The notes under the pieces: generated by a model
What the model was told of the DNA's origin: nothing
The model's database searches: none
The model's input: the letters and a program-made list of their open reading frames with translations, nothing else
Position numbers and translations under genes: made by a program
Shown: piece after piece, positions 1 to 64,000 of the stretch
How positions within the stretch are numbered: position 1 is the first letter of the stretch
Layout of the letters: each line of letters opens with the position of its first letter
Source: Monarcha castaneiventris obscurior
Lineage: Eukaryota; Chordata; Aves; Passeriformes; Monarchidae
Assembly (NCBI GenBank): GCA_026261815.1
Contig: JAMPIT010000258.1
Span: 9,911,501 to 9,975,500, forward strand
Length of the DNA stretch: 64,000 nucleotides
Direction: 5' to 3'

Positions 1-1047
1 CTTATATTAACGAAAGTCCCAGCTTTTTGATTCTAATACTAAAAAAACGGAGAAACCAAAAGCACTGGACACAGTGCAAGCAGGGTGGCTATAAAGGCAG
101 CTTTACAATCTCAGCTTTCCCATTTCCTAGGGTCATTTTTGATGGGCAGCATTATCTCTTTTGTCACAGAGGCACTGTGCTGAGGCCAGGCAAGTGTATT
201 TTCATGGTTCTGCAAGGCTGGTGAAAAGAGCAACTTGCCAACCTAAAAGCAAGGGCAGACAGCAATGCTTAGCAAATGAAACGCAGGGAGCATTACAGAC
301 AAGGATGTGTCACTCCAGCAAGCTGCAAAATCCGATTTCTACACAGTGCAGGCCTAGGGAGGGGCCCTCAAGTATTCCCCAGAAAAGCTTTAGAGCACTG
401 ACATAAGCTCTCACTCTCTTGAATAAAAACAAAACAAAACAACAATTTTCACATATGTCAGTAACTTTCTGGCATCTCCAAGCAGACTCCAGCTCAGAAG
501 AACCTCTTGAAGAGTGTTTTGACACCAGAAGCTGCATCATCAATCACAAGATAACCCACAGTGGCACCTATGTCTTCTACCTTTTTAGAGGATGATTCAT
601 CAACAGGTGGCTAAAACACAGGTCTAGTGGAATTACTACAGCCAGTACAGTGAGCTGCAATCTCAGCACTCTTGCTGCAGGCAGGCACTCACTCCTTTGT
701 TCATTAGTCACTTGTCGCTGGCACGCAGGGAGAGACCTGGGGTATCTCCCACAAGCTCATTCTGCTGGCTTTTCCCAAGGCTTTCGTAACAGAACTAGTC
801 AAAGAGATCTTGGGTGATTTTTCTAATTATGACACTTCAGAAGAAAGTGAAGCTGCTGGAATGCATATGGTTAACTACCAGGGTTATAAAGCTCCCTCAG
901 CTTCACTCCTGCCTTTGTACAGATGAGACACGCTCTGCATGAGCTAACTGAGATCTTCATCAGAAGGAGATTCATTGCAAGTGACAGCTGCTAGAAAATG
1001 GTAACAATTCTAAAACTGAAAAAAGGCAAAGAAATACAAATGTCCCA

Positions 1048-1110
1048 TGATAGCCTAGTGGGTGAGGACTGTCTGGGGACAGGGACACTGTGGATTCAAG
1101 TCTTGGAATC
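1048..1110 (+). repeat. Old tRNA-derived SINE fragment (MIR-like)
   Basis: TAGCCTAGTGGG at 1051 fits a pol III A box, and GGATTCAAGTCTT at 1092 resembles a decayed B box about 40 bp downstream. This is the arrangement of the 5' part of MIR/CORE-SINEs. The copy is degenerate and inactive. Chance similarity cannot be excluded without RepeatMasker. Confidence 0.35.
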
Positions 1111-1744
1111 AATAAATATTCTTTGGAGCAAGATGAAAGAGTTTCAGTAGGAGACAGTCCTCCCTGCTGTGAAAACACCCACTTGCTCCTACTCTTTGGT
1201 ATAAATTATTACCATATCCCAGCTTGAGTTCTCGCCCTCAAGGAAGAGTTGCTAGCATTTTCAAAGGAAGTCTAGAAAGGTGTTAGTTTTGTCCAAGGAA
1301 GAAACAGATTTATTTATTTATAGCTTGAAGATTATTGTTGGCTGAGAAAAGTGTTTCTCTTCCAGTCTGGCCCATCATTGAACTGACGCTGGGTGAAGGC
1401 TGCAGTCGAATTTGACTTCACAGAATCCATTTCTCTTTCCTGCACGCACAAGGGCACTGGAGGTGTAAAGACAGTGAATGTGATGACTCCTGCCCAAAGC
1501 AGGTGGCAAGCAGAACCTCAACCCTCACAAAATTCTCCTTTTACCATCTGTGGAGCTATCCGTCCTCCTCAGACAGGTGGGCAACTCAGCAAGGAAAGGG
1601 AAAAGTTGATTCCTTGAGCAGATACAAGCAAATGCCCATTCATGCCCAGTCCCAGCCCAGTAACAATCAAAACTCGAAAAGGAAAAATTTGCCACTGCAA
1701 CAACTGGAGGAGATAGAAAATGGCTTGTTTATAGAAATCTAAAC

Positions 1745-2040
1745 AGCTGACCCCCACTGGCCAATTTCGGAAAGTCTCTGAGATAATCGCACCTGTCCAG
1801 TAATAAACGAATGAATCAGAAAAGGAGGCTGAATAGAGGTATAAGCAATAATGCTCAGAGGCTGCCTGATACAATGGCCAATCAATAGGAGGGCTGTAGA
1901 TCAGGGTGCTAGTTAGCTGGAAAATTACCGCACCGCTGCGTGCGTCACGCTGTAGGGATCCTGGACAATCAATGTGGGAGGTATTGATTTAGTTATTATC
2001 ACTTCATACGCTCCAGACATTGTTAAATATACATTTATTA
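1745..2040. promoter_or_regulatory. Candidate conserved intronic enhancer
   Basis: The block packs many transcription-factor-like sites: an E-box CACCTG at 1790, AATAAACGAATGAATCA just after it, CCAATCAAT at 1878, ACAATCAATG at 1965 and TTGATTTAGTTATTATC near 1984. There is also a CpG-containing patch (GTGCGTCACGC) that is unusual for the surrounding intron. PBX/HOX- and FOX-like sites at this density are typical of conserved noncoding elements in developmental genes. The call rests on composition and motifs only; no alignment was possible. Confidence 0.35.
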
Positions 2041-5000
2041 ACAAGACTGGGGTGCATTGGTAAGAAAGGGAGCTTTAGCCACTGCAATATCTCCTAGCAC
2101 TGATCAAAGCTCAGCTATGAAAGAATTTAAACTCCACGTTCTCCCTGCCAAGCAAGCTCACAGGACAAATCCTGACACACAGCACAGTGCTGAAGACACA
2201 GCTCCTACTTCACATGAGAGATTGGAGTTTTGGCTGTAAGTGAGTATTTTGCACTTGAGATTTCAGGAAAACCTCTTGGAGCAGCAGCAACAAGGGACGT
2301 GGCGGCCAAGGGTCAACACAAAGTGAGCGATAATTGCATGGTTGCTTCCGAAAAGCCGGAGGAAATGAGGTCAAGGGAAATAGGGAGAACATTAGTAAAT
2401 AAAGGAAACTGAAACTACCTCCAGGGATGGAATAAAGACGAGAGTCACTTCCCATGTGTCTGGCTCCCGTGGTGGCCAGCACACTTGGGACACATGCCAT
2501 TCCATTTAGTGTCATTTTACCGTCAACCTGCTGCTTGTATCCTAAAGATAAGCATCGCTTAGGAGCAACTCTTCCTGCAGCAGCAATCTTGGGAACTCCC
2601 TCAGGATTCCCTCTTGTGTGTGCACCTTGTGTGCACTTGCCTGGACACAGCTGGGAGCAGCCTTGGGCAGAATTTTTACAGGGTAACGCCAGGGTGGAGC
2701 GAGGGTCAGAAAGCCAAGTGCCATGGACAGGGGAAGGCTGTGTACAAGTTACCCTGCCAAGTGAGGCAGAGGGAATCACGGAGAAGGAATTGGCTCTCTG
2801 CTTTGCCTTGACCTCATGCTGGATGGAGGAGGACTCTTAACAATTTTGCGCCTCAGCGCTCTGATTTGACGTGTTTGGATAACGTCATTTATCAGCCTCC
2901 AGAGAGACCTGCTGAGCACAACTGCTGCCAAGAGCAATACCTTGAGCCCCAGTGCTGGTGCTTCTCCAGCAGGTGTGAGAGGCCTCACTGATACCTGAAT
3001 TGTCCTCCCTGGCTGAGGACGTAGCAAGAGGGCACCTCCACTCTGGAGCAGAGACTCGCTGTGACAACACCACAAACGGGAGCCTGAGTGAGAATGTTTA
3101 TACAGAAGCAAAAACAGGAAGGGAGGGCTCCTCATGGAAGAAGCTGGGTCCTGTACTTTTCCCTGGACTTTGTGGTTATGTTTTCCACACCTTGGCAGTC
3201 ACAGCTGAAGATGCTGGGTATCAAGGAGCAAGTCTGTGAGACCGGGCAGACAGCATATGATAATTTTCAGTGTTTGTGCCCAATGCATATTTTTCTACTA
3301 TTCATAGCATTTTCCCCTGAGCACTGAAAAGAAGAACACTTTCTCTGAGAAAATCCTTGCTTCAGGTAAAAGGCCAGAAGAAGTGCACAGAAATACCATG
3401 GAAGAGGAAAAAGGACCTATCTGTAGCTTTGAGCTGTTAGGCAGCAATCACCTCCTAGGAAATCTCCCCTGGGAAATGGCTGCCCCCCTGTTCGCTAAAA
3501 AACTTTAACCCAAACACTGGTTATTTGTTAAACATTAGCATGCATGTGATCTTTGTTTCTCCAAATTAAATCGAGCAATTCCTACCCGCTGTCCCAGTGG
3601 GCAATCACAAGCAATTCCGTTAATTAAATTATCTCTGATTCTGCAGCTCTGGAATCTCTCAATTGACTATGTCTGTGCTTTATCATCAACAAAACACTGG
3701 ACCAAAAAGGAAACAAAAAAATGCTGATGTCAGAGTGATTGGCTTCGGTTAACCCTTCCCAGCTGGATATTAAGGGCTGCTCAAGAAACTGTTGTACTGG
3801 AACAAGCCCAAGAGCAAGAGCCTCGTAGCACAGATACCAGTAGCAGCTGTTCACTTATGTTTCCTTTCCACTGTACAGAAAAACACAAACACCACACTGT
3901 CCCTGCATCCAGCATCCTGCCTATTTGAGAGCCACAGAAAAATGCAAACTGTTAGCTGCTGAAGAAGCAGGAAAACACCTCAAAGAAGCCCCTGCAAATA
4001 CCCCATCCTCATCCAGATCTCATTTGATGTATCCTGCTGTTGAGGAGTCTCCATAAAACATTCCCCTTTGGTTTATTTCAACTGGATATAAATTTTCCTT
4101 TCTTCATAAATGGCTACACTGTACACAGCATTCCATAAATTTTTACAATTCCACTGTTTGTATGTACCTTGTAAAAAACGCTTAGCACTGATTAAATGCA
4201 CCACCAATAAAATTTCATGGGCTACTTTTGACACTTGATATTCTGACCTTCTCTCTTCCTCATACATTTATTTTTGCTTTCCTATGCCTGTAAACACAGA
4301 CTGGCAGAGAGGAAAATGTACGGTACCACTGACAAACCTGAAGGTGATGTATTTATTTTTAAACAAAGCCTTTATCCTCCCTTGTCCGAAGTGGAGAACC
4401 CTGCAGAACATACATGCCACCTCCCTGCACCAAGGGCAGAGGTCATGTCACTAGCAGCTTACATATCATAAATATTAGAAACAGACTGGTCGATGCTTTG
4501 AAGGCAGAGTCAAGCTAAAGCAAGGTTCCAGGAGCAGAGAAATTGCCCCTGGCCATATCCAGCCACGGCTGTAGATGACAATTATCATAACCACCACTAC
4601 GCTGCAGGAGAGAAAGCCTGGTGCAGTCCTTACTTTGTGGGGCACAAATCTTCAAGACTTGATAAAATGACCCCAACATCAGTGCACAATCATGTAATTG
4701 CAAGCCTTCTCTCATAGCTAATTTACATTTGGGTGAGAGGGCAACTCTTTCAGAGAAGAGTCCCTGTTTTATTAGCCTCTAACGTGCTGTGCACAGCTCT
4801 GTGACACCCAGGAGCACTGCACAATGGCAGAGCACAGTGATGCTGTCTCAGCTCTCACTCATACATTGTCTTCAACACAACTCCCTCACTATCTGAGTTT
4901 CAAACACTAACTATAAACACCCCTATGCTTTTTGGGATAAGAATTGCTTTCGTTTTCAACCTGATGAAAGAATCTGTCCCCACTTTCAATTTAGCAAGCA

Positions 5001-5859
5001 TCACCTGCAGCAAGTACGAGAGCTAAAGATACAGGGAGTTTTTTTTGGCAGATGTGGGCGAGCAGTACTGAAGTCAGTGGGAGATTCACAGACTCAAAGA
5101 CCTTTTACACTTACTGGAGTGCAAGAACACAATAAAGCTGAAAAAGCCCCTTTGCTACTAACAAGCAAAACACTTAAACTGACATATAAGTTTTTCAAAA
5201 GAAAAGTGACAGGTGGCTTTAAAAGAAAACAGATACAGCTCAGGCATTTTCAGTATCTTAAGTCTCTGAAAGAAGCCTGATGTCAGGCACTGGTGGCAGA
5301 TTGACTGTGAATCACCCCACAACATGTGGGCTACCGGACTGGCACAATGTACTGAGATTTTATTTCACTAGATGAGCTGGCTATAGCAGAAGGGGTTTCT
5401 ACAGCATGCCTTGCTGTAGAAAACTGCCCAGCAAAGCTGTTTACAGAAGAGCCATGTCAAATCACACCAAGTGAAGTTTAGACCCTCTAAAGGGTCTGCA
5501 AGACTGCCAATGCTAAAAGTAAATCTCCTGGCAAGACATCAATGTTTTAGGAGTTGGCTTCCCCTTTATTTAACTAAAAATCTCATTTATTTGGTTTATT
5601 TGTTTTTAGACTAACCTCCTTTAAAGTGGCTGACTTATAATCCTGTAAAACGTTGTCACATGTATTGAGGAAATTGGCAAGGATGCTAATTTATTGTCCT
5701 CTAGGAAAAAAAAGCCCTCTTTCCTTGATTAATGTATGTTTTTGTATTGTAAGATATTAAAGAATGTTGCTTCACCTGTAATTATAGAGAATAGTTTACT
5801 CTGGCAAAGTGCCCTGGCTTCTGGTTGCCAAGTTATGAATAATGCAATGTTCCCCATTC

Positions 5860-6560
5860 TAATTTCCGTGTTCTAAGTTGCGAATTTGGAGCGGGGTGCA
5901 TGCAAGGGCACACACACACACAACTCCGAGGCACTCTCAGTCACGAGCGCCTCTATTTTATACTTGCTTGCACAACTTGTTAATACCAGCATCTGCTTGC
6001 CAAATTCAGAGTTTGCTTCTGACTAATTTCATCTTGATGCAAACCAAAAATGTTGTCTCTTTTTTTCCCCACAGAGGAATTATTTCTCTTACACTTGCAT
6101 GCACCGTCGCAATACCACTGAGGGGAGCTTACTGCTGCAAGAAGGCGTTTCAAGCTGCATTTAGTAGGGACTTGGGCAAAGATTCCCTGAAGAATTTAAT
6201 GACAGAAGAATTAATTTTGCTTTCATATCTCCCCCGCCTCCATAACACAGAACCCAACAATGTCTTTACAGAAGCGGGAAGTAAATTCAGGCGCTGGCTC
6301 TTTCTCTTCCCTTTTTTTGGCGCGTGTTTTGCTGGGACACATGTGCCCAGCCCCAATCAAAACAGAGACAGATGGCACCGCTGATCATTCAGAATAGAAG
6401 GAGCCTCGGAGTCAGCGTGTTTAGATGCATTTGTAGGGCTACGCAGTATCCACTGGCCACTGGGACTGATTTAAAAAGGCGGTGAGTGAAAGTCTGAGCT
6501 TGCGCCAAAATTTTAAATGTGCCATTTGAGCAATTATGATTCGACATGAAAGCTGGGAGA
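5860..6560. promoter_or_regulatory. Candidate conserved intronic enhancer block
   Basis: This long stretch mixes AT-rich homeodomain-like sites (AGAATTAATTTTGC near 6209, AGCAATTATGATTCG near 6530) with an E-box pair (CACATGTG near 6338, CAGATGGC near 6370), TGATGCAAACC near 6034 and rare CpGs (ACCGTCGC, GGCGCGTG). It begins with a short CA run at 5911. A 168-codon open frame crosses it but has no resemblance to a known protein. I read it as noncoding regulatory DNA; conservation was not tested. Confidence 0.3.
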
Positions 6561-9500
6561 AAGAATGCATGGGTCATTCTGATTAGATTTAGAGACTATG
6601 TTCCCTGTTCCAAAGAGAAAATAAATGCAATCCCATTGCTTTAGTGGAGCAGCTTTGGCGATAAAGGAAAAAGCCATGTTATGGAAAAGTGGCTTGCTGC
6701 AGCAAGGTTTTGTTGAGGCAGCACAGGCTGAATCAGAAAATGATTCTCTAAACAGTGTTCCTAAAGAGAAATAATTACTCATCTAATGTGTTAATATCTC
6801 AATTCACTCTGCAAATACATCCTTCATCCTGCTGACCCTAATTGTATTTCTAACAGATCTGTGAAAGTGCATTGGTCTCTACCTTAATACAAGCCAGGGC
6901 CACAAAAGGCAGGAAGTGGAAATGGAAAATGCAGGTCCTCTCCTTGCTGAGGTACGCAGGCTAAAGGTTCCAGTCTACTGAAACTTGCCTCCATCCACAA
7001 GTAAACACGTTTGGATTATGACCAAGCTCCATGTATAGCTAGGCAGGTCTATTTTTCTACTGGAAGACTTATGGCAGCTGTAACTTGTCATTTTACTGTG
7101 GCCTGGAGCTGGTCTGGGATTATTGGTAGCTTTGGTTGGACGATCAGGGCACAAAATTATAAAATATCCATGAAATGAAAGAGGAATAGCAAATTCCTAG
7201 GGCTGAAAGTTGCTCAGAAGGTTGGACAGGCAGCTGAGTCTTGCAGCCAGCCTCTGCGAGCAATTAAATAAATGTCTTCTACTCCCATGGCCCCCATCCA
7301 AACGACTGAAATAAACAGGAAATATCTATGCTACTACAGCAGCACTTGGATTCATCTATAGCCTTTTAAGGGCTTTACTGTGGAGGTGATACGCTTTCCA
7401 GAACCTCCATTCATGACCGCTGATTGGAGGCACACAAGGGCAGTGCGATAACACATCCTCCACACAGCTTCCTACAACTGCTGCTGCCGCCCCAGAACTT
7501 TTACACTGTTGCTGTTTCCTTTACGGGGAAAGAAAGGATCAGAATTAGCATCATTTAAGGTAATCGTGCCTTCAAAAAGAAACATGAGGCTATTAAAGGA
7601 GGCCAGGGCACATGAGTATCATATAACCAATTGTGGTCTCAGAGCTAGAAGAGGAAACCAGCAGCGCAGTGGAAGGACAGGTCACGAGCTGGCTATCCGA
7701 GGAAAAAGCCGGAATGCTTATGCAACTGTGTGGGAAACAACAGCTTTTTGCAGACAAAATAATCAAAACAGAAGAAAAAAGATAATGGAGAAACAGGATG
7801 AAGTACCTGTAGCAGTGGGGTGTAAGGTTAGGAAAAGCAACAACACTGAAGTGAGGACAAAAAATGAACATGGATATTAAACTACTTTAATTACATTGCT
7901 TGCTATTACACTGCTTCAGTAAAGGCAGTGCTGGGTTCTGTGTTACAGAGTTGAAGGAGATATGAAAGCACAATGAATTATTCTGTCAATAAATTCTTTG
8001 GAAAATCTTTACCAAGCTCCAACTAAATGTGTCTTAACACTCCTCCTTGCAGCAGTAAGCACCCCTCAGTGGTATAGCAACTGTGCATGCAAGTGTAAGA
8101 GAAAATTACCCACTCTACAGCTATCCCTGACATGGTTTAATGAGAACTAACACAAACTGGTCCTTTTTAAAGTCCTATTTCATATTTATACTTACTAACT
8201 GTAGCCTAAGAAATGCATAAACTACCAAGAGCTGTAATTACAACCATCCTGTTGTCATACAGCAGCTGGCACAGCACAAACACTTACTGAGTCCTGCCAC
8301 AACAGTCCGTGAGTGCCAAGGAAAGCAGAAAGCACAAGCACAGAGCCAGCCCTGTGCAGCCAGGGCTGCCCCTCAGCAGATGCAGGAGAGAGACAGCAAA
8401 CTGGCAGCGGATGGGACACAACATGATCCCCTTTCTGCTCTTCAAAGGAACATTTTCATCTAAACAGGGAATGCAGCCTACGTAAAGATAATGGTTACTT
8501 TTCTCTTGAGAGCATCTGGGCACCACACAAACATTTCCTAAAAAAAAATAGTATCAGTCCCTGACTCTAAATTCTTGCAGCACAGCTAAGGGATATGAAT
8601 GTCACATCCCCAAAATATTTTCAGAAGGAACGTGGCAAGATCCACAATGCTCCATCAGAGACAATGTTAAACACAACAGGCTAATTTTAGGGACGAGTCC
8701 TCTCTCTGACAAGCTGCTCACACATCTAAGGGCAGAATTCGTCTGCTGGAAGGCAGCTGTTTGTGTTTTATAAGCTAAAGTTTCTCTTACCTATGGAATA
8801 ACTCCAATATTTCACAGGGAATCATCATCCATCTAACTGAAGTACCCTCTAACAGACCATCAGCCTCATATCCCCTTTGAAATAGCACAGCTGAGCACTT
8901 GCTGGGCCACAATTTATTTTTTACCTTCTAAGACATCTTGGTAACTCTATAGCTCAATAGTGACAGTCGAATTTCACACTGCGATAGCCCCCCATCGATT
9001 TTTCATTCCCAGGAAGCAACTCTACAAATTAAAGTTAACAGCATTTCTGAAACTAAGAAAAGAAAAAAGGAAAGAAGGGGCAGGCAAAGAGACGTAAATT
9101 GCAAGACGCCTAAACCGCGCCCCCAGCATAGGAATAAAATTCCATCCTGGGTTTTTCACCGGTTCCGGGATAGGGATGCAGAACCTACTGCCCCTGAAGC
9201 CAGCAGCTCCCTTCGGTTTGCAGATGCTTCAGCTTTAAAACATCACAGGTTCAACAGAAATAGGAGTCCCTTCCTATATGAAGATGTCAAAATCTATAGA
9301 AAACTGCCTCAAGGCATGAAATCACGCCAGACCTCTGGACAACGCTGCACTAAACAGAGAAACCACCTACCCCCAGGTCTGAGCTTGTACAGTCACAACC
9401 TGCCTCGCTGAGCTTCGTTAACCACCAGCCTGCGAAGAACCGGACACTGATACAATTTCAGTTTGCACAGTGGCTATAATGTTTGAGACCATCACTAGCA

Positions 9501-10789
9501 CATGAAACTTCTTTCTCTCCAACAGCTAAAAGAGGGAGCAGAATAAACACAGCCCGGCACTCTGGTCTCCACTGTCACATCCCACAGGAAGAAGTAATGC
9601 CAAAGCCTCACTTCATAAAGAAATGGAGCATCCATCTCTGTATCCTTTCAACACTGAACATCAGTATACAGTACACAGTATTACATACTACTGAATTACT
9701 GAAAAGGATTAAAACCTCATAAAGATAAAAATCTGGACACAAGCAGCACAGACCAGCAGCTCTTTCTCAGCCTGGCTTTGACAATCCCACACTTCAGTTC
9801 AATTCCTGAATCTTCTCCCAAGTTCACATGGGCTGCTCTAGTACTGGACCCACCAGCAGCATCATGCTCTCATTTAGCAGAGCACAAAGGGTTAGTTCAT
9901 TTATGACTCAAGTTAATTTTTTAATTCTGTCTTTGCTATGAGATGTTCTTGTCTCCCAGCAAAGCCTGTTAATGGTGTGACACTGTGGAGAAGGGCTGGG
10001 AAGCACTTATCCTGTGGTGTGAATTCTCAACAGCTTCTGCTTTCCTCGGACATACCAGCTTAAGCGCAGCTCCTTCCCTTTCAGGCCTCTGCTAATCCTC
10101 TGCCTTCACACTCCACTCCCGCCTGGACGCGTCTGCCTGGGAGCAGGGTCTCCTCAACAGACACTGCTACCTCCCTGACTGCTCTCACATGCCTGTCTCT
10201 TTGCACAAGGACCCCTATTTAAACTTTGTTTAATTTTAACCAATGCTCCTCCCTGCGCTGCTGTGCCAGAGCCCCTCCAGAGCCAATGGTTCAAAACAGC
10301 TGGATTGGAAAGAGGCAAGGTGGGGGGGAAGGGGAAGAAAGAGGAGACAGGAAAAATAAAACAAATACAATTGCTTTTGGTCTCTAAAACCCTCTTTTTA
10401 ACCCAACATGCATCTCATCCAATGAAGCATGATAACCATGAAGTGTTATATAAAGAAGATAATTATAAAGGGATTTAATGCTTGGCAGGCTTGTATTGCA
10501 AGGTTCAGAGCAGAGGTAGCATACTCATTTAAACAGCCCTGTGTCCGGGTTTGCTATTATGTGGGCAGTGTGGCTGGGGCCAAGCGGAATCAGAAAGATT
10601 CGTTTTACCAAAAAAAAAAAAAAGCACAGCCCCCTTCCCAACGAGGATGGCAGTTTCAGTACCACCTCCTTCCACTTCTGTCCCATCCCTGATTAATGAT
10701 GTTGTCTGCCTGATTTATGACCCACCCCAACAGATTAGAGTTTCCCTCTTCAACCTCCCCCCCTTTCACCCCTCCCAGAAGGCACAGCC

Positions 10790-11060
10790 ACACTCCGCTG
10801 GAAATATTAGAGAATTATTAAATAAACATTCATACGTCATGTCTCTTCCCATACTGAGCTCATCGTAGTCAATGCTCAGCGGCCGGGTCCTGTTTGCTTT
10901 GGGGCTGACACCAAACAGCTGGAGTGATTCATGGAGAGGCTGGCTACAATGCTCTGTGCCATATATCATGCTCGCAGCGCTCCCTGCCCCGGCGGAGATA
11001 AACTGATCAACCACAACGGGCTGGAATGAATTTATGACAACACAAAATTGAGGAAAACAA
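10790..11060. promoter_or_regulatory. Candidate conserved element with an open minus frame
   Basis: The block has a FOX-like AATAAACA (10821), a CRE-like TACGTCA (10833), a GATA site in GGAGATAAACTGATCAA (about 10994) and several CpGs in an otherwise CpG-poor intron. The minus strand is open for 82 codons (10766-11014) with smooth amino-acid composition, but it has no convincing flanking splice sites in phase with RNF220 and no recognised domain. I favour a regulatory element. A cassette exon or unannotated small gene is the less likely alternative. Confidence 0.3.
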
Positions 11061-12689
11061 ATGGGAGGTGACCCAGTGGGCCACTAACCCAGACTCTCTC
11101 GCTGGCCTGCAATCTAGTCTGGTGGCAGAAAGCAAAATTGAACATTGGCACTCTGAATTAAGATGCTGGCTTTTAACCCCGGGGAACCTCGGTTTCAAAA
11201 TGGCACCAGACCCTCAGAAGGCAGGGAGAAAGACTTTTTGTGGGGAAGGATCTTTTTGCAGCTCTCTGTGAGCAGCACTGCTTCTGCTGAGAGTCCGACG
11301 TCAGTGGAGGCATCGGGGAGGGTGCCTGGGCAATTAGGGACCAGCTGCTCTCTGAGCAAAGCTGCCTCCCAAGCTGAGGTAAAGGAGCATTGAACAAGCT
11401 GAGCTTTGCCTTGCTGGTGGCTGGGGTGTTCAGCAGACAGGCAGGGCTCAGATGGTGTGATGCTCCTTCACCTTTGCCCAAAAGCCTTCAGCACCCCAGC
11501 GTGTCTTCCAGACACCTCACATTGGCAAGATTAGAACAGCTCAGCACCACGACACCCCACAGTGCTGGGAAGGAGAGCTGGGACCAGCACCATGTTTCTC
11601 ACTACCCCTGGCTGCCACCTGAAGTTCAACACTACACAGATAAGATCAACTTGTCCAAGTTACTGATGATCTGGCACAGCACAAGGAGCAGAGCAAGAAA
11701 CACAGACCTACCCCAAACCCCATCTAGCTGTTCTACATGCAAGAGACTCTGCCACAAAACCCCATGTTTGGATTAAATTAACTTGCTCAAGTGAAGAAAT
11801 TCAGCTGCATGCCAAAAGGAGAACTGCTCACTGTACTGTATTAATGGATTAAAAACCAAACAAAAACACACTACTCTCTTTGCCTGGACTTATTTTTGGA
11901 AGAGGGGAGGAAGGAACGTCATTCTTATGAGAGAAGGATCAATAGGCAGATCACTGCTAACTCTATTAGCCACTGCTCTAAACAGAGAGCACAGCTGACA
12001 CAGGTGCTAAGCCATGTGCTTCTGGACAATTTTAAAAATGCTAATCAGATGCTACACAAGGTTTAACATGCCAATCAATAATGCTCAGATTTAAAGGCAA
12101 AAATTGAAGTTACAAACAATGGAGTAAAGTGATGCTGCCAAAAACTTCCTGTAAGCACCACCCAAAACAAGAAAAATGAAACCAATTTAGCTCCAGATTA
12201 AGAAACAGGAACTAGAGATGAATCAATTTAGCCTGTTGGGCTGGGTCGCCATATATCATGGCTCAGCAGTGGAGTGGGAAGCAGCCAGACAGTGAGAAAC
12301 CCTTCCCCCTCCTTTTCTGTAGGCTTCTAGCTCTGATCCCTGTTATCAATTAATTTAACAGAACCCCTCTACACAGACAAGCACACAGAGCATTCAGACT
12401 CCTTAAATGGCAGGACAGAAACTATTTATCACACATGAATCTCAAAGGAAAGGAGAGAGGAAAAAAAAAAAAGGCAGCTAGGAATTCTCCACCTGAAACA
12501 CCATCTTGTTTTCTGAACCTCAGTGAAATAAAGTACCTTAAATAAAAAGGTCCCTCTGCTACTTTCAAAAATTAACATTATTGGAAAGACTGAACAAGAC
12601 ATTTAAGCAATTTTCTGTAATTTCTATTGGGTTTTACTGACTTTTAGCAGAACTGAAGCTTTAGCAGGCAAGGTTATTGCAGAGCAAGG

Positions 12690-12713
12690 TGTGTGTGCAT
12701 AGATGCACACACA
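12690..12713. repeat. Perfect inverted repeat, 11-bp arms, 2-nt centre
   Basis: TGTGTGTGCAT is followed by AG and then its exact reverse complement ATGCACACACA. Alternating purine-pyrimidine arms make it prone to Z-DNA or cruciform formation. It probably derives from a CA-repeat inversion. No function is evident. Confidence 0.7.
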
Positions 12714-14327
12714 TACTCTCCACACTTCACAGCAGCGTTAGCACGAGAGTTGTTTGGAAAGGATTCTGGGACCCTTCAAAAGGTGCTAGCTAAAGCCTCT
12801 TTGATCAGATTATTAAAGCTATGTCAATTTTATCACTTGAGCTCAAGTGTTCTGGAAAATGTCAAATCCTTTCAGCTCCTACAGTTTAAAGATTTTCAAT
12901 AGGAGTGGATCTGGGCGGGTGGAGGGCTGCTGGGCTGACAGGCAGGAGGCCCAAAGGGAAGCCAAGCAGCAGCTGAGACAGAGGCTGACAGATCAGGGCA
13001 GAAGGGATGAGTCCTTGCCACCAAGACAGCATGCAATAGTTGGCTCACTCTAAGGACAAAGCTGGTTCTGCACTGACCTGCAGGCTCCCAGACTCAGCGG
13101 TCCTTGGCCAAAGTCTGCTGACCGAGAAGCATCAAATGGCAGACAGCCAACATTTGGGACATGCTAACAAAAGGGCTTGTAGAAAGCAAAGTGCCGAGAC
13201 AGCAAAGCAGCGTTAAAGTTCCCTCTGCAGCAGGGAGTTTCCCCAGTTAAGTCTGACTGTGAACATATGCTCTGCCAGGCTGCCTGAAATGGCAGAGATC
13301 CAAAAATATGCCAGGGATGCAACCTCTCAAGTTAGGACCAGGGGCAGGAGAACAAACTACATTAGAAAAGTGACAACTTTCTGTAAAGTCAGCTTAACAC
13401 TACACCACTAGATGTTTCCCCATCCCAAATTATCCATGGATCTTACCCCAAAATGTAATATTTAAAACCCACCATTAAATCATTCCTTCCACCTCATTCA
13501 AGTTGTTTGGCCTCTCACTTGGGACAATGTTTTATATCAGGCAATAGTCAACTTAAAACACAGCTCCATCCCATGGCAGCAGAGAACAGCCTGTAGTTTT
13601 ACACCTGGACCATCAAATCTGCCCAAGCAGTAAGTCACCCCAGCAGCATGTAGAAGGAGGCTTAAAATAGAGGTTACTCAAATGAACAGTGCAGACAAAC
13701 CCTTTTATTTCTGTTCCACATTAGACTGTAGCACATTCAGTGAGCAGAAGGCGACAGGAAAGGAGATGCCCAGCAGTCCTGCACTACTGTATATTCAAAC
13801 ACTGGGACTTAAACATCTGAACCACTGAAAGGACTGCAAGTAAAAAACTCAGAAACGGAGACATTATTTCTGTTAGGAACCATACAAAGGCTCAATATAG
13901 ATCTTAAGGAACAAGGAATTCCCTCTGTGAGACTTCTGCTAAGTTACAGTCCTGCTAGGGGAAGACTCCCTTTTGTGAAGAGATCAAAGATGGAACATAC
14001 AGAAAGAAAGCATGGATATATCTATTTACATAATTTAAAAGAAGGCAATTTGCAGTGGAGAAGCCGTTCAGAAGCTGTGCCCAATTCCTTGTCACTGGGC
14101 TCCTGCCCTCATAGACACCTGGTGGAGAACTCCACACAAGTCCTCTATGAACACAGCAGTGGTGAGTGTTCCAAGTTCAGGTTTCATGTTGCAGCACAAT
14201 GTTCCTTCTCAGTGGTAAAAGCTTCAAATATGCCTACCTTCAGATTACCACTGCTGCTGGGAGCACCAGATGGGACACTATGGTTCTTTAAAACAAGAAA
14301 AAGGGAAGCTACCCACTTCACACTCAC

Positions 14328-14406
14328 TTTTCAATGTCACTGTTCTTACAGGTCTTCTGCATGGTCTCCTGTTTACTGCTTTCACCATTACTCGTTGAGG
14401 GCATTT
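14328..14406 (-). CDS. RNF220: RNF220 window exon 9 (central linker, leads to coiled coil)
   Basis: This 79-bp exon encodes EMPSTSNGESSKQETMQK and then TCKNSDIEK, a Ser/Thr-rich linker that in RNF220 lies just before the coiled coil and RING. The acceptor is CCCTCAACAG and the donor is AA|GTGAGT. It starts with the last two bases of a Glu codon (from G at the end of exon 8) and ends with AA of a Lys codon, so it fits exon 8 exactly. The next exon is outside the window. Function is inferred from position: a flexible spacer rich in possible phosphorylation sites. Confidence 0.95.
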
Positions 14407-16096
14407 CTGTTGAGGGAAGAACAGAAAAATTAGTAAGAGAACATTAGATCATTGCAATGAAATAGTCTGAGCCAGTCAGTTTCAGAGGACCCCAATGAGT
14501 CATTTTCATGCCAGTTCTTGATAACAGAGAGAAGTGACTGATGCTAAGTGTCCCTGTCTGGCAGGGGGGCCTCTCTGGACAGTACATTTCTATGATTCAG
14601 GGCTCAAAATACAACCCCTGCTCTCTCCCCACTTCATAGTGACCTGACCCCCACCGATGTACCCATTGTTTAAGCCAGGATTTAATTCAGAAGGGTTGAT
14701 GCAGCTGCCACATGAAAGCATACCTCTAGAAAGGCAGGCTCAGAGCAAATCCACCCTGCTCTCAGCCTCTTCCATTTGCTGAGACCCCTCAGACACAAGC
14801 AGAAAAATATATGCCAGGTAACTAGAATGACAGAATAGTCTGCTCATCATGGCTGCCCCCAGCACTGGAGAGGGTGTGAGACACCAGTTGGAGGTGAGAA
14901 GATGAACCAGCCCCAGGGTTATAGGTTCATCACTGCGGATTCAGGTAGAAGGTATGAAGAAAACAGCTCCTAGCAAATGTCATCAGGGCTGCCTCCTCAC
15001 CACCTCCATGGCTGTAGCTACTGAAGCTGATTATACCTACAAGCAAGTACTTCTACATCACAGAAAATAAATGTGATTGCCTATCCCACAGAAGAAAATG
15101 CCTGCGATAGACATCCTATGTTCTCCATTTAACTATCATGCCCTTGGCAAAACTGGTTTTACTCCCTTCCCCCACTCCCACTGGCAAGTAGTTATGTCTT
15201 GTAGGTACTTTAAAGGCTGGGAATCAAATGCCCAAAGCATGACAGGAACAGAACAGGGAACAAAATCATCGGGACGTGTCTCTTCAGGTCGCTGAGCTTC
15301 AGTTTCCTTCCTAAGGGAGCTGGAGCAACACTGCCCAGCTCTGGAAATGGATTTGGCATCTACAGCTGGAAAGCGCCAGGTTTTATTATTCTCATATTTC
15401 CACTAGGTTGCTGCTTGCACTTACAGTGCTGCTGGCATTGAATAAAAACCCCCAGCAGTGGAATGGGTTTAACACTTCCCCCTTCCTTCTTAATGCGATG
15501 AGCTTTCAAAGGTACATATTCACATTAACTCATTTGCTCTGGAGTCTCAATTACAGATCATGAAGTAGGAGAGATCCTAGAGTTTCCACTCCAAAGGTGA
15601 GGGCTTCAGAGCTGTAGGCTTTTCTTGCCATACAAAGGCCAGCAAGGACAAGGTCTATCCAAAAGATACAAGTCTCTAGCATATCCTCTCAAATAAGGGA
15701 ATATAAGAAAGCAGTTGAAAAAACCCCAACAATAGGTGCACCTGTGTAGTTTAAACACCCAACAGCTGAACACCACCATCACATTGTCAGGCTCTGCAGC
15801 TCCCTCTGTAATATAGCAGCTTGCCTTTCAGTGACATGACATCAAATCAATCCAATCCCCATCTCTCATCACCATACCTGTTACAGTGGCATTTTTGGGA
15901 ACTTCCCTAGATGCCATTAACGACAATTAATTGTGCTGTAAATTTTCAAAAAGATACTGTGTTTTTATGTGCACACATATCTGATGACACTCTGCAAGAG
16001 CACTTGTAACCAGATCTCCTAACTACTGGCAAGCAGAAGACATGGACTATCTATCTGCCCTCCTGCAGTACATAAATTAACAATTTCAACACTCAC
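14407..16096 (-). other. RNF220: RNF220 intron between window exons 8 and 9
   Basis: A 1.7-kb intron bounded by GTGAGT and CAG on the minus strand. Apart from these splice sites I see only ordinary intronic sequence and no recognisable repeat or RNA gene. Confidence 0.9.
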
Positions 16097-16152
16097 CATC
16101 GCTGGCCCATTTAGAAAACTCTGGTGTTATTCGAGTACTTGGTGTGCCACCA
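16097..16152 (-). CDS. RNF220: RNF220 window exon 8
   Basis: This 56-bp exon encodes (N)GGTPSTRITPEFSKWASD(E). The acceptor is TTCTCTTTTAG and the donor is G|GTGAGT. It opens with the third base of an Asn codon and closes with the first base of a Glu codon, matching both neighbours. The segment is typical of RNF220 and has several Ser/Thr-Pro or Ser/Thr-rich positions (TPST, ITPEF) that could be phosphorylated. No catalytic residue lies here. It is small but secure because phase and protein match agree. Confidence 0.95.
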
Positions 16153-17447
16153 CTAAAAGAGAAAAGGACAATATGCTAATTGAATACAAAAAAATTTTGC
16201 TGCTCAGGAAAAGCTACCTCTTTCACCCACCACTTCTCTCTCAGTACTTCTATCCATCAGTCTAAGCTTCAAAATGTGAGCAGATGGCCAGCCAAAAAAC
16301 ATGCTCATGCTTCATGGCATCAGTGACACTATTGCATTGCTACAGACACTCGACAAAATTTCAAGGTGCTTTCACCAGCAACACCACCCCTCGTGTTGTA
16401 CAGATGGGCAAACATGTCCAGGAAACGTGCAAGGAAGGACCTTGCTCAAACAGAAAAACAATGTGTTAGGTGCAAGCCACATGAAGGAACTGGGTCACTT
16501 GGCCTCAGGTCCTCAGTTCTCTCAGCAAGCACTAAGTGTCTGTAGCCACTGATAACCCAGTATCCTCCTGCTACAGTCCTGGCTGTGAAGGAGCTTCAGC
16601 ACCTTTGAGGCCCTGCCTTTGGACTAGCATGGTTAGCAAAGTATTGAATGGACCAATGGTTTGGATCCAGCGTGGCAAATGCCACTTTTCTATGGAGTGA
16701 AACCTAATTTTGAACTAGTGTTTGCGACAGGCTAAGCAGTAAGAAAACTTCATTTCACTGCTCTATCAATCACTTCAACCTTGACCCCACAGGATCACTC
16801 AGTGAAAGAGACAGAGGGGTAATTTAAGTCCCGTTTTATGCAGGGCAGAGGGCTTAGAAGCAATCCTAGCTTCCTGTTAAGACTCATTTCATTTGCCTGG
16901 AACGCTTCCCTGAGTGCCCTGAATGCTAGCTGCCTACATTCTCCACATAACTATGTGGGCAAAGCACACATCCTGCTCCAACCCAGAGCTGAATACAGAA
17001 GGATTAGTTTGCACATCCCACAACATGTAATGTTGTAATGCAATCGGATGCAATGAAGTCACACATGGGGTGCCAGACTCCTACTGTGCCAACCAAGATT
17101 CCAGTGCCATCACACTGTACTGCTGCAAGGCCACATTTCCTCATGAAGCAAGATGATGAGGAAGGCCTTAGTACAGCACAGTTCCTCATTGCCACAATTC
17201 ATCCTCTGTCCAGCACTGTTCAGGGCAAAGGTGGCACTGGCTGGGCAGTGGGGTGGCTCAGAGAGGGAGAGTGTGCAGAGAGGCTTTATTGAGGCTGCCC
17301 AGGTAGAAACAGAGACCCACCTGTCGGACTGTGCTTCCTGCTAAGTCTCTTGTTGCAGCCCTTGCACTCAAGCGAACAGATACTTCCCACAAACTCAGAC
17401 TCCCCATAAGTAATGAATGCAGTAATTTAGAAAGGCATGATACTTAC
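16153..17447 (-). other. RNF220: RNF220 intron between window exons 7 and 8
   Basis: A 1.3-kb intron with GTAAGT donor and TTTTAG acceptor on the minus strand. It contains one probable old SINE fragment near 16.4 kb; the rest is unremarkable. Confidence 0.9.
16365..16455 (-). repeat. Possible MIR-like SINE fragment
   Basis: TTGTACAGATGGGCAAAC followed by CCTTGCTCAAACAG resembles the antisense of the MIR/CORE-SINE 3' half (pattern TTTTACAGATG..GAAAC ... CTTGCCCAAGGTCACACAG). It is strongly diverged, so the assignment is tentative. Confidence 0.4.
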
Positions 17448-17534
17448 TTTAAAACAGCACCTCGGAGCGCCTCCCTTTCTTTGGCTTCACCTGGCTCTTC
17501 TCCAGTGCAAGGGATAATGTCTGCCTCTGTGTAC
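17448..17534 (-). CDS. RNF220: RNF220 window exon 7
   Basis: This 87-bp exon encodes YTEADIIPCTGEEPGEAK followed by EREALRGAVL(N), an acidic, probably disordered stretch of RNF220. The acceptor is GTGCTCAG and the donor is AA|GTAAGTATC, close to ideal. The phase (starts with G of a Gln codon, ends with AA of Asn) agrees with exons 6 and 8. The match to vertebrate RNF220 is nearly residue for residue as I remember the family. No enzymatic motif is present. Confidence 0.96.
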
Positions 17535-18530
17535 CTGAGCACAAAGGGTTAAGGAACGTACAGCCCTGCTGCAGACAGTGGAAAGGCTTTTGAGATGGTT
17601 AGGACGCTGTCTGGGATATAAAACAAATTATTTCCAACTGGGAACACGTTAAAAAAAGAGGGGTTGGTATCCATGAAGGGGCTTGCTTTTAAATTCTGGA
17701 TTAAAGTTTTGTTTTAGGCGGAAAGAAACAGAAATCTTTTGATAGTAATATGATTCCACAGCTTCCTGGAAAGGGAAAACCAGTTCCTGAACCCATGCAA
17801 ACCTAACCTGCACAATTTCACAAAGTCTATTTGAAGTACAGAGTTCTTTTACCAGTGAAGGGTTGGAGCTTCAATCTTAAAGGCTGGTCCAGACTTCAAT
17901 AAACCTAATTCTATAGTTAAACATTGCCCCTCATCACAGCTAAGGCAGTGTCTGCCTCATGCCCTTGCAGGAATTCTTCCTTGATGCCTATTACAACTGC
18001 TATGGGACAGAAGGCTGCCCACAGCTCACCCAGAGCTGTGCCCAAAGAGCCTGCCCCTAGATGGAGAAGTTCCCAAAAGATGCCTTAATGATAATGCTGC
18101 CCATAAACTGTCTAATGAAAGGGGAAAAAGTATCAAACCTCCCAGAGTGGAAGGTGAATAGCGCTTACTGCACAAACCCCTTGAAAACCAAAGGCTATCT
18201 TGTGGAAAATAAACTCAATTCCTACCCATGAAGCAGGAAAAGCTATCCATATGGAAGAAACCTGGATGGAGGCAACAGATTGCTTATGAAACAGAATAGA
18301 GAAACTCTAACTGATCCCTTGCAATGTCTCCTATAGACTTCAACCAGGTCCGAAGTAGTGCTGCATCAATGGTAGGATCTCAGAGGGAGTAACTGGGATC
18401 CCTCCTAGTTCAAATAACATGGTAACTGGAGAAGGCTGTGTCATTGCCAGTAGGGCTGGACACAGATTATCCACCTAGGGCACATGCACCTCTGGCTTCC
18501 CTCTCAGTAAGAGCCTTTCAAAAACGATAC
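17535..18530 (-). other. RNF220: RNF220 intron between window exons 6 and 7
   Basis: A 1.0-kb intron. Its donor (ACA|GTATCG) is weak compared with other RNF220 donors, while the acceptor is normal. No repeat or conserved-looking block is seen. Confidence 0.88.
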
Positions 18531-18627
18531 TGTGGTTTCCCGTATTCGAGTGTGTCGTCTCCATCCACGTCCAGGTCAGCGTCGCTGTCTGGATTCTCCT
18601 TCCCGCTGCACATGATAAACCCAGAAC
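18531..18627 (-). CDS. RNF220: RNF220 window exon 6 (acidic segment)
   Basis: This 97-bp exon encodes (G)SGFIMCSGKENPDSDADL and then DVDGDDTLEYGKP(Q). The run of Asp residues after the KEN tripeptide is a conserved acidic region of RNF220. The KEN tripeptide fits the short APC/C degron pattern but may be coincidental. The acceptor is TTTTCTTTCAG and the donor is ACA|GTATCG, with poor agreement to consensus at -1 and +5. The exon length (97) is not divisible by three, so skipping it alone would shift the frame. Identity is secure. Confidence 0.96.
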
Positions 18628-21600
18628 CTGAAAGAAAATAAAACACACGGATGAGCATTTGAATGGGAGATGAAGTGTAGATCTCCCAAGAAAGGTGCTA
18701 CAGCACCAGTTTGCAGGCTTGTCCTTTGCTCTTAACAGCCTCATAAAAGGTGCCCTCTCCAAAGACTGCACAAGAACACTCACAGAAATGCTCTAACTTC
18801 CTAGATTTTATGCTCTAAGTGCCCCCCCAACATCAAAAATGGAACATTCTTGACTTTTAGCTCTCCACATGAATTATTTTAAAATTGAAGTCACTGTAAA
18901 GGTCTCTCTCAAAGGTAGAAAAAACAATGAGGTAAAATAGGAAAAACTAATTTTTCACAGAAAGTAGTTAATGCAAAATCCACACTACTAGCAGGTAAGA
19001 AAAGGCCACAAGGATGTTCTCAGTTACTTCCTAATTCAGATGCAGAGGGCAGGCAGAGGCTAAAACATAATTAGAAATATCTCTTTCATTTTAAAATGCA
19101 TTTAGTAATGGCTTAGATTTTTAAAATTTAAAACATTTAAGAACAGCAAATCTGTTTCTGCAAGAGGGGGAAAAAAATCAGACTTCTGTCATTAACAGCT
19201 TCTTACAAGCACTTACATAAGCAAATTGCAATGCAACTCATCAAGAGTTCTGCTCTTCCAGCACAGGTGGGTCAGGCACACATCCAGTCCCAACTCCAGC
19301 AGGATGCAAGCACTTACAGTTCCACCTGAGGCTGACTGTGAAACAACTGTCACTTTCTGATTTATGTATTTATTTTGGTCCCAAGCATTTTGTAAACTGT
19401 AACCAGGCTTCTTTTAATTGAATCTGCACAAACACCTACAAAGATGAATCTTCACACAGTATTTGCTGCCAAGGGTTTATTAATAGAAGGGAAACTACAG
19501 AAGGCATATTTACTCTTTATGAGAACTAACGTTGAATATGCTCTCTCCCATAAGACTGGACATTAAGCAAAGACCTCCTGAACTCTAGGGTGTTGCAAGG
19601 TCCCCATTTGTGTTCAATTCCTCAGCAGATCTAAGCTGTTTGGGTACCTGAGCTACACAGATGGAAATGTGCTCACTGCAGCTGCCTCCAGTATTCCTTC
19701 ACTTAGCACCCCTGTCCAGCAGAGCTGGGCACCTGGCTCAGAGAGAGGTACTTGCCAGAGCCTGAAGGACCTGGCACATCCTGAGGGCTGGTGACCCAGC
19801 ACTGTGGTACACCAGGGAGCACATCCCAACTGTAGACACTGACAGAGTAAGGTAGATGTCGCCTTGGTCTTGCACCAATGCCCCAAAAGGGCTATGTTCC
19901 TGTACTGTGATTGTGGTTCTAAATGCAGAATACAGGCTAAAATTACTGTAGAACCACTGAATATTATATGCATGTCTGCAGAATGAGGACATTCCAAAGC
20001 ATTATGACAGCCTTTTCAGGGCTACAGATGTCAGAGTCTGTTCATCCCACGGGGTTCTCACCAGCACACTTAACATAAGCCCAGAAGAATGAACAATATT
20101 TCCAACAGTCTGCATCTGTGCAGAGAGCAGGGCAAAGCAAAGGTCTCATTTCCAAGGATACCACACAGACACAGTTCTTTACTGTCGCTCTCTAGGAACG
20201 GATGCTCTCACTGATTCATTATGCCCCCAATAAAATTTGTTTATATGGATTTGATATTTCTCTTCCCTGAATATCAAGAAGGTCCTTAACGAGTGACAAT
20301 TGTAGCATGACAATGATTTTAAGACTAACCTTTCCCTAGAAGCATAAACTACCTTTTACTTCAAATTAATTGCCGGCCTTCATTTTCAGCAGAGGTAACA
20401 CAACTAGCACCAACAATGCAGCACTCATGTCTGTGCCAGGTACCGTGGCAGCCATGCCTGCAGGACAGCCCCATGGTGTCACTGGGGCAGCCCTTTTCCA
20501 GCAGACCCCTTTCAGAGTGTTTCACGTGCTGGCTACACACTGCCAGCCAACACGTGTCACGGACCGCCTCCTCTTGCTGCAATGGCTCATCTAGTAAATC
20601 TTGACTCATTCAGTTCATCACAATGTTTGGGAGAAGATTTAGAGGGGTAAGAGAGACCTGTCAAAGAAGCTGGATAGTCTTTCAAAGCTGCTTTAAAAGT
20701 CAAGAGTGGGTGTTGGGGTGGTAATTTATAGGCATGGCATTTAACCTGCAGTAACACCATCCCCTGCACCTGGCATTACTTTAGCCCATCACTTCTCAAA
20801 GGCCATAAACTTTGGACACACAGGTCTTCATTTTTCTTGTAGCTGTGGGAAACACAAATCATGCAAAGCTGGAGCTGTGACTTGGCCAGTCCCAGGAGGT
20901 GATCTGAACATTAGCCAGACAATGAATACTTGGAGCAAGTGCCTTGGTGGGGGGGAAGGTGGCCAAATGAGTGAACAGAAGTGGGACCAACCCAGTTATG
21001 TGTTACTGCCTCTGCAAGGATGCCAAGCACACAGCAGACATGCACCTTTCCATCAATTTTGTTTCCAAGTGACTCAAGCCTACTGGTGGTTTATGGCTAG
21101 AGCTTAAGACAAGAAGATCTGCTTACTGCAATACAGTTTACAAATATTAAGGCGCCTTGACTTCAGAATCCTTGTGTCCTTGCTCTCAAGACCTTTGTAC
21201 TTAAGAAAATCCCTTTTAAGTCTGGAAGGAAAATATTCCAGCGCTTTGGCTGAATTTAGCTCTATTGCCTACTGCTCTGCCAGCAGACTACTATACTTCC
21301 TACACAGGGAGGGTACAAGGGGAGAGTTTGTATAGTATGTGTTAAGATGGCAAATACACACTGGGATGATCTGAGAGAGCCTTTCAGTCAGAGGACAGCA
21401 CAGCAGAGTAGGTTAAAATGAGGGGCAGGAGAAAGGTAAATTTTCTTTTCTGATCAAACAAAGACTCCCAGACCAACACCTAAAGGAAGGCACAATAAGG
21501 TGATCCAACTCTCAGTTTTTCACTTAATACGAATTTTTTTTTTTATGTGACCAAGTGCAGTCCATTGCAACATGGTAAAAATCAATGATTTAGAAACTGT

Positions 21601-22334
21601 ATGCTAAACAAAGTTACCTCCATGAATGCAAAATATACTCTGAATATAAGTTGTGCTATCAGTTTTAGTACTTTGGAAGCTGCTTTAAATAAAAAGGAAA
21701 AACAAAAGCCACAAAATATGTTTCTGATGTGAATCAAAAGATCCATAAAGCCCACTACTGCTCCTGCACACAGGAAAACACTAAAGAACGGGATGCAAAG
21801 CTTGGCCCAGCATCACCTGGGGAACAAATGGCCTGCAACCAGCATCCTAATACCTTTTCATTCTGCAGCAGGGATGGATTTTGAGGCCAGTTCCAGTGGG
21901 ATGGGGTTTGGTGCCACAATTTCAACCTGACCCTCCTTGTCTAACTTCCTGGGGTTGCTTCCATGCACAAAGCCAGTGAAAACACCCACGCAGCTGTTCA
22001 AATATTTGACGTCTGAACTGGTTGACATTATTCATTCATCTCAGGCTCATTCAAACCAGATTTCTGGACAAGTGCTGTTATAAATGGATTAAGAAGACCA
22101 CTAAATGCAAGAAAGGCCCAAAAGGATCACACCTGCTTCTCACTAACTCAGCCCAAATGTAAAGAGGGCTCACAACTTCCAGCTCCTGCTGGTGGTGTGC
22201 GCTGCCATCCAGGAGAAAGGAAAACATGAAATGGAGCACAGAGGACAGGAGCTTCCAGAAGACCCCCTACCACTCCACTCAGGTGATTTGCAATTCAATA
22301 GCGTGCACTGGGAACAGGGAAGGGTTCCTCCAGC

Positions 22335-22430
22335 AAGGCTCTGCTTCTGAAGGTCACACAGTAATTCACAGCCATCAGCAACACTGCCTAGAGCAGACCT
22401 CTAAAGCCAGTGTGTTATCCAGAGGTCAAT
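22335..22430 (-). repeat. MIR-like SINE fragment
   Basis: GAAGGTCACACAGTAATTCA, then CAGACCTCTAAAGCCAGTG and TTATCCAGA, follows the antisense order of the MIR core (AGGTCACACAG ... GTCTGACTCCAAAGCC ... TTAACCA). It is old and diverged. Confidence 0.5.
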
Positions 22431-24025
22431 GATTGGGACCAGAACTTTATCCCCAAGTGTTAACAAAGTGAAAGCCGACAACTGAATGTTAACTTGCAAG
22501 TTTGACCTAGGAATTCATAAGAGATGTGATCTGTTATTCACAGAAGCATCTGTGACTTCTTAGGAGTCACCCAAGGCCTGAGGAATGTAATTCCACATGT
22601 GAACTTGAAAATGCTGCTTTTAGATGAAAAAAGAACAAACCCAGTGCATACTCTCCTATACCTTTCCTGTTCCTTGTTGAGAATTTTTTGCTCTTGCTGC
22701 GCATTTGGTAGGAGGCAACCCCTTGTCATATGCTGCCAGCCCCAATACAATTAGCCTCCTGATGCTAAAGCAGCACAATTCTCTGACAGTCTTAATCCCA
22801 GCTGCCTTCTTAAGGACCAGACAAACAGAAGTGAACAGGCAGGTCAGACGCTGGGGCCATTAAGCAGAGAAAAAACAAAGTTACAGCTCTGTCTCCAATC
22901 CCCATTGCTCTTGTAGCCAGGTGCTCTGACAAGCAATTCCAGCACTGGTATTGAGTGGCACCTCTATAAACCCTGTGACAGTTTGGGAGACAAACTCACC
23001 CATCAATCAGAATGTACCTATCAACATCACTTACCTAGCACTGTGTACACAGCTTTCTTTGCTTGGGCTGGTCTCAGAGCAGTCTGCCTGAGCACCAATT
23101 CGAGTTGTTTCTGAAAAATTTAGGTACTCTACACAAGCAACAGTGTTTCTGAAATACTGACTCAGAGTCAGAAAAGAAGGAAAAATTCTCATGCCTCTTA
23201 ACTGCTGCCAGCTTCAAGCACTGGCAGGCTACAGGAATCAGCTGAGCTTGAAGGTGAAAACACTTCCCATTCTTGCCATGTACCTATTAATAATGTGTGT
23301 AGATAAATCTCATCAGAACTCTTTTCCTTCCCCTTTTTGTAAGTTATCACAGCACTTTTCTTTCTCCTAAGTTGTTCCCTATGCCTAAGCATCCTCTCTG
23401 ACCTCTGCACTGCCTCTCCAATCTCACTTCCTTTGTGCAGTCCTCCTGATGAGTGGTCACCTGAACAACTCTCGAGTGAATGGTGGCCCAGGCTAAGATC
23501 AAGAGTCATTAACATGATATATAATAAGCAGATTCACAGAACAGATAAAAGGACTTCACATTCAAGTTCCTCCTTTTCTCCATCACATTCAGTGGCAGAT
23601 GGTCAAAGTGACAACATATGCTGCTTCAGGTGCTGACAGCACTGCTGGCTCCTGCACAGGCACGAGCTCACACGGAGACTGGCAGCCTTAGGGGTAGAAT
23701 GGTAACACAACCAGACCACTGCAGACCCAAACGACCCAGCTTAATTTCATGAGCACAGGCAGGAAAACACAGACCTACTGTGCCCAACCTCTGTTCCTCA
23801 ACTCCTGTCTGGGTAGATCACTTTTGGTGGCTAGGTGTTCTGTATGTATTTTAAATTATATGTTTATATTTAATTATCACTCCAAAGAAAGCCAAGAAAG
23901 AAAACTAAGATGTCAGTATTACTATTGGCGCTACCATTGTGAATGCAGCTAGATGCTGCTCATGCAGGGGATCAAACTCATCTGGATAACTAACATTTCT
24001 TCAGTTTGGCCCCCAAGGAATGGGT

Positions 24026-24047
24026 GTGGGTGTGCGTGTGTGTGTGA
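24026..24047. repeat. GT-rich microsatellite
   Basis: A short imperfect (GT)n tract in which GTGGGTGTGCGTG runs into GTGTGTGTG. No function is inferred. Confidence 0.6.
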
Positions 24048-25859
24048 AATCTATACTAGAAATATTCTAAAAATCCTGAATTTTGTGTAAATCCCGTAAA
24101 TGGGTCTAAATTCAAATCCATCTCACAGGCATAGAGCTCTATTGGGGCCTATTTTGCCTGGGAAGAAGCATTCATTCTGTTTGCAGGTAGTATAAATGTG
24201 TTCAGGAAAGAAAAAGAAAAGCCTCCCATAAATCTCCAGAACTGTGGCCTTTGCTAATTACACTCCTTGCAGTGACCCCCTTCTGTACAACCTCCCTTTC
24301 CAGCACATTCACTCTATTTTCTTATCGAAATGTCACTCGTTGGCTTCTTGGAGAGTAAAAACAATGAAGGCAATAAAAGCAGTTTATGCAGACTCACGGC
24401 CAGGCCTCACATACTTCCGAGAATGGCTCTAAACTGGGTTTATTTCATCATCTGCTGAAGTATCCCAAACTAGTACTAAGAGGACAAGGTGGCATGGATG
24501 CCATTTTATTGTAAGAGATATCTGGGAAGACAGAGAAAGCCACTAAAAATTCTTGAAAATGAGAGCAAGGCAGAGATGAGGCCATGTTGAACACAGGTCT
24601 TTCTACAGATCCATAATGCCTCCCCAGCTTAATTCTTCAACAGTGAAATTGTTCCCCCACTTTTTCCTAGCACCAACGGGGATAGAACAGTTCTGGTGAT
24701 GTTGCTAGCCTGTTGCAGAAAAAAAGATGACAATCAGAAGCCAAGAAAAGCTGCTTACAAAAGAAGGGTTTCATTTCTCTGGAGCCAAATCCATTTAAAG
24801 CTAAACGGTGATTTACCTGGAAAACTGACACCCAACTGTGTTGTTACAGCACACACCTGAAACAGCAGATGCATCCATCTGATGCTGTCTATTAGCTCCC
24901 ACAGAGGCACAAATGGGCTGTCAGACCTGACTGCTTACCAGTGTGGATGCTTACAGGGATCTCTGCTCGCAGATCACAGAAACAGCTGCCTTTAAAGAAA
25001 GGGGCCATATAATTTTACGACCATTAACATAATTTTGCAGCAGCATGCTGAACAAAGGGCAGGCAAGCACTGCTGCATAGGGTAAGAGCCAGCGCCTGCA
25101 AGGCTCGGGAAGAGGCTTCCCCACCCCTTGCAGCATTGAGGAGTATTCCAGAGATGTCTTTTACACCTCCTGTAACCCATCAGGTACAGATTATGGCTGC
25201 AGAGGGGAAAACACACTTGGACCAAAGGTCTGATCTGGTTTGGCCATTCATGGCTGCCTCCTAGAGCCTCGTGCTGGTGTGATGCAGGAAGGTGAGAACA
25301 GCCTCATGTCTGTCTCAAAGGCTGCTCTTCAAAACCCAGAGCTAAAGTACAAAAGCAGCAGCAACAGCCATGGTCTTTGCAGCTACAGCTCGTTTTCCAC
25401 AGTTGCAGGGAAAGGTGGATCTGAAAGCTTTTGTTCCCCTGGGGAGAGGGTGGAAACAAACAAAAAAAGGAAGAGGAAGAATTAAAGTAATCTTGAATCA
25501 CTAAGCAGATTCACATCACTGGATCAATAAGCACCACTGACAGGGATCACAGGAATGTCGCAACTTTGCCAATAATAAAGCAGCACAGCAGAGCTCGGAG
25601 GATGACTTTTCTAAAGCAGCCGAGCATGAAGCAGCAAGGCTGGTGAACAGCTGAAAGTGACACCCTGGCTTACATCGGGCTGCTGCCAGTGGTGGGGCTC
25701 AATGCAGTTTGCTTTAAATAATGATGAGTACAGAGATTGTATTCATGGGGGAAAGGCAACCAAGGACTGGAAAAACCAAGGGCTAAATTTCATAGGCCAA
25801 ACACATGCGCTCTTCCTCCCAAACTAATTCTTTTCTAGGGTGGAAAGAAGAAAGAAAAA

Positions 25860-26360
25860 TCAGTGCTAATTTAATCAATTGATCAGTCTATTGATTGCAA
25901 AACTGGAGCTGCTAGTTAGCCATGTGCTGTAATGCCCTCAACTCTGAAACCACAAAACACACCATTGATTTCTTCACTTCCAGCTCCAAAACAAGAAATA
26001 AAACTGGGCTTTCAGTGGAAAAACAACTTCCTTGTCCAGGGAGAAGATGCAAGCAAAGAAGAGAGGCCAGGAAACAGGGACAGCCGCATCTTGCGAGGTT
26101 CAAACTGAAATTAGTTACAGATGCAGTCACAGTGTCTTGTGTAAACTCTATCGATTGGGTGGCTGACAGTCTTGGGAGCCTCCATAGTAGGACAATCAAT
26201 CCGGCTGCAGTGTCACCTGCCACTTTGCTGAACAGTTGACAATGCAATTATCCAGTGTGGAGGCAGGGAGTTGGCGTGTGTCAAACGCAGTTAGCCACTT
26301 TCCGGGCACTACTCGATAATGCGTTTCACCGCCGCGTGTAGGAGACGACACACGGAGACA
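25860..26360. promoter_or_regulatory. Candidate conserved intronic enhancer
   Basis: The block holds a perfect palindrome ATCAATTGAT at 25874, CTATTGATTGC nearby, TATCGATTGGG near 26148, GACAATCAATCC at 26191, a TGCAATTATCC site near 26244 and unusual CpGs (ACTCGATAATGCG, CACCGCCGCG) near 26311-26337. Repeated ATCAAT/ATTGAT cores are CUX/ONECUT/PBX-like. The density and the mosaic of CpGs suggest a developmental enhancer. This is motif reading only. Confidence 0.35.
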
Positions 26361-28339
26361 GGAGCTGTTTAGAGCCATTGAGACCTGTGCTCCCTTTTTC
26401 CTTTAGAAACATCTCACTGCCCCTGACTTAACAACTGTATTCTAAAATGCTATTAAAATCACGTCAATCAACTATTGTGTGCTTAAAGCTCAAGTTTGAC
26501 CGGAGTGTCCAAGAAGTAGGTTGCAGTTCTAGCAAAACTGCAGACCCTTGAGGGGAAAAAAATTAAAAATTTATCAGATTACTACCTTAAAGCCTGGGAT
26601 TTTCAAAACCACAGCTAACAGACCACTAGAAAACTGGATTGCAGAGCAACTGATGTCTGAGATCAATGAAAACTGAAGTTTAAAGGAACTGTCAACTTGA
26701 AACCGTCTACTTCAAAAAATTGAGTAGTTTCAGGTGCTCTACCTGCTCCCTTACTCCCCCTGCTAATTTTCATAGTGTTACAACTGCATTTTCTGGTTTC
26801 TTTTTTTCCCCCTCCTTCCTCTAGGAAGAGGGTGACAGACATCCCTTTTCATCCCCCAAATATGATACATAATACTGTAAAATGGAGAGAATTCCACTTC
26901 TTCCCACAGAAAAGTTTTTCCTGGTTAGAGTGTATTACATAAATCAACCACCAAGGTCTAGTTGATTGTGCTCCTTTCAGCTAATGCATTCTGGCAGTTT
27001 GAGCATAAAAATTAGATTCTTAGATTTTTGTATGCATTCAAGTTACCAAAAATGTACAATCAACAATGACAAATTTTAACAGCTATCCTCACCAATTTCT
27101 TTATTTCCAGTTAAAATTGTTTTTACTTTGCTAAGTCCCGTTGATTACTTCGTGTTTCAAAATTTCCTTGAAGAATTATGTGAACTTCAAACACACATGA
27201 CATTGGGCATCAATTACATGGCAGGTCATGCTGGCTTTTTTAAGCAAGGTAAGAGGTTTTTTCTTCTTAGATCACATACTACTCTAATCTGGTTTTCCGG
27301 CTCACTAGAGTCAACTTATGATACTAATATACAGGACAATACTTAAGAGATATTTATTAACCACAGAACCCTTCAAATTCTATATGCAGACACAAACTAC
27401 AGAGGAAGAATCGGGTGCAGTCCATGTGATTATTGTATCTAACACTATGCAAACAGATTTTGTTAGCATTTTCAGGTTAACTATTATCTTATGGGCAAAT
27501 ACTTGCTGTCAAAGGAGAGAGGTGCAAACATTAAGAAGCGGTTGGACTATTCCATCAGACCAGTCCCAATTATTGTGCTTCTGCAATGGAGGGATTACCA
27601 GGATTACCACTTTTACACAAGGGCTGAGGTAAGGGATACAAGTGCTCTGGGGCTCAGCAACCCTCTATAAGGGGCATAAGGCACAGAATAAGCACTTGAG
27701 AAACATGAAATTTACACATCTTGCCCACTTGGAAGCTTACAGCAGGTAGAAGTGACCAGCAGAAGGTAGCAACCCAAACATAGGAAGGCTAAAATTCAAG
27801 GATTGAGAGGCTGGGAAGGATGCTCAGATGTACAGACACATTCACCTTAGAGAGAGATGCTGACACTGGAAACGTGACAGAGAAATGCACTGAATTCAGC
27901 TCTTGCTAAATGGGGGAAGATTAAGAATTTCATTACAGCAAAGATTCCCTATACTATTACCACAGACTGCTCTTGCATCCAGGCTGAAGTTTGCTTTAGC
28001 CTGCCAGGGTAAAATGAATTCTTGCTCATCTATGCAGCAACAACAAAGCTGATTCTAGTTACTAGACCACTCTTCCAAAAGGCCTAAATATGCCAGTGAC
28101 ATCTTCCATTTCCCACACTTCCCACTTCAGTCTCTTAAGAGAAGTCACACACTTACTCTTCAGCTCAAATGCTTTTGCTGCATTTGAGTAGATCAGTTTA
28201 TACCCTCTTACCAGTACAACCTTAAATACAGCCTGAATCTCCTGACATGGAAAAAGGGAAGTCTCCTTGCCTTTTGAAGCTTTCCTGCATGTTTCATTAT
28301 ATTTTATTTGAAAAAGAGGGCACAGCTGGCTACTAAGTG

Positions 28340-28440
28340 AGATTCTAGAGCAAGACTTTTAAGGTTTGTCACCAGCTCTGCTACTATCTTTGTAACACTA
28401 GAGAAGATGCTTCTCCATGTTTCCACATGTGTCAAACACA
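28340..28440 (+). repeat. MIR-like SINE fragment
   Basis: CTAGAGCAAGAC, CACCAGCTCTGCTACTATCT and TTGTAAC, followed by a stretch like the MIR 'cctcagtttcc' segment (CTCCATGTTTCCACATGTG), match MIR sense order. The copy is diverged and inactive. Confidence 0.5.
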
Positions 28441-29634
28441 GCTTTTAAGAGTTTTGTTGTAGAGTTCTGTTTTCATGAGCTCGCACAGAGATGCACAAGT
28501 GAGTTTTCCTTCTCTATTTGGAGCTTTCTGCCAGGCAGTTACCAGACCCAAGGAAGTCACTGTAATCACAAAATCCTGTTGTTGAGGTAGGAGAACTAAA
28601 AAGTATCTATTTAGGTTCTGAGGCCAGGCCCTCACACATGAAAGAATGATTCTAATGCTGCATGGATTTAGAAGGAGAACAAACTGGAGGAGCATACAGC
28701 TACTGCCCCAATGCTCTTTCTGGGACAACTAAGCCACACCGGATGCAGGCTGGCCTACAACACTTGCTGCTCAAACTGAGGCATATCTTGATTCTGGGCC
28801 GATAGAAAGCTGACAGTAGGAGGACTGCAGCCATTTGCTAGATACTTTAAAACATTTTAATACAGTCCCACTTTCCAGGCAGCTACCCTAATCGTACACG
28901 ACATGAGATGCAATGCAAATGGACACCCAAGGATAACTGTAGTTTGTTACAGCTTATAAAGGCTTTACCAAGTTCCTCTATGCATACACTTAGTTGTGCT
29001 GTTCTTTTCCCTTGGTAAGACATTAACAAACAGATCCAAGCCCTTTGCTAGCCTGGGAGGAGGGCAGCATGGAGAAATAAAAAGAAATACCAGAAAAATA
29101 AAGAGAAACTTCAGAGTTAAGTAATCCCTGTGTGTTTCTCCTTCTTCAAGAGTATTACAATCTATCAGACAGATCCTTGTCATGTTGATCTTTCTTAGAA
29201 AGTATCCTTCCCTGAAAATGCCCTGCTTGCCATTTTAACATTTTCAAAGTCTTCCTCTGTTCTGTGTTATTTTTGATGCAACTGATCTGCTGAAGCAAAA
29301 GAAACCCAGAAGAGCAATGGTGACTAGCTTGCTACTTCACCTAGAGGAAGGCTTTTTGGTGGGGGAGCTGGAGGGGAGAAGAGGAGGACAGGGCGGGTGG
29401 AGAGAACTTAGCTACAATTCTTCAATTCTTTCATATCTAAAGAGGACAGCAATCTCTGTTCTATCAGACCGCACGGTTCGTGCTTTAAATGGTACTTGCT
29501 GCCAGCTTGCTTTCCCTGTCTCTCTCCCTTTGAAGCAGACTGGACAGCTTCCTCAAGCTGGCGTTATCACTCCCTCTAACCACTCTTGGCAGGCAATCTA
29601 ATTCCCCCTGAAAAGGTCACCGCCATTTTAACTG

Positions 29635-29850
29635 CCTTTCAATCACATTAAGCACGCTGCCGCTCGTGCTCAGAGCGCTGCGCCCGCAGCTCTCCTGACT
29701 GAGGTGCGATCGATAAACTGACATCCCGCCCCACACCCAGCTCCCCATCCGCCCCAGCCGTGCTCTGCTCCTTCCCCTCTCCCGGACAAGCTGCCTCCTG
29801 GAACGGACGGAAAGACACCAAGTGACAAAATCCTCTCCTCAAATCCGAGG
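29635..29850. promoter_or_regulatory. Small CpG-rich patch, possible intragenic promoter or enhancer
   Basis: About 14 CpGs fall within roughly 180 bp (29653-29815) in an intron otherwise poor in CpG. On the minus strand there are GC boxes (GGGGCGG twice) and a CGATCG core near 29709. An open minus frame (29648-29842) starts with ATG but has no RNF220-compatible donor that I can support. It could be an alternative promoter, an orphan CpG island or a GC-rich enhancer. Confidence 0.35.
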
Positions 29851-32800
29851 CAGCAGAAGGGAGCTGCTAACCTGGCATTTACTAATCTTTGTCCCATCTG
29901 TTAAGAAACAGAAGGGTGCAAGCATCGCCCACCCCCCCCCCCGCCTTCCCTAGACCTACAGAGGCAGCAACTTCACAGGACAGTTTGCTTAGGCACCAGT
30001 CCAGACACCTTTGAAGCTGTGTTACAAAGAACAAGCCTCCCTCAAGCTTCCCTCAATGCAATCATTACCGTTATCTCTCCCCCCGAGCTGCCTTTTTTTT
30101 TTGCAGTTACGAGTTATGTGTTCCACCCATCGATCCCTGTGTAAGACACTGTTTTAAGTCCTCTTGCCTTTTGACTGTGCTAAGCCGTTTAAGAGATGAC
30201 AGCAGCTTCTATCAGTGTGAAGCTGATGTGATTCTTTTCAGATAAAGCACTTTTTTTCCACTTCCCCCCCTCCCTTCCCTTCTTTCAAGTAAGAAACATA
30301 CACACAAAAAGAGACACTGAATCTTTCAAAGAAAAAAAAAACCCTTTTGAACTACCCTCAGGAATTCTTTAAAGGGATAACCTTACAGTGTAAACACTGA
30401 GAGTAATGTGCATCCATTCTGGACTGGAAGAGAAGAATTGCTACAAATATGTTGAGCATTAAAAAAAACCCAACAAACCCCACATCAGAGAGGAAGCCAC
30501 TTGACGCTTTCACTTGTGAAGCCTTGTTGGCATCCTAAACACAGAAACTCATTAAAGATGGCATTAAATAATCCTGTGCAACAAAGAGCTTCGGAGAGGG
30601 ATGATTCAGAGACATGGGGAGAGATAGTTACTGAATGTTCAGGTATTTCAAGAGAAATTTTAGTCTTGTGACACTGTGCTGAGGCAGGGGAATATTTGAT
30701 TATTTTATCTGTACAGTTTTACACTTTGAAGTACAAGCTTGATCTAAACGGAGCTTGGTATTTCACGCCCGTGTTCTTCTGCACCTACCCCCAAACAGAA
30801 CCACAAACTCTCCTACAAACCCCTACTTCAAGCAGGACCGCTGCTGAAACAAAGTGGTTCCAAACCCTATATAATTGCCAATAATCTTCATTTACACCCG
30901 GCATCCTTCTGGTTTTGGAAAGCAAATTGAATGATAGAAAATGATGCTTTCTGAAGCCACGAGGGCAGCTAGAAGTACTAAACATTTCCTGACTGAAATC
31001 CTTCACCAAACCAAACAGCTTCAGAGACAACACATTGATCCCTGCACTTCTCAGTTATGCCATATTCCTGCTTGCTGCCATATTCCTACTTGCTGTCACA
31101 GCCTGTTCTTTCCACCTGCTGCCTCAGGTATGCCAAGCTGTGGCAGCCAAGTAGGGGCACTTTGGCTCTGCTGCACTAGACCTCACTGGAGGCTTGCAGC
31201 TGTAACATCAACAGACAAGACAAAGAATTTCCAGCTTCTAAGACAGCCCCTCAGGTTAGAAGAACAAGTTTTCCCTTCAAGTGCTTTGGAAGCAGAAGAG
31301 TGTCATCCTAGGAACTTTACAAATGAGAGTTTCAGCCTATGATTTCTCCTAGGTTTTAGACCATCTTCCAGAAAATCCAAAAAGGGCTGTTCATTTCCCT
31401 GATGTTTCTGTTTTTAAGAAGAAAAACCCCAAGGTTTCTCAACCTTACTCCAACTGGGAATCTGTCAGGATTTTTCACATAATTGGCAAAGAATTTTCCT
31501 CATGTTGAGAGTGATATGAACGTTGTCTGCTAACCAAAAATGATAAAAAGAAGCCAGGATCTGTGTTAAGTTCGAGTCACTGCTATAATGCTGCCCAATG
31601 AACTTATGTGCAACACACACTGGCCACAGTGTCCTGCTCCCCCTTCACCCAGCTGTGACATCTCCTCAAAGCAACACACCATTAAAACCGAAATTAATGA
31701 GACACACGGCCATCTCTTTTCCCCTCTGGTTTTATGTATTTCCCCATGTCATCTCTGTAGACATTGGTGACATCCCTGTAGCCTGGCAAAGGCTGTCTGG
31801 CATTATAAAAGACCTTTGATTTCCACATCACTGCTACTTCTCAGCAAAGGGAACAGAGCCAAATGCAAAGCCTCAGGTGACGGGGGTTAACGAGGGCCTT
31901 GCCAACTCCACACAAAGCAGTTTTAAGCATTAGAAAGCATCTACAAAACGTTGTGCTATGCTTCAGGGCTGTAAATTAAGAATTCTGTCTGGCAAAAGCC
32001 AACACTGGCAGCGAAAGAAGAAAGACAGTCACCTTTAGGTTACCTGAGAGTGCACATAGCAGTCCTGAGTGATGGAGACCCATGAATGCCAGCAGAGACA
32101 ATAGGAGAGCCACAAAAGAGAGCATGAAAAAGTGTAACTTAATTAAAAATAAATGCAAGCAGCCAGCTGTAGGAGATCTCCCCAGCTTTGCTTTGGCTTT
32201 TCAAATTTTACAACTTCTTGCACAGAGGGGGTAGGTACCCTGTACATTATGTCTAGTTATCCCAAAATACTAGGTAGAAAGCTGGTAGGGAAAAATTCCC
32301 ATTTTTAGGGAAGAGGACACTTCTCTAGAGAAGCATGGCAGCTGCTGAATCCAGCTGCCAGCAGAGGTGTGCTCCAGAGGAGGAAGGCCAGGTGCTAGAG
32401 ACCAGCCAGCTGCTCAGGTATCAGGAGTCCCTTCTTTAGCAGTGGTTCTGCCACAAAGTGCTGCCCAGGGAGGATGTTTCTCACTACAAATACTACAGGG
32501 AGGTTCCTGTGCTTGTGAGCTGATCTTCAGACACCTTTCATTCAGCACCACGAAGGGAAGGAGTCTAACCCAAAAGCCTTGTCAGCAGGGTGATGGTGGA
32601 GGGTTTTAGAACTGCATGTAGTTGTATACTGCTTTTCTCCCAGACTTCCCATCTTTTCCTGGATCTGTCCATGTAATTCTTGAAAGTGTCACAAATGTCT
32701 CAAAAAGGAAAGAAGAGACAGACCCCATAAATCCTGATGGAAGCAAGGCCATCTCTAAGTATGAATGAACAGCACAAGTATTTGTTCATGTGTGTGCAGC

Positions 32801-33689
32801 CATCTGGCAGAGGTTACAGCACTGACTGATGCAAGAACCTGTCTAACTTCTGGTGGAGGAAAGCAGGTGATCTACATAATAACAACTATCACACTCAAGA
32901 ATTCCTTAAAATACTGAAGAAAATGCAACAAAGAGCAAGTACTTTATATTTACCCAGCCTAACCACATCAAATACACACATTTTGTCCACCTGAAGCCTC
33001 ATTTGAAAGAGGGTCTCCATATAACCAAGGCAATGTGGAAGGTTCAGATCACACTTCAGTGAGTTAACTCAGAAACAACTGGGAACATTAACCAGGTGAA
33101 GACAGCACCATGTCCACACCAAAGGAAGTGGAAAATCATGCTCTCCTCAAATGCAGGTGTTTGGTGGGGATGAAGGAAGAAACTACCCATTCACAACAAG
33201 GGAAGAACTGAACTGAACAGCTTTTTCTAATCAGGACTAGCAGTGACAACAACAGAGGCACACAGACATCCCATGCTTCCCTGCTATGGATTGTAGTGTC
33301 TATACTACATAGACATAGTCTAAGATCCTGCATGGTCTCATCAGGCCTCTACCTGGAATCATGCAGACACAACTCTCCATACAGTCACAAAAGAAGTTAG
33401 GCTACTGACACAGGATTCAACAGCGTGAGCTTCACTGGGTATCCTTTAAAGCCCAAAGAAGCTGCTTCTTCAACTCTGCACTCCTGATCATCTGCTCTGC
33501 TATAACACAACTACAATTTAATTTCGGAGGAAGGCAAGAGCAGATCAGGAGTGCCTGATTTTAGCTGAGCACACGGCTGGCTTTTAAGTCCAACTCCCTT
33601 ATGCAGTAGCCTTTCCCCCTGAGATATTTTAAATTAAAATCCAAGCTGATATAGGAAGAGATCACATCCCATCCTCTTTATTGAACGAA

Positions 33690-34150
33690 GGGAGCCAGCA
33701 TTCCTTCTGTCATTAAGCATGCGCTACGTGGATTGCTTGCGAGACTTGTGTGAGTGCCTGAGGTTCATGCCAACGAACAGTTTAGTAAATCCTCCTCTTT
33801 GAGGCCAAAGGGCTGAATGTAAGAAAGGGGCCAGGTTTCTAGCTAAAATTACTTTCACCAATAAAGCTCACGAGAGGTCAAATTTTGCCATAACTCACTC
33901 TCTCCTTGGTAACTGATTTCCCCGTCACTGGGGAAGGAGCAAAAGAAGGAAGAAAAATAAAATGTGTTTGTCTGAGAGCCCTAAGGGCTTGCAGTGCTGG
34001 AGGTGCAGAGCAGGTTCCTGGATTCTCATTTATCAACCTTAAAAGGGATGGAGTGATAAATGCACAACTGGCCCTTTAATATTTTATGCAGGTGCTAAAG
34101 CGACTTAGCTGTCACCTCCAATACATCACCAGAGGCTGATACACCAGCTT
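33690..34150. promoter_or_regulatory. Candidate intronic regulatory block
   Basis: The block contains CATTAAGCATGCGCTACGTG at 33712, CGAACAGTTTAGTAAATCC at 33774, CATTTATCAACC near 34028, GGAGTGATAAATGCAC near 34050 and TTTAATATTTTATGCAG near 34075. These AT-rich sites next to exon 5 resemble homeodomain and nuclear-receptor-like motifs. No direct proof of conservation. Confidence 0.25.
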
Positions 34151-34508
34151 TCGTCACTCCAGGCTGGGAATTTTTACAATTTCATTTCTATTTCCCTCTC
34201 TTCACATATTTCCACGTATTTCTTACTATGTGTGAGATATAAAACACTCTTTTCCCAAAATGATCTACCCATTCCCTCTTCAGCCACATTTCTTGAGAAA
34301 TAACCCCATGCTTTGTTCAAGATTTGAACAAATTTTGACTCTCATCATTCGAGAGGGACAAAAAACTGAAATCACTTTACATTCTGGCAAAGGCTGATGG
34401 TTCTGCCTTTTGCGGAAGGGAAATCCTCACGTCCCTCCCTTTAAAGATAGGTAATGATCAACTTCCACAGCAGAATGATTTACAAGTGCCCCCAAAACAC
34501 TGGCGCAC

Positions 34509-34641
34509 CTCGAAATCCTCCCTCCAGCAGAGTAGTAGCCCGTATCCTCTTCTGGCCGCACCACTCGTACTCTTCGAAGCGGTTGCCGTTCTCATTCTCG
34601 ATGTCCACAGAGTCATCCTCAGTCATGCACGAACCTTCTCT
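34509..34641 (-). CDS. RNF220: RNF220 window exon 5 (conserved acidic/aromatic region)
   Basis: This 133-bp exon encodes REGSCMTEDDSVDIENENGN, then RFEEYEWCGQKRIRATTLLE and GGFR(G). It is one of the most characteristic parts of RNF220: an acidic stretch followed by the invariant-looking FEEYEWCGQKRIRAT block. It lies directly C-terminal to the C2HC zinc finger of exon 4. The acceptor is CCCGTGCAG and the donor is CGAG|GTGCGC, a fairly weak donor. Phase 0 at the start means it can join either the full or an internally shortened exon 4 in frame. Function is inferred as part of the substrate or partner-binding middle region. Confidence 0.97.
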
Positions 34642-35660
34642 CTGCACGGGGTAAAGTAGGGGCAGAGTGTTGAGATGCATGAAATAGCTCTTTGGGGTTC
34701 ATAACTCATGGTGGGATGGGGAAGAAAAGCCAGACTGCTCCCAGGACAGCTAAATATCGAGCGTACAGCAGCCTCTATTCCCACCCCTGTTCCTACTGAT
34801 CTAAACTACAAGTAAATAGGTACTGGAAGAACTTGACAGCCTAAGATCAAAACAAGTTGCAAGTTCCATAATTTTTACTCATGGAAATTTAAGGTCTGAT
34901 CTCTACAACAATGCTGGTGTTTGTTTCAACATGCATTCCTCTGCCTTGCATGCAAAATTCCTCTATCATGGAGGAACGTGATACCACAGATTCCTTTGAC
35001 CCCTAGCAGGAAGTGCTCTCCAGTAACATATTTTAGGGGCATACTGATCAAAATACACCTATCTTTATACTATGCACCCATTGAGACAACAAGTCCTCTA
35101 CTGAAGGTTTTTCCTGAGAAACATGAACAAAAAGCCCTATGACACAACTCTCTCCCTCCCCCAGGGCTTGTCTCTCCTTCCTTGCTGTCTTTGAGATGAA
35201 CAGCAAGAGGACGGTTCTGCTTAAATGCACTTCCTGGAGTAAGGTGGTCATGCAACCTTTACAAATCTCAATCTGCTACAAAAGAACCCAACAAACAATA
35301 ATTCTAATGTTGTCAAAGGCAGAGATCAGAAAGAACTGTTCTTCCTATGTGCTGTATAAGATGCTTGAAGTCCTACAAAAGGTTCACAAACTTCAACAGC
35401 TCCACCTTTACAATTCTACAAATTAGACTTCTGTAACAGCAGAAGGGTGCATGAAGTAAAAAGTTACTAATGTAATAGAACAGAAAAATCCCGAAGAATC
35501 CATCTTTCCAGACAAAGAAGTGACTACAGATCTCAGGGAGACAGTTAGCATTGCCTGCAAGCTCAGCAATGTTAGTTTTTGTCCCACATTAGGTCAACTG
35601 CAGACAAAGCTGGGAGTAGGGAGAAGGGAATGGCAGCTGGTGATCCTGCTGCGCCTCTAC
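34642..35660 (-). other. RNF220: RNF220 intron between window exons 4 and 5
   Basis: A 1.0-kb intron with donor GTAGAG (weak at +4 to +6) and acceptor CAG. No repeat or special element is seen. Confidence 0.9.
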
Positions 35661-35782
35661 CTTTGCAAGGCATTGTTCCACATGCCTACTCATCTCCTCC
35701 TCGGATCCTGACAGAGGTCGGCTGCAGAGGGGACATACCTGCCCTTCGTCTTGCTTCCTCCGTTTCATTTTTCCAATCCGAG
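35661..35782 (-). CDS. RNF220: RNF220 window exon 4 (basic NLS-like stretch and C2HC zinc finger)
   Basis: This 122-bp exon starts with (A)RIGKMKRRKQDEGQ, a basic run typical of a nuclear localisation signal. It continues with VCPLCSRPLSGSEEEMSRHV and EQCLAK. The spacing Cys-x2-Cys-x13-His-x3-Cys forms a C2HC zinc finger. All four ligands are present. The acceptor is TCCATGCAG and the donor is AAG|GTAGAG. A second, stronger-looking donor (CAG|GTATGT) lies inside the exon at 35738/35739, exactly before the finger and in frame. The exon is shared by the long and the predicted short isoform. Confidence 0.97.
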
Positions 35783-36529
35783 CTGCATGGAGAAACCAGG
35801 GAAAGAAAACAAACACAAAAGGAAGACATGTCACGTTTGTAGATGCAGGCTTTATTTGCTCAGCTCCAAATAATAAACCCTTGGCAGAAATGGTAAGATT
35901 TCACACCAGAAAATCCCATTGCAACTCCCTATTCTGACCTCTATAAACAGTACAGAGACTGCTACTTGGCACTTTTCAGAGGAAATCCGTAACCTGTAGC
36001 TGAGCACTCTGATTCCACAGAGGCAGCTATTCACAATTTAACAACGAGGAGGGGGAATATCTGCTGCACGTCCCATGGTAAGTTATTAAAACCGTTAAAA
36101 TCTTTCCCTTGGAAACCTGAAATTGTTTTCAAAGTTGAGCAATCAAGCCACTGAACCCTGTTTTGGATTTTGCCTTCCAAGTCTGAGGCCCTTCCACAAA
36201 CACGTCTATTCCCTCCACAAGAACTTGCTTAGAGTGTGGAAGGATGATGTAGCACCTGATAGCCTTGGACAAGGTATTTAACATCACTTCCAGGACCACA
36301 GAGCCTCCTGTACACCCTGAAAAATTCCTTCCCAGAACACCACAAACAAGTCAGAGCACCATCTTGGTAGCAGGTACTATTCATGGAAAGGAAAGATATC
36401 TGCTATAAAAACACAGGACCCATGCTAGACAGCTTCTGGCTCTCTACTGTTTTTATTTCATGAAAACTAGGGGCTACACTGCCTTCCTGAGAGCACGCTC
36501 TGGGAAACAAACATGTTAGGAATCACGAT

Positions 36530-36770
36530 GATTAGAAAAAGCAGCCAAGGTAGCCTGTTGCTTAATCCAATAGCTGGTTAATTTGAGCCATCGTTTAATG
36601 TGATCAAAACATCTGGAACCAAATCATTTGCATTAAAAAGAACTTCTGTCTTTTATTATGATGGCTTTAGGCAGGTATTACTGAATAACTCAATCACTGG
36701 CTGCAGGAAAGTCACTGTTTAATTAATAAGGAAGGTCAAAATTCTGAATGAGAGACAAGAAAAAGCCCAA
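36530..36770. promoter_or_regulatory. Candidate conserved element with POU octamer
   Basis: A perfect octamer ATTTGCAT sits at 36626-36633, with GCTTAATCCAATAGC near 36559, GTGATCAAAACATC near 36600 (TCF-like), TTTATTATGATGG near 36651 and TTTAATTAATAAGG near 36718. POU, homeodomain and TCF-like motifs in this density suggest an enhancer active in neural development, which would suit RNF220. Inference only. Confidence 0.35.
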
Positions 36771-38094
36771 GGAAAGCCCGTGTGATAATGAGAGATGACA
36801 CCACCAAAAAGCTGCGTTAGCCAGAAATCGTTACTGACATTGCGAGCATTGCAGCATGCTCTGAAAGCCTTCATGCCTGAACACTGTGGGATCAACAGCT
36901 CCCTGCAGCCAACGAGTCAGAGAAAGCTGCTGGAATGCCAGGATGAGAAGGACCAGTGTACAGGAAAGTTTCTGTCAATTGTTTTCTAAAGTGCATCAGT
37001 TTAGAGTACACACATCAAGAGAATTATAAAGTTTCAGCTGAACACATCAACACAGACTGGAAAGGCCTCCTTCAAGACTTTCTTGTTGGCTTCCCTGGAC
37101 TCAGGACTTTCTGGGTTTAGACATACTTTCCCACAATCTGGAACTAGGAGTATTCATCATCTCCTATACTCTCTCATGCTCCAGCACTAAGAAAGCTTCA
37201 AATTACTCCCTGGGCATTGTTTTTCTCACTGAAATACATAATTGCAAAAACTTCCTGAAAAATAAATCTCCACTCCTCACATCCTGGAAAGGATTCTGTA
37301 AATGTGACAGTCCTAGAATAAGAGACAGCAACTGGAGATCAAAACAAGAATGTTTTTGATATCTGGCACTTTGAACAACACAGACTCTCAAGTTAACACA
37401 CACAGCTTTCATAGTTTGTCTAAATTTAATTTACTGAAGCTCCACAACCGCGTCTTGAGTTGGGTACACCACACTGACAGCTCCACAACCCTCTCTTTTA
37501 GGCAGAGTTAAGCCATGCTCTTTCTGGCTTGTACTTTAGTGCCCAAGAGATTTCTGAAGTCCTGGTTTAGTGCATACCTATATCCTTCAGCATGGCTCTT
37601 TCACGTAAGTTTAGGATGCTCTTTCCTTGCCTCACTAGCTCTGTAGAGCCAGCACAAAGTAGGGAAGGAGGCTGGAATCAGACTTGACTTGAGCATTCCT
37701 CAGCAAACACCCAGCTGGAGAGAAACACAGAAACAAAGCCTTCTCTATCCTGATTGCATACACAAATTTCTCTCACCTCATCATGTTTTTAACAGGGAAA
37801 TGCAGGGAAGGAGCAGTATAATTATTCTGGTAGGACTCCCCATGAGCAAACAATTCAGTTAGAGCAGTCTGCCTGGTGAATTTGTTAGTATTTTTAGGGG
37901 TTTTTTACTACCATCCTCCAGTCCATGTACTGTAGCAGTGACAAAATGAAGACAACTTATTTCGGGTCTTCTGATAAATTCTTGGGACCATTTTGCCAGA
38001 ACAAACACCTGATCTGCTGTTGAAATGTTAGTGCAGAGCTGGGAAGAGAACCTCACTCTGCTCCAGCTCTACACCAGACCCAGCAGCCAGCCCC

Positions 38095-38520
38095 TATCTT
38101 GGCTCATTTAGCTCCGCAGAGAAGCGGCCCTTTGAGTTGCGGTGCCACAAGTGAAAAAGCCACTGGAGGAAAAGAGGTGTTGAAAACAAATCCCCCTGCC
38201 ATTTTCATTCTGTGGTCATTAGCAGCGGCAGCGCCGTGCCCGTGGAGGCCAAGGGTGCCCCTGGTGACAGGAGGAATGGAAAGGAAGCAGCCTGGAAAGC
38301 ACATCCGAGCGGCGCTGTCCCTGCCCGACACACGCAGCCCGGCCATCACTTCCAATCAGCGCGGCAGGGACGGAGCGGCCCCAAAGGCAGGGGCTGATTG
38401 TGGTGCTGTCCCGAAGGGGAGCAGCTCAAAAGAACACGCAAGTGAGACCACAGGATTGCTAATTAGTGTTGATAGATGCGATCATTTCTAATTAGCTCAC
38501 TAATCCCTCTCCCCCTCTCT
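38095..38520. promoter_or_regulatory. Candidate enhancer: GC-rich block plus paired CTAATTAG sites
   Basis: A GC-rich 200-bp part with many CpGs and a CCAATCAGCGCGG site (about 38353) is followed by two identical palindromic CTAATTAG sites at 38459 and 38488, 29 bp apart, and then a TAATCC (OTX/CRX-like) at 38500. CTAATTAG is a strong LIM/paired-class homeodomain site. The arrangement looks regulatory rather than coding: the 130-codon plus frame through it has no known resemblance. Confidence 0.4.
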
Positions 38521-38546
38521 CCTTTCGCGGGAGCATGGGAGAAAGG

Positions 38547-38570
38547 AAAAAAAAAAAAAAAAAAAAAAAA
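38547..38570. repeat. Poly(A) homopolymer tract, 24 nt
   Basis: An uninterrupted run of 24 A, then G and AAAAA. There is no SINE or retrocopy body upstream that I can recognise, so it is a simple repeat. Its length is likely polymorphic or affected by sequencing. Confidence 0.85.
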
Positions 38571-41494
38571 GAAAAAGTCATTCCCTCCCGTAATTCAGGA
38601 AGATAAAAATGCAGCCAGTTGAGGACTGGATGTACAAAGAGGACAGAACTCAGGGAAGGAGGTTTTTGCACAAGCCTGACCCATTCTTACCTCTGACTGA
38701 ACAAAGACTCCATAGTTATTATTCCAACCTTCTGCCAGGAGGTGAGGAGTTCACTAATTTTTATTAGCATTAATAATTATTATTAGGCTATCAGAGGGCT
38801 TCCAGCACCTCTGAGGCCTCACTTTTAAGGATGTACATTACCCTACACACTTCTCCTGCTGCAAGTGCATGTTCTCCTTCAAAATTACACCCACCCATCA
38901 GGCAACCAGGGAGTTGAAGTCCCCACAGCAGATGAATGAGAAAGCAGCATATGGAGGTGAGCAAGAATTGGGACACTCTGCAAGGGCTAGGGGTCTGAGT
39001 TATGGTCTCTGACTTAACCTAGGAGCTATGCTGGCTAAGGGAATTGCTCTTCCATTCCCTTACAGGTAGTTCCCTAATAAGGGGCTATGGAAGGTGAGAG
39101 GCTGCTTGCATTAGAGAAGGAGCCAAACTGCACTTGACAAAGCCTCCACTGCTGAGGGCACACTGGTCCCTGCCTTCCCACAGGTGCAGAGAGAAAGAGC
39201 CAATCCACTACAGCTGCCTTATTGGCAGAAGAGACCAAGGATCTTTTCTAACAATAGGCTCTCCCCATAAAGGCTGAACCTCAATGCCAAAAGATCGCAT
39301 TACTCTCTAGTTCAGCCAAACTTCCTGTGAGAAAAGCTAATGGATTTTAGTTTTCACTGGTACTCCCCTCCCCAAGCAAAAATTCACCTTCAGGACAGGG
39401 CACTAATTACCTCAGAAGGGCTCTTATGCAGCATCTAGCAGTGGACATTGCACCAACCTCTCCCGCAGCATCAAAGGACATGATTAAGTTACTAGTAATA
39501 TCTCTTATGATTCCCTCCACCAGTTTGAGTGGTCCCCTGAGTCCTATGCAGACATCATTAGCAGCTCCTGCAATGGCAGGCCAATCAAATTAAGTGGAAA
39601 CATTTTTGTCTCCTTTCCAGTGAAAATCATCCAGCTTTATTCCTCCCCCACCCATCAGCTACAAAAGCACAGAACATGGTGGTAGTTGAACAAACTGCAC
39701 AGTCTGTTCGGAGAGACAGGCTTAGGGTCACCACCAAAACTGGAATCAGCTTCTCAGGGAGGTGCAAAATGAGCTTTGTAAGGACTTGAGAACAACTCAC
39801 CTGAGAATGCCAACTTTGGAAATAACCCTAAATTTGAGTAAAAGATATTCAAGCACAAGAGCTAGCACCTGCTTTCTGCAAAAGGAGTCCTGAGGAGTGG
39901 TTATACCTACTTTTGTTAGACCTACCACAAACAGCTTTCGTGAACCATCAACTCATCCAGAGCATCTGATGCAAGGGAACAAAGACAGCAGTGGCAGAGC
40001 ACAAAAAGCCATCTCAAGAATAAGGAAAAGCAAGAAAACAGATCATCAAGAAGAAATCTGTTTCAGACCTTAAGTACAATTTTCTCCTCATCTGCCCAAG
40101 AGAGAACATTAAAGGCGAGATTCACAAAAAGGTCTCAGTGCAGCTTTCAGATTTGCATAGCCAAAGTTCCACACAGATGATTTCCAGCAACCTTCAATCT
40201 GACACTGTTCTCTGAGGTTGGCACCTACTTAACCCATGTTCTGATACACTAACCCAAACTTTGTGTCTCTAATTTTGAATGACTACCTAACCCTGCTCTG
40301 CACTGCTAAACTCCACAAGCATCAATTTACAGGGTGGCTTGAAGTTTCCAGTTTGGCAACACTGGAAATAAGGCAAATGAAAGAAATGCCTCCTTTGTCA
40401 CACAGGTTCATCAGGAATCAGCACCTCATACTCCTGGGTTCACAAGGACACAACCTCTGGAAAGTGAGTTTAATACAGGTGAGAGGTGCAGGATTAACTC
40501 ACTGAGGCTGACAGGGAAGTTGTGATACAAACACTCAACCAAGAGCCTAACAGACAGAACATTAATCTCCTGCTCCAGAGCTTGAAAATGCATGTGCCTT
40601 ACTTATAGCTCAATTTAAGTCACAGGTTTGACTTACAGAATTAGAAGTCTGGCCAGTCAGGTACGTGTGATCCATGTAACTATCAGGACCTAATCGCGTT
40701 GTGGCCAGGCCAACGGCAGCTCACAGAAGACATTTCCTCTCTACCCTGTCTTCCCTTAGCTCCTTTTGCACATTCCCAAATGAACACAACAGGATGGAAA
40801 ACATCAAGGTCCGAACAAGACTGAGTCACAAACAGCCTGGGCAGCCAAGATTTGGGTCAAGGACAATGTGGAGAAGAGAAAACACTGTGGGCCCTTTTTA
40901 TGGGAGGAGTTTCCAGAAGTGCCTCTAGAACTCAGCTGGTAAAAGCTTGACAGAAATACCAAGATAAACTGGTTACAACAATATTGAAAAGTACATGTAA
41001 AACATAATAAAAACAAATGAAATAGATTTTCCTTTGACAGACTGCATTTGCCATATCCTAAGTTTCTGCAGTGTGTCAATAACAATATGAAACAAAGAGC
41101 CAGCTGTCTTTGGACAAGTCCTACACAACTTCTCCTCATATAATATACTCAGGATTAGGAAACTGAAGTTGCATGATCGATAGAAGCTCATTAAAATATG
41201 AGATATAGCCAAATAAGAGGTTTTTTCCCCTAAAGCACTCCAGTGTTCTCCACCTAAAGCAATACTGCTCAAATAACTCAACAATAATGTGGCAAAGCTT
41301 ACAAATATCGCAGTTATTTCAGTGCAAACAAACGTGGAGGAAGAAACAAGAAAGCAGGCAGAGTTCAGAAGTACAAATGTAAAGACACATGCAGAGAAAG
41401 GAGCAGTAGAACCCACCCAACCATTTGGCTGGGTGCAGACTGGACCAGGCATCACTACAGATACATTCTGGGAACTGCAGTAATCAGTCACAAA

Positions 41495-41635
41495 AAGCTA
41501 TGGTCAGAAGGAACCAGTTCTGATCTAATCTGACCTTCTTTGGGACCCAAAGCACTTGACCTGAATTTCTGCATCCAGCTCCCTAACATCTGGACCCTCT
41601 TCATCTCAGGGTGAAGAAGAGAACTGATAGGAAAC
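41495..41635 (+). mobile_element. Probable old CR1-like LINE (or related SINE) fragment
   Basis: GGTCAGAAGGAACCAGTTCT, then TCTAATCTGACCTTC and CTGAATTTCTGCATCCAGC, follow in order a sequence I know as a common sauropsid repeat (GGTCAGAAGGGACCATTATG ... CTAGTCTGACCTCC ... ATTCCTGCATCAAGC). It is diverged and short, with no coding capacity. Confidence 0.45.
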
Positions 41636-43301
41636 CCCAGCATTATTAGGGCACCATATATGTTCTTTCATTTGGAATATGGTTGTACCCCAAAAGGTAC
41701 ATATAAATAAAACATCCAGCAAAAACAATGCAAATGCTGTACAAAACTACCTGCCCCCCTTCAGATGAGCCCAGGTTCACAAAAACATCCAACAAAAGGG
41801 GCCAAGAGGAGTTCCCAAGAGGAGATCATGGTCTACTCAGATTGTGCTGCAGCCCTGCTTCAGGTTAGAGACAAAAGCATGAAACACCACTGAGCCAGTT
41901 TAGCAGAGCACGCTCTCATCAAGAGCTTCCTCTCATACTGAAGGACTCCACAATACCAAGAATTTCACAAGTCAGGCTCAGACTTTAAAAAAATATTTAA
42001 AATAAGGAGACTGCACATTGTTGGCCTGAAAAAAGATGGAAAGTGGGAACTTAGGCCTAGCTATCCAACTCTGATAAAGGAACAGTTTGACATCCTTGAC
42101 TCCAGAGACCTCTGTCACACAAAACAAGTCACCACAGAACAGCACCTCAGTGTATCTGAGCCATCTGAAGTCTCAGTGTCTGCCTGCCAGCACTGGCAGC
42201 TCTCTGCACTCGTCCTGGAGTGCAGAGCAAGCACCTGCCAGCAGTTACCTGTAACTGGTGCAAAGTAACTCATCTTTGCTCTATGACTTAACAGACTTTC
42301 AACAGTTTGCAGTTTTGCTGTCCCTCTGGGTTGATATTTAAAAATCCTGAGGCTAGTTCTGAATTCAGCTATGTCTAACTCATCAAAGATCTGGGTCAGT
42401 AGCTCCTATTTGCTTAAGACTACACTAAACATGGAGAGCTTCATGGAGAGCAGCAAACTCTTTTGCTATCAGCACACTCTAAAGCCTTTTGCTTTTTTGT
42501 TCCAGTAGATCTAAATAAACTCCATCAGCACAACATCAGAGGTGTTATTATGAACTATCACATCAAGAAGCTCGAGATTAATGAGAGTCCTGATAGCCTG
42601 AATAACCAAATTCTGACTAAATGTTACAAACTAAAGTAGCTACAAGCAGTACAAAACCAGATGACAGAACATTGTTACTGTGTACATGGTAAGTTCTGAC
42701 CTCTGAACTTTGAGAAAAGTTTCAACTTCTTCAGCTCTAATAAAAAAAGTTTCCTTTCAGCTTTTTTTTCCAATTTCAAAGCACAGAGATGGGCTCTTTC
42801 TGAAATAAAAGGACCTCTGATTTGTTTTTTTTAAATACCAGGCCACTGTCCACTAGAAATAGTTGTTTACTTGTTAGGAGCACCCAGAAATACAAGAATA
42901 GAAGCACCACCTCAGCATCCGTGGCTTTGAGAGAAAAAAAACCCCAAACAAAACAAACCATGACGTCAGATGATGGCCAGGCTTCTTCAAAGTTTACTGC
43001 AAGACCCAGCCGTGTGAGCTGTGAAAGCTCAGCAGCCGGGCCCCCCACACAAAACACGGATTTCGGGGCCTGCTTTATACCGGCTGGGGGCATCCCGGCG
43101 GTGGGAGCCACTTCCCTGGGGAGCCGGGGATGAGCGTGGGGGGCTTCACCCCCATGGCCCCTGCGCCCTCCCGGCACATCGAGGCCCCGGCGAGGCTGGT
43201 GGCGGCTCCGGGCCCGCGGCGCGGGGGGCGTGGGAGTGTCACCCAACTCGGCCCAACTCTGGAAACTTCGGAGGGGCAGGCGCGCTGGGGGCCGCACTCA
43301 C

Positions 43302-43344
43302 CGTTCAGCCGGGTCTGCCGGTTCGCTCGCACCCGCAGGAAGGT
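43302..43344 (-). CDS. RNF220: RNF220 window exon 3 (common to long and short forms)
   Basis: This 43-bp exon encodes TFLRVRANRQTRLN(A), a basic segment that leads into the NLS-like KMKRRKQ of exon 4. The acceptor is TTTCCCCTCTGCAG with a good branch-site-like CTGAC upstream; the donor is G|GTGAGTGCGG. It begins in phase 0, so it accepts either exon 2 (ending CAG at 47622) or the alternative first exon (ending GAG at 43500) in frame. It lies inside the CpG island, unusual for an internal exon and a sign that a promoter is adjacent. Confidence 0.95.
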
Positions 43345-43499
43345 CTGCAGAGGGGAAACAAGAGGGGAGAAGCGTCAGGACGCGGATGTGAACAGCTCGC
43401 CCCCCGCCCGCACACAAGGCGCGGCCCGGTCCCCCCACTCCCCGCGCATCCCCGGGACAACGCACCGTCCGCGGGCCTCCCCCCCACCGCAGCACGCAC

Positions 43500-43544
43500 C
43501 TCTTCCCGGCCCCCGCCGCCGGGCCCCCTCTTGCCGCTCTGCAT
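43500..43544 (-). CDS. RNF220: RNF220 alternative first coding exon (short isoform start)
   Basis: On the minus strand an ATG at 43544 opens 15 codons, MQSGKRGPGGGGREE, ending at a donor GAG|GTGCGTGC. The end phase is 0 and the next exon (43302-43344) starts in phase 0, only 155 bp downstream. The spliced frame reads GREE-TFLRVRANRQ and continues through all later exons. The surrounding CpG island, YY1 and CCAAT motifs supply a promoter. The product would lack the N-terminal region and the SUMO-type motif of exon 2, but keep the basic stretch, zinc finger and RING. The Kozak context is modest (GCGGCTATGC). RNA evidence is needed to prove use. Confidence 0.75.
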
Positions 43545-43625
43545 AGCCGCGGGTGCCGCGGGCGGGCAGCGGGCGGCGGGCCCGGGATGCGGGTGGATGC
43601 GGCGCGGCCCGGCGGGCGCCGCCGA

Positions 43626-43649
43626 TCAGCCCCCGGCGGCCGCCGCCAT
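43626..43649 (-). CDS. Short uORF in the alternative 5' leader
   Basis: An ATG inside the YY1 motif (AACATGGCGGC on the minus strand) opens MAAAAGG followed by TGA. It lies 105 bp upstream of the short-isoform ATG, in the same frame but closed before it. If transcription starts upstream of 43650 this 7-codon uORF could reduce translation of the short isoform. If it starts within the YY1 motif, as is common, the uORF would be left out. Confidence 0.4.
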   Translation of the reverse strand: MAAAAGG

Positions 43650-43652
43650 GTT
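43642..43652 (-). promoter_or_regulatory. YY1 binding motif
   Basis: Minus strand AACATGGCGGC is a perfect match to the YY1 consensus AANATGGCGGC. It is in the sense orientation usually found just downstream of a TSS in TATA-less CpG-island promoters. It fixes the likely start of the short transcript close to 43650-43690. Confidence 0.65.
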
Positions 43653-43660
43653 GGCCCCGG

Positions 43661-43668
43661 TCATGTGA
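43661..43668. promoter_or_regulatory. M-box / E-box-like site TCATGTGA
   Basis: TCATGTGA is the MITF/TFE/USF type core, lying 9 bp from the YY1 motif. Motif match only. Confidence 0.4.
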
Positions 43669-43700
43669 CCCGCGGCGCGCGGGTGAGAGTTCACCAGGCA

Positions 43701-43728
43701 GTTCCCATGACAACCGACAGGGGGCGGC
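43701..43728. promoter_or_regulatory. RFX X-box-like and CTCF/GC-box-like sites
   Basis: GTTCCCATGACAAC (43701-43714) fits the RFX pattern RYYNYY-N2-RRNRAC. CCGACAGGGGGCGGC (43714-43728) matches the CTCF core AGRNGGCRSY and could also bind Sp1. Both lie between the putative TSS and the first CCAAT box, a spacing reminiscent of X-Y box promoters. Motif reading only. Confidence 0.4.
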
Positions 43729-43746
43729 AGCGCCCGGCGAGCCCGG

Positions 43747-44403
43747 CCAATCAGAGCTCCCGGGACGGCTGGAACCCGGGCGACATGGCCAATCAGGAAT
43801 CAGGGGGTACTGGGACCCTGTGTACCTGACCAATCAGAAATCAGGGGGTATTGAGACCCTGTGTACCTGACCAATCAGAAATCAGGGGTTACTGGGACCC
43901 TGTGTACCTGGCCAATCAGAAATCAGGGGTTACTGGGACCCTGGGGTGCCTGACCAATCAGGAGTCAGGACCCATTGGAACCCAGGGGTCCATGATCAAT
44001 CAGACCCCACAGGCAGGTTGCCACCCAGCAGCAGTTAACCAATCAGAGCCTGGGAACAACCGGGCAGCAGTTTCCCTTGTCCAATAGTGATTGAGCACCC
44101 TTTAGGCCCAATGCCACTGGCCAATCAGAGGCTTGGCTCCAAAAATAACCCAAAGGCACTGGCCAATCAGAGGCTTGGCCCCAACAATAACCCAAAGGCA
44201 CTGGCCAATCAGAGGCTTGGCCCCAACAATAACCCAAAGGCACTGGCCAATCAGAGGCTTGGCCCCAACAATAACCCAAAGGTACTGGCCAATCAGGCAC
44301 CAGGGCAACACTCTCCAACTTCCTCTGCCCAGTCAGGGGCTGGGGGCCCAAGGGCTGTTGGCCAGTCAGGGTCCATAAGAGCCACAGGCAGGTGGCCGAG
44401 AGG
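43747..44403. repeat. Phased CCAAT-box (NF-Y site) tandem array, period about 42 bp
   Basis: Repeat units start at 43747, 43789, 43830, 43871, 43912, 43954, 43996, 44039, 44081, 44121, 44163, 44205, 44247, 44289, 44329 and 44362. Unit lengths are 42, 41, 41, 41, 42, 42, 43, 42, 40, 42, 42, 42, 42, 40 and 33. Twelve units begin with the exact octamer CCAATCAG, mostly after GG or GA as NF-Y prefers. Unit 7 has TCAATCAG, unit 9 CCAATAGT, and the last two CCAGTCAG. Off-register boxes occur at 44108 (forward) and 43974 (reverse, ATTGG). Two homogeneous subfamilies exist (units 2-5 and 10-13); the other units share little beyond the CCAAT core. It lies directly upstream of the internal RNF220 promoter, boxes reversed relative to that transcript. 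Confidence 0.9.
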
Positions 44404-46019
44404 CCTTTCCATGGCCCCTGCCCAGCCCTGGCCCTGCCATGGAGCCCTCATGGCTCGACTTCCCCTGGCGGGGCCGGCCCTGGGAAAGCAGAGCCCTGGG
44501 AAGTGGAGCCCTGTCCTTGCTGGCCGCTGACGCCGTCTGCAGCTGCCAGGGCCAGGCTGCGCATCCACCTCAGCTCCAGGGCTCTGACGCCGGCCCGCCC
44601 TACCCAGAAATGGCCCCTGCCATGGGGACACCTTGGCTACAGGAGGAGCCTGCGCTTCCCAGTCTCTCCTCTCTCTTTTCCTTTCTGTGTTTCAGCAAAC
44701 CTGGGAGGTCAAAGCTGTCTCATGGATTTCTCTCCCATATCTGCCACGCAGCTGTGGTGGAGGATGGCCCCAGCACACCAGCCTGAGGCTGGGACAGAGC
44801 TGGGGGCTACAAATCAGGCAGCAGAGGCTCCTATACACACAAATCCCATTTGTTCCCCTCTCTGCAGACTCCTCAGACTTTGTTTCCTGGAATCAAACCT
44901 GAATTTTGGGTTTCCTCCCTGGCACCTGACAGCCTGTAGCTTCTTCTTCAGATGGAAAACAAAAAACCCCCTGATATGTTTCGCTGCCCCAGATGATGAT
45001 GGGCAGCCGGACAGTTCAGGTGCTGCCTTGTGAGCTTTGCACAGTCCTGACTGTCCTATATCCCAGCTCTGTCTGCCTGCTGATCCTGCAGCTGGATTTT
45101 CATACATGTGCTCACTTACAAAACCAAAGCTGCCGATTGTTGGCTTTACCCTTGTACTGAATTGAGCTGCCTTTCGGGAGGCACACTTACCTGAGCTCCA
45201 GGGGAGGGAGGTGAGCCTTCCCTGGACAAGGATTTTAGGCTTTCAGTTACACTACACTTGCTATTCAGTCACAAATATTCTGTGGGCTCCCTTCAAGCCT
45301 GAAATGCCATCTTTGCAGTATGATGTATCACTTGTAATTTGCTGTTGATTTCTCCACTGGGTTTTATTCAGGGTTTTATCTAAATATAACTAAAATGGCT
45401 TTTTTTTTTTTACTCAAAGCTCCATCTGACAGAACATGCTGTATTTAAAGAGGAGCAGCCACTACTGACCAAATCCATTGGCTGCCACCACCTCGGTCTG
45501 ATCAGTGTCCATGGAACCAAACTCCAGCAACCAGGCTTGGCACAGGGGAGGCAAGAGGATCCCTCCTCTCCACATCCAGGAGCCACCCCACTGCCTTCGC
45601 TGGAGCTCCCTCTCTGCATGGGGAGCAATGCAGCGAGCAGCAAGTAGCCCAAGTACTGTGCCAGGCCCTATTTCTGTAGCACTCCTATTCATAAATCTCC
45701 TTCCCTAAGTATCCCCATGGTATATAAGCACAAAGACTAAGAAAACTGAGCCACAGGAATTCTGAAAACCCAAATGCCAGTAATTCACGTTCTAGCATGT
45801 TACTAATACACTGTATAATCATGATTAGAGCACAGCACAAGGGACAGTCATAATTCCAGCACACCTCTGCATATGGAAAGCTGAATTTTGCAGCCCTTAA
45901 AATCACCACCGTGAGAGTCTTCTGCTCTGCTTCCTGGGCATGTCCCTTGGTAAGTCAGGCAGACTGAATTCTCGTTCATATTGTGGCTTTTTAAGAATAC
46001 ACTGAGGCTTTACACACCC

Positions 46020-46450
46020 CCGGCACCCACTCTGAGGTCCCTTTACACTGCCAGCGCAGCATAACGCAGCCAGCACAAGCGTAAATGAAAATCAGGCCCC
46101 AGAGGTGTTTTCTCCCTGCAGTGCAGACTTACAGCTCCCATTACACATTTGCATTAAGGGCTGCAACCCTCCATAAAATATGCTCACAAACTTAAAGCAC
46201 ATTAGAGAGTAGCTGGACTCAGCACATAGAGGGGCTTCTGCTAAGAATATTTGTCTTTGAGTATGACATAATAAAAATGTACAGGAACAGAGGGCTGCAA
46301 GGGGCCACCAGTTTCACAGAGACTGATGTCTGGCGGAGTGGGAAGGGAGGGGGTTCTCCAATGAAGGGGGCCATGGCATAAGTCTCTTCCATGCCCTTTT
46401 GAAATGAATGTAATTTATTTATTAGCCATAATAAACAGGCGGGAAAGAGA
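46020..46450. promoter_or_regulatory. Candidate intronic element with POU octamer
   Basis: An exact ATTTGCAT octamer lies at 46147, followed by CCATAAAATATGCTC near 46172 and, further on, TTATTTATTAGCCATAATAA near 46415 (homeodomain/FOX-like). Two CpG-containing sequences (CCAGCGCAGCATAACGC) precede it. Tentative; no conservation data. Confidence 0.25.
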
Positions 46451-47621
46451 GCAGGATTACCTGAAACAGGCATTTCTGTATCTTCTGCAAGGTTTTACTT
46501 CTCTTACTTTGCACCAGGTTTTATTGTTCCTGGGATGGTAAAGCAGCTGCGATGTGACACCAAGTTATAACTCAAAGCCACGTGGGAATATGATCCACAG
46601 TTGATAACATAACCAATAAATAAGACAGAGGATGGAATAATGGGCAACAAATGTACGAATCTGCTACTAACAGAACCCATCTCCAGGAGCAAGTTGCAAC
46701 AGGGTCTGCTCTGTTAAGAGCCTCAGCACTGGTCATCAGCCTCTCTCTGCAGGTCCAAACACAGACTTGGCATGTGCAAAGTGGCTGATACAGGAAGATG
46801 TGAGTGCCTGCCTGACCCTGGGCACAGGGTATGGCTGCAGACCACCACAGGATGGAGGGTGGTGGGTGTTTGCCACGCTGGTACAGCCTCAGCCCACCCA
46901 GCCTGTCCACCCAGCAGGTGGATGCACGCCTGGCTCTGTGCTGATGACCAACATTAATTTATCTGCTGCCTTTCAGAGCCTACTTGAAGCCAGTGGCTGA
47001 GTACAGGCTTGCAGCCAGTTTGGATGTGTGTTGAGTTGGAGTCAAGTGTGCCGGCCTGCCCCAAAAATACAGACAGACTTACACCAGCCAAGCTATACCT
47101 GAGCTGCTGCCCTTATCTTCATTTCTTGCTCCATCTCCCTCAAGTTTTACTCATTTCATCACCCAAGTCAAGACCTGCTGCTCCTCTGGGCAGAGAGTGT
47201 TTTATAAAACAGGCTGGCATGGCTGTGGATGGTCCAAATTCATTTCTGTCTTGGGTGGGAGTCATGAGTAAAAAAAAGTCACTTCTCTGAAAGTTTCTCA
47301 ATGTCACAGAGTGGGTAATGACAAACACGGCCATGGAAATAAGATTGAAATGGTGAATACAGTGCAACAGAAACCTCTACAAAGATCTAAAACCACTTTT
47401 AAGTACCACAGTGGTTCTTGTCAGAGCTGAGAGGACGTTGCAGACAAAAGCCCACCTTTGCAGTCCTGTGAGGGGCCAAGTGCTCCTGTCCCCATGATGC
47501 TGACAGGAGAACTGTGATGCATAGCCAAGAGCAGGGCTGTCACACAGAGAGAGCTGTGGGCTCTGGGGTGAGCTGGCTCCCTGCCTAAGGCTGAGACCAG
47601 CAACAGCATCCACCTGCTTAC

Positions 47622-47717
47622 CTGGTATCTGTCTGAGTGATGGATGTCATCTGAGGAGTGGGGTGATGCTGTCGGAGAATCTCCTTCCCGCTTGATTGAG
47701 GCCGACAACAAAATTGA
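47622..47717 (-). CDS. RNF220: RNF220 window exon 2 (contains phospho-SUMO motif)
   Basis: This 96-bp exon is symmetrical (phase 0/0) and encodes SILLSASIKREGDSPTASPH, then SSDDIHHSDRYQ. The sequence IKREGDSP fits both the SUMO consensus (hydrophobic-Lys-x-Glu) and the longer phosphorylation-dependent form (hydrophobic-K-x-E-x-x-S-P), with another Ser-Pro after it. A His/Asp-rich tail follows. The acceptor is TTTCTCTTGCAG and the donor is CAG|GTAAGC, both strong. Because it is in phase 0/0 it could be skipped without a frameshift. It is upstream of the internal promoter and therefore absent from the predicted short isoform. Confidence 0.96.
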
Positions 47718-49020
47718 CTGCAAGAGAAAGGAGAAATTCATGTTGTGAGCGTCGTTGAGCTCTCTGCCTGTCTCTAAGCTGTCCTCAAAGCCATGGAGAG
47801 CATCTGCTGAGCTGCAGGACTGTGCTGGGATGGAATACTGGGCTGTGGGACTGGCTCTGTTTTTTCCAGGGGACTCCACCCCACAAGGGGACCAGGCTGC
47901 TGGGTCTAGCAAAGTACAAATGATTCATGCAACAATGGGACAGTCATTTTTACCCCAGGTCTGGTGGCTGGGGCAGAATCAGACCCTGCTGGAAATGATA
48001 TGTGAGGACCACACCAGAAATTCTCATGATAAGGCACAGGAGTGCTGAGGTGGGGCAGTGCTTACATGTCCTTATCTGCCCTTTTTAAGTGCCACTAAAT
48101 CTCTCAATAGCTTTGTAAACTGCACTAAAGCTCTCAGCACCTTTGCAGTGCAACCACCTCTTCCTTCAGTAATGATGCTATTTATTTTAATAAGTAGCAC
48201 AGAAAAAAAAAAAAGGGCCTTTTAGAAGGTTAAAAAGCTCAGTGATATTTGAGACCTAAGAGATCACTGATAAACTTCAAGTCAATAGTAGGTAAGTCTA
48301 AATTCTACACACAGTGAACTCTAGCAGGAAAATTACTATGGGAGTTTGACAGCATCTAAAGAAATGTACACTGAGTTGCAGTGGAACTTTATTATTGGAG
48401 TACTTTGAGGGAAAAACGCAATTTAAAATTCTAATTTAAATTATAAATTAGCTCAACTAGGCTAAATATAGCCCACTACATTGTGAAAAAAATGTACACT
48501 GGAAATGCAGCTCTGCAGATGTTTGTTTCTGAGAATCAGCTGGCAAGATTTGACAATAAATGACTGCTTGGAGATGTGTGTGTTTGTGAAGGGAAGTGTA
48601 GATATCATCTGAATTGGACAGGTCAAGTGTGGTGACAACATTATTAAAAAGCATAATACCTTGGAGAAAGGCAAGTATTCCAGAAATATTTGCCTCTGGG
48701 CTGAAATGAAACGTGAAAAAATGTGCATGTTTTTTGGAAAGATATGAGAAAGTGGAAAAATGACTCAGCATACAAATCGGTTCAGTCAGCAGCAAGCAAT
48801 CCCCCAGGCTTGGACAGCTCTCCACAAGAACAGCACAGCAGTGCAGCAGCATGAGCATGGAGGGAAGGAGGCTTGGGGTGGCAGTGGAGGTTTGGGATAC
48901 CAAGGTCAGCCCCATGGGTATGAGCTGCCAGCCCTGCCATGAGGGCAAGAGGCCTGGCCCAGTGTGCAGTGCAGATCTCTGCCATAAAGCACAGCTCTAC
49001 GGGCTGTGGGGAGATGAGAT

Positions 49021-49072
49021 GTCCTGAAAGGGGTCACAGAGGAGGTGTCCTGAAAGGGGTCACAGAGGAGGT
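49021..49072. repeat. Two-copy 26-bp tandem duplication
   Basis: Two identical 26-bp units beginning GTCCTGAAAGGGGTCACAGA lie head to tail. This is a recent duplication or minor VNTR with no evident role. Confidence 0.85.
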
Positions 49073-49724
49073 GCCCCCTGGGGTGCTCAGTTACCTCCTT
49101 GGGCACAACTGCTTCTGCCACCTGAGGGCTGTGCTGACCACATCCTGGGGCTGGCTTGCTGCTCAGCTCAGCCCAACAGGGATGCCAGGCACTGGGAGGG
49201 CCAGTGGGAGCCCGCAGGGCTGGGGGCACCCATCAAGGGCTGCCTCAAGAGCTCAGCCTCCACTTCCCAGGGCACAGACGGGCAGAGCAGGGAGGCTCTC
49301 TGGCTTCATGTGTTGGCTGAACCCAGCTGCCAGTGGGCTTTGGTGAACAGCTCATTTATTTCTGGAAAAGCCCTCTGCAGAATTTCTGCAGAGTGCAGAC
49401 CCCAAGCTCCTGGTGTTGTTTAGTTTATTTTCTAAATGGAGAACGAGGACCATTTCTGAATAAGCAGGATTGCATGTGTCCTATAAAAGAGAGGGATGAG
49501 GCTCAAAGTGTTCAGTTGTGACTCGGAGTAACAGCCCTGACTGCAGCAGTGTTAATGCCCTAATAAGCCAAGCAACCTGGAGCTGGGAGGGTTAAATCTG
49601 TTTTGTCTTCCAGTGTATTCTAGAAAAGGGGGAAAAAATACCCATCTCCCCATTCCTTGACGACAGACAGACAAACCCTGCCTGCCTCCAGCTCCCCCCT
49701 CAGCTTCTGGTAGCTCTAATCCAA

Positions 49725-50035
49725 TATTATTATGTGAAAAATGGTTGGGCTAGCTATGGAGACAGTAAATTAAACGTTATGTATTAGTTTTTAGCGTGTG
49801 GTCCCGGGAAGAACGCCGGCCCCATTTATTCCACAAACCTCCTGAGCACCATGGCAATGACCTCTGGAAAAACGCAGGGCTAAACTAATCCCAAAGATGT
49901 CAATCTCGAGGCCTCTTCTACATACACTTGCAGTTTAGATTAATAAACTGTCTATTTTTAAATTGTGTGCAAGCACTTCAATTCTAAATACCTTGCCGGC
50001 ATGTTAAACACAGCGTTAGAGATGCCAAGTCACAC
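49725..50035. promoter_or_regulatory. Candidate conserved element with MEF2-like site
   Basis: CTATTTTTAA at 49952 matches the MEF2 consensus YTAWWWWTAR. Nearby are TTTAGATTAATAAACTG (49934), GCTAAACTAATCCC (49880) and, upstream, GTATTAGTTTTTAGCGTG (49782). Unusual CpGs (GAACGCCGG, GCCGGCATG) accompany them. It looks like an intronic enhancer; motif reading only. Confidence 0.3.
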
Positions 50036-50979
50036 TTCCCCTTCACTCTTAGGAAACTTGACTTCATTTGTTTTTCTCATTTCCCTGTGCTGTGCCACAC
50101 TTTGCCTCTCGGGCAGCCATGGGGGCAGGCAGGGATACAGGCTCAGAGGCTAAGAGATTAGAAAGGGCACTTGCCATCAGGGTGACTTTCAATCCTGCAT
50201 TAGACCAGTCTCTGCCATCCCAATTTTGGCCTCTTTTACTCCAGATTGTCATGTTGAGGCTGTTTTCCAATGGCTAAGCAGTGAGGATGCCTGACCACAG
50301 CATGCCAAGCCAAGGATTTGCTGTTTCCTGCATCCACTCTGCTCATTCCCACTCAGGTCCTGGCAAGCAGAGAAAGGGCAGTGATAAAATTCCCATTCCT
50401 CTCAGTTGGGTTCTGGGAAGATGGCTGTGGAGGGAAAAGGTAGCTTTACATGTGCTGCTTTGCATGCCCATGCTGCATGGCAGACCCAAATTCTGGCATC
50501 CCAGCCCAAAAACATGGTGCTGAGTGCTCTGTGTGAGGACAGGCCTGATCAGGAGATGCTCTCTACCATGGGAACAGGTTCTTAAAGATGGTGGGAACAA
50601 GCCTTGATGCTGAGATGTCCCTTTTCCCTTGGGGAAAGGCCACCAGTCAGCTCATCCATGCCGTACACCCCAGCTCTCCTTCAGAGTGTGTCTGAATGAG
50701 GATATTGGGGGGAGAGGACTCTCCTCCCTCCCTGGTCTCCCCTCCACAGCTCCCACCATCAAAGATGGAGCAAGGGCTGTATGTGAGTGGTGGTACAGCT
50801 TCATATTTCTCCCTCCCCTTTAAATCATCTCTCCATTGGGTAGAGGCACTCTCTGTGGAGGTTATAAACCCTGAGAGGATCAGACTGAGCATTACACCTG
50901 GGGCAAGCTAAATAAAAAAAGGTCACTGGCGCTTTTTAAACATGGACAAAAAAGCAGTAAAATGTGTTTGGAAAAAAAA

Positions 50980-51160
50980 ATCTGGCATTAAATCATGACT
51001 TTTTGCCTGCCTTGCCTCATTAAAAGTGGCCTTTTGGAAGGTAAAATTATCATTGTAAGTGATAAGATCTTTAAGAAAATAATTCACGGCTTCTTCACCC
51101 TTTAATATGATAGCCGCCACCGGCTAATTTTTTTCTTAATGGCAACGAGGCCATCAATCT
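50980..51160. promoter_or_regulatory. Candidate conserved AT-rich element
   Basis: The block has GGCATTAAATCATGAC, AAAATTATCATTGTAAGTG, GAAAATAATTCACGGC and CCGGCTAATTTTTTTC, i.e. several TAAT/ATTA cores with isolated CpGs, followed by the GC-rich island at 51.45 kb. The style is that of a developmental enhancer; unverified. Confidence 0.3.
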
Positions 51161-51449
51161 TGTCCAAGCCCTGTGCTTCCCTCCTTCCTCCTGCCCCTCC
51201 TGCCATGCTGGGCAGCCATGGCCCTACTCAGTGATTCCTTCCTGCCCCTTGGAGCCCAGTTGTGTGGAGAAGAGATGTGTCTGGCTCTATGGCTTTCCCC
51301 GCTTGCGTCCACCGATCCCGAGGGCACTAAGCCTTGCTCACGCTGCAAGGCTCACCCGAAGCGCTCCATGGACCGTGCAGTCCTGCAGAGACGAGCTGGG
51401 AATGTTTCAGCAGCTCACCGAAACTCGGAGCAGCACCTGGTTTACGCAC

Positions 51450-51850
51450 ACAAACACAGGGGCAGGTCGGTACGAATCAAACCTGCATCCTGTGTGCCGG
51501 CTGCGGCGATCCCGGCCCATCCATCCCCAGACCCGCTCCTCCCTCCTCGGCTGCAGAGGAGCCGCGGGCAGCGCTCGGGCAATGTCGGCAAGGACACACA
51601 CTTGGCCACCTCGCCGCCGGCTCCTGAGCCGCCGGGGCAGCTCGAGGGGAGGGGACGGGGGTCAGGGGGCAGCCGGCAGCCCCAGGAAATGGATGGAAAT
51701 TGGCGGAGCACGCCGCCCCCAGCCCGCAGCGCCGGCAGCCGGGGCAGGTGTCAGCGCGGGGACAGCCCCGCCGCCGGCTCTGACATTCTGCTGCCGCTCA
51801 AGGCCAGGCGTTCGAGAGTGTTAAAGTGCTGGGCTCCTGCTTTCTGAGAG
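51450..51850. promoter_or_regulatory. Second GC/CpG-rich island in the intron
   Basis: The segment is rich in CpG (for example CCGGCTGCGGCGATCCCGG and CTCGCCGCCGGCTCC) and lies about 3.7 kb upstream of window exon 2. It could be another alternative promoter of RNF220 or an orphan island. I found no first exon with ATG and a phase-0 donor that I would defend, though a noncoding first exon is possible. A 224-codon plus frame crosses it without family resemblance and is biased by base composition. Confidence 0.45.
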
Positions 51851-51965
51851 CCCTGGAAAAACGTAAGGAGTCTATTTTTCTTAAACAATCCATCACAGCT
51901 GCTGTCAGCAGAACAAATACCCTAACCCTGCTTTTTATGTATCTATATGGCCTTTTTAAATTTTC

Positions 51966-51991
51966 TTTTTTTTTTTTTTTTTTTTTTTTTT
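51966..51991. repeat. Poly(T) homopolymer tract, 26 nt
   Basis: An uninterrupted run of 26 T (poly(A) on the gene's sense strand). No retroelement body is visible next to it. Confidence 0.85.
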
Positions 51992-52984
51992 GGCACAAAG
52001 TGTTCTCTGCTTGATGCATTCAGCCTTAACTCTGCCGTCTAAATAGGTACTTATCACTTAACATGGAGGTGATGGCTTGACATGTTTTCTGTCTCCTGCC
52101 CTCCCCTCCACGGTAGGGAAGACGTCAAAGTGTTGCTAATAGCTGTTATCACTTGGGAACTGTAACCCGAAAGCAATGAGTGATACCAGGCCTTGCTGTG
52201 ATTTTCCCCCTTAACTCTGCTAGCCATTTTTTATGTTACTGTTGGAGGATCCCCGACACAAAGATGCTACTATTAGAGCTGAGTTTCCTAGAAGCTTTTG
52301 GAGGGTCCACATTTGCTCCCAGGAAAAGTTAGAGGTAAAATTATCTAGTGGCTTTTAGCTGGCAGAGATAAAGGTGGGATGGAGCTGGGGATGAAAGGCT
52401 TAAATGTGAGAAGGGTGTGAATAGAGAACAGAAATAATGGTACCAGCAGCTTCTGGCCTTCACCGAAAATTTCCAGTGGTTCACAAGCAGAATAAGCTTA
52501 CAGAAATGTGAGCTACTAATTCATTTCTGTGCATGTTACAGTGACACCTGGGACTGTAATGAAGCTCTGCATCCTCCTGGGAGAGACCCCAGCTACATAG
52601 TGGGAAAAGGGGCATCTTCCAGCAGAACTGCCCATCAGCACTCTGGAGGTGAAGGGGGAAAGAGGTCTGGCCCAGGTCTGCCCCTCTCTGCTCCTTCTGC
52701 CAAACGCAGTGGTTTCCCCTGGTCTAACGGGAGGGTACAGCTGTTTGGCCCAAGGGGAGTGAGGGGCTTTGTTTGGTCATGGGGTAATTTGTTTTATGGA
52801 ATAAAACCTGGCAGATACTTGGTTTTGGAGTGACTCTGGTATTTATCACCCCAAACTGCAGGAAGCACAGCCAGCCAACACTCATCCTACATAATTTCCT
52901 CTCCTTCACGTATCTGTGGGCTGTTCATGTCCCCAGCTTGGCCATAGCTTTGCCACAATACCCAGATTTAGCTTTTTAATCTTT

Positions 52985-53145
52985 CCTTGTAAATCACAGT
53001 TACAGAGAGAGGGGGCACAGATATGGTAAAAGACTTGTCCAACCTCCCAGTCTGTCAGTGACAGAAGAGAAGGAGTTAAAACCCCAGGGCCCTGACACCA
53101 GTCCCCTGTTCCTACCACCAGACATGATACGGAGAAGTTAAATGA
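52985..53145 (-). repeat. MIR/CORE-SINE fragment
   Basis: In order the plus strand has AAGACTTGTCCAACCTCCCA, GTCTGTCAGTGACAGAAG, GGAGTTAAAACCCCAGGG, CCTGACACCAGTCCCCTG and TACCACCAGACATGAT. This is the antisense layout of MIR/CORE-SINE elements (CTTGCCCAAGGTCAC ... GTGGCAGAG ... GGATTNGAACCC ... CTGACTCCNAGCCC ... ACCACTATGC). It is the best-preserved old SINE in the window. Confidence 0.6.
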
Positions 53146-55454
53146 TTGTGCTAGAAATTTCATCTCAAGTGAGGCAGCTGGGAAGGGCTTAATACAGACA
53201 TTCTGTCAAGGTTTAAGGCTCCAAATCTTGCTTGCTTCGAAGCTCTTTTTCCTTGGAGGGCTTTAGTGGTCAAATTTCCCACTAGATGTTGTAATTCTCT
53301 CTCAAACTGCTCGGTGAAGCTGTAAAATCACAGGGGTGGGTGGGGGAAGCAAAGAGCTCTGGCACTGTGGCTTGGTTCCCAGCTCTGCCGGAGGTCTGGG
53401 AGAAGTGTGCTGGCTGGCTGCCTGTGGGCACCCTCCATGGAGCTGGGTGCACACCCAAACAAACCAGCTGCAGGCATCTGCGGGGTGTGTGGGATGGGTT
53501 TTGCTCGTGGCCACTCACATCAGTGTTTGTTTGCAGCAAGAGCCAGAGCACGGCCAGGACTGGAAGTGGGGAAGGCCATTTGCAGCCATGTATTAGGAAG
53601 CAGCAGCGGAAAATGAATGCTGAACCCACCACAAGAGCTGGGATGCTTCATGGAACCCAGTCTGTTCCCCTTCAGTGATCAGTACCAGCTCTTCCACAGG
53701 GGATATAAGTTTACCTGTGAGGTGACAGGTAACAGTCTGCAGCTACTACCCTGAAATATGGGCAGTACTGCAGTGCAAGGAGGACCTGGGGATGCTGACT
53801 CTCCAGTTACCACCAGCTGCTCAAGGAAGAGCGGGAACAGCTGGATTTACGCCTCACCAGCATGGGTTCAACCCAATGTGTCCTCCTCTCCTGCCTTGCA
53901 AGAGGCAGCTAAGGTAAGGGGAGAAAGGCAAGGGGAGAGCATGAAGCTCAGGAACGACACTCAAGGGGAACTCGTGCTGCTGACAGCTGTGTACAGACTC
54001 CTGGGCAGTGCAAACGGAGTCTATGGTGTTCTCCATATGCCTCTACGAGACATTCCTGCTGCCTGCTCTGCCCAAGACCCAGCCTCTGGCCATGCTGGGG
54101 AGAGCTGCAGGGAAGCTCTGGGCTCGCAGAGGTCTGGGGCATGGCTGGCTTGGACAGACCTTTAGAAAGGGACCTTCTGAGTGACAATCTGCTTGTCCAA
54201 GTGCCTTGTCCACACTGGTTTATCACCATCGATTAGGCTTGGTCTCTAAAGGCAGATGAGGATCCTGAAAGCTGCAGATCTGTGGGGCTCAGTGCTGCCC
54301 TTTGAGCTGCCTTTGCAGAGAGGGAGCCCAGGCACCAAGCAGTGGTGCTGGCTGGAGCCCCAGCTCGCAGCCTTTGCTTGGCCATCACTGCCTCAGTCAG
54401 CTCTGATAATAGAAGAACCTGATACAATAATCCTGCATTCATCACATCCCATGTTGAGTGATTGGATTTTCTTTGACATATTGCCATGAAAATTGACCCA
54501 GTGCAGTGAGTGACAGCTCTTCAGGGGCAGGGGAGCAGTGAGTGAGGAACATGCATTTACATCTGGGCTTTTATTGCCCAGAGAGACATTTGCTGGGGCA
54601 ACTGTGGGGAAGGGGTGGGAGCCAAGCCAGGACACAGAGCATGGGAAGATTAAATCCCCCATCCCAGCTGCACCCCAGGAAGAGCCTCAGGCCAGCACAG
54701 AAGTGGCAATGGTAGTGATGCTATTGGCAAAGGTCCTAAATGAGTCCTAAAGTGGAGTCAAAGCCACTGGTGACCATGGAAGTAACTACCAGCCTGCACC
54801 CATCCCAGTTCCCATGTCCCTGAGTGAAACCAGCTTCATTTTGCCATTGGATTCTCCTGAGGGATGGGGAGGTGCAGCCCCTTCTCCCGTTGCTGGCCTT
54901 TTTGTTGGCACCCTGAGAAGGACTGGCCAGGAAACATTGCAGCAGTCTCCTTCCACCAGTTCCCAGAGTGGGAAGTGGGACATGGTACAGGTCTTCCCTG
55001 GAGGTGCCTGCCAAACCTCCAGTGATGCCTGGGTGCCTGGACATGGACTCCAAGCCCACTCTGGGGGGTCTGTCCCCCATCCCTCTGCCTGAGACCGTAA
55101 CAGAAGGACTTCACATCCTGATGGGCTATTCACACCCCATAATTGCAAACATGCAGTGGGCACAAAGGAAAAGAGCAGCATCCCCCCATCACCCTCCTCC
55201 TCAATCCCACCTGGTTACAAAGAGGCCTTTAATACCAAGCTCAGGTGAAGGTGACAGCACTGTGCCTTCCCATGCCACACAGGACTTGTCTCCCAGCAAA
55301 AGCCACCTAGAAATAATGAATCCTCCTGGGCTGAGAAGCTTTCAAGCTCTCTGAGAAGGGAATGAAAGATTTCCTGATTTCACTCTCTCCCTCCCTGCTC
55401 TCCTGGCTTCTTGAAGTTAATGTTCTTAGTCCCAGACGTGACGGGCAAAGGGAA

Positions 55455-55570
55455 AAGATCCATGTGGTGACAGGGGACGATTGATCTCTTTTACATAGAA
55501 CGACGCTCCAGTCCCAGTTTAATCCCCTCGCTCAAGGCAAATGGGATTCTTTGTCAATGGAAACTTCAAA
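55455..55570. promoter_or_regulatory. Candidate element with paired SOX-like sites
   Basis: CTTTGTCAATGG at 55549 reads CCATTGACAAAG on the other strand, an inverted pair of SOX half-sites. GTTTAATCCCC (OTX/CRX-like) and GGACGATTGATC lie within 90 bp upstream. Motif reading only. Confidence 0.25.
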
Positions 55571-57020
55571 AGCCTGGCCCTGCCGTGAGATGGACCTTCT
55601 TCTTTATCTGGTCTCTGTCAGTCACTCACTGTGTTTGCCTCCAAACAGCTAATCTGTCTTCCTAGCCGTCCTTCTCCCTCACAGGTGATGTGTTGGGGGC
55701 TGTTGAGTTATCTACACTGAGTCCTGATGAGGAGGGAACGGGAAGATTGCAGAGTCCAGATGCTTTCATTTTGCTGGTGTCCTTTCCAGCTCCTTCAAGA
55801 CATCCCAAGGCAGCCTCACACTCTGTGGATTATCAGCAGTGGCTGGGTTTGGGGATTCCTCTGTGCTCTGCTTGTTTTTTCACAGGAGAAATAGTCGGGT
55901 CTCCACTCTCCTCCTAATCTTCCTGGGACAGGGCACAGGAACAAAGTATAGTCATGCAGGGGTCCAAGGCGTGGAGCACTATGGAGTATCACTGCAACTT
56001 CTGTTTTCCCTTGAAACGTTTGGGAAATTGTTGGGGTTATTTGGAAGTCATCCCTACCTGCCAGGAACTCAGGTCAGCATAGTGGCTCCCAAGCCTCTCC
56101 CTTGGTGGGGCAGACAAGGTGTTGATGTACTTGGCAAGACACTCAGCCCCAAGGAGAAAATCTAGAGCTGAAATGTCAGTCTTAGCTTCTGACATCACAT
56201 GCCAAAAAAATCACCATAAGCCTCCAGAAAAACCAAGGGGGAATGAGGCTGAAAATTAATTCTGATGAGATGTGATGTTAATTCCTATAAGAGATGCCTT
56301 GCAGTAGTCTGGAAGCCAGGAGCCTCCCTCGCTTGGACTGTGTCAGCAGAAGGATAGGAGAACCTGGACCACTTGCCTTTGCCCACCTAGGGGAGCCCAG
56401 CATGGTTTCAGAGGCAGTGCCCTGCAGTGCTTGCCTGCCCAAGCTCTGGTCTTTCCCACCCCTGTGCCACATGAAGTCCAACTAGCAGCAAATCAGTAAA
56501 TGATGCCCTTTGCAGTGATGCCATGATGCTCTGTGAGTTTTGTATTTCTGCATTCTGAGCCAAAGGGGTGTGGGTGGCTCCTGGGGAGGGGGTTGTGGCT
56601 GAGATGGGGTCTTCAGTGATTTGGGCTCCTCCTTGGGTGTGCTTCACTCCCTTGAGGCAGGCCCACTCTCCCTTTCCCAAGCTGGCATATGGCTCTGGCT
56701 CCAGGAACTCCCACACGTGATTTCCCAGGCTGAGCTCAGGCTGCATGTGATCAGCTTTCATTAGCTGTCATTAGACACAATCTGGAGTCTCAGAGCCCAG
56801 CAGCAACCCCGTTCCTCAGCTGCACGAGGAATGCAGGGCCCTGTGCAGGCACTTGGCTGCTCCAGCCCAGCAGCTTTCCCCAGTGGGGCTGGCCCCCAAA
56901 GTGTGGCCACCTTCCTAGGAGACATCAAGTAGCAGGACAAGGAGCGGGCTAGGAAGGTGAAGGGGTGTAAAGAGCATCCCCTGCGGGGCAGGGGAAATAT
57001 GCTGAGTTGTGCTCACTTAC

Positions 57021-57066
57021 CTTGGGGGTGCCTGCTGCCATGGCATCCTTCAGGATGGAGCTCTTG
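57021..57066 (-). CDS. RNF220: RNF220 window exon 1 (first coding exon inside the window)
   Basis: This 46-bp exon encodes (S)KSSILKDAMAAGTPK, which follows the N-terminal zinc-finger-containing exon of RNF220 located right of the window. The acceptor is TTCTCTCTTGGCAG and the donor is AAG|GTAAGTGAG, close to ideal. It begins with the third base of a Ser codon and ends in phase 0, joining exon 2 as GTPK-SILLSAS. Short but secure, since both splice sites and the protein fit. It would be missing from the short isoform. Confidence 0.94.
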
Positions 57067-57549
57067 CTGCCAAGAGAGAAGAGAACGGGGTCAGTCACAA
57101 AACTGGCAGGCAAGGAGAGGAGTGCTTTGAGAGATCTCATAAGGTCAAATAGCAAAGCACATCGTTCCTCTTCCCTGGACCAAGAGCCTCCTCACCCTGA
57201 CCGGAGGGGCATGGGAAGGAGGGCACTGCCAACTATTTCTCCAGCTGTAACAAAATGGTCATATGAATGGAAGTCCCCAAACACAGCCACACGAGTCAAA
57301 CACTGACTCTCCTCCTGCCTGGGGCTTGCCCAGCTCCTCTCCCAGCACCGGGAAAAAGCAGAGAGCAAGTCTGCAGGGGCATAGGGAAGAAACCCAGGGA
57401 GAGGGGAGCAGAGGTTGTGAGCCCTGTGAAGGGTCAGGCACAATGAAAAAAAAGGAGAACAGGAAAGAGAAGGAGATTAAATTGGTATAAGAGCGAGGGA
57501 AAAAAGATCTCCTCAGCTCCAGGCACACTGGGGAAGCAGCAGCTCTGCT

Positions 57550-57870
57550 GGCGGCTGAGGTGATTTGTTAATTCAGCTTGTTCCCCATTTAGCAGGGAAG
57601 GAGGTCCCTACCCGGTGCTCCTCCTCGCCTACCCTCGCCAGCGGGAGATGCTATAGATTTAATAACACCTTCCCCCCTCCAGACAGGTTAAACTTGAAAC
57701 AATTACATATCAAAGCCGACATGGCGGGGAGGCCTGCACTGTAATTTTTTGGTTATTAAAGTAATCTCTCTCATGTAAATTCTCCTGCTAACATGCTGCA
57801 AACAGCATTAGGAAATAAATTATTTCCCCATGATTCGATTTGTCAATGCAAAGCACCTGCAGCAGGCAAA
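57550..57870. promoter_or_regulatory. Candidate conserved intronic enhancer
   Basis: It contains TGAAACAATTACATATC, a TCF-like ATCAAAG at 57709, GGTTATTAAAGTAATC near 57751, AGGAAATAAATTATTTCCCC near 57811 and ATTCGATTTGTCAATGC near 57834, plus a YY1-like GACATGGCGGG (57718). Long stretches lack simple repeats and show the mixed TAAT/POU-like grammar of vertebrate conserved noncoding elements. Conservation not tested. Confidence 0.4.
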
Positions 57871-57973
57871 AGGCTCTTGAAATATGTTGCCAAGCCCAGT
57901 GCCTGTGCTTGTAAGCACACGCTGGTGGGGCGGCTGGCTCCCAGCTCCCCATAGCCCCGGGGAGATGATGGAT

Positions 57974-58037
57974 GGGTGGGTGGGTGGAGGGGGGAGGTTA
58001 GTGGGGGGAGGAGGGGGCTGGGGAAAGGGGGGGGGAA
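57974..58037 (+). other. G-quadruplex-prone tract
   Basis: GGGTGGGTGGGTGG is followed by more G-runs to 58035, giving well over four tracts of three or more G separated by short loops. It can form intramolecular G-quadruplexes on the plus strand, the template strand of RNF220. Confidence 0.75.
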
Positions 58038-58190
58038 TGGAATTGTGTTTAATAACAAAATTTGTATGCAAGCCTGCATCCCAGGCTAAGGATGAGTGAT
58101 CGGCAGCCAGAAAGTATTAAAAAGCCTCGCTAAACAGATGCTGACAATAGAACAAGACATATCAAATCAGATCTACTTCAGAAACATTAA

Positions 58191-58230
58191 TATACACACG
58201 CACACACGCTCGCCCGCGCGCGCGCGCCCG
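58191..58230. repeat. Alternating CA/CG tract (Z-DNA-prone)
   Basis: TATACACACGCACACACG, then a (CG)6 run at 58215-58226. Alternating purine-pyrimidine with a pure CG core is the classic Z-forming sequence. CpG retention suggests low methylation in the germline or a recent origin. Confidence 0.7.
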
Positions 58231-59639
58231 GCTCCGCACACCCGCGCTCCTTTCTTCTCAATCACAGCAATATGGGAGACATCAATAAATTTTTATGAGA
58301 CTTTTAGAAGATCAACACAGTACTAGATGTGACAAAAAAGCAATGTGCCTGTCATGTTCGCTTTGTCGGGGACACTTTAGCCCCAGATGCTGAGCTGCAG
58401 TGCCAGCAGGGAAAAATTGAATTTGGCTGGCTTTAATCTGCCTTGATTTGGCAGATGGCTGGGTGTTATGAAATGAGCAGGGATGAAGGAAGGTGTTTTC
58501 TCCTGGGGCTATGGCCCCCCTCCTCTCCCAGTGCCACTGCCTTTTGCCCCCTGCCCTGAAACAGTGGAAACACACAGTTATCCACTGCCATCAGGTCACT
58601 CCAAATGCCACAGCTCTGCTTCCAGCTATGGCTCCTGGGGACCAGGGATGGACAGGCTGGGGCATCACCTCCCACACAGCCCCACTTCCCTGAGGGGATG
58701 TGCTGTGGGATGCTCACCAAGGGTACAGGATGCCCCCTGTGTCCTGTCCCCCAACTCCACTCTCCACCCTCAGGAGGTGTCACAGAGCAGAATTAGTCCC
58801 TGCTGCCCACCAAGACACAGACCTGGCACCACCTCAAGCCCGTGCAAGAACAAGCATGATGGGAAAGATTCCCATTCCCTCTCCACCCCCAGCAGTACTC
58901 TGAATTTTTCAATCACATGAAGTGTGAAACAACTTTTTTTCCTTTTATAATCCAAATGCCTTGTTAAAAAAACAAACCCATTTCCTCCCTTTTCTTGTTA
59001 AAGGTGTTTAAAATTATTCCTTTTCAAGGGAAAGAGGAAGAACATAATTAATTCCTCCTAGAAGTGGTGTTAGGGCCAGGAAACTGAAGTTTTCAAGAAT
59101 GGTCAGCCAAAAGATCAAGCCTCTGCTGTTGGGACCGATAAGGAACAGGACCGGTTTAGGTAACTTGGCAAACTTTATTTTATTTTTCATCTGGAGGATT
59201 ATTAATACCCACCCCCTTTCTTACTATGTAGCCCTACTCTATTGCTAATAAGAGTTTGCAATTTGTTTTTATTTAGATCCAGAGATGGGTTAGGAATGGG
59301 CACAAGCCCATGTCGTCCAAGCACCCAGACCCTGCAATTTAAGGGTGCTTTTCTCCATCCCACTAAAGAGCCCCCGAATTACAACGGCTGCAGCCCCCTG
59401 CACCTCTTAAGGATGCTGGCAGCGGGCTCGGGATCGAAAGGCTGTCAGCAAAGAGAAACCTTCCCCTCCATAAACACTGCAGACAAATTAAAAATGGTAA
59501 AAGGGAAATCAAGACCTTTAAAGTTCAAACACTTTTCAGTGCCTTTTAAAGTTTTTTTGCTCTAGGCCCTTGCAGACAGCACAATCTTTGGAGACCTTGG
59601 GATTCTCTTTAATCACCCAGCCAGGCTGCAGTGGTCTGA

Positions 59640-59960
59640 AATGATTACACATTTACATAGTAATAACCCCAACACTCCCCACATTATTTCATGGCTAGCA
59701 TATTTCCACTCAGCGAGTGATCCATGTGTTTTAAATTATAACCTGTACATAGGAAATTAGTTACTAAGTACGATATTCACAGGCTCATCTGACACTTCTA
59801 ATTAAGGTGATTTACACAGAATTATCTTATGAAATAAAAAAATGGTGTTTTGCTAGCTAATAAAATATAATTACTACCCGCTTTTCTAAGTTACAGTTAG
59901 TTTTAATCTATTTGGGGAATTGTTTATCTAGTTCATTACAGCAAAACAACTTCTTTCCCT
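59640..59960. promoter_or_regulatory. Candidate AT-rich conserved element
   Basis: CTAATTAAG at 59798, GCTAGCTAATAAAATATAAT near 59852, GTTAGTTTTAATCTATTTG near 59896 and TTTAAATTATAACCTG near 59730 give a dense series of homeodomain cores without simple-sequence repeats. Likely regulatory; unverified. Confidence 0.3.
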
Positions 59961-62900
59961 TTTAGGCAACCCCCCCAAAGTACCAAAGAAGAGTCAGGAA
60001 CACCCTGGGAAGACCCAGTGATTTTGGTGGCCTCCTTCTCTCTCTCTCCTGAAGACTTTGCATTTCCAAGTGAGACAAGGCTGCTTCCACACTGGCTCCC
60101 TGTCTTGGGGCTGAGACACCAGTTCTGTCTGGGCATTCATGTATTCCCATGGGGACAAAATAAGGCCCCTGCCCTGGTGCTGCCAGAAGGCTCTGCCCAG
60201 TGCTGCAGACTCCATCACCCCTTAACGGGAGCAGCACAGCCAGATCCCCATGTGCTCCAGGATGCTTGCTGGGGACACACTGCTCCTCTATATTAGGGAC
60301 CATCAGCTTGAAGAGGAGCATTTCCTCTCAGCAGGGCTCTTCACAATGAAAGCAGGATTCAGGCTACACCAGAGACATGCAGATGTTCTTTAATGCTAGG
60401 CACACATTTGGTTAGGAGCATCCCCAGGTGCAAATGGGAATCCCCTGGCATGTCCCTGAGTGAGCCCCAAGGGGCTGTTCAGGCCCAGTGCTCCTGTCAT
60501 GATTTCCCAAAGGGCAGCTCAGCAAGCCAAGCACGTGCCCTCCTTACCCAAAGTCTTGGGATTTTCTCTACCCCTGCCGTGGTTGCTATTACACCCCATG
60601 ACCTTCAAGCCTATTTATTCTGTTATGGTCCTGCCTTTTGGGGTGTGCTTGCCATGGGAAGTAAAAAGACACTACACAAGGAGTGGTCCCTTATCACCCC
60701 CATGAATGGAAGCTGCTGCTTCTTCCCACAAGGAAAAATCAGATCATTAGCTGAAGGTTGAGTTCCTTGAGCTCGGGCAGCTGCAGTTGTTTCTGCTTAT
60801 CCCTGAAGGACACTGAACCAGTAAGGAGCAGGCAAAAGGGCTGCTTCCATGCAGCTGGAATCTTCCAGCTCTGCCACTGTTCCATGGAATCCCTTCTCAG
60901 CAGCCCTCTGTTTGACAGGCACCAGCATGTGCAGCTCCCACATGAGATCCTGCAAAACCAAAAGATTTCTGCAGGCTGTAGCCAGTGGACATATTTTGTA
61001 AAAAAACCCCAAACAATTGGAAACTATTTTTAGCTGCAGGACTCGTGGTTTGAACATGCAGCCTTGGGATGGGAGCCCCGGGAGCAGAGAAAGCCTCCAG
61101 CAGAGCCGTGTGGATGGCAACGCCAGCTGTAATGGAGCAGTTGCTGGGTAGAGAGGGAATTGGATTTTTGTGAATGCCAGTTTAAATAAGTGGAAGTGTC
61201 ACTTGATGCTTAAATAAGGAAATGGGAGTTTGATTTTACACCTAGCTGCAGGTGACAGCCCCCAGCGTGGCCAAGTGAGATCTGTGCCATCACAGGAAGC
61301 ACACTGGGATTTTTAACCTGCTGTGGCTCCCCCAGTGGCACCTGCATCCCATGATAAGGGAAAGGGGCTGAGTGATGGTAAAAAATTGCCAAAGAGGCTG
61401 CAGTCAGTCAGGGCTAGAAATGTTCTACACCTACAGTGCCAGACATGCTTCCCACATGCTCCCCCAGTCCGTATTTGTGAGACCTCAGTGTCCAACACAG
61501 TCAGTTGTGACAAATCTGACCCACAGGGCAGTCACCCACCTCCCCCAAAGAGATGAAATGCAGCAGAATCATAAAACACTGTGGCATGACCTGACCATGC
61601 TGAAATCCCCTATTTGCTCTGTCCTATTCACATCCTCAACTCTTTCTGCCCTGCTGGGTTTTCCTTTAGCAACCTCTGGTACTCCAAGTCCCTGCTCAGA
61701 GTGGATAACAGATTTTTGGGGTGAGGATGTGATGGTCCATGAGTGCAGGGCCAAACAGGAGACTGTGGCTGGGGGGTAGTTTCATTTCTCTCCCGCTCTT
61801 TGAAAAGGAGGTGGCGTCAAAAATAAAAAGGAAAATTGGAGGGAAAGGTCATGCATTAGATTGATTTGGGGGGGCTCTTTGCTACCATGGCTGTAATGAC
61901 TGTTTAATTATTCCCAGCTCACGTGGCAGTTCAGAAGAGGCTCTGCAGAAGACATGCATCGCTCCAGGGCAAATAACTGACCGGAGATTTATTTCTCACC
62001 CTTGGGTTTCCACGCACCCCTTCCCAGGCCTCCCGTTGCCCTGAGAGTCAGCAGCAGAGGAGGGCTTTGCCCTCCAGTGTTCCAAACCTCAGCCTTCAAA
62101 TCCCTGCCCTGGAATCAGGGAATGGACTGCAGGTACCACAGGTCTGAAGACAATTTAAGGAGTGTTCATAGCCCTTTTAGGGCACTGCATGAGCAAGGGA
62201 AAACATGACCCACACTTTTTTTCATTTGCTGTGCTACCCTGGAAATTCTGACCCATGAGAGGTGCTTCTCACCTACGGATTATGGACAACAGCTTCTGCC
62301 TTCCCTGTGGTCTGCCATGGAGGACAGGAACGGGGCATCTCTAAGAAGGGCAGGCAGCTGCCTGGCTTGTGCTCTCTCCGTTGGAAAAGCCGTGGGTGAA
62401 GGGTCCAGGCTGCTGTCATTGCCACCCTCTAAATGCACAGGAGGAAGCTGGAGGGTCTCTCTTCCCTTTCTGTCCGTGATTAATCTGCCACAGTGAGGGG
62501 CAGGGACACAAATCAGAGGAGGAATGAAAGAGGATAAATCCATGGTATCAGCAGCACCACATTGGCTAGATAATAAACAGACTCCTCTCCTCATAAATTT
62601 CTCTCCATTCCCCCATGTTTCCCTGCCATCAACACTGGCAAGCCTGGAGCTGGACTGCTCCTGGCCTTCCTTGTGTCCTGGCTGGTGGGAAGAGCGGTGG
62701 CTTTGCTAGGGAACCTGGGACCCTCCACCTTGGCTGGCATCCTTCACTCCCTGTACAGATTGGGGTGCAGCAGGATGGCACAGTGGAGCCCCATCCAAGC
62801 TGTTTGGGCTTTAGATGCTGCATGGGACACCTGAGCTGACTGCAGCGAGGTGATCCGTACCAGCACGTGGAGTGGGTGGGAGAATCACCAGAGACACAAA

Positions 62901-63819
62901 GCATGCTTCCATTTACTTGGTATTTCCACTGTCTCAGTTCCCCAGGGTGGCTTGTTCTCACTGCCTCAACCCCACGCTGTCCTCAGTCCTCATTTTGGCA
63001 GCAGCCAGCTCACCCACTTCTCCACACTCCACCCAGGGATGTGACCCTGCTAGCTGCCTTGTGGTGGCTGGTGGTCCTGGCCTTGCCCGGGAATCACCAA
63101 GAAGCTGACGTTTCCAGGCAACTTTAATTTAAATCTGACAGTAGTCAAACTGCTGGAGAAAGCTTCAGGTGATACCACCCAGCTGGAGATGCATCTGTGC
63201 CTGAAACTGGATGCCCCTGACACCAGGGCTGAGGTTCCATGCTGAACACCTCTGCTGTGGGTGGCATGGGATGCCCCACTGCTGCTGTGGGGCAGGACTC
63301 GCTCCCTGAGGGAACCAGGGCAGAACAGGATGCAAACAACCCGTTCTATGTCCCTAGAGCAGCTCCCAAACACCAGCCTGTCCCCACAGCCTGGTTTTGC
63401 TGGTGAACACTGGCCGCAGGACAATCATGGAGGACTCACACCCAGGAGAAGCATGGAGGAGACATCACAGGCAATTAACTGCTCAATTGAACACCTTGGG
63501 GGATGCCAGAGCCCTTTGGGAAAGCCCCTGGGAGCACTGGGAGGGCACAGCCAGGGAGAGGGTGCTGCAGGAGAGGTACCCAGTCCCACCTGCAAAGCAC
63601 GCTCAGGCACTTAATAGTACCTGTCCCCAGCATCTCCCCAGCCTGGATTTATGCCTTGAGGGGTCACCTCTGGCGAGACTCTAATAACACGACTTTATTA
63701 GCTTTCTTGTTCCTTCTTTAAGATACAGTAGCAAGGGGGGAGGAGGGCAGCAGCACCTCGGGAAAGAGCGGGGGTCGGACGGATAGGAAGCAGCTGCCCT
63801 CGCGATTCCCCTTCTCGCT

Positions 63820-63980
63820 GACAAGGGGGAGAGGGAGAAAAATGATGCTCCCTCGAAATTTATCATGCACCCAATTACAATGTTAATTGGCAAGTCCCAG
63901 AAATCAATTAATTCGCAAATTTTTTTCAATTAAAAATTAAGATAAATCATAAAACGTTATTAAGCAAAGGCCAAACTCCA
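63820..63980. promoter_or_regulatory. Candidate conserved element at the right edge
   Basis: CATGCACCCAATTACAATG, GTTAATTGGC, AATCAATTAATTCGC and AAGATAAATCATAAAACG occur within 120 bp. This is an enhancer-like cluster of ATTA, GATA-like and POU-like cores, cut short by the window edge at 64000. Motif reading only. Confidence 0.3.
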
Positions 63981-64000
63981 TGAACTTTTTTTTTTGTAGG

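What the first reader, a model, noticed from the sequence alone, without database searches (positions are those of the whole stretch)
43747..44403. Helically phased array of NF-Y (CCAAT) sites next to an internal RNF220 promoter
Sixteen units, nearly all 40-43 bp long, each start with CCAATCAG or a one- to three-base variant; twelve are exact. The 42-bp period equals about four turns of B-DNA (4 x 10.5), so NF-Y dimers, which bend DNA and mimic H2A/H2B, could bind on one face over some 600 bp. Ordinary NF-Y promoters have one to three CCAAT boxes. The octamer remains in units 1, 6, 8 and 14, whose other 30-odd bases have diverged. This suggests selection on the site and spacing rather than simple minisatellite drift. 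The array could act as a nucleosome-excluding platform that keeps the internal promoter open.
Basis: partly seen in the sequence, partly recalled or inferred. Interest (0 to 1): 0.9.

Follow-up and report, generated by a model that had tools for sequence, protein, structure and literature searches.

The report
CCAAT-site array at bird RNF220 promoter
Upstream of a conserved second promoter inside what appears to be a bird RNF220 gene lies an old tandem repeat whose copies have drifted apart except for a likely binding site of the transcription factor NF-Y, so it is probably a working switch of a kind already known from a few other places.

Summary
The array is real: 16 units at 43747-44403, 12 with exact CCAATCAG, 14 of 15 intervals 40-43 bp. 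RNF220 lies on the minus strand. The array starts about 94 bp upstream of a YY1-type element in a CpG-island internal promoter, whose first exon (MQSGKRGPGGGGREE) splices in frame to the next RNF220 exon. Comparable short isoforms exist from fish to mammals. Among 10 unit lineages the octamer has 86% pairwise identity, flanks 32-35% (background 26%). Simulated uniform decay at the flanks' level never gave this. Three unnamed translated sequences show that the distal part is orthologous elsewhere. There, one unit stands where four stand here, and octamers are only weakly better kept than flanks. So part is minisatellite expansion and part looks like selection on NF-Y sites. Phasing is good locally, drifts at 10.5 bp and fits 10.4. 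Similar NF-Y arrays are known: LTR12/ERV9 U3 (about 41 bp) and the ABO minisatellite. Best reading: a functional NF-Y minisatellite, a new member of a known kind. NF-Y occupancy is untested.

The parts
43747..44403 (+). NF-Y (CCAAT) tandem array, 16 units, CCAATCAG on the + strand (CTGATTGG as read along the minus-strand gene)
43789..43953 (+). block A, units 2-5, 41-42 bp, flanks 82-91% identical: recent local copies
44121..44288 (+). block B, units 10-13, 42 bp, flanks 91-100% identical: recent expansion; a single copy in each of three orthologous sequences (contig collapse not excluded)
44329..44403 (+). decayed distal units 15 and 16 (CCAGTCAG), 33 bp apart
43051..43746 (.). CpG island (GC 0.75, CpG o/e 0.88; the scan called 43051-43851) of the internal RNF220 promoter; the array itself has CpG o/e 0.11
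43643..43670 (-). likely start-site region: YY1-type CAACATGGCGG (43643-43653) and near-palindromic E-box GGTCACATGACC (43659-43670); motif names recalled, start site not measured
43701..43729 (+). RFX X-box-like GTTCCCATGACAAC (43701-43714) and CTCF-like CCGACAGGGGGCGGCA (43714-43729) between array and start region; motif names recalled, matches only
43500..43544 (-). alternative first coding exon of RNF220, MQSGKRGPGGGGREE, donor GAG|gtgcgt
43302..43344 (-). next RNF220 exon, TFLRVRANRQTRLN, in frame with the alternative first exon

Best explanation
The array is an old, promoter-proximal minisatellite of NF-Y sites that works as the upstream activating region of the internal promoter making the short RNF220 isoform. 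NF-Y trimers (footprint about 24 bp) can sit on consecutive 42-bp units with about 18 bp between them. They would keep a stretch upstream of the CpG-island start region free of nucleosomes and recruit activators. Selection keeps enough sites working while flanks drift, and unequal copying adds or removes units, so copy number tunes output. Shown: the array, the gene context, the conserved isoform, site-specific retention among units, orthologous distal units in three other sequences. Inferred: NF-Y binding, nucleosome exclusion, effect on transcription.
For: Conserved columns among 10 unit lineages are CCAATCAG plus T at -3 and G at -2 (9 of 10 each) and a purine at +8 (10 of 10), as in an NF-Y site (matrix recalled). 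Octamer pair identity is 0.86 versus 0.32-0.35 in flanks, background 0.26. Uniform decay reached the octamer value in 0 of 20,000 simulations at retentions 0.35-0.5 (flanks match about 0.35-0.42), even choosing the best of 42 phases, and in 1 of 20,000 at 0.6. The nearest site lies 94 bp from a YY1-type element. The internal first exon is conserved. Distal units are present in three other sequences. NF-Y keeps promoters nucleosome-depleted in mouse ES cells (PMC6624317 abstract). ABO has a minisatellite of NF-Y motifs, and four-repeat versions give higher reporter transcription (PMC2988417 passages).
Against: No binding, chromatin or expression data. Three of 16 units (U7, U15, U16) have lost the CCAAT core and U9 has lost the octamer's second half. 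Across four orthologous sequences, octamer codons of U10/U14/U15/U16 are only weakly better conserved than flank codons (52 of 72 versus 146 of 270 pair matches; U10 and U14 alone 29 of 36 versus 86 of 126; fully conserved 7 of 12 versus 13 of 41, p = 0.09; six pairwise p 0.017-0.67). The simulation passes at mild decay (P = 0.06 at retention 0.75, 0.35 at 0.8), and its star model ignores shared history among U1-U6 and U9-U13.
Confidence: 0.62

Rival explanations
1. Only the one or two CCAAT boxes nearest the start site (U1, U2) matter; the rest is a passive minisatellite seeded by duplication of a promoter CCAAT box.
For: Blocks A and B are recent copies and B is single in three orthologous sequences; distal units 15-16 have lost the core; octamer preference across sequences in U10-U16 is weak. 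That ordinary NF-Y promoters use few boxes is recalled.
Against: U6, U8 and U14 keep exact octamers 207-542 bp from U1; the flanks of U8 and U14 are near chance and that of U6 is 59-68% like block A. Uniform decay at the flank level does not give this.
Confidence: 0.25
2. The octamer is kept by a copying mechanism (short-tract conversion or slippage seeded at the shared octamer), not by selection on protein binding.
For: Local copying is evident in blocks A and B. Phased CCAATCAG triplets also occur in viral contigs, where no NF-Y is expected: of 6 matching loci 2 were opened, with 42-bp steps (L001) and 36-bp steps (L004), both inside reading frames with 14- or 12-residue repeats.
Against: The kept columns include neighbouring bases that an NF-Y site prefers; conversion tracts confined to 11-12 bp at regular spacing are not a process I know of (inference).
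Confidence: 0.08
3. The array is the U3 region of an old endogenous retroviral LTR, as in LTR12/ERV9.
For: LTR12 U3 has 5-17 repeats of about 41 bp with NF-Y sites (PMC11853044 passages).
Against: No similarity to the array elsewhere in the window (nine 12-21-bp matches, all E = 4); it abuts a host CpG island and coding exon rather than R/U5. LTR ends and a tRNA primer site were not searched for.
Confidence: 0.05

Closest known systems
LTR12 (ERV9) U3 enhancer repeats
   Same: 5-17 tandem repeats of about 41 bp with NF-Y CCAAT sites; CCAAT mutation in the globin-locus copy abolished NF-Y binding and closed chromatin at the downstream epsilon-globin promoter (PMC11853044 passages)
   Different: Retroviral LTR with its own start site and GATA-2/MZF1 sites; a 24-bp CCAAT distance is also prominent (PMC4982600); the array here is single-copy in the window and next to a host CpG-island promoter
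ABO blood-group upstream minisatellite (CBF/NF-Y repeats)
   Same: Minisatellite of NF-Y motifs upstream of a host gene; four-repeat versions give more reporter transcription (PMC2988417 passages); dependence of transcription on NF-Y binding is stated by a cited title only (Kominato 1997). A period of 43 bp is recalled, not read
   Different: About 4 kb upstream of the start codon and with alleles of four or fewer repeats (the 'or fewer' recalled); here 16 units, some strongly diverged, starting about 94 bp from the start region
CCAAT dimer promoters of human c-Fos/NF-Y targets
   Same: Direct CCAAT repeats at helical spacings of 31, 41, 52, 63 bp (PMC4982600)
   Different: Two boxes, mainly 31 bp; not described as minisatellites in the passages read

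Membership tests
NF-Y homotypic minisatellite enhancer (ABO type) | tandem repeat with an NF-Y consensus in the units | tested here: met
   12 of 16 exact CCAATCAG, 13 of 16 CCAAT
NF-Y homotypic minisatellite enhancer (ABO type) | lies upstream of a promoter of a host gene | tested here: met
   alternative RNF220 first exon and CpG island; start site itself not measured
NF-Y homotypic minisatellite enhancer (ABO type) | copy number varies | tested here: inconclusive
   block B is 4 here and 1 in three other sequences, but those come from assembled contigs that may have collapsed identical copies
NF-Y homotypic minisatellite enhancer (ABO type) | NF-Y binds and transcription depends on it | not testable with these tools
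   needs ChIP/CUT&RUN and deletion
LTR12/ERV9-type LTR | dispersed LTR copies with U3-R-U5 | tested here: inconclusive
   no second copy in the 64-kb window; whole genome not searched; LTR ends not searched for
coding 14-codon repeat | every step a multiple of three bases, so that one frame runs through | tested here: not met
   6 of 15 steps are 40, 41 or 43 bp, so no one frame reads all units alike; block B alone (42-bp steps) is frame-preserving and open by chance

The most novel reading that the evidence does not exclude
The whole array is loaded with NF-Y at once. With kinks of about 80 degrees every 41.6 bp (mean of the first 14 intervals; 3.96 turns at 10.5), up to 13-16 histone-fold trimers curl about 600 bp into a regular superhelix that replaces about three nucleosomes upstream of the RNF220 internal promoter. 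About four turns would then be a recurrent solution, reached independently in LTR12 (41 bp), ABO (43 bp, recalled) and here (42 bp).
Probability: 0.12. Interest if true: 0.85.

Novelty: new member of a known kind. Interest (0 to 1): 0.5.

Why it matters
It is a natural series of NF-Y sites at one spacing, beside a conserved host promoter, with old and young units side by side. That makes the questions of how many NF-Y sites add up, and whether four-turn spacing matters, directly testable. NF-Y arrays of 41-43 bp in LTR12, ABO (period recalled) and here, apparently of independent origin (inference), would hint at a physical preference. RNF220 is reported to pattern the ventral neural tube in mice (PMC8988044, abstract start in the listing). 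A paper on the internal promoter was not seen: one search held 0 papers, one search listed 3 of 3 and one search listed 20 of 87, judged by titles and abstract starts; none of these was opened.

Tried and rejected
Whole-genome copies of the array: the genome search 'own' gave no answer in 5 of 5 tries. Rfam and tRNA scans of the window gave 0 matches. A viral-contig scan for three CCAATCAG with gaps of 28-38 bp gave 6 loci; 2 of 6 were opened and both matches lie inside repeat-bearing reading frames, so this served as a control, not as a source of relatives. Paper searches: held 0 papers; one search held 1, not opened; one search held 6, with no relevant array in the titles and abstract starts, none opened. 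A test of selection on spacing through indel rates was considered and not run. The reading frames that revealed orthologues must stay open, so they favour frame-keeping spacing and cannot test it. Counted by hand, on the codon positions expected: U9-U10 is 40 in P0122 as here; U10-U14 is 42 and U14-U15 is 40 in all three (U13-U14 and U14-U15 here: 42 and 40); U15-U16 is 33, 32, 32 against 33 here; U8-U9 is 62 in P0122 against 42 here.

Full report
What is there. Sixteen units occupy 43747-44403; 12 of 16 start with exact CCAATCAG and 13 of 16 keep CCAAT. Intervals are 40-43 bp in 14 of 15 cases, and the last is 33. Outside the array the 64-kb window holds two further exact copies, one on each strand. 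Two blocks are recent copies: U2-U5 (41-42 bp, flanks 82-91% identical) and U10-U13 (42 bp, 91-100%). Other flanks are near chance against most units, with residual similarity of U6 (z 3.7-5.5) and U1 (z 1.8-3.9) to U2-U5, of U9 to U6 and U10-U13 (z 4.0-4.7), and of U15 to U10-U13 (z 3.5-4.4). So the array descends at least partly from one repeat. Independent exact octamers number 6 of 10 lineages, not 12.

Where it lies. The organism is not given; best protein matches are birds (Muscovy duck 99% over the whole query, a turaco 100% over 85%), so I take it for a bird. RNF220 runs on the minus strand: exons at about 57066, 47717, 43344, 35782, 34641, 18627, 17534, 16152 and 14406. AG acceptors were seen for 9 of 9 of these and GT donors for 9 of the 10 segments shown, first exon included. 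At 43500-43544 an extra first exon, MQSGKRGPGGGGREE, splices in frame onto TFLRVRANRQTRLN. A search with this isoform found 269 proteins among 421 candidates, the best 120 listed. Of eight proteins fetched, two are array-frame proteins. The other six, RNF220 entries labelled Muscovy duck, skink, Xenopus, sheep, zebrafish and turtle, have a short N-terminus before TFLRVRANRQTRLN; the turtle model has extra residues in between. The internal promoter is therefore probably old in vertebrates. A CpG island covers it. Upstream of the exon come a YY1-type element, an E-box, an RFX-like box, a CTCF-like site and then the array, whose first unit is 94 bp from the YY1-type element (motif names recalled). 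No start site was measured.

Is the site kept more than its flanks? With one representative for each of 10 lineages, octamer columns have mean pairwise identity 0.86 and flanks 0.32-0.35, against 0.26 expected from composition. Conservation extends to T at -3 and G at -2 (9 of 10 each) and a purine at +8 (10 of 10). In 20,000 simulations per setting of uniform decay, letting the observer pick the best of 42 phases, the observed value was reached 0 times at retentions 0.35, 0.42 and 0.5, once at 0.6, and with frequency 0.006 at 0.7, 0.06 at 0.75 and 0.35 at 0.8. The flanks match 0.35-0.42; settings of 0.7 and above imply at least 62% identity over all columns, far above that seen. The flank identities in this test are ungapped, which lowers them somewhat away from the octamer. 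The model is a star and ignores shared history, which weakens but does not remove the result.

Other genomes. Because no vertebrate DNA was searchable here, a chance reading frame across U8-U16 was used as a probe. It found P0121 and P0122 (2 of 5903 candidates), and a profile search gave 8 proteins in all. Three of the 8 reach into the array. P0121 continues for 169 residues into the flanking intron at 85% identity, so the locus is orthologous. Each of the three has one unit where this genome has U10-U13. Collapse of near-identical copies in assembled contigs cannot be excluded. Octamer codons are somewhat better kept (52 of 72 pair matches against 146 of 270; U10 and U14 alone 29 of 36 against 86 of 126; fully conserved 7 of 12 against 13 of 41, one-sided p = 0.09; of six sequence pairs two have p below 0.05). 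U14 and U16 octamers differ between sequences, and U16 reads ANQ, which fits an intact site, in P0122 but is CCAGTCAG here. This is weak evidence at the distal end. The proximal half (U1-U7) could not be compared.

Phasing. At 10.5 bp per turn the 16 sites have resultant length 0.62 and drift by up to about 200 degrees; at 10.4 it is 0.88, and 0.88 for the 10 lineages. Neighbours are thus near one face, but the period is inherited by copying and is not itself proof. Six viral contigs carry three CCAATCAG at gaps of 28-38 bp. The two opened (L001, 42-bp steps; L004, 36-bp steps) lie in reading frames with residue repeats, showing that period plus octamer can arise without NF-Y. The array as a whole is not such a coding repeat, since 6 of 15 steps are not multiples of three, though block B alone would keep a frame.

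What is known. Human c-Fos/NF-Y promoters favour direct CCAAT spacings of 31, then 41, 52 and 63 bp; NF-Y contacts span -7 to +17 and kink DNA by about 80 degrees (PMC4982600, passages and section 14). LTR12 U3 carries 5-17 repeats of about 41 bp with NF-Y sites (PMC11853044, passages). ABO transcription depends on NF-Y binding to a minisatellite, as said by a cited title, and four-repeat enhancers go with more reporter transcription (PMC2988417, passages). NF-Y keeps promoter regions nucleosome-depleted (PMC6624317, outline and abstract). The array thus works most likely like these, and is a new, longer and partly old member of the kind. The listings (20 of 27 papers shown) show no avian or RNF220 example by title and abstract start, and held no paper; five papers in all were opened.

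Noticed in passing
51251-51901: Another CpG island (GC 0.64, CpG o/e 0.73) between RNF220 exons, possibly a further promoter.
   Followed up: no
38201-38501: Small CpG-rich stretch holding one of only two exact octamers outside the array (38352).
   Followed up: no
43701-43729: RFX X-box-like and CTCF-like matches abut each other between array and start region; motif names recalled.
   Followed up: partly
L001:82-6228: Viral contig with a 2048-aa reading frame rich in 14-residue repeats (SADWDSTYTSVSET), perhaps a tail protein.
   Followed up: partly
44464-44970: Intronic stretch beside the array is well conserved in an unnamed source (85% of 169 codons in a chance frame), though no exon is known there.
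   Followed up: no
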